Of a stretch of 36,913 nt of DNA, positions 1-36,913 are shown piece by piece. Location of the stretch: contig JAUVXQ010000003.1 of the NCBI GenBank assembly GCA_030603505.1, forward strand, positions 1 to 36,913, read 5' to 3'. This DNA comes from Candidatus Heimdallarchaeota archaeon (GTDB lineage Archaea > Asgardarchaeota > Heimdallarchaeia > Heimdallarchaeales > Heimdallarchaeaceae). Within the stretch, counting starts at the first letter, position 1, and each line of letters opens with the position of its first letter. The notes under the pieces were generated by a model, which was not told the DNA's origin, ran no database searches, and saw only the letters and a program-made list of their open reading frames with translations. Both the position numbers and the translations under genes were made by a program.

Positions 1-234
1 CCAACACTAAATGAAACATTATGAAAGTACTTTCCTGACAGCGTCACGTCTACATCATAACAAAATAAGCCTGTAAAATCATATTTTTCTGTGCTAACCT
101 CAACTTGAATTTCTTTGATGGTGGTTTCTTCTTCATCAATGAGGTTTAATTCAAAAATAATTTCCTATCCCTAGAGAAACAATCACCAATGAGATGAAAA
201 TATATGATGGAATTTTTTTCCCCAGAAGTTTCAA
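1..234 (-). pseudogene. 5' part of a gene for an exported or membrane-anchored protein, apparently frameshifted; runs off the window
   Basis: Reading leftwards from a TTG at 234, the frame encodes a basic start (LKLLGKKIPSY), a hydrophobic stretch (IFISLVIVSLGIG) like a signal peptide or membrane anchor, and then stops at a TGA near 153. In another frame, from about 163 to position 1, a clean run without stops reads FELNLIDEEETTIKEIQVEV and continues as beta-strand-like sequence to the window edge. It has no start codon of its own and two TAG codons just before it. The simplest reading is one gene with a signal peptide followed by an extracellular domain, interrupted by a one-base shift near 155-165. 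A sequencing error would look the same. No Shine-Dalgarno site is obvious before the TTG. The product is not recognised. Confidence 0.4.
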
Positions 235-291
235 AGCAATCTATTTGAAAAAATAGTTATATCTTTTTAGAAAAGAAAAAAGAAAAGGTAA

Positions 292-1005
292 TTACTCAGT
301 TGCAATAACTTCTTTTGTGTCTTCACTTTTCTTCTCAATTTTCTCTTTTTGGCCTAGTTTTCTCTCAGTTCCTGCAAATAATCGTTTAATATTTTCTTTA
401 TGTCTCCAAGTAACAAAAAGTACCAATATAACACCAACGATCGCTGCCCACCAACTTTGGTTATGGAAGAACTTCACACCTGCGAAAAACCAATACAAGG
501 GTGGTGCGGTGAGTGCACTAATTAAATTTGATAAAGATGTATAACGAGTTTTAACAAGAGCTAGAATCCAAACACCATAAAGAATAACAAAAGCAATTGG
601 ATTAATACCGAATATTACTCCAGCAGCAACACTAGCTGATTTACCTCCTTTAAACTTTAACCAAACAGGAAAACTATGACCTAAAACAGCCATTATAGCA
701 ACACAAGCCAAGAGAAAACCTGGATCAAGATAATACCAATCACTGGAAGATGTTCCAAAACCATCGTATTTTCCAAACCACAAATAAATCCGAGCAGCCA
801 AAACGGCTATTGCTCCCTTCACCATATCAAGAACCATCGTAGCTATTCCTAGTTTTTTACCTAAAATACGAAAAGCATTAGCTGCACCTATATTTCCAGA
901 ACCATGTTTTCGAATATCAATACCCTTAATCCATCCTAATATGAGCCCAACTGGAATTGATCCCATAAAGTAACCTAAAATAATAAACATGAATTCATAA
1001 ATCAT
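292..1005 (-). CDS. plsY: Glycerol-3-phosphate acyltransferase PlsY
   Basis: Integral membrane enzyme that transfers an acyl group (acyl phosphate in bacteria) to sn-glycerol 3-phosphate to make lysophosphatidate, the first step of bacterial-type phospholipid synthesis. The family signatures are all present: motif 1 GSIPVGLILGWIKGIDIRKH with the following SGNIGAANAFRILGKK, motif 2 GHSFPVWLKFKGGKSASVAA, and the late WRHKENIKRL motif. Five or more hydrophobic segments and the 237-residue length match the family. The C-terminal tail is a charged K/E-rich extension of about 25 residues. It stands alone on its strand. PlsY is unexpected in an archaeon, whose core lipids are isoprenoid ethers on glycerol 1-phosphate, although bacterial-type lipid genes have been reported in Asgard and some euryarchaeal genomes. 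The family call is secure; the physiological substrate is not. Confidence 0.93.
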   Translation of the reverse strand: MIYEFMFIILGYFMGSIPVGLILGWIKGIDIRKHGSGNIGAANAFRILGKKLGIATMVLDMVKGAIAVLAARIYLWFGKYDGFGTSSSDWYYLDPGFLLACVAIMAVLGHSFPVWLKFKGGKSASVAAGVIFGINPIAFVILYGVWILALVKTRYTSLSNLISALTAPPLYWFFAGVKFFHNQSWWAAIVGVILVLFVTWRHKENIKRLFAGTERKLGQKEKIEKKSEDTKEVIATE

Positions 1006-1148
1006 GATAGCAAAATAATGTCAACTTTTATTTAAAATTTGTCCAAAAACTTTTTCTCTTGATTTGTTATTTTCCGATAAATTTAACTAATACATTAATA
1101 AAATCACAGACAAAAAAAAAGAAAAGCAAATGTAAAAGAAATGTGTAT

Positions 1149-1382
1149 TTATTTCTCTACACAAATCATTGTCATGGTGCTTCGTACGTTCTCTAGTGCT
1201 CGTAGATTATCCGTAACAATCTTCTTCAGAAGATCCATTGTTTCAGCTTCAATTTTAGCTATCAAATCATAAACACCATAAACAACATGCGCTTCTTTTA
1301 CATTTGGTAAGGACATGAGTTGATCTAATACGCTTTTCTCTTCTCCAATTTCACTATTTATCAAGATGAATGCTGTAGCCAT
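1149..1382 (-). CDS. Stand-alone Lrp/AsnC effector-binding (RAM) domain protein
   Basis: A 77-residue protein consisting only of the alpha/beta RAM domain that in Lrp/AsnC regulators binds amino acids and drives oligomerisation. It begins MATAFILINSEIGEE and has the family pattern of a conserved VKEAHVVYGVYDLIAKIEAE core followed by a helix (LLKKIVTDNLRAL) and a last strand (RSTMTMICVEK). No helix-turn-helix is present, so it cannot bind DNA by itself and may sense a metabolite or partner with full-length Lrp proteins. I place the start at 1382 rather than the longer reading from 1412, because GGTGAG lies six bases before this ATG. It is not in an operon; the neighbours are plsY downstream and a divergent hydrolase gene. 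Confidence 0.85.
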   Translation of the reverse strand: MATAFILINSEIGEEKSVLDQLMSLPNVKEAHVVYGVYDLIAKIEAETMDLLKKIVTDNLRALENVRSTMTMICVEK

Positions 1383-1521
1383 CTGGCTCACCAATGAAGT
1401 ATATGTAATCAAAGTTTAATAAACTTTTTCGGAAAACAAGCATTAAAATCCTAAAAAATTAATCTATTTCTAATAGTGGTAAATACGCAAAAAATTAAAT
1501 CTGTTTAATAAAACTAAAAAT

Positions 1522-2295
1522 ATGGTTTTGCAACATTCAAAGGAAGAACTCAGAAATCTAGCTCAACCCTTCTTTTACAAATCTCCTAATAATAGTTCAA
1601 AAACACTAATAATTCTAACACATGGTTTTACCGCTTTGGCAACAGAGATACGACCTTTAGCTGAATTCTTAAAATCGAAAAAATATGATACGTATGGTAT
1701 CCTTCTAGCAGGACATGGAACAACTTCAACAGATTTGGATACTGTTCATTGGAAGGAGTGGTTGAATGATATAAATAAGATTTTTGAGGAATATGCCCCA
1801 AAATACAACCATGTGTTCTTAGGAGGGGTGTCACTAGGAGGAGGATTATCTCTTTATTTAGCATCCAAGCTAGAAATAGATGGTGTCTTTACGATAAATG
1901 CATTATATAAATTCTCAAAGATGGATGTTTTTCTCTCAACACTTGTCCATTGGTTTAAACTACATAAACCGAAAAGTGATGAAAGGAATAATTGGTACCT
2001 TGAGAACAATTTGTTCTCCTATCCTGACGATTCAGTAGCTGCAGCATATCAAATAGTCAAATTTTTACGAAAACTAAGAAGAAAAATGAAAAAAATAAAA
2101 ACTCCAACATTAATTATCCAATCACAAACAGATAAAACCATATCTCCTGAAACAGGAGAATTAATTTATAATAACCTCAAAACAAAGAAAGAGATTCTTA
2201 GAATACCTAAAGGAGATCATATATTAACAGTTGACCCAAATAGAAAAAGGGCATTTGAGAAAATAGGTGAATTCATTGAAAAATTAGTAGAATAA
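1522..2295 (+). CDS. Alpha/beta hydrolase (carboxylesterase / monoacylglycerol-lipase type)
   Basis: A 257-residue serine hydrolase of the alpha/beta fold. The oxyanion-hole region is THGFTAL (residues 33-39), the nucleophile elbow is GGVSLGGG with Ser104, the acid is Asp204 in SQTDKTISP, and the catalytic His233 is in KGDHILTVD. Length and motif spacing resemble Est30-type carboxylesterases and monoglyceride lipases, which cleave short acyl esters or monoacylglycerols. There is no signal peptide, so it should act in the cytoplasm. The lid between residues 130 and 190 is rich in basic and aromatic residues, compatible with a lipid-like substrate. A functional link with the nearby plsY is possible, but the two are on opposite strands. 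The exact substrate cannot be told from sequence. Confidence 0.85.
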   Translation: MVLQHSKEELRNLAQPFFYKSPNNSSKTLIILTHGFTALATEIRPLAEFLKSKKYDTYGILLAGHGTTSTDLDTVHWKEWLNDINKIFEEYAPKYNHVFLGGVSLGGGLSLYLASKLEIDGVFTINALYKFSKMDVFLSTLVHWFKLHKPKSDERNNWYLENNLFSYPDDSVAAAYQIVKFLRKLRRKMKKIKTPTLIIQSQTDKTISPETGELIYNNLKTKKEILRIPKGDHILTVDPNRKRAFEKIGEFIEKLVE

Positions 2296-2330
2296 TAGGC
2301 AATACACCATTATCAAAATGGATAGAAACG

Positions 2331-2345
2331 AAAAGTATTAAAAAG
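2331..2345 (+). promoter_or_regulatory. A/T-rich TATA-like element upstream of tRNA-Glu
   Basis: AAAAGTATTAAAAAG lies 28-42 bases before the tRNA start, the spacing expected for an archaeal BRE/TATA pair. The call rests on spacing and composition only. Confidence 0.4.
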
Positions 2346-2372
2346 ACAATAAGCAAAAACGGAACATTAATT

Positions 2373-2482
2373 GCCCCGATGGTGTAGTTCGGCCAATCAT
2401 TGCGGACTTTCAAATTTTGTGGTTTGATGTCCGCATGTAAAGACCTCCGCAGACCCGGGTTCAAATCCCGGTCGGGGCACCA
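2373..2482 (+). tRNA. tRNA-Glu (UUC) with a canonical 37/38 intron; CCA encoded
   Basis: The acceptor GCCCCGA pairs with TCGGGGC, and ACCA follows. The T arm is CCGGGTTCAAATCCCGG. After removing a 32-base intron (2413-2444) the anticodon arm is GCGGA-CTTTCAC-TCCGC, giving anticodon UUC. The intron borders form a bulge-helix-bulge motif: a 4-bp central helix CTTT/AAAG, a 5' bulge CAA and a 3' bulge ACC, cut after the second base of each bulge. This is the standard site for the archaeal splicing endonuclease. The intron also contains GTCCGC, which could compete for pairing with the 5' anticodon stem. Confidence 0.93.
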
Positions 2483-2685
2483 GTTTTAACTCTTATTTCA
2501 ACCATTTTCCTTGCTTTTTTCAATTCCAAAAAAAATGTTTTGTTAGTTTTAGATTTGTTATTGTGTCTCCCGTTTACATTTTTAGTACAATGCTTGCCTC
2601 TACCACTGTTCTCTAACACCCAAAGATAAATTTAAAAAATCATTCAAATAGATTGATATACATCCCTTTGGTCTTATAATTTTTT

Positions 2686-2770
2686 GCGGGGATTGCCGAG
2701 CGGTCAAAGGCGCTGGACTTAGGATCCAGTTCTTAGTGGTTCGGGAGTTCGAATCTCCCTCCCCGCACCA
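2686..2770 (+). tRNA. tRNA-Leu (UAG), no intron; CCA encoded
   Basis: Acceptor stem GCGGGGA pairs with TCCCCGC and is followed by ACCA. The anticodon arm CTGGA-CTTAGGA-TCCAG gives UAG. A long variable arm (GTTCTTAGTGGTTC) marks this as a class II tRNA, as expected for leucine. The T arm GGGAGTTCGAATCTCCC is intact. Confidence 0.95.
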
Positions 2771-2892
2771 ATTTTAATCAGTTTTAATTGATATCTCATC
2801 TGTTCAGACTACTTTTTCCTTTTCTTTACAACTTTTTTCGCTTTTTCTGACATTTAAAACTTATTTTTTCACTTTTAATTCACTCTCTGTTT

Positions 2893-2902
2893 TGCTTATA
2901 TA
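2893..2902 (+). promoter_or_regulatory. TATA box of the small gene at 2933
   Basis: TGCTTATATA is centred about 2898. Archaeal initiation usually falls 22-27 bases downstream, near 2921-2925. This is after the first possible ATG (2915) and before the second (2933), which is why the second ATG is preferred. Confidence 0.5.
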
Positions 2903-2932
2903 GGTTAGTTACTAATGTATACACGGGTAAAT

Positions 2933-3391
2933 ATGACTTCATGTTACGTTTCTGAAACTTTAGTCGATTTGGGCATTGTAATGATTAAGTTTGATCAATC
3001 TTTCGGTCCTCTTATTCTACATAATCATTCCTTCTTGGATGAGGATCAATTAATGAAAGTTGCTCTAAAGGGTACTACAACTCTTATGAACGGTCTTTCT
3101 TATAATCTTTCAAACACTCGTCGTTTTCGTGGAATGTTTCAATTATCTGAGGAACTTTTTGTTTATGGTTTTGACCTTCTTCTTATTGACGATCAAAGTG
3201 ACGATGGGTCATTTGTTCCTGTGTTAGTATTTTTAGTATTTCCCACCTGTTCAGTTCCTGTAGTTGGTTCTAGTATTCGTTCCATTGAAGAAATACTGTT
3301 CAAACACACAAAAACTATTGTCAATCTAACTAACTTAACTCCTGAAATTGTAGTAAATATGTTATCTTCCCTGCAAGGCATAATGGCATAA
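2933..3391 (+). CDS. Small protein of unknown function, possibly longin/roadblock-like fold
   Basis: A 152-residue soluble protein without a family I recognise with confidence. It opens with alternating hydrophobic strands (VDLGIVMIKFDQSFGPLILHN), followed by a helix (DEDQLMKVALKGTTTLMNGL), further strands (RFRGMFQLSEELFVYGFDLL, then VPVLVFLVFP) and a C-terminal helical part. A first strand ending in a GP turn, then a helix and more strands, recalls longin- and profilin-like alpha/beta folds common in Asgard proteins, but no diagnostic motif is present. The alternative ATG at 2915 adds MYTRVN; the TATA box position makes it probably untranscribed. It stands alone between tRNA-Leu and lipA. 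Confidence 0.65.
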   Translation: MTSCYVSETLVDLGIVMIKFDQSFGPLILHNHSFLDEDQLMKVALKGTTTLMNGLSYNLSNTRRFRGMFQLSEELFVYGFDLLLIDDQSDDGSFVPVLVFLVFPTCSVPVVGSSIRSIEEILFKHTKTIVNLTNLTPEIVVNMLSSLQGIMA

Positions 3392-3461
3392 ATTTTTCTT
3401 TTTCAAACCTTAAATCACCATTTTTCCTTTATATACAACAACAAGAAAGGAGGAATATTTT

Positions 3462-4325
3462 TTACTTATCCAACAAGAAATCGGCTTCTTCAGCGTTAAA
3501 AGAACTTCTTACAAAGGGTGCGGAAGCCACGAATTTGAAACCCATTTCATATCCTTTTTTCGCGTATTCTTTAAACAACTCAGGAGTTACATACTCTTCT
3601 ATTTCCAGATTTGAACTTGGAGGTTTAAGGTATTGACCTATTGTTAGTATATCACAATCAACTTTTCTTAGATTTTCCATTACTCCCAATACTTCCTTTT
3701 TTGTCTCTCCAAGACCGACCATTAAACCAGATTTTGTATAAATAGAAGAATCCATCTCTTTTACCAATTTTAAAACTTTTAAGGATTTTTCATATTTTGC
3801 TTGTGGAGTGACTTTGTTGAATAATCTTGGTACCACTTCTACGTTGTGGTTTACTATATTTGGACTTGATTCTACAACGGTTCTTATATCTTCCTCTTTT
3901 CCCTTAAAATCTGGAATCAATAATTCAATTATGACACCTTTATTATATTCTCTTATTTTTCTAGTAATTTCCGCGAAATGGGCTGCTCCCTCATCAGGTA
4001 AGTCATCCCTTGTTACTGAAGTTATAACCACGTGTTTCAAACCAAGTTTTTTCACAGCTTCAACGATGTGATCTGGCTCTTTTGGATCTAAAAGATGCGG
4101 TTTCCCATGTTTTATATCACAGAATAGACAATCACGGGTGCAAATGTCACCCATTACTAAAAATGTTGCAGTTTGTTTAGCAAAACATTTTCCGATATTT
4201 GGACACATCGATTCTTCACAAACAGTGCGTAGATTTAATTTTCGAAGCATGTTTTGTATCTTTTTTATCTCATCCCAGTCCATTTTTCCAATACGCATCC
4301 ATTCTGGTTTCTTCAGTCTAGGCAT
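3462..4325 (-). CDS. lipA: Lipoyl synthase LipA (radical SAM)
   Basis: Inserts two sulfur atoms into protein-bound octanoyl groups to make the lipoyl cofactor. Both iron-sulfur sites are visible: the auxiliary cluster motif CEESMCPNIGKC near the N-terminus and the radical-SAM motif CTRDCLFC. The C-terminal VRSSFNAEE matches the conserved RSS segment whose serine ligates the auxiliary cluster. The 287-residue length is typical. The gene follows lipB with an 8-base overlap, so both should be translated from one mRNA and act in sequence: octanoyl transfer, then sulfur insertion. The targets would be lipoyl domains of 2-oxoacid dehydrogenases or the glycine-cleavage H protein, none of which lies in this window. 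Confidence 0.97.
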   Translation of the reverse strand: MPRLKKPEWMRIGKMDWDEIKKIQNMLRKLNLRTVCEESMCPNIGKCFAKQTATFLVMGDICTRDCLFCDIKHGKPHLLDPKEPDHIVEAVKKLGLKHVVITSVTRDDLPDEGAAHFAEITRKIREYNKGVIIELLIPDFKGKEEDIRTVVESSPNIVNHNVEVVPRLFNKVTPQAKYEKSLKVLKLVKEMDSSIYTKSGLMVGLGETKKEVLGVMENLRKVDCDILTIGQYLKPPSSNLEIEEYVTPELFKEYAKKGYEMGFKFVASAPFVRSSFNAEEADFLLDK

Positions 4326-5022
4326 TTTCCCTCATCCTCGCTTCAAATTTTTCGCTTTTTAACGGTATTAACTTCCGTTCAAATACCTTTTCAAATGCTT
4401 TTTCAAAAACATGATAAATTTCTTTCATGTCAAGTTTTTTCCCTATTAATTGTTCCATTGATATTGGTGTAAATTCTTTTATTCCACAAGGTATTATCAT
4501 TTGAAAATGATTCATGTTCGTGTTTACATTTAATGCCAATCCATGAGACGTTATTTTCTTTGATGCTTTTGCTCCAACTGCAGCTATTTTAGCAGGTATC
4601 CCATTGTTTTTTACCCAAATTCCTGGAAAACCTTCTCGTCGAAAACCAAGTATCATTTCATGCTTAATAGTTTCTATAATTGTTTGTTCCATCCCCCATA
4701 CAAAATCTGGAATGGACAGCTTTGCACGGATTAAATCAAGAAGGAAATATCCTACTAATTGTCCAGATCCGTGATAGGTCACTTTTCCACCTCTATCAGT
4801 GATAATAACTTCTATGCCTTCTTTCTCTAAAATTTCATCAGAAACGATGATTTCCTCTCTGTTTCCTCGCTTTCCTAGTGTAAAAACTGGATTGTGTTGT
4901 AGAACTATAAGAAAATCGTCATATTCTCTGTTAGTTTCTTTTATTACTCTAATTTGAGATTGTAACATCAGTGCTTTCTTATAATCTAAATAATCATATT
5001 CAACGAAGTAGCAAATATCCAT
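4318..5022 (-). CDS. lipB: Octanoyltransferase LipB
   Basis: Moves the octanoyl group from acyl carrier protein to the lysine of a lipoyl domain. Recognised by LQHNPVFTLGKRG, RGGKVTYHGSGQLVGY, GIPAKIAAVG (catalytic lysine) and IPCGIKEF (nucleophilic cysteine), in the family order. The start is placed at 5022 (MDICYFVEYD), where AGGG precedes the ATG; a longer reading from 5067 would add 15 basic residues. It is the first gene of a two-gene unit with lipA, which overlaps its end. LipB needs octanoyl-ACP, so bacterial-type fatty-acyl chemistry may exist in this cell, in keeping with PlsY nearby; an octanoyl donor other than ACP is also possible. Confidence 0.95.
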   Translation of the reverse strand: MDICYFVEYDYLDYKKALMLQSQIRVIKETNREYDDFLIVLQHNPVFTLGKRGNREEIIVSDEILEKEGIEVIITDRGGKVTYHGSGQLVGYFLLDLIRAKLSIPDFVWGMEQTIIETIKHEMILGFRREGFPGIWVKNNGIPAKIAAVGAKASKKITSHGLALNVNTNMNHFQMIIPCGIKEFTPISMEQLIGKKLDMKEIYHVFEKAFEKVFERKLIPLKSEKFEARMRENA

Positions 5023-5126
5023 TATTTCCCTTTTTTTTATATTCTTTTTCAACTTTCGGTTGGCCAACAGCTAGTTGGTCTCGCAAAATTGAAAAGCAAG
5101 TTGTACATAATGGTTCACGAGTAAGT

Positions 5127-5861
5127 ATGGTTAAGTTTATCACTATCCTACTAGCTAATGCAGCTCTTGAAGTGTTTCCCTCTGAACTTGTTAAAGATCT
5201 TGAGATTAGACAATATTTGTCCAAATTGAAAAAGAAACCCTCCGAAATCATACTTGATGCAAATTACCACAGCAATTTCATGAAGAATTTACCAGAGGCG
5301 GAAAATAGGGGAAGACCAGATATTACCCATTTTGCGCTACTTTCCATTTTTGGCTCTATATTGGCGCGTGAAAAGAGGATTAAAGTTCTAATACATACTT
5401 GTGACAATAAAGTCATCTTTCTTAACCCAGAAATTCGCTTACCCAAATCTTTAGAGCGTTTTAATGGTCTTATCTTGCAATTACTCAAACATAAACGAAT
5501 CCCTCCCGCTTCTAATGAACTATTAATGGAACTTTCTGAATCATCTCTTGAAGAATTGGTTAAAAAGTTACGATTGGAGCACGATGTTATAATAGAGTTT
5601 AGTGTTGAGGGAAAAAAGTGTACAGCTCTTGAGTATTCAGAATTAATTCATTATAAGTCAGTTAATCCTCTGCTTATCTTTGGAGCTTTCCCACGTGGTC
5701 ATATCAAGGAGATGCAGAAAGATATGGTAGACCATAAAATAGCAATATATAAAGATGGTCTAGATCTTTTTTCAGTAATTGCTCAAATCTTAGGTAGTAT
5801 TCATACTCTAGAAGAGGAATCAATATTTACTAGTTCACCAAAATCAGAGAAGGTGTCTTGA
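5127..5861 (+). CDS. nep1: rRNA small-subunit pseudouridine N1-methyltransferase Nep1 (Emg1)
   Basis: SPOUT-class methyltransferase that methylates N1 of a pseudouridine in 16S rRNA and assists small-subunit assembly, shared by archaea and eukaryotes. The family hallmarks RPDITHFALLSIFGS, LNPEIRLPKSLERFNGL and the late GAFPRGHIKEM (SAM-binding knot) are present. The 244-residue length from MVKFITILLANAALE suits the archaeal family. The frame is open upstream to 4971, but that would overlap lipB on the other strand and adds sequence unlike Nep1, so I start at 5127. The last 20 residues (HTLEEESIFTSSPKSEKVS) form a polar tail. It is divergent from lipB-lipA and tail-to-tail with the membrane protein gene at 5894. 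Confidence 0.95.
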   Translation: MVKFITILLANAALEVFPSELVKDLEIRQYLSKLKKKPSEIILDANYHSNFMKNLPEAENRGRPDITHFALLSIFGSILAREKRIKVLIHTCDNKVIFLNPEIRLPKSLERFNGLILQLLKHKRIPPASNELLMELSESSLEELVKKLRLEHDVIIEFSVEGKKCTALEYSELIHYKSVNPLLIFGAFPRGHIKEMQKDMVDHKIAIYKDGLDLFSVIAQILGSIHTLEEESIFTSSPKSEKVS

Positions 5862-5893
5862 GAATAGAAAAAGTAGAAAAAGAGATTTTTTCC

Positions 5894-8452
5894 TTAATAT
5901 TCCCTTCCTTGTGCTGTAACATCTGGAAGTTGGTCGTTTATAGAAGAGAGAGCATCAGTAATAATAGTAATGTTTCCTGTTAAGTCATCAGGATTGGCTA
6001 ACGATCCTTCTTCTGCGATTGATAATACGTTATTGAAGTTACCAATGATACTATCTAATGTGTTTTTTATGTTTATTAATGCCGTTCTTGAATCTTCAAG
6101 CTGTACCATTTCACCAGCTTTGGTTTCATTCATATACATAATTGCCAAATCCATCTCAGACAATGCACTATGGAAAGAATTGTTAGCAGCAACAAAACTA
6201 TCACTCGCATCTCCAAATTGCGTGTTGTTAAATTGAGTTTCTCCCGCTGTTACGTTAGCATATGTATACTTTAGATGTTCCATAGAGTTGAAAAGATGAT
6301 AAAATGAATGGGCAATATTATTCGCATTTATTACATTAGACGTTAAATTAAAACCATTTAAGAAGTTAGCAATTTTTCGACTAGGTTTGCTAAACATTTC
6401 ATATGTTCCATTATTGGCGTTTGATTGTATAATTGAGATTCTATTTTCTATTGAGTATGCGGTGTTGTTTAGATTATCGGTTAAATAAATAATATCAAGA
6501 ACCTCGGATTGTAATGAAGAATAATCATCTATATTCTCATACCCAACACCAAAACTTTCAACCACATGGGTCAAATCGCCATAAACAGTTCCTACATCAA
6601 TTCCAAAGGAACTTATATCAACAGCCAATGCAGCCATATCATATAGAAAGCTTAGAGTACTGTTAAGAAATGGTGTATCGGAATTAATCACCCGTATTAT
6701 TTCTTCCTTTCCAAACTCATTATATACCACACTAAAATTTGAATTGGCTTGCTCAAAGAAAAATTCTGTTCCATTGAATGAACTATAATCACCAACGTTT
6801 AAAGCCGCTTTTATCAGATTATAAGACCCATACAAGAAGTGTGTAAGAGTAGTATATTGGGATTTCTCACCATTGACCAGCGGTTGCTCAATTAAAGCTT
6901 CAAGAGCATCGGTTGCGTTAGTAAACAAATACAGATACTGTTCCATTTCTTGTATTTTTGTCTTAACGAACTCAGCATTATTCCCAAGTAATGTGTCTAG
7001 CACATTGTAAATATCTGAAAATTCAATTTTTTTAACCTCTTCATATGCATCTTTAATAAGGTCAGTACTATTACCAAGATGCATTATTCCATCGTTAACT
7101 TTTGCCATACCTTGTTCAAACAGACTATCATTAATTTGATATCTTTTAATGCGGTATTTTTCTGTTGTTGAATCGCCATACGGCTCAACACATAAAGGAA
7201 TTGATATACTATAATTTAATGCATCAGTAACATCTTGGAATCCTTGGTATATCTGATAAGAACCATTGATAAACGGTTCAATTCCTCCAAGAAGTATAAG
7301 CGATGCATATAAGAAGTGAAGAAGATCATCTGTAATTTTTGTAATAATACCAAATACAAAAGAAAACATCTCAATACTTTTACTTCCATCTTGAATATAT
7401 TCAGCAGCTAAGCTGAAGTTCGCTAGTATTTGGTTAATTTCCTCTTGAGTAATATTGTCAAAATCATCTATTCCTTGAATTCCATTTGCTATATGGATTA
7501 TACCTTGCGTTGATGCTGAGCCAAAATTGACAAGGCTACCCATGGCAAGATGAACAATTGGGGTAATTATCAAACCAATTATTAAGAAAAGAAGTGCAAA
7601 GACCAGTGCTATTATCTTTTTTAGTTTAATTTCTGATCTAAATATTTGTATTAACCACGTTAGCGCCAGAAGAGAAAATATGAACATTGGGATAGCAATA
7701 ACAAAATCAATTAAGAGAGCAAGTAGGCTATATTCTTTAATTGTTTCGATTGTAATATCCCCTGGTAATGTAATGTTCCTGCCATAGAGAGCAAGTCCTG
7801 CTTCTGCAGTCTCCAAAAGGAAATCAGTTCTTTCAGAAATAGGGGCAAATGGATTGTATACTGGAGCACCAACATAGTGAAAAAGAAAACTTGCACCAAA
7901 TAGGAGTATTAGTAAGAGAGGTACAGAAAGGGCAGCTATTTTTTTGCTACGCACGATAGCACTATAACCTATTAAACCAGCTACACCGAGAGCATATGCA
8001 ATTATGCTTGCGGTTACACTATCGCGAGGATGGAGAGAGATTTCAAGGAGAAAGATAAGTACAATATTAAAAAGGAAGAAGAATAAGAGTCCCCACCAAA
8101 AAACATACTTACGCTTTTTTTCTTCAACTTCCTCCTCCTCAGTTTCTTCTCTTGTAGTTTGTGCTCGAAAACTATCAACTAAATATTCAGGGCGCGTCAC
8201 TTCCTCTTTTTTAAGTATATCTCTTACTATTGGCTTAGGTGAGGGTATTTCTGAAATAAGTATTGGTTTCTGTTGTGCGGTCTTTGGTTGAGAAGGAGGA
8301 AATGGTCGAACTGGTTTAGGAGGGTATTCTTCTTCTGTTGGTTCTTCTGTTACTTCTTCTGTTGGTTCTTCTTCTACTTTTAGTTTTTTTTCATCATTTT
8401 GTTCAGAAGAAACACGACGAGGAGGTTTAGGAGGTAGGTTTTCTTCATTCAT
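5894..8452 (-). CDS. Large membrane protein: proline-rich cytoplasmic tail, five TM helices, big sequon-rich outer domain
   Basis: An 852-residue protein that I cannot assign to a family. Residues 1-115 are disordered, rich in Pro, Glu and Lys (LPPKPPRR, EEPTEEVTEEPTEEE, a KKR cluster before the membrane). Five membrane helices follow at about 116-137, 145-166, 172-192, 242-270 and 278-302. The remaining 550 residues are hydrophilic and largely helical, with no C-terminal anchor. With a cytoplasmic N-terminus and five helices they would face outside; some 18 NxS/T sequons there (for example NITQ, NGSY, NSTD, NNTA, NVTA) fit an N-glycosylated archaeal surface domain. It is a single gene between nep1 (convergent) and a tRNA. 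A cell-surface or adhesion role is only a guess. Confidence 0.8.
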   Translation of the reverse strand: MNEENLPPKPPRRVSSEQNDEKKLKVEEEPTEEVTEEPTEEEYPPKPVRPFPPSQPKTAQQKPILISEIPSPKPIVRDILKKEEVTRPEYLVDSFRAQTTREETEEEEVEEKKRKYVFWWGLLFFFLFNIVLIFLLEISLHPRDSVTASIIAYALGVAGLIGYSAIVRSKKIAALSVPLLLILLFGASFLFHYVGAPVYNPFAPISERTDFLLETAEAGLALYGRNITLPGDITIETIKEYSLLALLIDFVIAIPMFIFSLLALTWLIQIFRSEIKLKKIIALVFALLFLIIGLIITPIVHLAMGSLVNFGSASTQGIIHIANGIQGIDDFDNITQEEINQILANFSLAAEYIQDGSKSIEMFSFVFGIITKITDDLLHFLYASLILLGGIEPFINGSYQIYQGFQDVTDALNYSISIPLCVEPYGDSTTEKYRIKRYQINDSLFEQGMAKVNDGIMHLGNSTDLIKDAYEEVKKIEFSDIYNVLDTLLGNNAEFVKTKIQEMEQYLYLFTNATDALEALIEQPLVNGEKSQYTTLTHFLYGSYNLIKAALNVGDYSSFNGTEFFFEQANSNFSVVYNEFGKEEIIRVINSDTPFLNSTLSFLYDMAALAVDISSFGIDVGTVYGDLTHVVESFGVGYENIDDYSSLQSEVLDIIYLTDNLNNTAYSIENRISIIQSNANNGTYEMFSKPSRKIANFLNGFNLTSNVINANNIAHSFYHLFNSMEHLKYTYANVTAGETQFNNTQFGDASDSFVAANNSFHSALSEMDLAIMYMNETKAGEMVQLEDSRTALINIKNTLDSIIGNFNNVLSIAEEGSLANPDDLTGNITIITDALSSINDQLPDVTAQGREY

Positions 8453-8543
8453 TAATAAAACACTTAAACATTACTAGAAAAGAGAGAGGTACAACATATT
8501 TATAGATATCGCACCCCCCCGTAATAGAAGAAAATCAGAAAAA

Positions 8544-8677
8544 TGGTGGGGTATGGCGGAGTTGAACCACCGACCATCTGGTGCCTCAGCTTTAGCTCAA
8601 AAAACTTATGAGCCAGACGCTTGTCAGTTTTAGGCTCTCGGCCTAATAAACATCTAACCAGGCTGAGCTAATACCCC
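8544..8677 (-). tRNA. tRNA with CAU anticodon (elongator Met, or Ile2), carrying two introns
   Basis: Acceptor GGGGTAT pairs with ATACCCC, and ACCA is encoded. Intron 1 (8621-8652, 32 bases) splits the 3' strand of the D stem between positions 23 and 24; removal restores GCTC-AGCCTGGTTA-GAGC. Intron 2 (8583-8606, 24 bases) is at the normal 37/38 site; removal gives TCTGG-CTCATAA-CCAGA with anticodon CAU. Both introns have bulge-helix-bulge borders: GTTA/TGAC with bulges GAT and AAG, and CTCA/TGAG with bulges TAA and GCA. Each has its own internal hairpin (TTAGGC/GCCTAA; GTTTT/AAAGC). Elongator Met is the default, but a C34-modified tRNA-Ile2 has the same loop and cannot be excluded. Confidence 0.92.
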
Positions 8678-8813
8678 TTTTATATTGGCTTCTATACTTT
8701 GTTCTATCCTTCTTTTCTTAAATTTTTCTTTTCATTCTCCATTTTTCTGTCATACCACAATTTTTTATTATGTGTTTAAAATAATGTTGTTCACTCTTGT
8801 TTGGTGACATAAA

Positions 8814-9773
8814 TTGGATTCAGCTTTCTTAAAGGTTGTTGAGGATATTCAAGCTCTTCGAATACAAGGCGCGACCAACATAGCTATTGAAGGGGTAAAC
8901 GCCTTTTCATTATTAGGAGAACACATTGATTGTGCTTCATTAGAAGAGCTGTTTGTGAAATTAGAAAAAGCTAGAGAAGTTTTATCAGCTGCTCGTGCAA
9001 CTGAGCCTGCTCTTAGAAATGGATTAAGGTTTATTATGTATAATCTTCGCAAAAAAGCTTCTTCTTTGCAAGATGCACGAGAACTTATTGTATCATTTTC
9101 AAAAGATTATGTTTTATTACTTAAAGAATCAAAAAAGAAAGTCATTTCATATGGAGCTCATCGAATAAAAGATGGTAGTACAATAATGACGCACTGTCAT
9201 TCCTCTCTGTCAACTGGAATCATACTTGAAGCGCATAAACAAGGGAAAGACATCAATGTCTTTTGCACTGAAACAAGACCACTTTATCAAGGGAGAATCA
9301 CTGCAAAAGAACTTGTTTTAGCTGGAGTTCCAACAACTCAAGTAGTTGACAGTGCCATGCGTTGGGTCATAAACAGTTACAATATTGATATAATTATTAC
9401 AGGAGCTGATGCTATAACTAGTCAAGGAACGGTTATAAATAAAATTGGTACTAGACTTTTAGCGCTAGCAGCGAAAGAGATGGATATTCCATTCTATTCC
9501 GCTATTAACTTGCTTAAATATGATCCTGAAACAAGTATAGGAAAGTTAACAGAAATAGAGATGAGAGAATCTTCAGAAATTTGGAAAAATCCTCCTGAAG
9601 GATTAAAATTTCTTAATCCAGCTTTTGAGACCGTATCCCATGATTTAATTGATGGAATCATTTCAGAAGGTGGAGTCTTTGCACCATCTTTTATTTACTT
9701 CATAATACAAGAAAAATATCCATTTATGATTCACGAAGAAATAGGGATGGACAGTATCAATCAAGGTGCTTAA
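8814..9773 (+). CDS. Ribose-1,5-bisphosphate isomerase (aIF2B-like fold)
   Basis: Converts ribose 1,5-bisphosphate to ribulose 1,5-bisphosphate, the RuBisCO substrate, in the archaeal AMP/nucleoside degradation pathway. The 319-residue protein has the family signatures: THCHSS (Cys128, the counterpart of the catalytic cysteine in Thermococcus), CTETRP, and ITGADAI (Asp199, the catalytic aspartate), followed by NKIGTRLLALAA. It starts at TTG 8814, supported by GGTGA six bases upstream. The RuBisCO gene begins 3 bases after its stop, so the two are almost certainly co-transcribed and work consecutively. General eIF2B-alpha or methylthioribose-1-phosphate isomerase are the alternatives, but the RuBisCO neighbour argues strongly for this call. 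AMP phosphorylase, the preceding enzyme, is not in the window. Confidence 0.93.
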   Translation: MDSAFLKVVEDIQALRIQGATNIAIEGVNAFSLLGEHIDCASLEELFVKLEKAREVLSAARATEPALRNGLRFIMYNLRKKASSLQDARELIVSFSKDYVLLLKESKKKVISYGAHRIKDGSTIMTHCHSSLSTGIILEAHKQGKDINVFCTETRPLYQGRITAKELVLAGVPTTQVVDSAMRWVINSYNIDIIITGADAITSQGTVINKIGTRLLALAAKEMDIPFYSAINLLKYDPETSIGKLTEIEMRESSEIWKNPPEGLKFLNPAFETVSHDLIDGIISEGGVFAPSFIYFIIQEKYPFMIHEEIGMDSINQGA

Positions 9774-9776
9774 ATT

Positions 9777-11027
9777 ATGAATGAAGAATTCAAAGAATTA
9801 TTAATTGCAAAATATTACGTTGAACACGTGAAAAGCGTTGAAAAAGCCGCAGAAGAGATATGTGATGAAGAATCAGTAGGCACATGGACAGATTTAACAA
9901 CAACTGTAGGCAAACCACATATAGCTCAACTTAGAGCAGAAGTATTAGACAAACAGGTTTTTGATGATCATGGAGATTACCAAAGCGGTGAAGTTACTAT
10001 CGGGTTTCAAACCGAAACCTTTGACTTAGAAGCAGGGATAACTAGTATCCTTTCCATGGTAGCTGGAAATTTGTTTGGTTTAGGAGCTCTACGGAATATT
10101 CGTTGGTTAGATGTCGAGTTTCCTCGAAGTATTATTGAAATTTTCCCTGGACCAAAATTTGGTATTGAGGGAGTCAGAAAGATTATTGGGACAGATAAAG
10201 GAGAGTTTCCAAATAGACCACATATTGGAACAATTGTTAAACCAAAAATGGGCTTAACAGCACAAGAATGGGCAGATGTTACGTATGAAGCTGCTATCGG
10301 TGGTGTCGATTTTATTAAAGATGATGAGAATTTGAGTGATCAACACTTTTGTCCTCTTGAAGACAGAGTTATCCAAGTATTAGAGAGGCTAGATCAAGTA
10401 AAAGAGGAAACAGGTAGAACTGTAATACATGCAGTTAATGTTACTGCGACTCATGATGTAATGTGGAAACGTATTGAAACAGCTTTAGATAATGGTGCAA
10501 AATGTCTAATGATTGATGTAATTTTAACCGGTTATCAAGAACTTGCTCAAATGGCTCGTGACCCAAGTGTCAAGGTCCCAATCCATGTTCATCGAACAAT
10601 GCACGCAGCTTTCACACGTAATCAAAAACACGGAATTTCCATGCTTCCTGTAGCTAAGATTGTGAGAATGTTAGGAGGAGATCAATTACATATAGGATCC
10701 TATGGACAAGGGAAAATGGATACTGATCTCGAACTTGAACTTCAACTTAAGCAATCTTTAATCGAACCAATGTATGAACTCAAAACTACCTTTCCAGTTG
10801 CTTCTGGTGGATTATATCCAGCTAAGATACCTAACCTAGTTAAGTATGGCGGGAATAATGTTATTATACAAGCTGGAGGTGGAATACATGGACACCCTGA
10901 TGGAACTCGGAAAGGTGCGATGGGTATGCGTCAAGCTTTAGATGCAACTTTGAAAGGGATATCCCTAGATGAATATGCTAAAGACCATCAAGAGTTGGCA
11001 AAAGCACTTGAAAAATGGGGAAAATAA
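9777..11027 (+). CDS. rbcL: Form III ribulose-bisphosphate carboxylase, large chain
   Basis: Adds CO2 to ribulose 1,5-bisphosphate to give two 3-phosphoglycerates. All catalytic positions appear intact in this 416-residue chain: GTWT (36-39), Asn98 in MVAGNLFG, KPKMGL (Lys155, Lys157), the carbamylation loop KDDE (Lys181, Asp183, Glu184), HVHRTMH (His272, Arg273), loop 6 lysine in GSYGQGKM (Lys313), and the phosphate-binding ASGG and AGGG segments. The intact loop excludes a form IV RuBisCO-like protein. Short length and the isomerase partner directly upstream place it with archaeal form III, which serves AMP salvage rather than a Calvin cycle. No phosphoribulokinase gene is seen. It ends about 160 bases before a tRNA-Gly pair. 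Confidence 0.97.
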   Translation: MNEEFKELLIAKYYVEHVKSVEKAAEEICDEESVGTWTDLTTTVGKPHIAQLRAEVLDKQVFDDHGDYQSGEVTIGFQTETFDLEAGITSILSMVAGNLFGLGALRNIRWLDVEFPRSIIEIFPGPKFGIEGVRKIIGTDKGEFPNRPHIGTIVKPKMGLTAQEWADVTYEAAIGGVDFIKDDENLSDQHFCPLEDRVIQVLERLDQVKEETGRTVIHAVNVTATHDVMWKRIETALDNGAKCLMIDVILTGYQELAQMARDPSVKVPIHVHRTMHAAFTRNQKHGISMLPVAKIVRMLGGDQLHIGSYGQGKMDTDLELELQLKQSLIEPMYELKTTFPVASGGLYPAKIPNLVKYGGNNVIIQAGGGIHGHPDGTRKGAMGMRQALDATLKGISLDEYAKDHQELAKALEKWGK

Positions 11028-11190
11028 GCTTTTACTTCTTTTCCTTAATACTATTTTATTGTATCTTCTCATTTATACAATATATTCGATATTTCATATT
11101 TCGGATAAAAATAGATTCTTTCAACTAATTTATAAGTTAAGAACGGAAAAATTAAAAATAGGAACTAAATCATGAAGAATAGCCGAGTTT

Positions 11191-11265
11191 GCGCTAATAG
11201 TCTAGTGGTTATGACTTCGGCCTTCCAAGTCGACGACCCGGGTTCAATTCCCGGTTGGCGCACCA
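11191..11265 (+). tRNA. tRNA-Gly (UCC), no intron; CCA encoded
   Basis: Acceptor GCGCTAA pairs with TTGGCGC (one G-U pair), followed by ACCA. D arm GTCTAGTGGTTATGAC, anticodon arm TCGGC-CTTCCAA-GTCGA, T arm CCGGGTTCAATTCCCGG. The anticodon UCC reads GGA/GGG. An A/T-rich element (AAAAATTAAAAATAGG, from about 11146) lies at promoter distance. A second tRNA-Gly follows after 28 bases. Confidence 0.95.
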
Positions 11266-11293
11266 AAACAACCATGAAGCAGTGTATAATAAA

Positions 11294-11395
11294 GCTCGCG
11301 TAGTCTAGTTGGCATGACTCAGAGTGTTTTATTTAAAAAACACGAGTAACCCTGCCACGGCTGGAACCCGGGTTCAAATCCCGGCGCGTGCACCA
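11294..11395 (+). tRNA. tRNA-Gly (GCC) with a non-canonical intron inside the anticodon stem; CCA encoded
   Basis: Removing 27 bases (11323-11349) from within the 5' strand of the anticodon stem, between positions 29 and 30, gives CAGCC-CTGCCAC-GGCTG with anticodon GCC. The borders form a bulge-helix-bulge motif: helix ACTC/GAGT, bulges AGA and AAC, cut after the second base of each, with an inner hairpin GTGTTTT/AAAACAC. D arm GTCTAGTTGGCATGAC and T arm CCGGGTTCAAATCCCGG are intact. The acceptor stem GCTCGCG/CGCGTGC has one U3-U70 mismatch, the only defect seen. Without recognising the intron the gene looks like a tRNA with a broken anticodon arm. Confidence 0.9.
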
Positions 11396-11523
11396 ACCTT
11401 ACTTCATCTCTCTTTTCAAAGTTTAATAGATAAATTCATTATCTATGTCTAACAGAGGTTAGGTCCCAATCTGTAGACTCACGTAATACTCAGAGATTTT
11501 CTCTATAATATTTGCTTTGTTAT

Positions 11524-11534
11524 TCATTATATAG
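11524..11534 (+). promoter_or_regulatory. TATA box of ftsZ
   Basis: TCATTATATAG is centred about 23 bases before the ATG at 11552, so the transcript would start at or next to the initiation codon (leaderless). This supports the ATG over the TTG nine bases upstream. Confidence 0.5.
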
Positions 11535-11551
11535 TATTTTCTTTGAGTGGT

Positions 11552-12730
11552 ATGACTCAACAGCATAATGAAAACTATCAATATAAAATCCAAGAATCTT
11601 ACAAAGACAATTATGATTCAAACAATCCCCCTGATACTTTCAAGAGTTCTAATGCAGACAAAGAACTGGAACAATTTCTTCAAAAAAGGGATACTAATTC
11701 TGACAAATTTGACAGTCAAGAAGCTAATTCCTTTATTCAACGAGTGCTTCGAAATAACCGAATCCTTGCTATGGGTATTGGAGGTGCCGGTTCCAATGCT
11801 ATTAATAACATTATGATGCGTGGAGGAATTGTTGGAGCCACCACTGTTGCCATCAATACCGATGCACGTCATCTACTAAGTGTTAAAGCTACTAAGAAAC
11901 TTCTTATTGGTCGAGAACTAACAAATGGAACAGGAGCTGGAAATGATCCTAATATAGGTCGAGCGGCAGCAGAAGAGAATGAAGACGATATCCGTGATCT
12001 CGTTCGAGGTAACGATTTAGTTTTTATTGCATGTGGTTTAGGGAAGGGTACGGGTACGGGTGGCGCACCTTTCGTTGCTAAAATTGCACAAGAAGAAGGG
12101 TGTTTGGTTGTTTCTGTTTGTATATTGCCGTTTGCTTCAGAAGGAAAAGCAAAAATGGAAACTGCTTCTCGAGGACTTGAAGAATTGAATGAACATTCAA
12201 ATACCATTATTGTTGTCTCAAATGAAATGTTGCTAATGTATGACCCCGAACTTCCTTTATGGGACGCGTTTAAAATTGCAGATGATGTTTTAATTAATGC
12301 AGTTATTGGGTTAACTGAGCTTGTTGTTCTTCCTGCACGCGTAAATGTAGATTTCGCAGACACAAAGAAAATTCTTCGTCGCAGTGGTCCAGCTGTTATT
12401 GGAGTTGGAAATGGTAAGGGTGAAAAAAGAGCTATACAAGCTATTACTGATGCTCTATCTAATCCTCTTATCGATGTGGATATTTCTACCTCTACCGGAG
12501 CTCTAGTCAACATAAAAGCTAACAGAAACATAGCTATGACAGAAGTTGACGCTATTACAACCATGATTACAGACCAAATTCATCCTAAAGCTGAATTTGT
12601 CTGGGGTTGTAATATAGATGAAACCATGCCTGATGATGAAGTATCTGTTACTGTTGTAATTGCGGAAGTTAGATCTCCTTACCTCTTCAAATCTGAAGAA
12701 ATGACAATTGATGCCTTATGGACAGAATAG
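11552..12730 (+). CDS. ftsZ: Cell-division GTPase FtsZ
   Basis: Tubulin-superfamily GTPase that polymerises at the division site. The GTP-binding face is complete: GIGGAGSNAINNI, INTDARHLL, IGRELTNGTGAGNDPNIGR, and the signature loop GLGKGTGTGGAP; the T7 synergy loop NVDFADTKKIL supplies the aspartates that trigger hydrolysis in the adjoining subunit. In the signature loop a lysine replaces the glycine of the bacterial GMGGGTGTG. About 70 polar residues rich in Asn, Asp and Gln precede the fold, and the chain ends soon after the fold (MTIDALWTE) with no long linker or usual C-terminal peptide. A TTG at 11543 is an alternative start. An unknown gene follows in the same direction. Confidence 0.95.
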   Translation: MTQQHNENYQYKIQESYKDNYDSNNPPDTFKSSNADKELEQFLQKRDTNSDKFDSQEANSFIQRVLRNNRILAMGIGGAGSNAINNIMMRGGIVGATTVAINTDARHLLSVKATKKLLIGRELTNGTGAGNDPNIGRAAAEENEDDIRDLVRGNDLVFIACGLGKGTGTGGAPFVAKIAQEEGCLVVSVCILPFASEGKAKMETASRGLEELNEHSNTIIVVSNEMLLMYDPELPLWDAFKIADDVLINAVIGLTELVVLPARVNVDFADTKKILRRSGPAVIGVGNGKGEKRAIQAITDALSNPLIDVDISTSTGALVNIKANRNIAMTEVDAITTMITDQIHPKAEFVWGCNIDETMPDDEVSVTVVIAEVRSPYLFKSEEMTIDALWTE

Positions 12731-12792
12731 ATTTCCATTTTTTCTTTTTGTGGTCTTTTTATTCTTTAGTTCAATTATGATATTAGGCCACT

Positions 12793-13869
12793 ATGTCTAA
12801 TCTCCAAATTCATGATTTAGAAGATATGCTTATTTTGGAGTCTACTAATCAATCGATTGGAATAGTAGGTTTCACACTTCTAAAGAATGAAAGTAACAAC
12901 TTTTCTAAATTCTCAAATAAATTGTTTAACTATATTGATTCGTTTGGCTATCCGTATACTATAAAAATTACTCAAAGTTCAGTCAATCTTTTTCTCCTCA
13001 TCAGTACTAAAGACATTGGAGAGCTTATAGTAAAAGTTTCCACATTAATGAATCGGATGAAAAAACTTGGTCCTTTTGATTCATGTTTAATTATGTCTCC
13101 TTTGAATCACAAGAAAACAACAGAGCAAATTCAAAGTTTTCTCTCTTCAAAAATCAAACGAACTAAAGATCCAAAAATTGTTGAAATCAAGAAAGAATAC
13201 TGGACATTTCTATCTTTAAAGTTTTCAAAGTACGACTCCAATCATTTTACAGGATATATCAAGAAGGTTTTGACTTATCCTTCATGCTCAGTTCACCTCA
13301 GTACACGCTTTTCAAATAGAAATGCAAGAAAGAAAAAGAAAACACAATTTGGAATCATGATTTCGTTTAACTCTTTATCTATTAAAGGATGCAAAGATTT
13401 CATTGAAAAGCTAACCTTATTCTCTAAAGAATATCAGCACAAAATTTCCTGTGTCTTGGATTTTCATCCGTATCATGATGTAAAAAAAGCTAAAATAGCC
13501 CATTTTATAGGTTTAACTAAAACAACTCAAACGGCTATTTTATGGAACAATGTTTTAAATTTAGAAGTTCTTATTCCTAATGTTAACTTTCAGAACATTT
13601 CACCTCAAGACAGAAATAGTGAAGTTTTGCAAGTCACTAAAACAACACAAAAGCCCTATCAGAAAATAAGTAAAACTCAAACACATAAAGATTTGATTCA
13701 AAAAGTCCTTACTCCACTACAAGTAGAAAAAAGTGCGCTAGGAATTAAAGAAACAGAGAAGAGAAACGAAAAAGAGAAGATTTCACCAACCCTGTCTTTT
13801 TTTGGTAAAGAAGTTACAGAGGAGGAAGTAGAGCAACTTGTAAAGACTATACCTTCAGCCCCAAAGTAG
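12793..13869 (+). CDS. Unknown 358-residue protein downstream of ftsZ
   Basis: Not recognised. No membrane helix, signal peptide or cofactor motif is seen. Residues 1-260 look globular, with alternating hydrophobic stretches (SIGIVGFTLL, VNLFLLISTK, FGIMISFNSLSIKG, AILWNNVLNLEVLIPNV). The first part may hold a repeated alpha/beta unit, because KFSNKLFNYIDSF and KCKDFIEKLTLF-like helices recur about 180 residues apart. The last 90 residues are Lys/Gln/Thr-rich and probably disordered, ending in an acidic helix (GKEVTEEEVEQLVKTIPSAPK). It begins 62 bases after ftsZ on the same strand, so a shared transcript and a division-related role are possible, but nothing in the protein proves that. Confidence 0.7.
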   Translation: MSNLQIHDLEDMLILESTNQSIGIVGFTLLKNESNNFSKFSNKLFNYIDSFGYPYTIKITQSSVNLFLLISTKDIGELIVKVSTLMNRMKKLGPFDSCLIMSPLNHKKTTEQIQSFLSSKIKRTKDPKIVEIKKEYWTFLSLKFSKYDSNHFTGYIKKVLTYPSCSVHLSTRFSNRNARKKKKTQFGIMISFNSLSIKGCKDFIEKLTLFSKEYQHKISCVLDFHPYHDVKKAKIAHFIGLTKTTQTAILWNNVLNLEVLIPNVNFQNISPQDRNSEVLQVTKTTQKPYQKISKTQTHKDLIQKVLTPLQVEKSALGIKETEKRNEKEKISPTLSFFGKEVTEEEVEQLVKTIPSAPK

Positions 13870-13985
13870 ACATAAAAAATACCACGAGAAACCACTTTTG
13901 TTATTTAAAGGATTACAAGAGCAAGTTTCTGCAAGGAAGCAATGTTGATAAGGCAAACATTTTATCCGTATCAAGGAAGGAAAGA

Positions 13986-14354
13986 ATGCCAAAAAACACA
14001 AAAAGAAAACGTTTTCATAGAAATAAAACTTTAGCGCTATCGGAAAGGGACGTTGAACATCAAGTTATCCAACTATTAGAAAAAGCAGATAAAATCATTC
14101 AATCAGATATTGATCTCGCTCAAAACTATGCTAATCAAGCAAAAAGAATTCAGATGAAAACAAGGGCAAGGTTCCCTCCCCAATGGAAAAAACGTTTTTG
14201 CAAACATTGTAAATCTTTTCTCCACCCAGGGATAAACTGTAGAATTAGGCTTTCTTCATCCAACAAAAGAGTAGTAATCAAATGTTTCCATTGTAACCAA
14301 TATTCAAGAATTCCATACCACAATAAGGAGGGTAACAGTGAAAGAATTAATTAA
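13986..14354 (+). CDS. rnp4: RNase P protein component 4 (Rpr2/Rpp21 family)
   Basis: Protein subunit of archaeal RNase P, which trims the 5' ends of pre-tRNAs; it binds the specificity domain of the RNA together with Rpp29. The 122-residue protein shows the family order: two N-terminal helices (ALSERDVEHQVIQLLEKADK; DLAQNYANQAKRIQMKTRAR), then a zinc ribbon with CKHC and CFHC ligand pairs around a basic PGINCRIRL strand. The start ATG 13986 has GGAAGGAAAG in front. The following CRM-domain gene overlaps its end by 17 bases, an arrangement suggesting translational coupling of two RNA-processing proteins. Confidence 0.93.
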   Translation: MPKNTKRKRFHRNKTLALSERDVEHQVIQLLEKADKIIQSDIDLAQNYANQAKRIQMKTRARFPPQWKKRFCKHCKSFLHPGINCRIRLSSSNKRVVIKCFHCNQYSRIPYHNKEGNSERIN

Positions 14355-14586
14355 TAAAGTGCGCCATGGCCCCCCAAAAATTAGAATTGGCAAAAAAGGG
14401 ATAACAGAGAACATCATAAAGGAAATTAAATCTTTACTAAAAATAGACAAAACTATTAAAATAAAATGTCTACATGTGATACCCAAAGAATCAGTTGAAG
14501 CAATTGCTCAAAATATAGTAAGATTAACTAATAGCAATATCATAGAACTCAGAGGAAAAACAATTATTTTACAAATAAAAAACTAG
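14338..14586 (+). CDS. YhbY/CRM-domain RNA-binding protein
   Basis: An 82-residue single CRM domain, the fold of YhbY, which associates with pre-ribosomal large-subunit particles in bacteria; archaeal homologues are taken to be ribosome-assembly or RNA-binding factors. The conserved core PKIRIGKKGITENIIKEI, including the GKKG loop, is followed by KTIKIKCL, VEAIAQNIVR and the last strands IIELRGKTIILQIKN. It starts with GTG 14338, five bases after GGAGGG, inside the end of rnp4. Its stop codon overlaps the stop codon of the convergent methyltransferase gene (four bases, 14583-14586). Confidence 0.9.
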   Translation: MKELINKVRHGPPKIRIGKKGITENIIKEIKSLLKIDKTIKIKCLHVIPKESVEAIAQNIVRLTNSNIIELRGKTIILQIKN

Positions 14587-16877
14587 CAATGGTCCAGAGA
14601 CTTTTTTACTTCAACTACTTCAGGGAAAGAGAGGATTTTGTGAATTTGCGTGCTTACTGGCTTGTTGTTGACTAAATCTAGATACTTTTTGTAGCTCCTT
14701 TCTATATTTCTATCAGTAACATCTTTTTCCAGTAAGAACAGGTTTTCCTCTTCAATCACTTCATTAAGACTTGACGATATTTTATCTCTAAAATATACCT
14801 CAAAAACTAGATTGTTTAGCATGACGACAAGAGATTTTTGTAGGTTTTGAATATCTCGACTTAAATCTCTATTTTGGATTAATCTTAAGTTAATCACTGT
14901 TTTTACTATTTTCTGAAAATTTTCTTGATTTAGTAGTTTTGGAATCGGAATTCGGGCAATTTGATTTGTACGGAAATCATATAGATTGAAGACTTTCTTA
15001 TTTACTATTTGGGTGTAATATTGAATCATAGTAGAATTAAGAACAGCAAGGAGATAATACCAGTTTATCTTTTCGATAAATTCATCCTTAATCGCTAGTG
15101 TAATAACATCTGTTTCATTTATTGTTGAAGGAGAGTTTTCATCAACTAAAGCAAATTTGTTTCTTTCATTTTGGTAGGGGCAGATTATTTTTGGCACACG
15201 ATTTATTAAAGAAAGAGAACGGTAGGCAACGTAATCATAAAATTCTTTTAGTTTATATTTTATTTTTGAGCTCTCTAAACGGGATTTGTATTTTTTCAAA
15301 TAATTAAATAATGTTGGGTAATCTTCTATATTTTTTCCTTTTAAAAAAATCCAATACTGATCACTTTTGTTCCAGAAAAATTGTTGTATGTCTCTATTCT
15401 TTATCAACAACCGTAAACCATCGACTTCAGAATCAGGTAAGTTGACTTGGATACGATTATACCCTTCATAGGTTGATTTGGATAATTTTTTTAGACAAAA
15501 TATGTTGTTGTTGCCTGTTGAACACCCTTTACCAATACTACAGATACCTGTAAATGATTGTGATTTCTTATCATCACCGAGATAGTAGGAAGAATGATCT
15601 TCCATATAATCAATTATGGGGGTCTTTCCAAAAATCCATCTTTTATCCGTGAGTTCTGCTTGTTTTATCTCTACATTAGAAAAATTAGCCTTATTGATAT
15701 GGGATATAGTCCCTATTTTATTGAGGAAGTAGACATCAACTAATGTTTGACCCGGGAGTTTTTTCTCAATAGAAACGATAGCTGTATCTACTCCTAAACG
15801 TCTTTCTCTTTGATAAAAAACAGTTCTATTACTCCGAAAATCTATAATTTCTCTAATAGTAGAATTTGATAATAAAAACTGTCTTAGGGAATCGCTATCA
15901 GTTCCTTCAAGCCAATATCTCGGAGTAATAAATGAAATTAGACCTCCCCTCTTACACAGATTCAATGCTCTTTCCCAGAAGATATTTGAAATATCTCCAT
16001 TTGAATTATAAGTTGAATAGATACTTTTGTAGACTCTTCGTTCACCAAGATTTAGTTTTTTTACATTTATGTATGGTGGATTACCAACAATTACATCAAA
16101 ACCACCACAAGCGTGAACCCTTGAAAATTGTTTAAACCAATGAATAAAAGGTTGTTTCATTAGCCATTTCTTTGCAAAATTTATATCTTTTTGTGATACA
16201 ATGGACAAGACTTTTTTTTCCCATTCTTTATCTATATTTTTAATTCCAACATGACATTCTTGAAGAAAATCGTAACCTAAAAGACTATTACTTACAATAA
16301 AATTGGGTGTTATAAACGGTAGAGTTTCACTTTTTGTGTTCTTGAAAGCGTGCTCATACAGTTTTAGTTTAGCTAAATAAACTGATTCAGAAGAAATGTC
16401 TAAGCCATAAAGATTATTTCTAATAATACAGAAAATTATCTTTTCTTTTATAGTTTCGTCACCCAATGATGAAAAATTCCCGTAGTTTTCACTTTTTAGT
16501 AGATTACTACATGTTAAATAAATATCAAACAAAAAGTCAAATGAGCGTAAAAGAAAAATACCCCAACCCATCGCAATGTCGCAAATTGTGAACTGAGGCA
16601 GTATTTGATGATATAGCAATGAAGCGATATGAACATTTCTCTGCTTTAGAGCTTCCTTAAAGTTTGTTAATTCTTTTAGACCTAATATTTTACTTAATTT
16701 GCTATTTAGTGAATAAAGTATGGTTTTATCAAGAATATAATCTACCACAAAATCAGGAGTGTAAAAGAGTCCTTTACCTTTTTTTTGATCACTAGACTGA
16801 GAAAATATTAGCTTTTCTGTAGAAATTATTCCATTCTTTATCTGATCAAAAGATACTCTTTTACCACTTTTTAACAT
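14583..16877 (-). CDS. Adenine-type DNA methyltransferase with TaqI-like specificity domain, apparently without a nuclease
   Basis: Gamma-class N6-adenine methyltransferase of the Eco57I/TaqI type. SAM-binding parts are GLFYTP (36-41), motif I DIAMGWG (100-106) and the acidic GLDIS (158-162); the catalytic motif IV is VIVGNPPY (NPPY at 266-269). The C-terminal half contains SIGKGCSTGNNNIF, typical of the TaqI-like target-recognition domain. Type IIG enzymes carry a PD-(D/E)XK nuclease before the methyltransferase; here only 35 residues precede motif X, so restriction activity is unlikely from this chain. No restriction gene lies next to it. It may be an orphan methylase, a relic of a restriction system, or an epigenetic regulator. 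The neighbours are housekeeping genes, which suggests insertion into the chromosome. Confidence 0.9.
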   Translation of the reverse strand: MLKSGKRVSFDQIKNGIISTEKLIFSQSSDQKKGKGLFYTPDFVVDYILDKTILYSLNSKLSKILGLKELTNFKEALKQRNVHIASLLYHQILPQFTICDIAMGWGIFLLRSFDFLFDIYLTCSNLLKSENYGNFSSLGDETIKEKIIFCIIRNNLYGLDISSESVYLAKLKLYEHAFKNTKSETLPFITPNFIVSNSLLGYDFLQECHVGIKNIDKEWEKKVLSIVSQKDINFAKKWLMKQPFIHWFKQFSRVHACGGFDVIVGNPPYINVKKLNLGERRVYKSIYSTYNSNGDISNIFWERALNLCKRGGLISFITPRYWLEGTDSDSLRQFLLSNSTIREIIDFRSNRTVFYQRERRLGVDTAIVSIEKKLPGQTLVDVYFLNKIGTISHINKANFSNVEIKQAELTDKRWIFGKTPIIDYMEDHSSYYLGDDKKSQSFTGICSIGKGCSTGNNNIFCLKKLSKSTYEGYNRIQVNLPDSEVDGLRLLIKNRDIQQFFWNKSDQYWIFLKGKNIEDYPTLFNYLKKYKSRLESSKIKYKLKEFYDYVAYRSLSLINRVPKIICPYQNERNKFALVDENSPSTINETDVITLAIKDEFIEKINWYYLLAVLNSTMIQYYTQIVNKKVFNLYDFRTNQIARIPIPKLLNQENFQKIVKTVINLRLIQNRDLSRDIQNLQKSLVVMLNNLVFEVYFRDKISSSLNEVIEEENLFLLEKDVTDRNIERSYKKYLDLVNNKPVSTQIHKILSFPEVVEVKKSLDHC

Positions 16878-17156
16878 AAAACCAATATAACCTTAAAATT
16901 TAGCATTTTTCTCTTTTTCGTATCTGTACAAAATTAATATGAAGGAAAATTATCTACCTGTATATTGATGAAAACTCAATAAGTGGGCAGAAAGAACCAA
17001 TTGTGTTGCGAAAAAGTTCTTACAATAAAATTTCAAGGTTTAAGTGAAACTAGTTTCGAGAAAGAATTTCTGAAACTCTAGTGCAGTCAAGAAGTGATTG
17101 ATGAAAACATAAAAACTTTGTATACCAAACCAAAGAGGGTATTCTTACTGCTTTTC

Positions 17157-17561
17157 CTAACTAAAGGAAAGCAATCTTGCAACTTTTTCAGCAGCTCTAG
17201 ACATATCTAAAAACAATAATCCCAATTTTGCATCAGGAGTTGAGCTTACAGTTAGAACAGCATTTTCACCGGCTTGCATTGTTATAATATGTCCATGTTC
17301 TCCTTCAACAAAAATTTTCTTTAATCCACCCTTTTTTAGTTCTAATGCAACACGCTCCCCCAGAGACAACATAGCTGCGGTCATCGCAGCAAATCTAGTT
17401 TCTTCAATTTGTTCAAGTACTACGGATGCAATTGGTAATCCCTCTGCTGAAACAATGGAAACATCAATGATGCCAGGAGATCTGAATCTCAATTCGTTTA
17501 TACATTCCATAAGTTCAGAGTTCATAGATTCTAAGTTTATGCTTGAGTTAAATAATGCCAT
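17157..17561 (-). CDS. Roadblock/LC7 domain protein
   Basis: A 134-residue Roadblock/LC7 protein, a small alpha/beta fold that dimerises and, in bacteria and eukaryotes, regulates small GTPases (MglB, Ragulator) or binds dynein. The pattern is clear: helix MNSELMECINELRF, strands IDVSIVSAEGLPIASVVL, the long central helix ETRFAAMTAAMLSLGERVAL, strand LKKIFVEGEHGHIITMQAG, and a final ENAVLTVSSTPDAKLGLLF strand followed by a helix. Asgard genomes are rich in these proteins and in small GTPases, one of which is encoded at 20961. It lies 64 bases downstream of a P-loop protein on the same strand, with CAGTATAATATC at leaderless-promoter distance, so it may have its own promoter. Confidence 0.93.
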   Translation of the reverse strand: MALFNSSINLESMNSELMECINELRFRSPGIIDVSIVSAEGLPIASVVLEQIEETRFAAMTAAMLSLGERVALELKKGGLKKIFVEGEHGHIITMQAGENAVLTVSSTPDAKLGLLFLDMSRAAEKVARLLSFS

Positions 17562-17625
17562 TTTAAATCATCCAGATATTATACTGCACATAAACATAAA
17601 AACCCAACAATAAAGTAGGAGGAGA

Positions 17626-18513
17626 TTAGCTAATTTCAATTTTAGGGTAAATATCCAGACATAATTGTTTTATTTCTTCCTTTTGTTTCAAGGGATTGCC
17701 GGAGAGAAAGATGGACTTAGTGGGTTTAGCGAGTTTGACTATTTCATCGGTAGTGGTTGGTTTATTGCGATTAATAGATCTGTAGTTGTCAATTGCCCTA
17801 AAATAAGATTGGGGCTCGTAAACAAACATTGTACCTGGACCTACTATAACTACAATATCAGAATCTCTAATACACCATGCAGGATGAGCAGAATCATTAA
17901 AACTTTCTATAATTATAATGTTTGAATTAGTTTTAAGATAATCATAACAAGATTGCACGGCATTGGCGTAATATTGACCATTCAAGGCATAATATTCATG
18001 TTCACTTCGATATTTTTTAAGTCGGCAATTACTTCCAATTACGGAATCAACAAGGGTTCGGTTTGTCCAAAACTTTTGATTAGAATATATTGACTCATCT
18101 AAAATGTAAGTATTCTTCAGTTCTTCTCCTCCACTATAAGTTGTAAAACGTTGAAGCAAAGGAACACTGCCAGAGAACCTAGAAAAAAAGGTATTCAATG
18201 TGCCTTCCTCTGAGAAATAAAAAGGAAAGGCTTGGGTATTAACGCGATGAACAGGGTTTACTAGTATAGGAGAAACATCATTGGAGGAACAAGAAAGTAG
18301 ATCAAGTACGTCAAGTGACACAAAGTGTGAATGTTTTTGCACGAGTTCCTCAATTTGAGGGGAATGGAAAAAGAGATTGTTCCCACTTAAGGGTTTAAAA
18401 GGAGTTGTTATTATAGATTTTTCATTTTCAAAAAACGTAATTATTTCTTTGGCTACGGTAGTTTTACCAGAATTAAATTCTAACAAACCACCAATGAAGA
18501 TAGTGAAAACCAT
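17626..18513 (-). CDS. P-loop NTPase of unknown function
   Basis: A 295-residue protein with a Walker A loop GLLEFNSGKTT directly after the first strand (residues 9-19) and a candidate Walker B strand NIIIIESF near residue 200, followed by a further strand DIVVIVGPG. The order strand, P-loop, long middle region, then IIIIESFNDSAHPAW resembles archaeal ATPases of the SIMIBI/dethiobiotin-synthetase-like group, but I cannot name the family. The insert between residues 40 and 190 is long and rich in Ser, Tyr and Asn. It is soluble. The Roadblock gene follows on the same strand. No NKxD guanine motif is seen, so ATP is the more likely nucleotide. Confidence 0.75.
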   Translation of the reverse strand: MVFTIFIGGLLEFNSGKTTVAKEIITFFENEKSIITTPFKPLSGNNLFFHSPQIEELVQKHSHFVSLDVLDLLSCSSNDVSPILVNPVHRVNTQAFPFYFSEEGTLNTFFSRFSGSVPLLQRFTTYSGGEELKNTYILDESIYSNQKFWTNRTLVDSVIGSNCRLKKYRSEHEYYALNGQYYANAVQSCYDYLKTNSNIIIIESFNDSAHPAWCIRDSDIVVIVGPGTMFVYEPQSYFRAIDNYRSINRNKPTTTDEIVKLAKPTKSIFLSGNPLKQKEEIKQLCLDIYPKIEIS

Positions 18514-18854
18514 CGATAATACCTAAAATAGCGAGAAAAGAGGGTTGATATATGTTTCGAAAAAGGAGAGGAACAAGGAAACTTCTTGTTAACTGACCAA
18601 GTGATTTTTAATATCTCAAATACTTGGTTTTAATGATATTTTCACATAATCTATGACATTAATATCATTCTACCTTTTTGAGGGCACCGATAAAATATAA
18701 TGTTTTCCAGAATATTAATACACTTGGTATAATTTATTTATTCAGTGATATTTTATTCTCTCCTTTATTCTTTTTCAAATAATTATATATAGAACAGAAG
18801 AAAGGAAATTGAAAGATAAACTAGATAGGATAATGTTGCTTAGAAAATTAGAGT
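18514..18854. other. 341-bp intergenic stretch with two perfect inverted repeats
   Basis: No open frame is credible here. ACCAAGT (18596-18602) is repeated inverted as ACTTGGT (18622-18628). AATGATATT (18632-18640) is repeated inverted as AATATCATT (18661-18669). A further ACTTGGT occurs near 18721. The elements are spaced as two successive hairpins. Whether they are RNA hairpins, regulator sites or chance in AT-rich DNA cannot be decided; promoters for the flanking genes must also lie here. Confidence 0.4.
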
Positions 18855-18930
18855 TGGAGCGGGGTGGGAGATTCGAACTCCCGTCCATGGCTTTGCAGGC
18901 CACTGCATAAACCGCTCTGCTAACCCCGCT
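18855..18930 (-). tRNA. tRNA-Cys (GCA), no intron; CCA encoded
   Basis: Acceptor AGCGGGG pairs with CCCCGCT; the discriminator is T, as usual for cysteine tRNAs, followed by CCA. Anticodon arm GTGGC-CTGCAAA-GCCAT (one G-U pair) gives GCA; T arm GGGAGTTCGAATCTCCC is intact, and the D stem is GCA/TGC. Confidence 0.95.
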
Positions 18931-19018
18931 TATCAAAGGTTTTTTTCTTCACTTCCTCTTTTTTTCTGTTAATAAAAAATATTTCTATCTTTCAGATGTT
19001 AACTTTTTTTAGCTTCAA

Positions 19019-20047
19019 TTATTTTAATTGTCTAGAATACACGATATGCTTAAACTCTACCAACTCTCTAATCATCATAAAATGTGTATCCTTCTTTGCT
19101 TCGTTTTGCATTGACTTATCCATTGTTATTGCCTTTCTTAGTGATTTTATAGCTTTGCGTTCTCGACTAGTGTTTGCTTGTAATATTGCCAATATGTACC
19201 AGTATTCAGCATTCTTTTCCTTTCTTTTTGTTTCCCTTAATAGGTTTGCTATTTCTTCGTAGGAACTTTGTTCTAGAGCCAATTTTACTTTCAATGACAG
19301 AATTAGCCTACGTTCTTTTTCCTGATTCAATTGTTCTATCATTTTCATAGCTTTGTCATATTTTGATTGATTGATATAACAAGTACTCAAAGCGAATAAA
19401 ACCTCTGGCAAACCCTCTTTCTTCTCTTTTACTTCTAATAGAACCTTCTCAGCAGCCTTATTATTCTTCATTTTCATATAACATAAGGCTAGATTAACCC
19501 ATTCTATTACTGATTCGCTTCTTAAGGATAAACCATCTAGAAACAGGTTTATTGCTAAATCAAATTTCTCTTCGTTCATGTAAATATTAGCAAGTCTAAA
19601 ATATGCTTTTGAATAAGCTTTATCCGTCTCTATTGTCTTTCTAAAATAGGTTTTCGCCATCCTCATTTTATTTGTTTTTTCATAGTTTGAGCCTAAAGAA
19701 TACAGAATCCATACATCGTTCTTGCTGATTTTCAGGCTTTTTAGGAGTATTTTAATCGCTTTTTTATGCTCATTCATTTTTCTATATGCGATACTCTGAA
19801 GTTTCAAAGCTTTAACTGACTCTGGATTATTATCCAAGTATTTGTTAATAATTTTTATAGTTCTTCTATACTTTTTAGCATAAATTTCCAGAGTTGCTAT
19901 TTTTAATAAGAGCTCCTTCTCCTCATCATATACTCTGTAACTTATTAACAATATAATTGCACTTAAATGCTGCTTATTACGCGCTTCAAATTTCTGTGAG
20001 CATTTTAATAAATTCTGTGCGAGTGTATATCTAAAAGAGCTCATCAT
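19019..20047 (-). CDS. Tetratricopeptide-repeat protein
   Basis: A 342-residue protein made almost entirely of TPR units of about 34 residues. Clear repeat cores include NPESVKALKLQSIAYRKMNE, NDVWILYSLGSNYEKTNKMR, DKAYSKAYFRLANIYMNEEK and SESVIEWVNLALCYMKMKNN, each with the small-residue pattern (W-L-G-Y-A-P type) of the TPR helix pair. TPR arrays are protein- or peptide-binding scaffolds, so the partner cannot be told from the sequence. No signal peptide, membrane helix or enzymatic domain is present. Two adjacent ATG codons allow starts at 20047 or 20044. It is a different subfamily from the TPR-like proteins at 31524 and 36427, which have much weaker repeats. Confidence 0.88.
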   Translation of the reverse strand: MMSSFRYTLAQNLLKCSQKFEARNKQHLSAIILLISYRVYDEEKELLLKIATLEIYAKKYRRTIKIINKYLDNNPESVKALKLQSIAYRKMNEHKKAIKILLKSLKISKNDVWILYSLGSNYEKTNKMRMAKTYFRKTIETDKAYSKAYFRLANIYMNEEKFDLAINLFLDGLSLRSESVIEWVNLALCYMKMKNNKAAEKVLLEVKEKKEGLPEVLFALSTCYINQSKYDKAMKMIEQLNQEKERRLILSLKVKLALEQSSYEEIANLLRETKRKEKNAEYWYILAILQANTSRERKAIKSLRKAITMDKSMQNEAKKDTHFMMIRELVEFKHIVYSRQLK

Positions 20048-20152
20048 CTATTATTGTTCTTTTCAAAGTAAAAATCTATCGGAATTGGAAATAATTCTTA
20101 AGTTATTATTTTATCAAAAAGAATTAATAGTTTCGTCTATTGTAGTCACATA

Positions 20153-20881
20153 ATGGTCTCTTTAAAGAATATTACTTGGGATTGGAAGGGGAGAAATTTT
20201 TACGTAAAAGTCCTTCATTCTCTCGCTGGTGTCGCTACACAAATTCTTGTTAGAAACAAAGATACTCAACGATGTATCCTCATGGATGTTGGTGATGGGA
20301 TAATTCGTGATCTTTTACCCTTACAATCAAATCTCTACAACAACATTCAAACAATATTGATAACTCATGGACATTTTGACCATATGGGAGGGCTTTTTTC
20401 ACTTCTGGGTTTCTTTAGGATGATAGGTAGAAGAAGTAAATTAACTATAGTTTGCCCTAAAGATGTTGTTGAAATAAAGGGAATCATACAATTATTCAAG
20501 AAAAGCTATAGAGATTCTATTCTATATGAAATTGAATTATTTGAGATAAGTCGAGAGCTTGTTATTGAAGGTTTAAAGATTGAAGCTTTCCAGGTTCAAC
20601 ATCGAGGTTCTCTTGTAGACGGGAGTGAGCTCTCTTCAATCCCAGCTGTTGGTTTTATTCTTTCAGCAGGAAAGGATGGGGAAAAGATCGTCTATACAGG
20701 AGATACAGGTTATTTTGAAAAATTAAAAGATTACATTTCCAATGCAGATTTTGCATTAATTGAAGGTACTCACAAAGACAAAACATCGTCATATCATCTA
20801 TCTATTCAAGAAGCTGAAAAACTCGGAAAAAATGCCAAACAATATTTAATCATTCACAAGACACCTTCTTTAGAAAAATAA
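20153..20881 (+). CDS. Metallo-beta-lactamase-fold hydrolase (RNase Z-like)
   Basis: A 242-residue hydrolase with the zinc motif THGHFDHMGG (His72, His74, Asp76, His77), an early Asp in LMDVGDG, TGDTGYF (Asp184 bridging the metals) and a late histidine in LIIHKTP. The order and the compact size resemble the RNase Z/YycJ branch, which acts on RNA, phosphodiesters or cyclic nucleotides. The RNase Z exosite arm is not evident, so tRNA 3' processing should not be assumed; all tRNA genes in this window encode CCA. The ATG at 20153 directly follows an A/T-rich upstream region. Small-molecule phosphodiesterase or nuclease activity is the best general description. Confidence 0.87.
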   Translation: MVSLKNITWDWKGRNFYVKVLHSLAGVATQILVRNKDTQRCILMDVGDGIIRDLLPLQSNLYNNIQTILITHGHFDHMGGLFSLLGFFRMIGRRSKLTIVCPKDVVEIKGIIQLFKKSYRDSILYEIELFEISRELVIEGLKIEAFQVQHRGSLVDGSELSSIPAVGFILSAGKDGEKIVYTGDTGYFEKLKDYISNADFALIEGTHKDKTSSYHLSIQEAEKLGKNAKQYLIIHKTPSLEK

Positions 20882-20925
20882 AAACAGAATTAGATTATCA
20901 ACTATTTTTTGCCAAAAACACGTAG

Positions 20926-20935
20926 TTTTAAATAC
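20926..20935 (+). promoter_or_regulatory. TATA box of the small GTPase gene
   Basis: TTTTAAATAC is centred 30 bases before the ATG at 20961, leaving a leader of only a few bases. This supports the long GTPase start that includes the charged N-terminal extension. Confidence 0.5.
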
Positions 20936-20960
20936 GGAAAGTAAAATTGTTTTATAGATA

Positions 20961-21653
20961 ATGGTTAACAAAAAATCAACTTCAAAAAAAGAATCAAAAA
21001 CTAGACCACCTAAAGGTCCCGTTATTTTTGACGAGAACATTGAAAAAATCGAGACTCTAAAAGAGGAAGAAAGTCTTAAGATGGAAACATCAAGCGAGGT
21101 AGCTACAAGTACATATATGATAAAACTTGTTCTTATTGGAGATGCTCAAGTAGGTAAAACTTCAATACGTAAAATGTATTTAGGGGAGGGGTTCCCAAAA
21201 GAGCACCTAGCAACGCTAGGTGCAGATTTTGCTGTAACCACAAAGGTAGTTAAAAATCACACCATAAAATACCAAATATGGGATCTTGCAGGTCAACCAA
21301 TGTTCAAAAATGTCAGACCTCGCTTCTTCAAAGGTTGTTTTGGTGCATTGCTTGTGTTTGATATCACACGTGAAGATACTTTTAAAAATCTTTCATCGTG
21401 GTTAGATGAATTATACAGAGATAGTGGAAGAGGCGTTGTTCCTGCTATTATTCTAGCTAACAAGACGGATTTGGTTGATAATCAAGTTATTTCTATTAAA
21501 GAAGTAAAAGAATTCGTCGAAAACTTGAACAAAAAGACAAAAACTCATAGTGTTGAGAACTTTTTCTTAGAAACATCAGCTAAAACAGGTCTCAATATTG
21601 AAAAAGCTTTTGAAATAATTGGGCACTATATTATCAACAGTTTTGGCAAATGA
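20961..21653 (+). CDS. Rab-like Ras-superfamily small GTPase with charged N-terminal extension
   Basis: A 230-residue small GTPase of the Ras/Rab type. The five G motifs are intact: GDAQVGKTS (60-68), switch I TLGADF (85-90), WDLAGQ (107-112, with the catalytic glutamine), NKTD (167-170) and ETSAKTG near 204. TLGADF followed by WDLAGQ and the FDITREDTF segment is closest to Rab-like sequences. Residues 1-52 are a Lys/Glu-rich extension not found in ordinary Rabs. The C-terminus (YIINSFGK) has no cysteine, so prenyl anchoring is excluded. Asgard archaea encode many such GTPases; the Roadblock protein at 17157 is the kind of protein that regulates them, though the genes are 3.4 kb apart on opposite strands. 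Confidence 0.95.
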   Translation: MVNKKSTSKKESKTRPPKGPVIFDENIEKIETLKEEESLKMETSSEVATSTYMIKLVLIGDAQVGKTSIRKMYLGEGFPKEHLATLGADFAVTTKVVKNHTIKYQIWDLAGQPMFKNVRPRFFKGCFGALLVFDITREDTFKNLSSWLDELYRDSGRGVVPAIILANKTDLVDNQVISIKEVKEFVENLNKKTKTHSVENFFLETSAKTGLNIEKAFEIIGHYIINSFGK

Positions 21654-21665
21654 ACCAGTGTTTCA

Positions 21666-21866
21666 TTATAGCATTTTCAGCGTATAAATACCAATCAGCA
21701 CAATTTCACAAACCAGTAGAATCAAGCCGGCTATTAAATGCCCATATATGAAGCTTACAGTTACACTCATTCCATTTAAGAGAATACCAATTAAAATGAA
21801 AATATCGTCCAAAGAATAGTCAAACTTGACCTTTCTTTTTTCTGCGATTTGTTTAGAAGATTCCAA
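21666..21866 (-). CDS. Small two-helix membrane protein
   Basis: A 66-residue protein with a charged start (MESSKQIAEKRKVKFDY) and two hydrophobic helices (IFILIGILLNGMSVTVSFIYG and HLIAGLILLVCEIVLIGIYT) joined by a very short turn. It starts with TTG at 21866; the strong site GGTGA lies seven bases upstream, which makes the gene believable despite its size. It is convergent with the small GTPase gene, with 12 bases between the stops. The function is unknown. Confidence 0.65.
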   Translation of the reverse strand: MESSKQIAEKRKVKFDYSLDDIFILIGILLNGMSVTVSFIYGHLIAGLILLVCEIVLIGIYTLKML

Positions 21867-22035
21867 CGCTATTTCACCAGTAATAGTACAAATAGTATTT
21901 CTTAGAGCTGTTTATTTGCCTTTCGAATAAGCACACAGACTATCTATTTTTAGTTTGAAAATATGTGATGTGATGTTGTTGACAAGAGCTAACGTTTTTT
22001 CACTTTATGTATATGCACATCTCTATCAAAGTAAT

Positions 22036-22046
22036 ATTTTTAAACG
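22036..22046 (+). promoter_or_regulatory. Probable TATA element of the rps19e block
   Basis: ATTTTTAAACG sits upstream of rps19e with about 75 bases between it and the ATG at 22120, leaving a leader of roughly 50 bases. Judged on composition only; another A/T-rich segment follows. Confidence 0.35.
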
Positions 22047-22119
22047 TAATATTGTTCCACAAACACGGAAAAGGCGAAAAAAAGCTTTCTCTTCCGGTAA
22101 ATGAAAATGAGTGAATAAT

Positions 22120-22584
22120 ATGCCAACAGCTTATGATGTACCAGCGAATCTATTGATTGAAAGAATTGCTGAAGAACTAAAAAAAGAAACCGAAATTAAA
22201 CCTCCTGAATGGGCAACTTACACAAAAACAGGTGTTCATAAGGAAAACGCGCCTGATGAGCAAGATTGGTGGTATACAAGAGCTGCTTCAGTTATGCGTA
22301 AAATTTACTTAAGAGGACCTATTGGAGTTTCACACCTTAGAATAGCTTATGGTGGTCGTCAACGCAGAGGTGTAAAACCAAATCATTTTGCACGTGGTAG
22401 TGGAGCGATTATTCGAAAAGTCCTTCAACAATTAGAAAAAGCAGATTATATCCAAAAACGAGAAATTCATAGTAGTAAAGGACGAATTGTTGTAGGGCGA
22501 GTAGTTACACCTAAAGGCCATTCTTTCATAGATAAACTATCCACAGAAATAAAAAGAACAATACCTGAATTAGAAAGATATTAA
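22120..22584 (+). CDS. rps19e: Ribosomal protein S19e (eS19)
   Basis: Small-subunit protein found only in archaea and eukaryotes, needed for 40S/30S head maturation. Family features: PTAYDVPANLLIERIAEELK, PPEWATYTKTGVHKE, DWWYTRAASVMRKIYLRGPI, the basic YGGRQRRGVKPNHF loop, and GSGAIIRKVLQQLEKADYI. The start is MPTAYDV at 22120; the frame also offers GTG 22111. It is the first gene of a block that continues with pdcd5, rpl39e, rpl31e, eif6, rpl18a, pfdA and ftsY, an order conserved widely in archaea. Confidence 0.97.
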   Translation: MPTAYDVPANLLIERIAEELKKETEIKPPEWATYTKTGVHKENAPDEQDWWYTRAASVMRKIYLRGPIGVSHLRIAYGGRQRRGVKPNHFARGSGAIIRKVLQQLEKADYIQKREIHSSKGRIVVGRVVTPKGHSFIDKLSTEIKRTIPELERY

Positions 22585-22638
22585 AAAATCAATCAACCTA
22601 TCTAAAGATAAACCTTCAATTAGAGAGGATTGCTAGAA

Positions 22639-22974
22639 ATGTATAATGATGAAGAAATGGAAGCTATAAGACAAAGAAAATTAGCTCAATTACAAAAACA
22701 ACAAGCATCAAATGTACAAGAAGAGAATCAAGCTGTACTTGATGCACAAAAACAAGCAATCCTACGCCAAATACTGACAGAAGAAGCTAGACAAAGATTG
22801 ACAAATGTCAAATTGGCAAGACCTCAATTAGCAGAAGCTGTTGAATTACGATTAATACAACTATCTCAACAAAGTACAATATCAGAAAAAATATCAGACC
22901 TTCAACTTAAAGAAATCCTGAGAAAACTTCAAGGACAAAAACGTGAAACAAAAATCAACATTAGGCGATTATAA
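22639..22974 (+). CDS. PDCD5-family DNA-binding protein
   Basis: A 111-residue helical protein of the PDCD5/TFAR19 family, small nucleic-acid-binding three-helix proteins shared by archaea and eukaryotes. The N-terminal helix MYNDEEMEAIRQRKLAQLQKQQ is followed by the conserved LRQILTEEARQRLTNVKLARP and by the third-helix segment VELRLIQLSQQSTISEKISD, with LKEILRKLQGQKRE at the end. The start is placed at ATG 22639 after GAGAGGA; TTG 22630 in the same frame is less likely. Rpl39e begins on the base after its stop codon. Confidence 0.95.
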   Translation: MYNDEEMEAIRQRKLAQLQKQQASNVQEENQAVLDAQKQAILRQILTEEARQRLTNVKLARPQLAEAVELRLIQLSQQSTISEKISDLQLKEILRKLQGQKRETKINIRRL

Positions 22975-23130
22975 ATGGCAAGAAACAGATATTTACCTAG
23001 AAAATTAAGGTATGCAAAAGAAATGAAACGAAGTTCTCCTGTTCCTAGTTGGATCACGATTAAAACAGGACGCAAAGTACGAACTAATCCTCAAAGACGT
23101 AAATGGCGTTCTAGTAGAATAAAACGATAA
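22975..23130 (+). CDS. rpl39e: Ribosomal protein L39e (eL39)
   Basis: A 51-residue, very basic protein that lines the peptide exit tunnel of archaeal and eukaryotic ribosomes. It reads MARNRYLPRKLRYAKEMKRS, then PVPSWITIKTGRKVRTNPQR and ends in RKWRSSRIKR, the standard L39e pattern. The ATG immediately follows the TAA of the PDCD5 gene, so the two are translationally coupled. L31e follows 14 bases later. Confidence 0.97.
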   Translation: MARNRYLPRKLRYAKEMKRSSPVPSWITIKTGRKVRTNPQRRKWRSSRIKR

Positions 23131-23144
23131 AAGGATGAAAGATT

Positions 23145-23576
23145 ATGTCTCAAACAGAAGCTATTGAAACAATACTAATTGTTCCTTTATTCCCAAAATT
23201 AAATCAAGTAGCACCTCACAAACGCACGCCTAGAGCAATTAGACTTCTCAAAGAGTTTGTTGTAAAACATACCAAAGTAGATCAAGTAGTAATTACCAAC
23301 GAATTGAATGAATTTATGTGGAAAAGGGGGATTCGAAAACCACCGCGTAAAATAAAAATTAGGGCAATAGTTGAAGAAATAGACGAAGAAAAAATAGCAA
23401 CCGTACATCTTATTACTGAAAAGGTTGAAATCGAGAGTCGTCCCGAATTAAGGGGAATTAAACTTCCTGGCGAGCTCGAAGAGGAGGAAGAGGAAGAAGA
23501 GGAAGAAGATATTTCTTCCTCAGCTGAAGAACAGGTTGAAGAACAAGCTGAAGAACAAGCTGAAGAAGAGAAATAA
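23145..23576 (+). CDS. rpl31e: Ribosomal protein L31e (eL31) with long acidic C-terminal tail
   Basis: Large-subunit protein near the tunnel exit. Residues 1-95 match the whole family: ETILIVPLFPKL, KRTPRAIRLLKEFVVKHTKV, ITNELNEFMWKRGIRKPPRK and an IKIRAIVEEIDEEKIATVHL end. The usual archaeal protein is about 90-100 residues; this one has some 45 more, almost all glutamate (runs of E, then repeats of EEQ with V or A). The repeat is also visible in the DNA as GAAGAAC/AAGCTGAAGAACAAG units. The tail is likely a lineage-specific extension pointing into solvent near the tunnel exit. An AAAGGATG site precedes the ATG. Confidence 0.95.
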   Translation: MSQTEAIETILIVPLFPKLNQVAPHKRTPRAIRLLKEFVVKHTKVDQVVITNELNEFMWKRGIRKPPRKIKIRAIVEEIDEEKIATVHLITEKVEIESRPELRGIKLPGELEEEEEEEEEEDISSSAEEQVEEQAEEQAEEEK

Positions 23577-23611
23577 TCCTCTCATTTTTCTTTTATTCTG
23601 AGGGGAACAAT

Positions 23612-24286
23612 TTGGACATCGCAAAAACAACCTTTTTAGGAAACTCAAGTTTAGGTATTTTCGCATTAGCTACCGACAAATATATTTTACTACCGCATAG
23701 CATCAAGCAAAACATACTAGAAACAGTAGAAAAAGTACTAGAAGTACCTATAATACAAACAACTGTTGGAGGAACAGTATTAGTTGGTGCCATGGTTGCA
23801 GGAAATTCTAATTTTCTTTTTGTTCCCTCTACAATAAGTCCTGAAGAGATGCGTTTAATCAAAAGTCCACTAGAAGGAAAAGTCGAAATAATTGTGATAG
23901 AGAGTAAATTAACGGCCCTAGGAAATTTAATTTCAATGAATGATAAAGGGGCAATAATAAGTGAGACATTTGAAAAACAGGTTCAAAAGAAAATTGAAGA
24001 TACAATTGGAACCGAAGTTGTCTTTGGAAGTTTGATGGAATCGCCTCTTGTCGGAACACTTGCTTTCTCTACAAACAGAGGTGCGCTTGTGCACCCTCTC
24101 CTTTCTGAAGAGGAATCTAGAGCTATATCTTCGGTACTAAGAGTAAAAACCGATTTATGCACAGTGAATAGAGGTGTACCCTACCCTCGAGTTGGGATTA
24201 TAGCAAATTCAAAGGGGGCAGTTATTGGAGTGGATACAACTGGACCCGAATCTATGCGTATTTTCGAAGTATTGCTATCTCCTTAA
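23612..24286 (+). CDS. eif6: Translation initiation / ribosome anti-association factor 6 (aIF6)
   Basis: Binds the 50S subunit and prevents premature joining with the 30S; also a late 50S assembly factor. The 224-residue length and pentein repeats are typical: LGIFALATDKYILLP, TTVGGTVLVGAMVAGNSNFL, SPEEMRLIKSP, LGNLISMNDKGAIIS, GTLAFSTNRGALVHP and VGIIANSKGAVIGVDTTGPE. The TTG start at 23612 is preceded by GAGGGG at good distance. A gap of 108 bases separates it from rpl18a. Confidence 0.97.
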   Translation: MDIAKTTFLGNSSLGIFALATDKYILLPHSIKQNILETVEKVLEVPIIQTTVGGTVLVGAMVAGNSNFLFVPSTISPEEMRLIKSPLEGKVEIIVIESKLTALGNLISMNDKGAIISETFEKQVQKKIEDTIGTEVVFGSLMESPLVGTLAFSTNRGALVHPLLSEEESRAISSVLRVKTDLCTVNRGVPYPRVGIIANSKGAVIGVDTTGPESMRIFEVLLSP

Positions 24287-24394
24287 GCATGTGAACAATC
24301 GCTACAAAAAATGCGTCTATCTTATAATAAACTAAAACTTTAGTTTCAAAAACTTGAAAAAGACATTATTAATTGGTGTATTGGTGTTACAAGA

Positions 24395-24664
24395 ATGACC
24401 TCTGTTAAGGTTTTCAAAATCAAAGGCGTATACAAATCAGGAAAACGCAAAATTACTTTTGGAAAAGAAATTAGAGCCCTAAATAAAGAAGATGCTTTAG
24501 AAGAATTATACTCAATTCTCGGGAGTAAACATCACGTGAAAAGAAATCTTATCAAAATCAAACCCAAGGATATTACAGTGATTACCAATCCAGATGAGAT
24601 AAAAAATTTCGTTGTAAAAACTTTTACAACTGAAGATGATTTGAAAATTCCCTTCAAAAAGTGA
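24395..24664 (+). CDS. rpl18a: Ribosomal protein L18a/LX (eL20)
   Basis: An 89-residue archaeal LX protein of the large subunit. The FKIKGVYKSGKRKITFGKEI start, the EDALEELYSILGSKHHVKRN helix and the KPKDITVI strand match the family. The ATG at 24395 has GGTGTTACAAG before it. Its TGA overlaps the GTG start of prefoldin alpha, so the genes are coupled. Confidence 0.95.
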   Translation: MTSVKVFKIKGVYKSGKRKITFGKEIRALNKEDALEELYSILGSKHHVKRNLIKIKPKDITVITNPDEIKNFVVKTFTTEDDLKIPFKK

Positions 24665-25095
24665 GTAAATTGGCCGAAACATCACAACCTCAAAAAATTT
24701 CTAAAGAAGAAATAAATAATCTTATTTATACAGCTCAACAACTCGAGCAACAAGCACAACAATATCAAAAGCAAATTGATATACTTAACAGCTATTATAC
24801 AGAGATACAAAGTGCAGAACAAACCCTAGTTGAGCTTTCTGACTGTAAAGATAAACATAATCTATTAGTTCCCATTGGTGCTGGTTGTTTTATCTATGCT
24901 TCAATTCAAGCAGCAGAAAAGGTTATTGTATCAATTGGTGCTCGTGTTCATACAGAAAAAAATCTTCCTGAAGCTATTAAAGGAGTTCAAAAGAAAAAAT
25001 CAGAAATTGACAGTCAACTTTCACAGATAAGATCTAGTTATAATGAAGTTGTAGAACGTTTGAGTGGCATAGATATGCTCCTCAAATCAGTTTAA
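24661..25095 (+). CDS. pfdA: Prefoldin alpha subunit
   Basis: Subunit of the hexameric jellyfish-shaped chaperone that passes unfolded proteins to the group II chaperonin. The 144-residue protein has the two long coiled-coil helices (NNLIYTAQQLEQQAQQYQKQ; KGVQKKKSEIDSQLSQIRSS) flanking the beta hairpins HNLLVPIGAGCFIYASIQ and KVIVSIGARVHTEKN. The start is GTG 24661, overlapping the stop of rpl18a. The prefoldin alpha-ftsY order is standard in archaea. Confidence 0.95.
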   Translation: MSKLAETSQPQKISKEEINNLIYTAQQLEQQAQQYQKQIDILNSYYTEIQSAEQTLVELSDCKDKHNLLVPIGAGCFIYASIQAAEKVIVSIGARVHTEKNLPEAIKGVQKKKSEIDSQLSQIRSSYNEVVERLSGIDMLLKSV

Positions 25096-25128
25096 ATTAT
25101 TTTGAAAACATAGGAGAGGTGTTTTATT

Positions 25129-26040
25129 TTGTTTAACCAACTTAATAGAGGTCTTTCAAATTTCTTTAAGAAGATTACAATCAAAGAATTCTCACCAAAG
25201 TCTTTTCGAAAACTAACTATTAAATTAAATAATATACTCGTCCAAAATGACGTAGCTGTCAAGACAGCTAAAGCCATATGTAAGAAATTAGAAGAAAAAC
25301 TTATACACACAGAACACGCAAGATTTTCTAGCCTTAAGCCGTTAATCATTTCAAATCTCAGGGACGTTTTAATTGAAGTAATGGCACCTCCAGAGAATAT
25401 TGACATTTTAAGATTAGTAGAAGAGAAAAAATCAAAAAACAAACCGTTAGTCATAATGTTTATTGGTATAAATGGTGTGGGAAAGACCCTAACAATAGGG
25501 AAGATTGGTAAGTATTTACAAGATTATAATTATTCTTCTGTTTTTGCTGCTAGTGACACTTTTCGTGCAGGTAGTATCCAACAACTACAGAAACATGGAG
25601 AGAAATTGGGTATTCGTGTTATTGCTCAAGAATATGGCTCTGATGCCGCAGCTGTTGCTTTTGATGCCATTAACCACGCAGAATCAAAAAAAATCGATGT
25701 AGTTTTAATAGATACAGCTGGTAGAATTGAAACAAATGTTAACCTTATGGCGGAGTTAGAAAAACTAAAACGAGTTGCTGAGCCAGATTTAATCGTTTTT
25801 GTTGGTGATGCTTTAACAGGTAATTCACTTGTTTCACAAGCAACACTTTTTCATGAAAAGATTGGCATTGATGCTTCAATTCTGAATAAAATGGACGCAG
25901 ATGTTAGTGGAGGAGCCGCTGTTTCGATTACAAATATTACAAAAAAACCAATTCTTTTTATTGGAACGGGTCAAAAATATAAGGACATCCAATCGTTCCA
26001 CCCAGAGAAAATAATCGATCAAATTTTATCAAAAAAATAA
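25129..26040 (+). CDS. ftsY: Signal recognition particle receptor FtsY
   Basis: SRP GTPase that docks SRP-ribosome complexes at the membrane. The N domain (residues 1-95, helices such as KLTIKLNNILVQNDVAVKTA) is followed by the G domain: P-loop GINGVGKTLTIGKIG, DTFRAGSIQQLQ, LIDTAGRIETN, and a KMDADVSGGAAVS segment ending with GTGQKYKDIQSFHPE. The acidic N-terminal membrane-binding domain of bacterial FtsY is absent, as usual in archaea. It starts with TTG 25129 after GGAGAGGTG. Substitutions in otherwise invariant spots (GKTLT for GKTTT; NKMDAD for TKLDAD) should not abolish GTP binding. It closes the rps19e block. Confidence 0.96.
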   Translation: MFNQLNRGLSNFFKKITIKEFSPKSFRKLTIKLNNILVQNDVAVKTAKAICKKLEEKLIHTEHARFSSLKPLIISNLRDVLIEVMAPPENIDILRLVEEKKSKNKPLVIMFIGINGVGKTLTIGKIGKYLQDYNYSSVFAASDTFRAGSIQQLQKHGEKLGIRVIAQEYGSDAAAVAFDAINHAESKKIDVVLIDTAGRIETNVNLMAELEKLKRVAEPDLIVFVGDALTGNSLVSQATLFHEKIGIDASILNKMDADVSGGAAVSITNITKKPILFIGTGQKYKDIQSFHPEKIIDQILSKK

Positions 26041-26113
26041 TCCTTTCCTTTATAATAAAATAAAAAAATAAAAATAAAAAAATGAAAATGAAAAAGAAAA
26101 CGAATTAAAGGAA
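26041..26113. terminator. Shared A/T-rich terminator region between convergent ftsY and rpl12
   Basis: The 73 bases between the two stop codons contain T-rich runs on both strands and no open frame (the ftsY side reads CCTTTCCTTTAT; the rpl12 side reads as repeated TTTTTATTTTTA on its strand). Archaeal termination at T-rich sequence would serve both operons. Confidence 0.45.
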
Positions 26114-26422
26114 TTATCCAAATAGAGCTCCAAGCCCAAGATCTGTATTTTCTTCCTCTTCAGGTTCTTCTTTCTTCTTTTTTTCTTTTGGAGCAGATTT
26201 TTCACTTGCGGCTGCTACTGGTGCGGCTGCTACTGGTGCGGCTGCGGTAACAGCTGTTTTTAAAGCTTCCTCGACGTTAACTTCTTTCAAAGCTGCTACG
26301 AGTGCTTTAACACGTGATTCGTCAATCTTTGCGCCAGCTGCTTCAAGGATACCTTTGACCTTTGTTGCAGTGATATTTACTCCAAGTTCGTGTAGAACTA
26401 AAGCTGCGTATACATATTCCAT
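26114..26422 (-). CDS. rpl12: Ribosomal stalk protein P1 (L12)
   Basis: Acidic stalk protein that recruits translation GTPases. Begins MEYVYAALVLHELGVNITAT with the dimerisation helices, has an Ala/Val-rich hinge (PVAAAPVAAA), a charged KKKKEEPEEEE segment, and the conserved C-terminal factor-binding end LGLGALFG, which is shared with P0. The start is ATG 26422, five bases after GGTGA; an upstream GTG adds three residues. It follows rpl10 by nine bases in the rpl1-rpl10-rpl12 operon. Confidence 0.97.
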   Translation of the reverse strand: MEYVYAALVLHELGVNITATKVKGILEAAGAKIDESRVKALVAALKEVNVEEALKTAVTAAAPVAAAPVAAASEKSAPKEKKKKEEPEEEENTDLGLGALFG

Positions 26423-26431
26423 ATTTTTCAC

Positions 26432-27469
26432 CTATCCAAATAATGATTCTAATCCCAAATCCTCTTCTTCTTCAGGTTCGCTCCCTTCTTCAGGTTTGCT
26501 CTTTTCTTTAGGTTGTCCTTTTTTGGTCTCTTTAACTTCCACTTTTTGTTGTACTTGTCGCGTTTGTTTTAGAGATTCATGCACTTTGTCTGATAAAGCA
26601 CTCGAATCTTTGCTTGCAATTAGAGAAGCTACTGAATGTGATCCTTGCAAAGCTTTCGTTAAAATAAGTGGTAGTGATTTAGTTGTAAGGATTCCAGCAT
26701 TAACTGAAAGATTTAGAGCTTGCTGATAGACAGCTGAGAGAATTAACGGGAGACTTGCTTTTGTCAAAATTCCAGCATTAACTGAAAGATTTAAAGCTGA
26801 ACTGTATGCCCATTGAAGGTTTTGTTCATAGATTCCATAATCTAATACTAGTGAATCTCCAAGAACAATTTCACCGTTTTCAAAAGCAACGGAGAATTTT
26901 AAACCTGCTTGAAAAGGGTATATATTCAAACGACGCAAGAGAAGAGCAACACTACTGTTAACACGTTCACCTTCTTTAGTTACAACTGATTCCTCAGAAA
27001 TTCTAATTTGACCTCCTTCAATCCTTGTCTTCAAACCCATCGCTTGTAATTCTGAAATAATGGGTCCTGGAGGTATTCCTGTGTTCATTGGTAGTATAAC
27101 TACATCATTGGATGCTACTTGTCCTGCCTTCGCGGGTGCAGGGATTTTGTTTTTATCCATATATGTTGCGAGTTTGAAGGGGTTTGTCTTAGTAAGTAAG
27201 AATGCACATGGTCCTTGTATGTGTCCTATAAGATTTTCAATTCCTGGAATCTTCTTTCGAACAGCTGAAATAGCTTTTCGCATATAACTATTTTTAGCCA
27301 TGATTATTTTCGCATCTTCCCTTAAATCGGAACGCATGGCTTGTACGACGCGGGTATTTATGTTTTCAATTTTCACTAGTCCAATTATGGGGTAGGACAA
27401 CAGTTCTTTTGTTAGGTTGTCGACAATTGCTTTTTTCTTATCGGATATTTTTACTTTTGTTGTTGTCAT
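26432..27469 (-). CDS. rpl10: Ribosomal stalk protein P0 (L10)
   Basis: Stalk base that binds 23S rRNA and carries P1 dimers. The rRNA-binding domain (KKAIVDNLTKELLSYPIIGL; MRSDLREDAKIIMAKNSYMR), the inserted domain near PAPAKAGQVA and the late LEYGIY-like strand are in place, and the chain ends DLGLESLFG as P1 does. The spine helices that hold P1 contain an almost exact tandem repeat (ALNLSVNAGILTKASLPLIL, then ALNLSVNAGILTTKSLPLIL, 26 residues apart; about 225-244 and 251-270). The 346-residue length is typical. Start ATG 27469 follows GGTGAG at seven bases; GTG 27481 overlapping the rpl1 stop is the alternative. Confidence 0.96.
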   Translation of the reverse strand: MTTTKVKISDKKKAIVDNLTKELLSYPIIGLVKIENINTRVVQAMRSDLREDAKIIMAKNSYMRKAISAVRKKIPGIENLIGHIQGPCAFLLTKTNPFKLATYMDKNKIPAPAKAGQVASNDVVILPMNTGIPPGPIISELQAMGLKTRIEGGQIRISEESVVTKEGERVNSSVALLLRRLNIYPFQAGLKFSVAFENGEIVLGDSLVLDYGIYEQNLQWAYSSALNLSVNAGILTKASLPLILSAVYQQALNLSVNAGILTTKSLPLILTKALQGSHSVASLIASKDSSALSDKVHESLKQTRQVQQKVEVKETKKGQPKEKSKPEEGSEPEEEEDLGLESLFG

Positions 27470-27477
27470 ATTGTCAC

Positions 27478-28119
27478 TCACCTAATTTTGATTGCGGGTC
27501 CCATTGTTGTTTTGATGAACAAAGAACGAATATTAAATTCGCCCTTCTCTAGTTTATTTTCAATGGCTTTAACTACCGCAAAAACATTTTCACTGAGATG
27601 ATCAAGCTCCATATCGGAATTTCCCACCTTTACGTGAATAACGGGAGCTTGTCTGAGTCTTACTTGCACAATTTGCTTAACATTCTCTATAATTGAAGTT
27701 ATAGATGCAGTTGGTGGAACAGGTTTAGGCATTTTTCCCCTAGGTCCAAGGTATTTTCCCAGGTTTCTACCAATTATTGGCATCAGGGGGGCACTGGCGA
27801 TAAAGAAATCATGTTCTTGGGCTATTTTTTTAGCAACCTTTGGGTTGCGACTAATATTATCCAATTCTTCCTTATCAATTACTCTGGATACACCAGAAGA
27901 TTGTGCTTCAACTATCTGAGCACCCTCTGCAAGAACACAAATCTTCATTTCCTTGGTTAAAGGGCTAGGTAACCTAACCTCTATCTGGAAACGATTAGAT
28001 GGATCTTGAAGGTTGACGTCACGAAGGTTAATAGCTAAGTCAACAGACTCAGTGAATTTTCGAGAAGGAGACTCACTTTTCATCTTTTTAATAGCTTCAA
28101 CAAGTTGTTGTTCGTTCAT
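27478..28119 (-). CDS. rpl1: Ribosomal protein L1
   Basis: L1-stalk protein of the large subunit and, in archaea and bacteria, a translational repressor of its own operon. The 213-residue protein has RKFTESVDLAINLRDVNLQD, the second-domain GRNLGKYLGPRGKMPKPVPP and the late VHVKVGN and TTMGPAIKIR ends. The ATG at 28119 is preceded by AGAGGA; the frame stays open to 28221, but the extra residues are unlike L1 and cover the leader hairpin. First gene of the rpl1-rpl10-rpl12 operon. L11, often upstream in archaea, is absent; a divergent cytidine deaminase gene is there instead. Confidence 0.96.
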   Translation of the reverse strand: MNEQQLVEAIKKMKSESPSRKFTESVDLAINLRDVNLQDPSNRFQIEVRLPSPLTKEMKICVLAEGAQIVEAQSSGVSRVIDKEELDNISRNPKVAKKIAQEHDFFIASAPLMPIIGRNLGKYLGPRGKMPKPVPPTASITSIIENVKQIVQVRLRQAPVIHVKVGNSDMELDHLSENVFAVVKAIENKLEKGEFNIRSLFIKTTMGPAIKIR

Positions 28120-28139
28120 AATATCATCCTCTACCGCTT

Positions 28140-28165
28140 CCGTTAGGTCGCTTAATGACCAACGG
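28140..28165 (-). promoter_or_regulatory. Leader hairpin of the rpl1 operon, candidate L1 autoregulation site
   Basis: On the mRNA strand CCGTTGGTC pairs with GACC-T-AACGG: nine base pairs with one bulged U and a 7-base loop (ATTAAGC). It ends about 20 bases before the L1 start, close to the ribosome-binding site. A second GACC/GGTC partner lies nearby, so alternative pairings exist. Archaeal L1 is known to repress translation from its mRNA; the match of this hairpin to the 23S L1 site was not tested. Confidence 0.5.
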
Positions 28166-28199
28166 TCAACGCAGTCAGAACTTAATGTCAGCAAAACAA

Positions 28200-28222
28200 G
28201 GAAACTTTTAAACCTTTTCAAA
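28200..28222 (-). promoter_or_regulatory. TATA box of the rpl1 operon
   Basis: On the minus strand AAAAGGTTTAAAAGTTTCC fits a BRE/TATA pair. A start about 25 bases downstream gives a leader of roughly 60-75 bases that includes the hairpin at 28140-28165. Confidence 0.5.
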
Positions 28223-28312
28223 GACGAGAAAGGGTTAAAGTCAAAGAAGATAAAAGAAAAAAAGAGAAATATTTTTAGATTTCAGAACAAAGAGATAATA
28301 GATTTGATTTTA

Positions 28313-28723
28313 ATGGGTTTTGAAATTCCAGTATCCAAATTAATTATTTCAGCCAAAAAAGCTTACGAAAATGCTTATGCTCCTTACAGCAATTTCCGTG
28401 TAGGTGTAGCTCTTCTATCAAAAAAAGGAAATATTTATACAGGTTGCAACGTTGAATTTGTGGATTATTTAGCTCTTCACGCCGAACTTAATGCTATTGG
28501 TTCCGCCGTAAATAGTGGAGAAACAGATATTATTACAGTAGTTGTTTATTCTTCTTGTTCTCCCCCTGTTCTACCTTGTGGGTCTTGCCGTCAAAAACTT
28601 CTCGAGTTTTCCAAACTTCATGACCATGATATAACAATTATTGCTGTTAATAATAATGACGAGAAAATTAAGCATCCATTAAGTGATTTACTTCCATTTG
28701 GGAACATTCCTGTTGAGAAATAG
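28313..28723 (+). CDS. cdd: Cytidine deaminase
   Basis: Zinc enzyme of pyrimidine salvage that turns cytidine and deoxycytidine into (deoxy)uridine. The 136-residue chain has AKKAYENAYAPYSNFRVGVA, TGCNVE, the proton-shuttling HAE (His56, Glu58) and the zinc pair PCGSC (Cys89, Cys92). Small tetrameric deaminases usually have CAE at the first ligand; this one has histidine, as in the dimeric enzymes and related deaminases. Length and ending (PLSDLLPFG) fit the small type. The real start is ATG 28313; the frame is open upstream but covers the rpl1 leader. Ribose/nucleoside salvage also appears in the RuBisCO pair at 8814-11027. Confidence 0.93.
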   Translation: MGFEIPVSKLIISAKKAYENAYAPYSNFRVGVALLSKKGNIYTGCNVEFVDYLALHAELNAIGSAVNSGETDIITVVVYSSCSPPVLPCGSCRQKLLEFSKLHDHDITIIAVNNNDEKIKHPLSDLLPFGNIPVEK

Positions 28724-28850
28724 GTTTTGTACTCTGAAAATTGTGCAAGTCTGTTGAGAGGAGCATGCAAAAATATTAAAGCCATCTATTCAATGTATTT
28801 TTGTAACTATTTAATTGTTAAAGCTAATTTATATTAGGAAAGGATTCAAT

Positions 28851-28997
28851 ATGAGTGAAGAAGAAGTCAAGAACTGCTCCAATTGTGGAAGCCCCATGCT
28901 AAAACGTCATGATTATCTACCTGATGATTTTGACTTAAAGGAAGTGAAGGACTTTTGGCTATGTGGTTCTTGTATGCTATATGAGCTCATTGAATAA
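28851..28997 (+). CDS. Zinc-ribbon micro-protein
   Basis: A 48-residue acidic protein with two CxxC pairs (CSNC near residue 9 and CGSC near residue 39) that should form one zinc ribbon. It ends in MLYELIE. The ATG at 28851 is preceded by AGGAAAGGAT at a suitable distance. The last 11 bases overlap the end of the convergent PEPCK gene. The partner is unknown; such proteins often act as adaptor or RNA/DNA-binding modules. Confidence 0.75.
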   Translation: MSEEEVKNCSNCGSPMLKRHDYLPDDFDLKEVKDFWLCGSCMLYELIE

Positions 28998-30885
28998 GAA
29001 AAATTGATGGAGGTATAATCTCTGTTCCATGCTTTTCTTTTGCTTCAATAAGTCTTTTTCTTTGTTGTTCGAGTTCTTCGAACAATTCATTAGGCACATC
29101 TTGCTCATTACGGAAAATAGTCTCAATTCGATCTACTTTATCAAGGAATTTTTGAACTCTTATTGAGAATTCAGCTTCGTATCTTTCCCTATTATAATCT
29201 TTATTGAATGCTTCTTTAAACAACTTCACTAAATCCTCGTATTTAGGTATATACCCAATCGGTGTTCTAATTGCACCACATTCACCATGGACTCTTGCTT
29301 CAGCCCAAAGGAGCCAGATTTTTTTATCCAAAATAGCATCATAGTATTTGCCATTTTCGTCTTTAAGGAAGTAATTAGTTGAAAAAATCAGGGGACGATG
29401 CTCTTTGTCTACCCTTCTACCAAAATCAAAATGTGCTTCGAGGTATTTTCCAAGTGGGACTACAATGAAATCCAAGTTAGCCATTGGTTGATGTTTTCGA
29501 ACTCCTGCCTTTCCTAGAGTGGCGGATGTCGTTTCTGATTCAACTGAAGCTCCAATTGCTACACCATGGTTCCAACTGAAAGTTTCATAAAAGGGAACGG
29601 AAATATCGCTATCTCTTCCACCATAGAGTATCCCTGAAACTTTTACACCATCAGGGCTGTGAAGTTTTTCATCACAATTATCCAACTCTTCGATTCTTAT
29701 TGTGTAACGAGAATTAGGGTGAGCAAACTTCAATTCGTTACCATCATCGTCCTTCTTTCCTGCTTCCCATTCACCAAGTAGAGAAGAAGTCCAATTGATA
29801 CCTGTTTCAGGAATTTTAGTTTGATCTCCCATACCAATCCAATAAGGCTTACCTTCTGTAATTTGAATATTAGAAAAAATGGTCTCATTTGGGGTAGTTA
29901 GTGATTTATATATTTCAGGATCGTCTCCTGGACTAACATCCTTGATAATACCAAAAATACCACTTTCGATATTTACTGCCCTAATCTCTCCATTTTCGTT
30001 TATACGAAGATAGACTATGTCGTCGCCAACGATTGAATTACCGGGGACCATTGCTGTTGAAGTTTTTCCACAAGCACTTGGAAATGCACCGAGGAAATAG
30101 GTTTTTCTTTCTTTTCCTAATGCGTGAACAGCTGAAATAAACATGTGTTCTGTAAGCCAATCCTCGTTTACAGCCTTATTAATAGCTAAACGCAAAGCAA
30201 GTTTTTTTAGACCTAGACTATTACCTGCATATTGGTTATTCACACTTAGTACTCTGTTTTCTTCTAGGTCGATATAGATTCGTCTATCATCAATATTTTT
30301 TGTCACGTTCTTGTCAGTTAGTTCACCAGCTGAATGAATGAGATAGAAGAAATCCTCTGAACCTTCAAGACGCTTAAATTGCTCGTATCCTTTACGGTAC
30401 AGTAGGTCTTCAGAATGGGCTACATAAGCAGAATCCGTTATCTGTAAAGCTGAAATTGAAAAGCGGGAGTTGGTAGGACCTAAGCAGAAAAAGCGAATGA
30501 TAGCAATTTTCCCTCTCATGGCACCGTCCATAATCTTTAACACTTCTTCCAACCCCTCATCGCGATCTTTTGTGTTAATATGTGAACCAAACTTTTCTTT
30601 TTCAGCTGCAGGGACAAGCAAACGCGTATTTGCTTTATCTCTCGCTTGATCAAAATAAGAGTCATAATGAACTGTGTGACCCTCTTTTTCTAATTTTATT
30701 TCCTCTCCTAGATCAATAGATAATTGTCTAACATAAGCAATATCTTCTGGAGAATCATCAATAGCTACAGCTTTATCTGGTTTACAAAGAGAAAGAAATT
30801 CTTCAATTACTGCAATCACTTTTTTGTTCTTTAATGCTTCTACTTTTTGGACATCTCTGTCATTAAGCCATTTTTTTAATCCCAT
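28987..30885 (-). CDS. pckG: Phosphoenolpyruvate carboxykinase (GTP)
   Basis: Interconverts oxaloacetate + GTP and phosphoenolpyruvate + CO2 + GDP, the entry to gluconeogenesis. The 632-residue chain has the P-loop GAFPSACGKTSTAMVPG, the metal-binding GDDIVYLRI, YWIGMGDQTKIPE, the guanine-pocket and Arg-rich segment FGRRVDKEHRP, and LLGEWEAGKKDDDG-like middle parts of the GTP family, which is unrelated in its specificity loop to the ATP type. ATG 30885 is the start. It is convergent with the zinc-ribbon gene and stands alone. Together with form III RuBisCO it points to gluconeogenic or CO2-handling metabolism. Confidence 0.97.
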   Translation of the reverse strand: MGLKKWLNDRDVQKVEALKNKKVIAVIEEFLSLCKPDKAVAIDDSPEDIAYVRQLSIDLGEEIKLEKEGHTVHYDSYFDQARDKANTRLLVPAAEKEKFGSHINTKDRDEGLEEVLKIMDGAMRGKIAIIRFFCLGPTNSRFSISALQITDSAYVAHSEDLLYRKGYEQFKRLEGSEDFFYLIHSAGELTDKNVTKNIDDRRIYIDLEENRVLSVNNQYAGNSLGLKKLALRLAINKAVNEDWLTEHMFISAVHALGKERKTYFLGAFPSACGKTSTAMVPGNSIVGDDIVYLRINENGEIRAVNIESGIFGIIKDVSPGDDPEIYKSLTTPNETIFSNIQITEGKPYWIGMGDQTKIPETGINWTSSLLGEWEAGKKDDDGNELKFAHPNSRYTIRIEELDNCDEKLHSPDGVKVSGILYGGRDSDISVPFYETFSWNHGVAIGASVESETTSATLGKAGVRKHQPMANLDFIVVPLGKYLEAHFDFGRRVDKEHRPLIFSTNYFLKDENGKYYDAILDKKIWLLWAEARVHGECGAIRTPIGYIPKYEDLVKLFKEAFNKDYNRERYEAEFSIRVQKFLDKVDRIETIFRNEQDVPNELFEELEQQRKRLIEAKEKHGTEIIPPSIFLIQ

Positions 30886-31010
30886 AAGAGAGATAAAAAA
30901 CAGTTATTTATTATGTTTATGGATGAACTATGAACTATATTTTTCTATAAAAACTAGCTTGAGAGCTGAAACTGAAGAAATACAGTGAAAATAGGTGCTT
31001 GTTGAACTTA

Positions 31011-31322
31011 TTAACTATCATTAAATAGTTCTTTATTCCATTCATCTACTATTTTAAATAACTCTCTTCGCTTCTCAAGCTCCATATCTAAAGACCAAAA
31101 ACCCAGATCTACCAAAGATTTGGTCAATTCCTTTGGTTGGGAGACGGTATAATCTTGGAACTCTTGATTCCATTCAAAGAAGGCTTTTAGTTTAGTGTAA
31201 ATAGAATAAGGGAGACGATCTTTTAAGCAGTAACAATCATTCCAGTCATAGGAAATAAATTTTAACCTTATTAAATCATCAATGCATTTATCGAGATATT
31301 TGTCATGTTTCTGGTTGAACAT
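31011..31322 (-). CDS. Small unknown protein downstream of the TPR-like gene
   Basis: A 103-residue protein that I do not recognise: mostly helical, rich in aromatic and charged residues (DWNDCYCLKDRLPYSIYTKL; FEWNQEFQDYT; GFWSLDMELEKRRELFKIVD). The first 40 residues (DKCIDDLIRLKFISYDWNDCYC) have the look of a short winged-helix-like or helical-bundle start. It is on the same strand as the TPR-like gene and about 200 bases after it, so it may belong to that locus. No signal peptide or membrane segment. It begins with ATG 31322. Confidence 0.55.
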   Translation of the reverse strand: MFNQKHDKYLDKCIDDLIRLKFISYDWNDCYCLKDRLPYSIYTKLKAFFEWNQEFQDYTVSQPKELTKSLVDLGFWSLDMELEKRRELFKIVDEWNKELFNDS

Positions 31323-31523
31323 CTAATATTAATTGTAGAGAACTCTATTAAATGTAAACAGAAAAAATAAGACATACTAGTGTATAGTAAGAAGTATTCG
31401 AAAACAATTTTACATTTTAGAATGCTTATTAAACCTTTAAATGAGAGCAAGAAAGTTTGATCTTTAACAAGACACTGAACATACAAGTTTTTGCTTTTAA
31501 TAATTAGATTCGAATAAAGAAAA

Positions 31524-33113
31524 TTAAAGGTAAGAGGGTAGAACCCAATTTCTCATGGTTTGTTGATGCTGAAAAAGCAGTTGTTCCAATTTTGTGAAAC
31601 GATGCTTCCTACACTTCTTTATAGCCATGTATTGAACTGCGGGTGCAAGAGGGTCACCATTTCTAAATTCTCCCACTTGAATAAAGGCCTTCATGAAGAT
31701 TCTCATCTCCAAAACTTCGATTTTGTGAAGTTGATCTTTATATTTTCTAAGTAAGGGATAAATTTCGTCAAAACGTTGTAAATCAAGTAATTCTTGAGCT
31801 AAAAGCAAACCAGCATAAGTATCTTCAATAAAAGTGGTATTGTCAGTTCTTATTCTATTCTTTAGAATGTTAATACAATTAAGATGTCTTTGCTCATCAC
31901 TGATTTCTTCATCAGTTATTGTTTTTTCTATCATGAACTCTATTATGTGTTTTACTCTATTAAGACTGAAATAATTGGTATTAGATAGTTCTTTCAACGT
32001 ATGATTATCTAAATTTGCGTTTAAGATGAATTCTGTTAGCAACAAGAAATCACTATAATGGTTCTTACAACCTTCAATTATTTCATCAATTAAATCTAGA
32101 GATGTCTCTAAGTCAAAGTCTATTTTGCGTGAATATACGTAGAATTTGATTAAATTGAGTGTATGCAAAATCTGACTTTCAGTGTTTTTATCAAGGTTTT
32201 TAATATAAAATTCTTTTTTAAGTAACTTATCTACTTCATTAATCATTTCAAAGGCTTGGATGATTTTACCCTGCAAGGCTTTAACAACCGAAAAATAGGC
32301 ACATAAGGTTATAAAATAACTGAAATAAATGCTTTTTTCGCTGACTAGCTTCAGAATATCATATGCATCTGTAAAAGACGATTCAGCCAAAGATAGGTTC
32401 GAGTTTAGTAAATGAGTTAAACCAGTGAAGTAGTAAACGATTCCTTTAACATCATCTGGCATTTTATTGAATAAAGATTTATTGGAGAGTATTTTTATGC
32501 TAGTTTCCAGTGCTTTTTTATTGTCTTGTGTTCTCATATAAATAACACTTAACATTCCGAGTGTTTGAGCTAAACTTCTGTAAAATTTGTTGTGATAAAA
32601 ATAATTTAAGCAATCCTCGAATATTTGAATACTCGTAGGATCATGTTCTTCTAACCATTTATCGACTGCATATGAATAAAGTATAAAATAATGTATGTAT
32701 TTATCACAATCTGTTAGTTGGTTCAAAATTTCAAGAGATTTATCCATAGCTTTCGCGCTTTTTTCCTTATTTCCTTTAATCTTTTCAGCATACCATATGT
32801 AGGAATAAGCCCAAACTATGCCGTCTTGATAATTTATCTCTTCAGAAATAGTTAGCATTTCATTGATTAGTTGAGAAGCAAGTGGAAGCTTTTCTTTAAA
32901 ATTGTATATAATAGGTATTTTGTAACCATAAAGGTTTACCAATGCCTTTTTATCATCAATAATCCTACATTTCTCTATAGTTTTATCAATTAGTTCTGAA
33001 ACCCCATGAGATTTTTCATTAGATGCAAGTAATTGTAAATTTCTAACAGCTGACCAAAGATCCTCACTGTTTTCTATCTCCTCTATCTGTTTTTCCATGT
33101 CTTCAAGTGACAA
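31524..33113 (-). CDS. TPR-like helical repeat protein (cassette 1)
   Basis: A 529-residue protein made of consecutive helix pairs, resembling degenerate TPRs (for example NYQDGIVWAYSYIWYAEKIK, FYRSLAQTLGMLSVIYMRTQ, DVKGIVYYFTGLTHLLNSNL). No DNA-binding, enzymatic or membrane domain is seen. The start is fixed by comparison with its paralogue at 36427: both begin TTG-TCN-x-GAA-GAC-ATG after the same GGTGATT site, so the GTG at 33122 is not the start. Paralogy is strong in the EEINYQDG, SLEILNQL and SYAVDKWLEEHDPTS regions. Two peptide genes lie directly upstream on the same strand. By analogy with RRNPP receptors a peptide-binding solenoid is conceivable, but this is inference. Confidence 0.8.
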   Translation of the reverse strand: MSLEDMEKQIEEIENSEDLWSAVRNLQLLASNEKSHGVSELIDKTIEKCRIIDDKKALVNLYGYKIPIIYNFKEKLPLASQLINEMLTISEEINYQDGIVWAYSYIWYAEKIKGNKEKSAKAMDKSLEILNQLTDCDKYIHYFILYSYAVDKWLEEHDPTSIQIFEDCLNYFYHNKFYRSLAQTLGMLSVIYMRTQDNKKALETSIKILSNKSLFNKMPDDVKGIVYYFTGLTHLLNSNLSLAESSFTDAYDILKLVSEKSIYFSYFITLCAYFSVVKALQGKIIQAFEMINEVDKLLKKEFYIKNLDKNTESQILHTLNLIKFYVYSRKIDFDLETSLDLIDEIIEGCKNHYSDFLLLTEFILNANLDNHTLKELSNTNYFSLNRVKHIIEFMIEKTITDEEISDEQRHLNCINILKNRIRTDNTTFIEDTYAGLLLAQELLDLQRFDEIYPLLRKYKDQLHKIEVLEMRIFMKAFIQVGEFRNGDPLAPAVQYMAIKKCRKHRFTKLEQLLFQHQQTMRNWVLPSYL

Positions 33114-33116
33114 ATG

Positions 33117-33195
33117 AATCACCTAACTCAATTATACTCAGTGAAATAGTCTTTATAAACCGTTGTTCTTAGATTGCAGTTAGATTACAGTTTTT
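33117..33195 (-). promoter_or_regulatory. Promoter of TPR-like gene 1, with tandem 11-bp element; inverted copy of 36344-36422
   Basis: 79 bases, two mismatches to the copy before the second TPR-like gene. It contains, in order, CTGTAATCTAACTGCAATCT (two CTGYAATCTAA units one helical turn apart), a TATA-like GGTTTATAAAG, and the ribosome-binding GGTGATT. The tandem units directly before the TATA box are a candidate regulator-binding site. Confidence 0.75.
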
Positions 33196-33263
33196 ATATT
33201 ATCACCCTTCTAATTTTACATTGATTTTACAAAAAAAGAAAAAGAAAGATGCTTCCTCAAGGC

Positions 33264-33320
33264 CTAGGGTTGCCAAATAGGTGGAAGGATCGAATCATCG
33301 CCATCTTCAGGGTCAAACAT
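33264..33320 (-). CDS. Micro-peptide P1 (18 residues, 'ILPP' type)
   Basis: Encodes MFDPEDGDDSILPPIWQP. It is acidic at the start and ends PPIWQP. Support: three homologues in this window (33479, 35978, 36186) with the shared core [FY]DP...GD..I[LT]PPxW[QS]P, a Shine-Dalgarno-like AGTGAT four bases before ATG, a conserved upstream block and a T-rich terminator. Codons CCA-CCT for the PP pair are shared with P3. No hydrophobic leader is present. It lies 150 bases upstream of the TPR-like gene 1 start. No known family is recognised. Confidence 0.75.
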   Translation of the reverse strand: MFDPEDGDDSILPPIWQP

Positions 33321-33392
33321 TGTAATCACTTTTAATTGTGTTAATCTAAATATGGGATGAAGATTAAAGAACAGCACAGAAAAAAAGTGACA
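33321..33392 (-). promoter_or_regulatory. Conserved promoter/leader block of micro-peptide P1
   Basis: On the minus strand: TGTCACTTTTTTTCTG, then GCTGTTCTTTAATCTT (TATA-like), and a leader ending TTAACACAATTAAAAGTGAT. The same block, nearly unchanged, precedes P3 and P4. A looser copy (TTGTGTTCTTTAATATCTT ... AAAGGTGAT, 33548-33606) precedes P2. A start about 25 bases after TTTAAT would place the leader in the TTAGATTAACAC segment. Confidence 0.6.
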
Positions 33393-33478
33393 AATAATGT
33401 TATCTAGCTATCAAACAGTGCTTTTTCTAAAGAATTCAAAAATACAAAAAAAGAAAAAGAAAAACGCCTCCTCAAGGG

Positions 33479-33547
33479 CTAAGGTTGCCAAAGTGGAGGT
33501 GTGATTGCATCATCGCCATCTTCAGGGTCAAATAGTTTTCTACTCAT
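33479..33547 (-). CDS. Micro-peptide P2 (22 residues, 'ITPP' type)
   Basis: Starts MSRKL and continues with the core FDPEDGDDAITPPLWQP. ATG 33547 has a full GGTGAT four bases before it and a TATA-like TTCTTTAATATC further up. The stretch for FDPEDGDD is base-for-base identical to P1, but the C-terminal half carries the ITPP version with PP codons CCT-CCA, as in P4. The CDS is followed by a conserved CCCTTGAGGAGGC and then TTTTTCTTTTTCTTTTTTTG, a likely terminator. A basic extension MSRK is unique to this member. Confidence 0.75.
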   Translation of the reverse strand: MSRKLFDPEDGDDAITPPLWQP

Positions 33548-33737
33548 GATAATCACCTTTTATATAGAAATGAAGATATTAAAGAACACAAGAAAACAAT
33601 TGACATGATAAAGAAAAAGAAATAATTTTTGATCATCTATTATTATTCGCACGATTTTCCTTAAAAGATTTGAGCTTACTTTATTTTACTCTTATTACAA
33701 AGATAAGTTAAAATTATCAATTTAATTTGATTATTTT

Positions 33738-35201
33738 TCATCTAGATTCCCAATCAAATTCCTTAAATCCCTTTGAGCGTTCTTTCATACGCTTTGCAGC
33801 TTTATCTTTAACTCTATAGATATTATCATAGAAATTATTCACTTGTTCAGCTTTTTCCCTAAATAGTCTCGCTTCTTCCGCTCGTTTCTTAAAATCAAAC
33901 ATGTACTTTAGATATTGGGAAAAGGTCATTTTTTTATCACGTAAGTATTTTCTTAATAAGTAATAAATTGACAAGATTTCAAATATTGTTAATAAAACGT
34001 ATAAAACAATTAATACCCATTCTTTATCAGGTTTTAAAAAAGAGAAGAAAAAAGCAATTGGGAGATAAGTAGCAGATACAAACATAACTGGAACACCTAG
34101 AAAGAGGTAGAGAATTTCGTTAAAAACATTAGCAAACTTAGACCCTTTATTAGCTAGAAAATTTAGAAAATAACGTAAGGATGCAAGAATAAGAAGAACG
34201 ATTGTTACAAGACCAGCTAATATCTTGATTAAATTATTGCCATATATAAAAGCGTAAACGATAAAAAAGACAAAAGTTCCTGCAATTGTTAATCGTTGAA
34301 TTAATTTCTCCCTTCTGAAGATCTTTCTTTTTTCTTTAGAAATAGTCTCCCTGCAATTTATACAAGTATTAAGTAGAGCTAAGGTTAGTTCTCCACAAAG
34401 AGGACACGTAATATACTCCATTTTTTCTTCTATAGGGGTATCTATTGGAACTTTTTCCTTCTTATCATCTTGAAGTTCTGAAATTCGTGTAATTGTTTCT
34501 TTTAACTGTGTTTTCTGCTGTAATTTTGATATCATAGCTTTTTTTTGGGGATGGTTTTTTCTTGTGTAAGGTTTGATATCTTTTTCTAGAATGAAAGTAT
34601 TTATTCTTCTAAAGTCGATGATAAGCTTTAAACCCACAATTAACAGAAGCAAAGATTCTATTGTACCATTGAACGTAAAAAGAAAAATCTGAAAAACTTC
34701 ATCATCAGCATAACTAGCTACCCCTCCCAGAAAGGCTATTATGACCGAATAAAAACCAAATATTGGATAGAAAGGACTTCCAACTCTTAGATCAAATATC
34801 CGCTTAATTTTCTCAAGTGTTTTGTTCATCTTCCAAAAGCCCATAATTCTACCTAAAATGATAGTTAATCCTACAAAACCAGATACACCAGGCCAACCAA
34901 AGACAGCCATATTTAAAAATATTGAACCTGAATAGATATAAAACCAAATAGCTGTTTGCTTACCTGTTTTTGTAATATGATCGATGAAATAGATTTCAGT
35001 GATATTTTTAATCCCTATAGCAATGAAAATAAGAGCGATAGCAACAAGTAAGAATAAGATATATCCTGTGTACTCCCAGTAAAAAAACCAACTTTTAAAA
35101 AATTGATTATAAACATTCAAGAATCCTGATACAATGATTAAAGCTGAACCAAGAATTACAAAAATAATCTCTCGCTGAATAGGATAATTGTGATCATACA
35201 T
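33738..35201 (-). CDS. Polytopic membrane protein with cytosolic zinc ribbon
   Basis: A 487-residue protein with about ten hydrophobic segments in two groups: roughly 11-30, 44-66, 84-101, 105-122, 145-163, 170-195, then 304-321, 325-345, 362-387, 396-417. Between the groups a polar loop (200-300) holds one zinc ribbon, CPLCGEL...CINCRE (Cys266, 269, 280, 283). The last 65 residues are a charged helix (KKRAEEARLFREKAEQVNNF) ending KGFKEFDWESR. I recognise no transporter or protease motif. The gene sits between the two inverted peptide/TPR cassettes and might serve them, but it could equally be unrelated. Confidence 0.75.
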   Translation of the reverse strand: MYDHNYPIQREIIFVILGSALIIVSGFLNVYNQFFKSWFFYWEYTGYILFLLVAIALIFIAIGIKNITEIYFIDHITKTGKQTAIWFYIYSGSIFLNMAVFGWPGVSGFVGLTIILGRIMGFWKMNKTLEKIKRIFDLRVGSPFYPIFGFYSVIIAFLGGVASYADDEVFQIFLFTFNGTIESLLLLIVGLKLIIDFRRINTFILEKDIKPYTRKNHPQKKAMISKLQQKTQLKETITRISELQDDKKEKVPIDTPIEEKMEYITCPLCGELTLALLNTCINCRETISKEKRKIFRREKLIQRLTIAGTFVFFIVYAFIYGNNLIKILAGLVTIVLLILASLRYFLNFLANKGSKFANVFNEILYLFLGVPVMFVSATYLPIAFFFSFLKPDKEWVLIVLYVLLTIFEILSIYYLLRKYLRDKKMTFSQYLKYMFDFKKRAEEARLFREKAEQVNNFYDNIYRVKDKAAKRMKERSKGFKEFDWESR

Positions 35202-35907
35202 CTGTCACATTCAACTTCAGTAGGTTTTCCACCCATAAACGCTTATAAATATGATGTTCCCATTTTTAACATATTTTAGAGTATAAAAAAAATTTAGTAA
35301 ACTTTCAAACGTTTAACAATTGAAATTAATGAGTGCGGAAGTAGAACAAGAAATTAAACTCAAGACTGGTTTTTAATTATAGCTAAAGACTAAAGAACAG
35401 CGCAGAAAGGAGAGAAGGAAAATCTTACCACGTAAATATATGTTTGTGTGGCAAGATATTTTGCTTTTTCTGTGCGCGTTCAAGAAAAAAGTTAAATTCT
35501 TCATCCTTGAGGGTTGTAAAGCAAAATTACCTTATTGAAATTATTTTTCAAAAGTAATCTGTTCCAAGAAGTATTAGTTTTATTGATAAACGTCGTGATA
35601 AGGAATTTGTTGGTTTAACTGAGAATAATATTGGGGAAGAATATGCTGATAGGAAGGTTTACCATGGGTTCAAAGGATAGGTTTTGAACATCTTTGTGAA
35701 TATGGAATTGTGTTTGGATGAGAGATTAAATAAAATTAGTAAGAAATATGAAAATTTGAATGCTTCTTCTAAGAGTTATAATACAACTGTTTAGAGAGCT
35801 TTTAGAAGGATTATTCATGAAATTTAGATTATATGAAACGATTTAACAGTACTGAAGTTGTGATTGAGATAGAATTTATACTTCTTAGTGTCGCATTTTT
35901 AGGTTTA
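35202..35907. other. 706-bp gap without an intact gene: promoter remnant, hairpin and decayed coding sequence
   Basis: It holds the upstream region of the 33738 gene, then a degenerate minus-strand copy of the peptide promoter block at about 35384-35412 (GCGCTGTTCTTTAGTCTT) that is not followed by a peptide frame. A 10-bp inverted repeat follows, ATCTTACCAC/GTGGCAAGAT (about 35422-35458). The rest contains the pseudogene at 35557-35827. This looks like the scar of an older insertion or rearrangement. Confidence 0.5.
35557..35827 (+). pseudogene. Decayed coding fragment with in-frame TAG codons
   Basis: One frame gives protein-like sequence in three pieces: FIDKRRDKEFVGLTENNIGE continuing to YADRKVYHGFKG, then VLNIFVNMELCLDERLNKIS and onward, then RAFRRIIHEI. 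They are broken only by TAG codons (35677, 35794 and 35824 by my count). Composition is coding-like (Lys, Glu, Asn rich). No start or full domain is seen, and I do not recognise the family. Since TAG clearly ends other genes here, loss of function is more likely than readthrough. Confidence 0.45.
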
Positions 35908-35977
35908 TGTCACTTTTTTTCTGTTGTTCTTTAATCTTTTTTGCTCATACTTAGATTAACACAATTAAAAGTGATGT

Positions 35978-36040
35978 ATGATGTACGACCCAACTGAACC
36001 CGGTGATGAAGATATATTGCCACCTATGTGGTCGCCTTAA
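35978..36040 (+). CDS. Micro-peptide P3 (20 residues, 'ILPP' type)
   Basis: Begins MMYDPTEPGD and ends DILPPMWSP. Homologous to P1, P2 and P4. AGTGAT lies two bases before the first of two adjacent ATG codons. The end of the gene and the bases after it form a hairpin, TCGCCTT-AAG-AAGGCGA, followed by a T-rich run: an apparent intrinsic-type terminator overlapping the stop codon. The PP codons are CCA-CCT, as in P1. It is the distal peptide gene of cassette 2. Confidence 0.75.
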   Translation: MMYDPTEPGDEDILPPMWSP

Positions 36041-36076
36041 GAAGGCGATTTTCTTCTCTTTTCTTTTTTGTATCAT
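36041..36076 (+). terminator. Hairpin plus T-rich terminator of P3
   Basis: The hairpin TCGCCTTAAGAAGGCGA starts inside the end of P3 (from 36032) and is followed by TTTTCTTCTCTTTTCTTTTT. P4 has an analogous hairpin with other bases, GAAAGT-ATAA-ACTTTC after its stop, and the same T-rich tail: the structure is kept although the bases differ. Confidence 0.65.
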
Positions 36077-36185
36077 TAACTAATAACGGGTCTGAAATGT
36101 AATAAATTTAGAAAATGTCACTTTTTTTCTGTTGTTCTTTAATCTTTTTTGCTCATAATTAGATTAACACAATTAAAAGTGATGT

Positions 36186-36248
36186 ATGATGTACGACCCT
36201 AGTGAGCCTGGAGATCAAGATATTACTCCTCCATTTTGGAGCCCTTAA
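36186..36248 (+). CDS. Micro-peptide P4 (20 residues, 'ITPP' type)
   Basis: Begins MMYDPSEPGDQ and ends DITPPFWSP. The upstream 80 bases are nearly identical to those of P3, including AGTGAT and the double ATG. Many codons differ from P3 without changing or only mildly changing the residue (GAG/GAA, CCT/CCC, GGA/GGT, ATT/ATA, AGC/TCG for serine). The PP codons are CCT-CCA, as in P2. A hairpin and T-rich tail follow. It lies 178 bases before the start of TPR-like gene 2. Confidence 0.75.
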   Translation: MMYDPSEPGDQDITPPFWSP

Positions 36249-36343
36249 GAAAGTATAAACTTTCTTCTCTTTTCTTTTTTGTATCATTGACTAATAACGT
36301 GTCTGAAATGCAATAAATTCAGAAAATATATGACAAAAAAACA

Positions 36344-36422
36344 AAAAACTGTAATCTAACTGTAATCTAAGAACAACGGTTTTTAAAGACTATTTCACTG
36401 AGTATAATTGAGTTAGGTGATT
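36344..36422 (+). promoter_or_regulatory. Promoter of TPR-like gene 2, with tandem 11-bp element; inverted copy of 33117-33195
   Basis: Carries CTGTAATCTAACTGTAATCT (perfect CTGTAATCTAA units at 36349 and 36360), a TATA-like GGTTTTTAAAG, and GGTGATT shortly before the TTG start. Only two of 79 bases differ from the other copy, while the genes behind them have diverged widely at the protein level. Confidence 0.75.
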
Positions 36423-36426
36423 TTAT

Positions 36427-36913
36427 TTGTCCTATGAAGACATGACTAAAGAACTTAAGATGGTTCAATCTATTGAAGAATTGAGATCTGTGCTTGTTAA
36501 TTTACAGGTTTTTGCATCTAATAATCGATCAAGCAAAAAGGCTTCATTTTTAATTAGGAAAGCAATTGAAAAAAATAAGATGGTAGATGACAAGAAATCT
36601 CGAGTTATTCTGTACGATCTTCAAATCCGTCAACTCTATCACCAAACAAATCATCTGTTAGAAATCAATAACCTTCTTTCCTCGATGCGCTCTTTAACCG
36701 AAGAAATAAATTATCAAGAGGGGTTAGCTCTATTTTATCAACTAACTTGGCATATAGAAAAATCCAAAGATAACAAGAAAATAAGTGTTGAAGCTATCAA
36801 TAAATCACTAAAAATATTAAACAATCTCTCTGAACAGGACGGTTATGTTTACAACTTTTGCAGATACTCTTATGCTGTTGAACGATGGTTGGAAAAGCAT
36901 GATTCTACAAGTG
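36427..36913 (+). CDS. TPR-like helical repeat protein (cassette 2), 5' part only
   Basis: At least 162 residues; the gene runs off the window. It starts at TTG 36427 (MSYEDMTKELKMVQSIEELR), three bases after GGTGATT. It is a paralogue of the 31524-33113 protein: TEEINYQEGLALFYQ, NKSLKILNNL and SYAVERWLEKHDSTS align with the same regions there, while the first 70 residues are more divergent. The visible part is helix pairs only. Two peptide genes precede it on the same strand, mirroring cassette 1. Function unknown; see cassette 1 for the peptide-binding idea. Confidence 0.8.
   Translation, partial: MSYEDMTKELKMVQSIEELRSVLVNLQVFASNNRSSKKASFLIRKAIEKNKMVDDKKSRVILYDLQIRQLYHQTNHLLEINNLLSSMRSLTEEINYQEGLALFYQLTWHIEKSKDNKKISVEAINKSLKILNNLSEQDGYVYNFCRYSYAVERWLEKHDSTS

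Follow-up and report, generated by a model that had tools for sequence, protein, structure and literature searches.

Towards the end of a 36,913-nucleotide stretch of contig JAUVXQ010000003.1 from Candidatus Heimdallarchaeota archaeon (the whole stretch is hereafter the window), two inverted cassettes each carry two micro-peptide genes upstream of a gene for a TPR-like protein. The following features were located:

31524-33122, minus strand: TPR-like superhelical protein 1 (TPR 1), 524-532 aa, predicted structure with pLDDT 92
33152-33190, minus strand: promoter-like stretch of TPR 1, two 11-nt repeats CTGTAATCTAA/CTGCAATCTAA, then TTTATAAA (by eye)
33264-33320, minus strand: micro-peptide gene MFDPEDGDDSILPPIWQP, proximal (presumed cognate) peptide of TPR 1, start behind AAAGTGAT
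33321-33391, minus strand: peptide promoter/leader block (GTCA...TTTCT...TTTAATC...TTAGATTAACACAATTAAAAGTGAT) before the MFDPEDGDDSILPPIWQP gene
33479-33547, minus strand: micro-peptide gene MSRKLFDPEDGDDAITPPLWQP, distal peptide of cassette 1
33548-33604, minus strand: divergent peptide promoter with GGTGAT ribosome site, before the MSRKLFDPEDGDDAITPPLWQP gene
35909-35980, plus strand: peptide promoter/leader block before the distal gene of cassette 2
35978-36040, plus strand: micro-peptide gene MMYDPTEPGDEDILPPMWSP, i.e. (M)MYDPTEPGDEDILPPMWSP, distal peptide of cassette 2
36117-36188, plus strand: peptide promoter/leader block before the proximal gene of cassette 2
36186-36248, plus strand: micro-peptide gene MMYDPSEPGDQDITPPFWSP, i.e. 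(M)MYDPSEPGDQDITPPFWSP, proximal peptide of cassette 2
36349-36389, plus strand: promoter-like stretch of TPR 2, CTGTAATCTAACTGTAATCTAA repeats, then TTTTTAAAG (by eye)
36427-36913, plus strand: TPR-like protein 2 (TPR 2), 162 codons from its start, truncated at the end of the window

The likelier start codons of TPR 1, as read from the sequence, are TTG 33113 (behind GGTGAT) or ATG 33098, and the in-window part of TPR 2 scored 173 bits against the family profile. For the plus-strand peptide genes, the second ATG (35981, 36189) is an equally likely start. The window peptides are 18-22 aa long, and a six-frame search with the core regex returned four matches, exactly the four peptide ORFs. A promoter block of about 70 nt is near-identical in three of these genes and divergent in the fourth (33479-33547), so that the conserved block which the first-pass annotation had assigned to each gene holds for three. 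The GGTGAT ribosome site that it had placed on all four was found at 33479-33547 only; the other three carry AAAGTGAT.

Recurrence, codon constraint and promoters of the peptide genes

We catalogued peptide ORFs in stretches from 22 of the 23 genomes of one Heimdallarchaeial family (G014 was left out) and in the window. The resulting 144 ORFs include at least one false entry (G020:C110:6783, a regex false hit kept in the counts), and the catalogue is incomplete, some pattern matches such as G007:C199:32971 lying outside it. The peptides, which recur in 20 of the 23 family genomes, are acidic, 17-32 aa long (median 22; mostly 18-23 residues) and follow the consensus [FY]DPxxGDxx[IL]xPPxWxP. All 68 long TPR genes of the window type (ORF >1300 nt, >300 bits) have at least one same-strand peptide ORF within 900 nt upstream, generalizing the arrangement noticed in the window, and multiple peptides precede 23 of them. 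Co-occurrence in related genomes likewise fits the pairing noticed at first pass: a TPR-like hit lies less than 1 kb from 133 of the 144 ORFs, in stretches picked largely for their TPR hits, and the reading frame is conserved as well. The remaining 11 lie more than 1 kb from such a hit or on a contig that is TPR-less in the fetched DNA; homologues with neither a TPR neighbour nor a conserved frame, the outcome named beforehand as contrary, were not encountered. In 204 other Asgard genomes the TPR family was absent at E 1e-20, and none of 321 stretches of viral contigs that matched a pattern encodes a relative. In genome G001, a broken TPR copy, likely the ortholog of window cassette 1, stands beside intact peptides.

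The peptide codons are under protein-level constraint. Among ORFs found by promoter alone (29 of 30 usable; one not alignable), pN/pS was 0.37 for all pairs and 0.26 for near pairs, compared with 1.3-1.4 in the other frames. In the regex set, which leaves out the 15 of 144 catalogued peptides that lack the 11-codon core, values of 0.15-0.36 are biased, five codons being fixed by the core regex itself; the free codons gave 0.49 for near pairs and 0.74 for all pairs, with third positions near saturation.

The peptide genes also share a private promoter of their own, since 30 of the 31 promoter matches across the 23 genomes sit 69-75 nt before a catalogued peptide; the leader occurs five times in G001, each time preceding a peptide gene. 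A run of T5 or longer was present within 60 nt downstream of 127 of the 144 ORFs versus 77 after shuffling; T-rich ends like those described for the window are general across the catalogue. The TPR promoter was considered as a private regulon and rejected, as matches also occur away from known TPR genes; one of these matches is alike in six genomes. Rfam returned no family at gathering score in the region upstream of the TPR gene, and two sub-threshold matches at a lax threshold.

Recurrence in the family genomes, codon-level constraint and the fixed TPR neighbour exclude chance. The tiny ORFs with a common core pattern, as first noticed and as recovered by the six-frame regex, are confirmed as real genes and as part of a large undescribed system.

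The TPR-like protein and its surroundings

The 524-aa model of TPR 1 is predicted with pLDDT 92 to form a TPR superhelix, and complete-looking relatives span 512-540 aa. In line with the first-pass annotation, no described family matched the protein above cut-off in Pfam, PADLOC or NCBIfam: Pfam gave TPR_12 only (E 0.0084, below cut-off), the PADLOC anti-phage defence models gave no family at E 0.1, and the RiPP biosynthesis TPR protein HaaT (NF041717) reached E 0.21 and 9.6 bits versus a cut-off of 1125. Neither a toxic or enzymatic domain (Pfam, PADLOC, NCBIfam) nor an HTH or other DNA-binding domain was recognised. When TPR profile A1 was run over the sequences of all PDB chains, the matches (best E 0.003) comprised designed binders and repeat proteins together with IFIT1 and an antibody chain; among these solved structures there was no peptide receptor, and no RRNPPA receptor reached E 1. 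Structural matches of the model include Rap and NprR.

By hydropathy alone, no export leader was seen on the 144 peptides (best 9-residue mean at most 1.49). Searching for partners among clustered ORFs of at least 70 aa within 4 kb, we found no obligate partner gene at that distance. The most widespread neighbour cluster occurs in 12 genomes, and seven of nine typed neighbour proteins are core genes (Cdc6, pyrophosphatase, TruA, HerA-like ATPase, ArsR-type HTH, ABC ATPase, FtsX permease), the other two being without match; the window's own neighbour is PEPCK. Matches of a peptide to designed Kelch propellers (SAKe) among PDB chains (best E 6e-5) were judged compositional, no single stretch passing alone.

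Matched variation of peptide and TPR-like protein

The variation of the peptide is matched by that of the TPR protein, module by module and in antiparallel order. Over 68 pairs, peptide and TPR distances correlated with r 0.59, against a maximum of 0.34 in 2000 within-genome shuffles. With two pairs dropped because their peptide could not be divided into the modules, the peptide C-tail, made up of the residues after W, correlated with TPR residues 1-152 (repeats 1-3; r 0.48) versus 0.05 with 153-440, and the N-half with 153-440 (r 0.66) versus 0.06 with 1-152 (66 pairs). Partialling for neighbouring DNA left 0.38 for the C-tail and 0.60 for the N-half (p 0.001; 58 pairs, eight further pairs with too little upstream or intergenic DNA being left out). 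Distal peptides showed no tracking of the TPR protein (18 testable in one analysis, 23 in another).

TPR positions 2, 5, 9, 12 and 13 carried a raised signal (p 0.0002-0.003 in three registers), the registers and the assignment of peptide features to repeats having been chosen once the per-residue list was known; with registers randomised in each repeat, p was 0.016. In repeats 1-3, the partial r with the C-tail was 0.48 for contact-face positions, 0.22 for the rest of the A helix and 0.16 for B helices, whereas in repeats 4-6 the contact face was not favoured (0.40 vs 0.47 and 0.42). Intergenic DNA correlated at 0.49 with TPR 41-152 and at 0.35 with the C-tail (0.61 in within-genome pairs). 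The C-tail, the intergenic DNA and TPR 41-152 form a recombination block, so part of the C-tail/TPR signal is linkage; the ligand-contact-face signal in repeats 1-3 is not explained by it.

A candidate peptide receptor and competing readings

We consider it likely that each TPR protein acts as the cytosolic receptor of the micro-peptide whose gene lies directly upstream. The peptide, presumably translated as such from the shared, private promoter, would run through the TPR groove in extended, antiparallel form, with its C-tail in repeats 1-3, its PPx part close to helices 10 and 13 and its N-half along residues 200-440. The near-invariant DP, GD, PP, W and P would provide a common grip, and the variable residues an address that would keep the paralogous pairs of one cell separate. 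Binding may alter the contact of the strongly conserved C-terminal helices (463-498) with a shared partner whose gene lies elsewhere. We strongly infer that the peptide binds the TPR protein directly, and moderately that it regulates it. Of the signalling or inhibitor system suggested at first pass, the pairing is upheld by the 68 upstream arrangements and the matched variation, whereas the signalling or inhibitor role stays conjectural, with neither a leader seen nor a partner found.

Tentatively, the peptide may inhibit the TPR protein, serve as its antidote or assemble with it, in each case within the producing cell and perhaps at a fast-turnover conflict or kin-discrimination locus; the acidic, seemingly leaderless peptides, their private promoter, the 11 ORFs far from TPR hits and the broken TPR copy in G001 are consistent with this, while the lack of a recognised toxic or enzymatic domain and the 23 receptors preceded by multiple peptides argue against it. 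It is doubtful that the peptides serve as leaderless pheromones that leave the cell, are taken up again and are detected by the TPR receptor, which would make the system an archaeal counterpart of Rap-Phr or RopB-SIP with paralogous pairs as pherotypes. Similar reserve applies to an Asgard peptide language, in which dozens of leaderless pheromones with their own TPR receptors and a modular antiparallel code would serve cell-cell recognition or kin discrimination independently of bacterial RRNPP.

Linkage only, with neighbours evolving together through gene conversion and an unrelated peptide role, appears improbable. The intergenic correlations with TPR 41-152 and the C-tail, and the unfavoured contact face in repeats 4-6, fit it; the N-half, however, tracks TPR 153-440 while skipping the intervening TPR N-part, the contact face is enriched in repeats 1-3, where B helices track intergenic DNA (0.47), and the partial correlations persist alongside the invariable pairing. 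We rejected simple linkage only in part. That the peptide ORF controls the TPR gene as a leader peptide or RNA element, as its upstream position might suggest, is very unlikely given the promoter-like stretches seen by eye between the two genes, the T-rich ends after the peptides, the amino-acid constraint and the Rfam result.

Literature searches for such a peptide/TPR system found no description among the matches listed. If the receptor reading is true, these archaea possess gene-encoded peptides with matched intracellular receptors, here in an Asgard lineage related to the ancestors of eukaryotes and in genes of about 60 bases, a size commonly missed by gene callers. The system would then offer natural peptide-receptor pairs by the dozen, and a hypothesis of specificity at residue level that can be tested in vitro with no need for culture of the archaeon.

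The logic resembles that of bacterial RRNPP systems, although several of their defining features were not found here. PMC10075063 describes RRNPPA systems of Bacillota (Rap, Rgg, NprR, PlcR, PrgX, AimR) in which a short peptide gene adjoins a TPR receptor gene, with validated receptors of 285-473 aa. Alike are the receptor of predicted TPRs and the adjacency of the genes, on the same strand in every pair. By contrast, the host is archaeal, no Sec-type leader is seen (hydropathy only), complete-looking receptors are longer (512-540 aa), no sequence match to solved RRNPPA receptors occurs at E 1, each peptide has its own promoter of a shared type, and there is one common core motif. Validated propeptides span 21-50 aa and the peptides catalogued here 17-32 aa (median 22). 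For leaderless SIP with RopB/Rgg, receptor-peptide co-evolution is reported in PMC10518010. The peptides here likewise seem leaderless and co-vary with their receptor, whereas SIP derives from a 24-bp stretch (about 8 aa) and is reported in Firmicutes. RopB is an Rgg-type regulator with an HTH. Rap is a TPR receptor without HTH, with several pairs per genome, and its Phr is a secreted pro-peptide; the present proteins are alike in having TPRs only, no recognised HTH and several pairs per genome, and differ in that no response-regulator-binding bundle was identified. The eukaryotic superhelical TPR receptors LGN-NuMA/Insc, APPBP2-degron and APC5 would share the predicted fold and, as we propose here, an extended ligand, at 8-13% identity with no sequence relation seen; their ligands are parts of proteins, whereas here they would be encoded by micro-genes.

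Peptide/TPR cassettes in the window and in related genomes

Four micro-ORFs encoding peptides of about 20 residues with the core [FY]DPxxGDxx[IL]xPPxWxP were confirmed where the first-pass annotation had placed them, and a six-frame search of the window with the core regular expression returned no others. As had also been claimed, a TPR-like gene lies downstream on the same strand in both cassettes. The region comprises:

31524-33122 (-), TPR gene of cassette 1
33264-33320 (-), peptide gene of cassette 1, proximal (nearer the TPR gene)
33479-33547 (-), peptide gene of cassette 1, distal (further upstream)
33738-35201 (-), between the cassettes, membrane protein of 487 aa with a motif, CPLC...CINC, that by eye resembles a zinc ribbon
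35300-35860, stretch that looks non-coding, with decayed short frames (by eye); may be left over from lost genes
35978-36040 (+), peptide gene of cassette 2, distal
36186-36248 (+), peptide gene of cassette 2, proximal
36427-36913 (+), TPR gene of cassette 2, truncated at the window end

The GGTGAT ribosome site proposed for every peptide gene was present in one of the four, the other three having AAAGTGAT, and the conserved promoter block attributed to each is divergent in the GGTGAT-bearing gene. In G001, the nearest genome among those compared, the likely ortholog of cassette 1 (G001:C1:63460-65063) has its TPR frame split in two and both peptide ORFs open. The 487-aa membrane protein had no match in Pfam, NCBIfam or PADLOC; a similar-sized ORF occupies the equivalent position on the same G001 contig (judged by size and position).

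From stretches fetched from related genomes we catalogued 144 micro-ORFs, one of them a false hit. Each of the 68 long window-type TPR genes (ORFs over 1300 nt, over 300 bits) had at least one micro-ORF no more than 900 nt upstream in the same orientation (one in 45, two in 17, three in 6). Within 1 kb of a TPR-like match lay 133 of the 144 micro-ORFs, the remaining 11 being further off or without one; this share is a biased estimate, as the stretches were picked around TPR matches, plus some around TPR-free pattern matches. Diverged TPR relatives, at about 20-26% identity, occur with and without an adjacent peptide: some adjoin variant peptides, such as YDPEPxDDExxPPxWFP, and no peptide was found beside eight copies, five of which have the same type of genes as neighbours (by eye). 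The peptide-free relatives are perhaps the ancestral form. In stretches L056, L064, L072, L081 and L095 they adjoin metallo-beta-lactamase-like and UDP-sugar-dehydrogenase-like genes (by eye).

A protein search found 58 TPR relatives (7997 candidates scored); the named ones are hypothetical proteins, and the organisms, where given, are Heimdallarchaeota, Asgard group or Thorarchaeota archaea. Among 227 Asgard genomes, the TPR profile at E 1e-20 matched 21, all within the 23 genomes of one Heimdallarchaeial family, and none of the 204 outside it; one of the 21, G010, has a diverged relative only. At a laxer E 1e-3, weak single matches in five genomes from other families of the same class (E 2e-6 to 7e-4) were taken as general TPR similarity. 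A peptide-core DNA pattern, searched independently of the TPR gene, matched in 28 of 96 relatives, at 129 places in 20 of the 23 family genomes and at 8 places in the 73 genomes outside, and the reversed pattern gave 3 places, in two genomes. Of the 129 places, at least five resemble other genes, one unrelated and four reading DPPL.PPIWRP; the one of these four that was inspected sits within a longer frame. A cassette was also found at a contig end (L164); the contig, assigned to a Woesearchaeota MAG, may be mis-binned. By eye, this end resembles the 3' terminus of a 16S rRNA gene, and Rfam reported nothing there.

We also observed that rRNA genes recurrently adjoin or flank cassettes (stretches L041, L050, L053, L060, L087). 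In L050, 16S and 23S genes enclose three TPR cassettes; in L041, cassettes occur on both sides of the 23S gene (5969-9545), on one side between it and a 16S 3' end (1-65) and on the other 73 bases behind it; in L060, the end of a TPR gene falls about 160 bases past the 23S end.

Promoters and translation of the peptide genes

From 143 distinct upstream stretches the motif GTCAntTTtTTtCTTttggtnTTTtA was obtained; it is present in 124 of them and starts 70-76 nt ahead of the start codon (17.9 bits versus 5.3 shuffled). When up to 3 mismatches were allowed, one version of it occurred at 31 places in the 23 family genomes, spread over 7 of them. Thirty stand 69-75 nt before a catalogued peptide, and the 31st (G009:C86:4253) precedes a peptide-like core within a longer frame; the reversed promoter gave zero matches in the same 23 genomes. 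The leader TTAGATTAACACAATTARAAGTGAT occurs five times in G001, each time before a peptide gene, and is lacking from one of the six catalogued peptides there. Because promoter and leader matches fall before peptide genes, these genes make up their own regulon. The promoter-like stretches of TPR genes are of other types (by eye), and one of these types was found at other places too. By eye, one class of TPR genes is preceded by tandem CTGCAATYTAA repeats with an 11-nt period (for example, window 33160-33190), and another has TTTATAAATnAATTTGCGGATTA upstream.

All 30 ORFs reached via the promoter string alone start with ATG. In the 29 alignable around PP (28 distinct), the peptide frame had a pN/pS of 0.37 when all pairs were taken and 0.26 when pairs were at most 10 nt apart; the two alternative frames gave 1.39 and 1.28. 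A larger set selected by the regular expression, which itself fixes five codons, gave 0.15-0.36; at free codons only, near pairs gave 0.49 and all pairs 0.74, the latter with silent sites near saturation. Codons fixed as D or P vary freely at the third position, which together with the pN/pS figures shows that an amino-acid sequence is under selection. With a median charge of -4 the peptides are acidic, and no catalogued one has a hydrophobic stretch.

Matched variation of peptide and TPR protein

Peptide and TPR distances were correlated (r 0.59), compared with a mean of 0.16 and a maximum of 0.34 in 2000 within-genome shuffles. By module (66 pairs, 999 within-genome shuffles), the C-tail, after W, followed TPR residues 1-152 (r 0.48, against at most 0.19 in the shuffles) and did not follow 153-440 (0.05, p 0.09). 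The N-half, before PP, followed 153-440 (r 0.66, shuffles reaching at most 0.32) and scarcely followed 1-152 (0.06, a value still exceeding almost all shuffles; partial -0.12). Helices 10 and 13 showed the strongest association with the residue following PP (0.49, 0.44), residues 441-524 contributed little (N-half 0.30, null mean 0.22), and C-tail and N-half were mutually uncorrelated (0.01). Within-genome pairs only (74) gave 0.74 for N-half/153-440 and 0.47 for C-tail/41-152; distal peptides did not track the TPR protein (18 testable). The module order is consistent with an extended ligand running antiparallel to the TPR superhelix.

Gene conversion operates at the cassettes, since intergenic and promoter DNA also correlate with TPR parts and C-tail: intergenic DNA with TPR 41-152 at 0.49 and with the C-tail at 0.35 (0.61 within genomes), and the peptide promoter with TPR 153-440 at 0.40. 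With neighbouring DNA partialled out, C-tail/TPR 41-152 stood at 0.38 and N-half/153-440 at 0.60 (both p 0.001). TPR positions 2, 5, 9, 12 and 13 are the classic ligand-contact positions. Covariation was higher there than elsewhere under three register definitions (p 0.0002-0.003), with an enrichment over random registers per repeat (p 0.016), registers and peptide features having been picked after the per-residue list was known. Swapping peptide features between the two repeat sets lowered the contact-position difference from 1.08 to 0.49. One-turn register shifts scored similarly, slightly higher in two of three definitions, as expected for one helix face. At contact positions of repeats 1-3 the C-tail exceeded intergenic DNA (0.53 versus 0.30), and the B helices showed the reverse (0.30 versus 0.47). 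Such a face-of-helix preference would go beyond what linkage can produce. Repeats 4-6 showed no contact-face difference (0.44, 0.52, 0.48), so that modular order is the one argument for direct contact there.

Proposed model, known systems and other window genes

We propose that the TPR protein would serve as receptor for its proximal peptide, in which the near-invariant DP, GD, PP, W and P would provide a common grip and the variable places an address. Helices 27 and 28 (463-498), the most conserved (mean identity 0.80-0.81), would form the output surface, facing a partner common to all paralogues. In our view, the TPR protein very likely binds its peptide and is probably regulated by it; that the peptide travels between cells is doubtful.

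The bacterial RRNPPA systems, which pair TPR receptors with adjacent short peptides (PMC10075063, PMC12700828, PMC10518010), have logic in common with the archaeal system but differ from it in host and receptor length, in the leader, which was not seen on the archaeal peptides, and in sequence, the solved receptors showing no relation to the TPR family. As several RRNPPA defining features are missing, we set the system apart; it may yet prove to work like RRNPPA. The word 'Asgard' is absent from the main text of PMC12700828. No such system was among the literature matches listed, from coverage excluding bioRxiv preprints and most subscription-journal papers. A passage of PMC12988326 mentions a viperin system in archaea that includes a TPR protein, and no link to the cassettes was seen there. 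Both the peptide family and the TPR family are new, with no described archaeal counterpart found in the literature searched.

Elsewhere in the window we noted:

8814-11027 (+), tandem genes resembling those of ribose-1,5-bisphosphate isomerase and archaeal RuBisCO (by eye)
11294-11392 (+), 99-nt tRNA-like gene (Rfam 38.8 bits, missed by ARAGORN), possibly an intron-containing tRNA
14583-16877 (-), 764-aa protein that by eye resembles a solitary type II restriction enzyme including an N6-adenine methylase (NPPY motif) of its own
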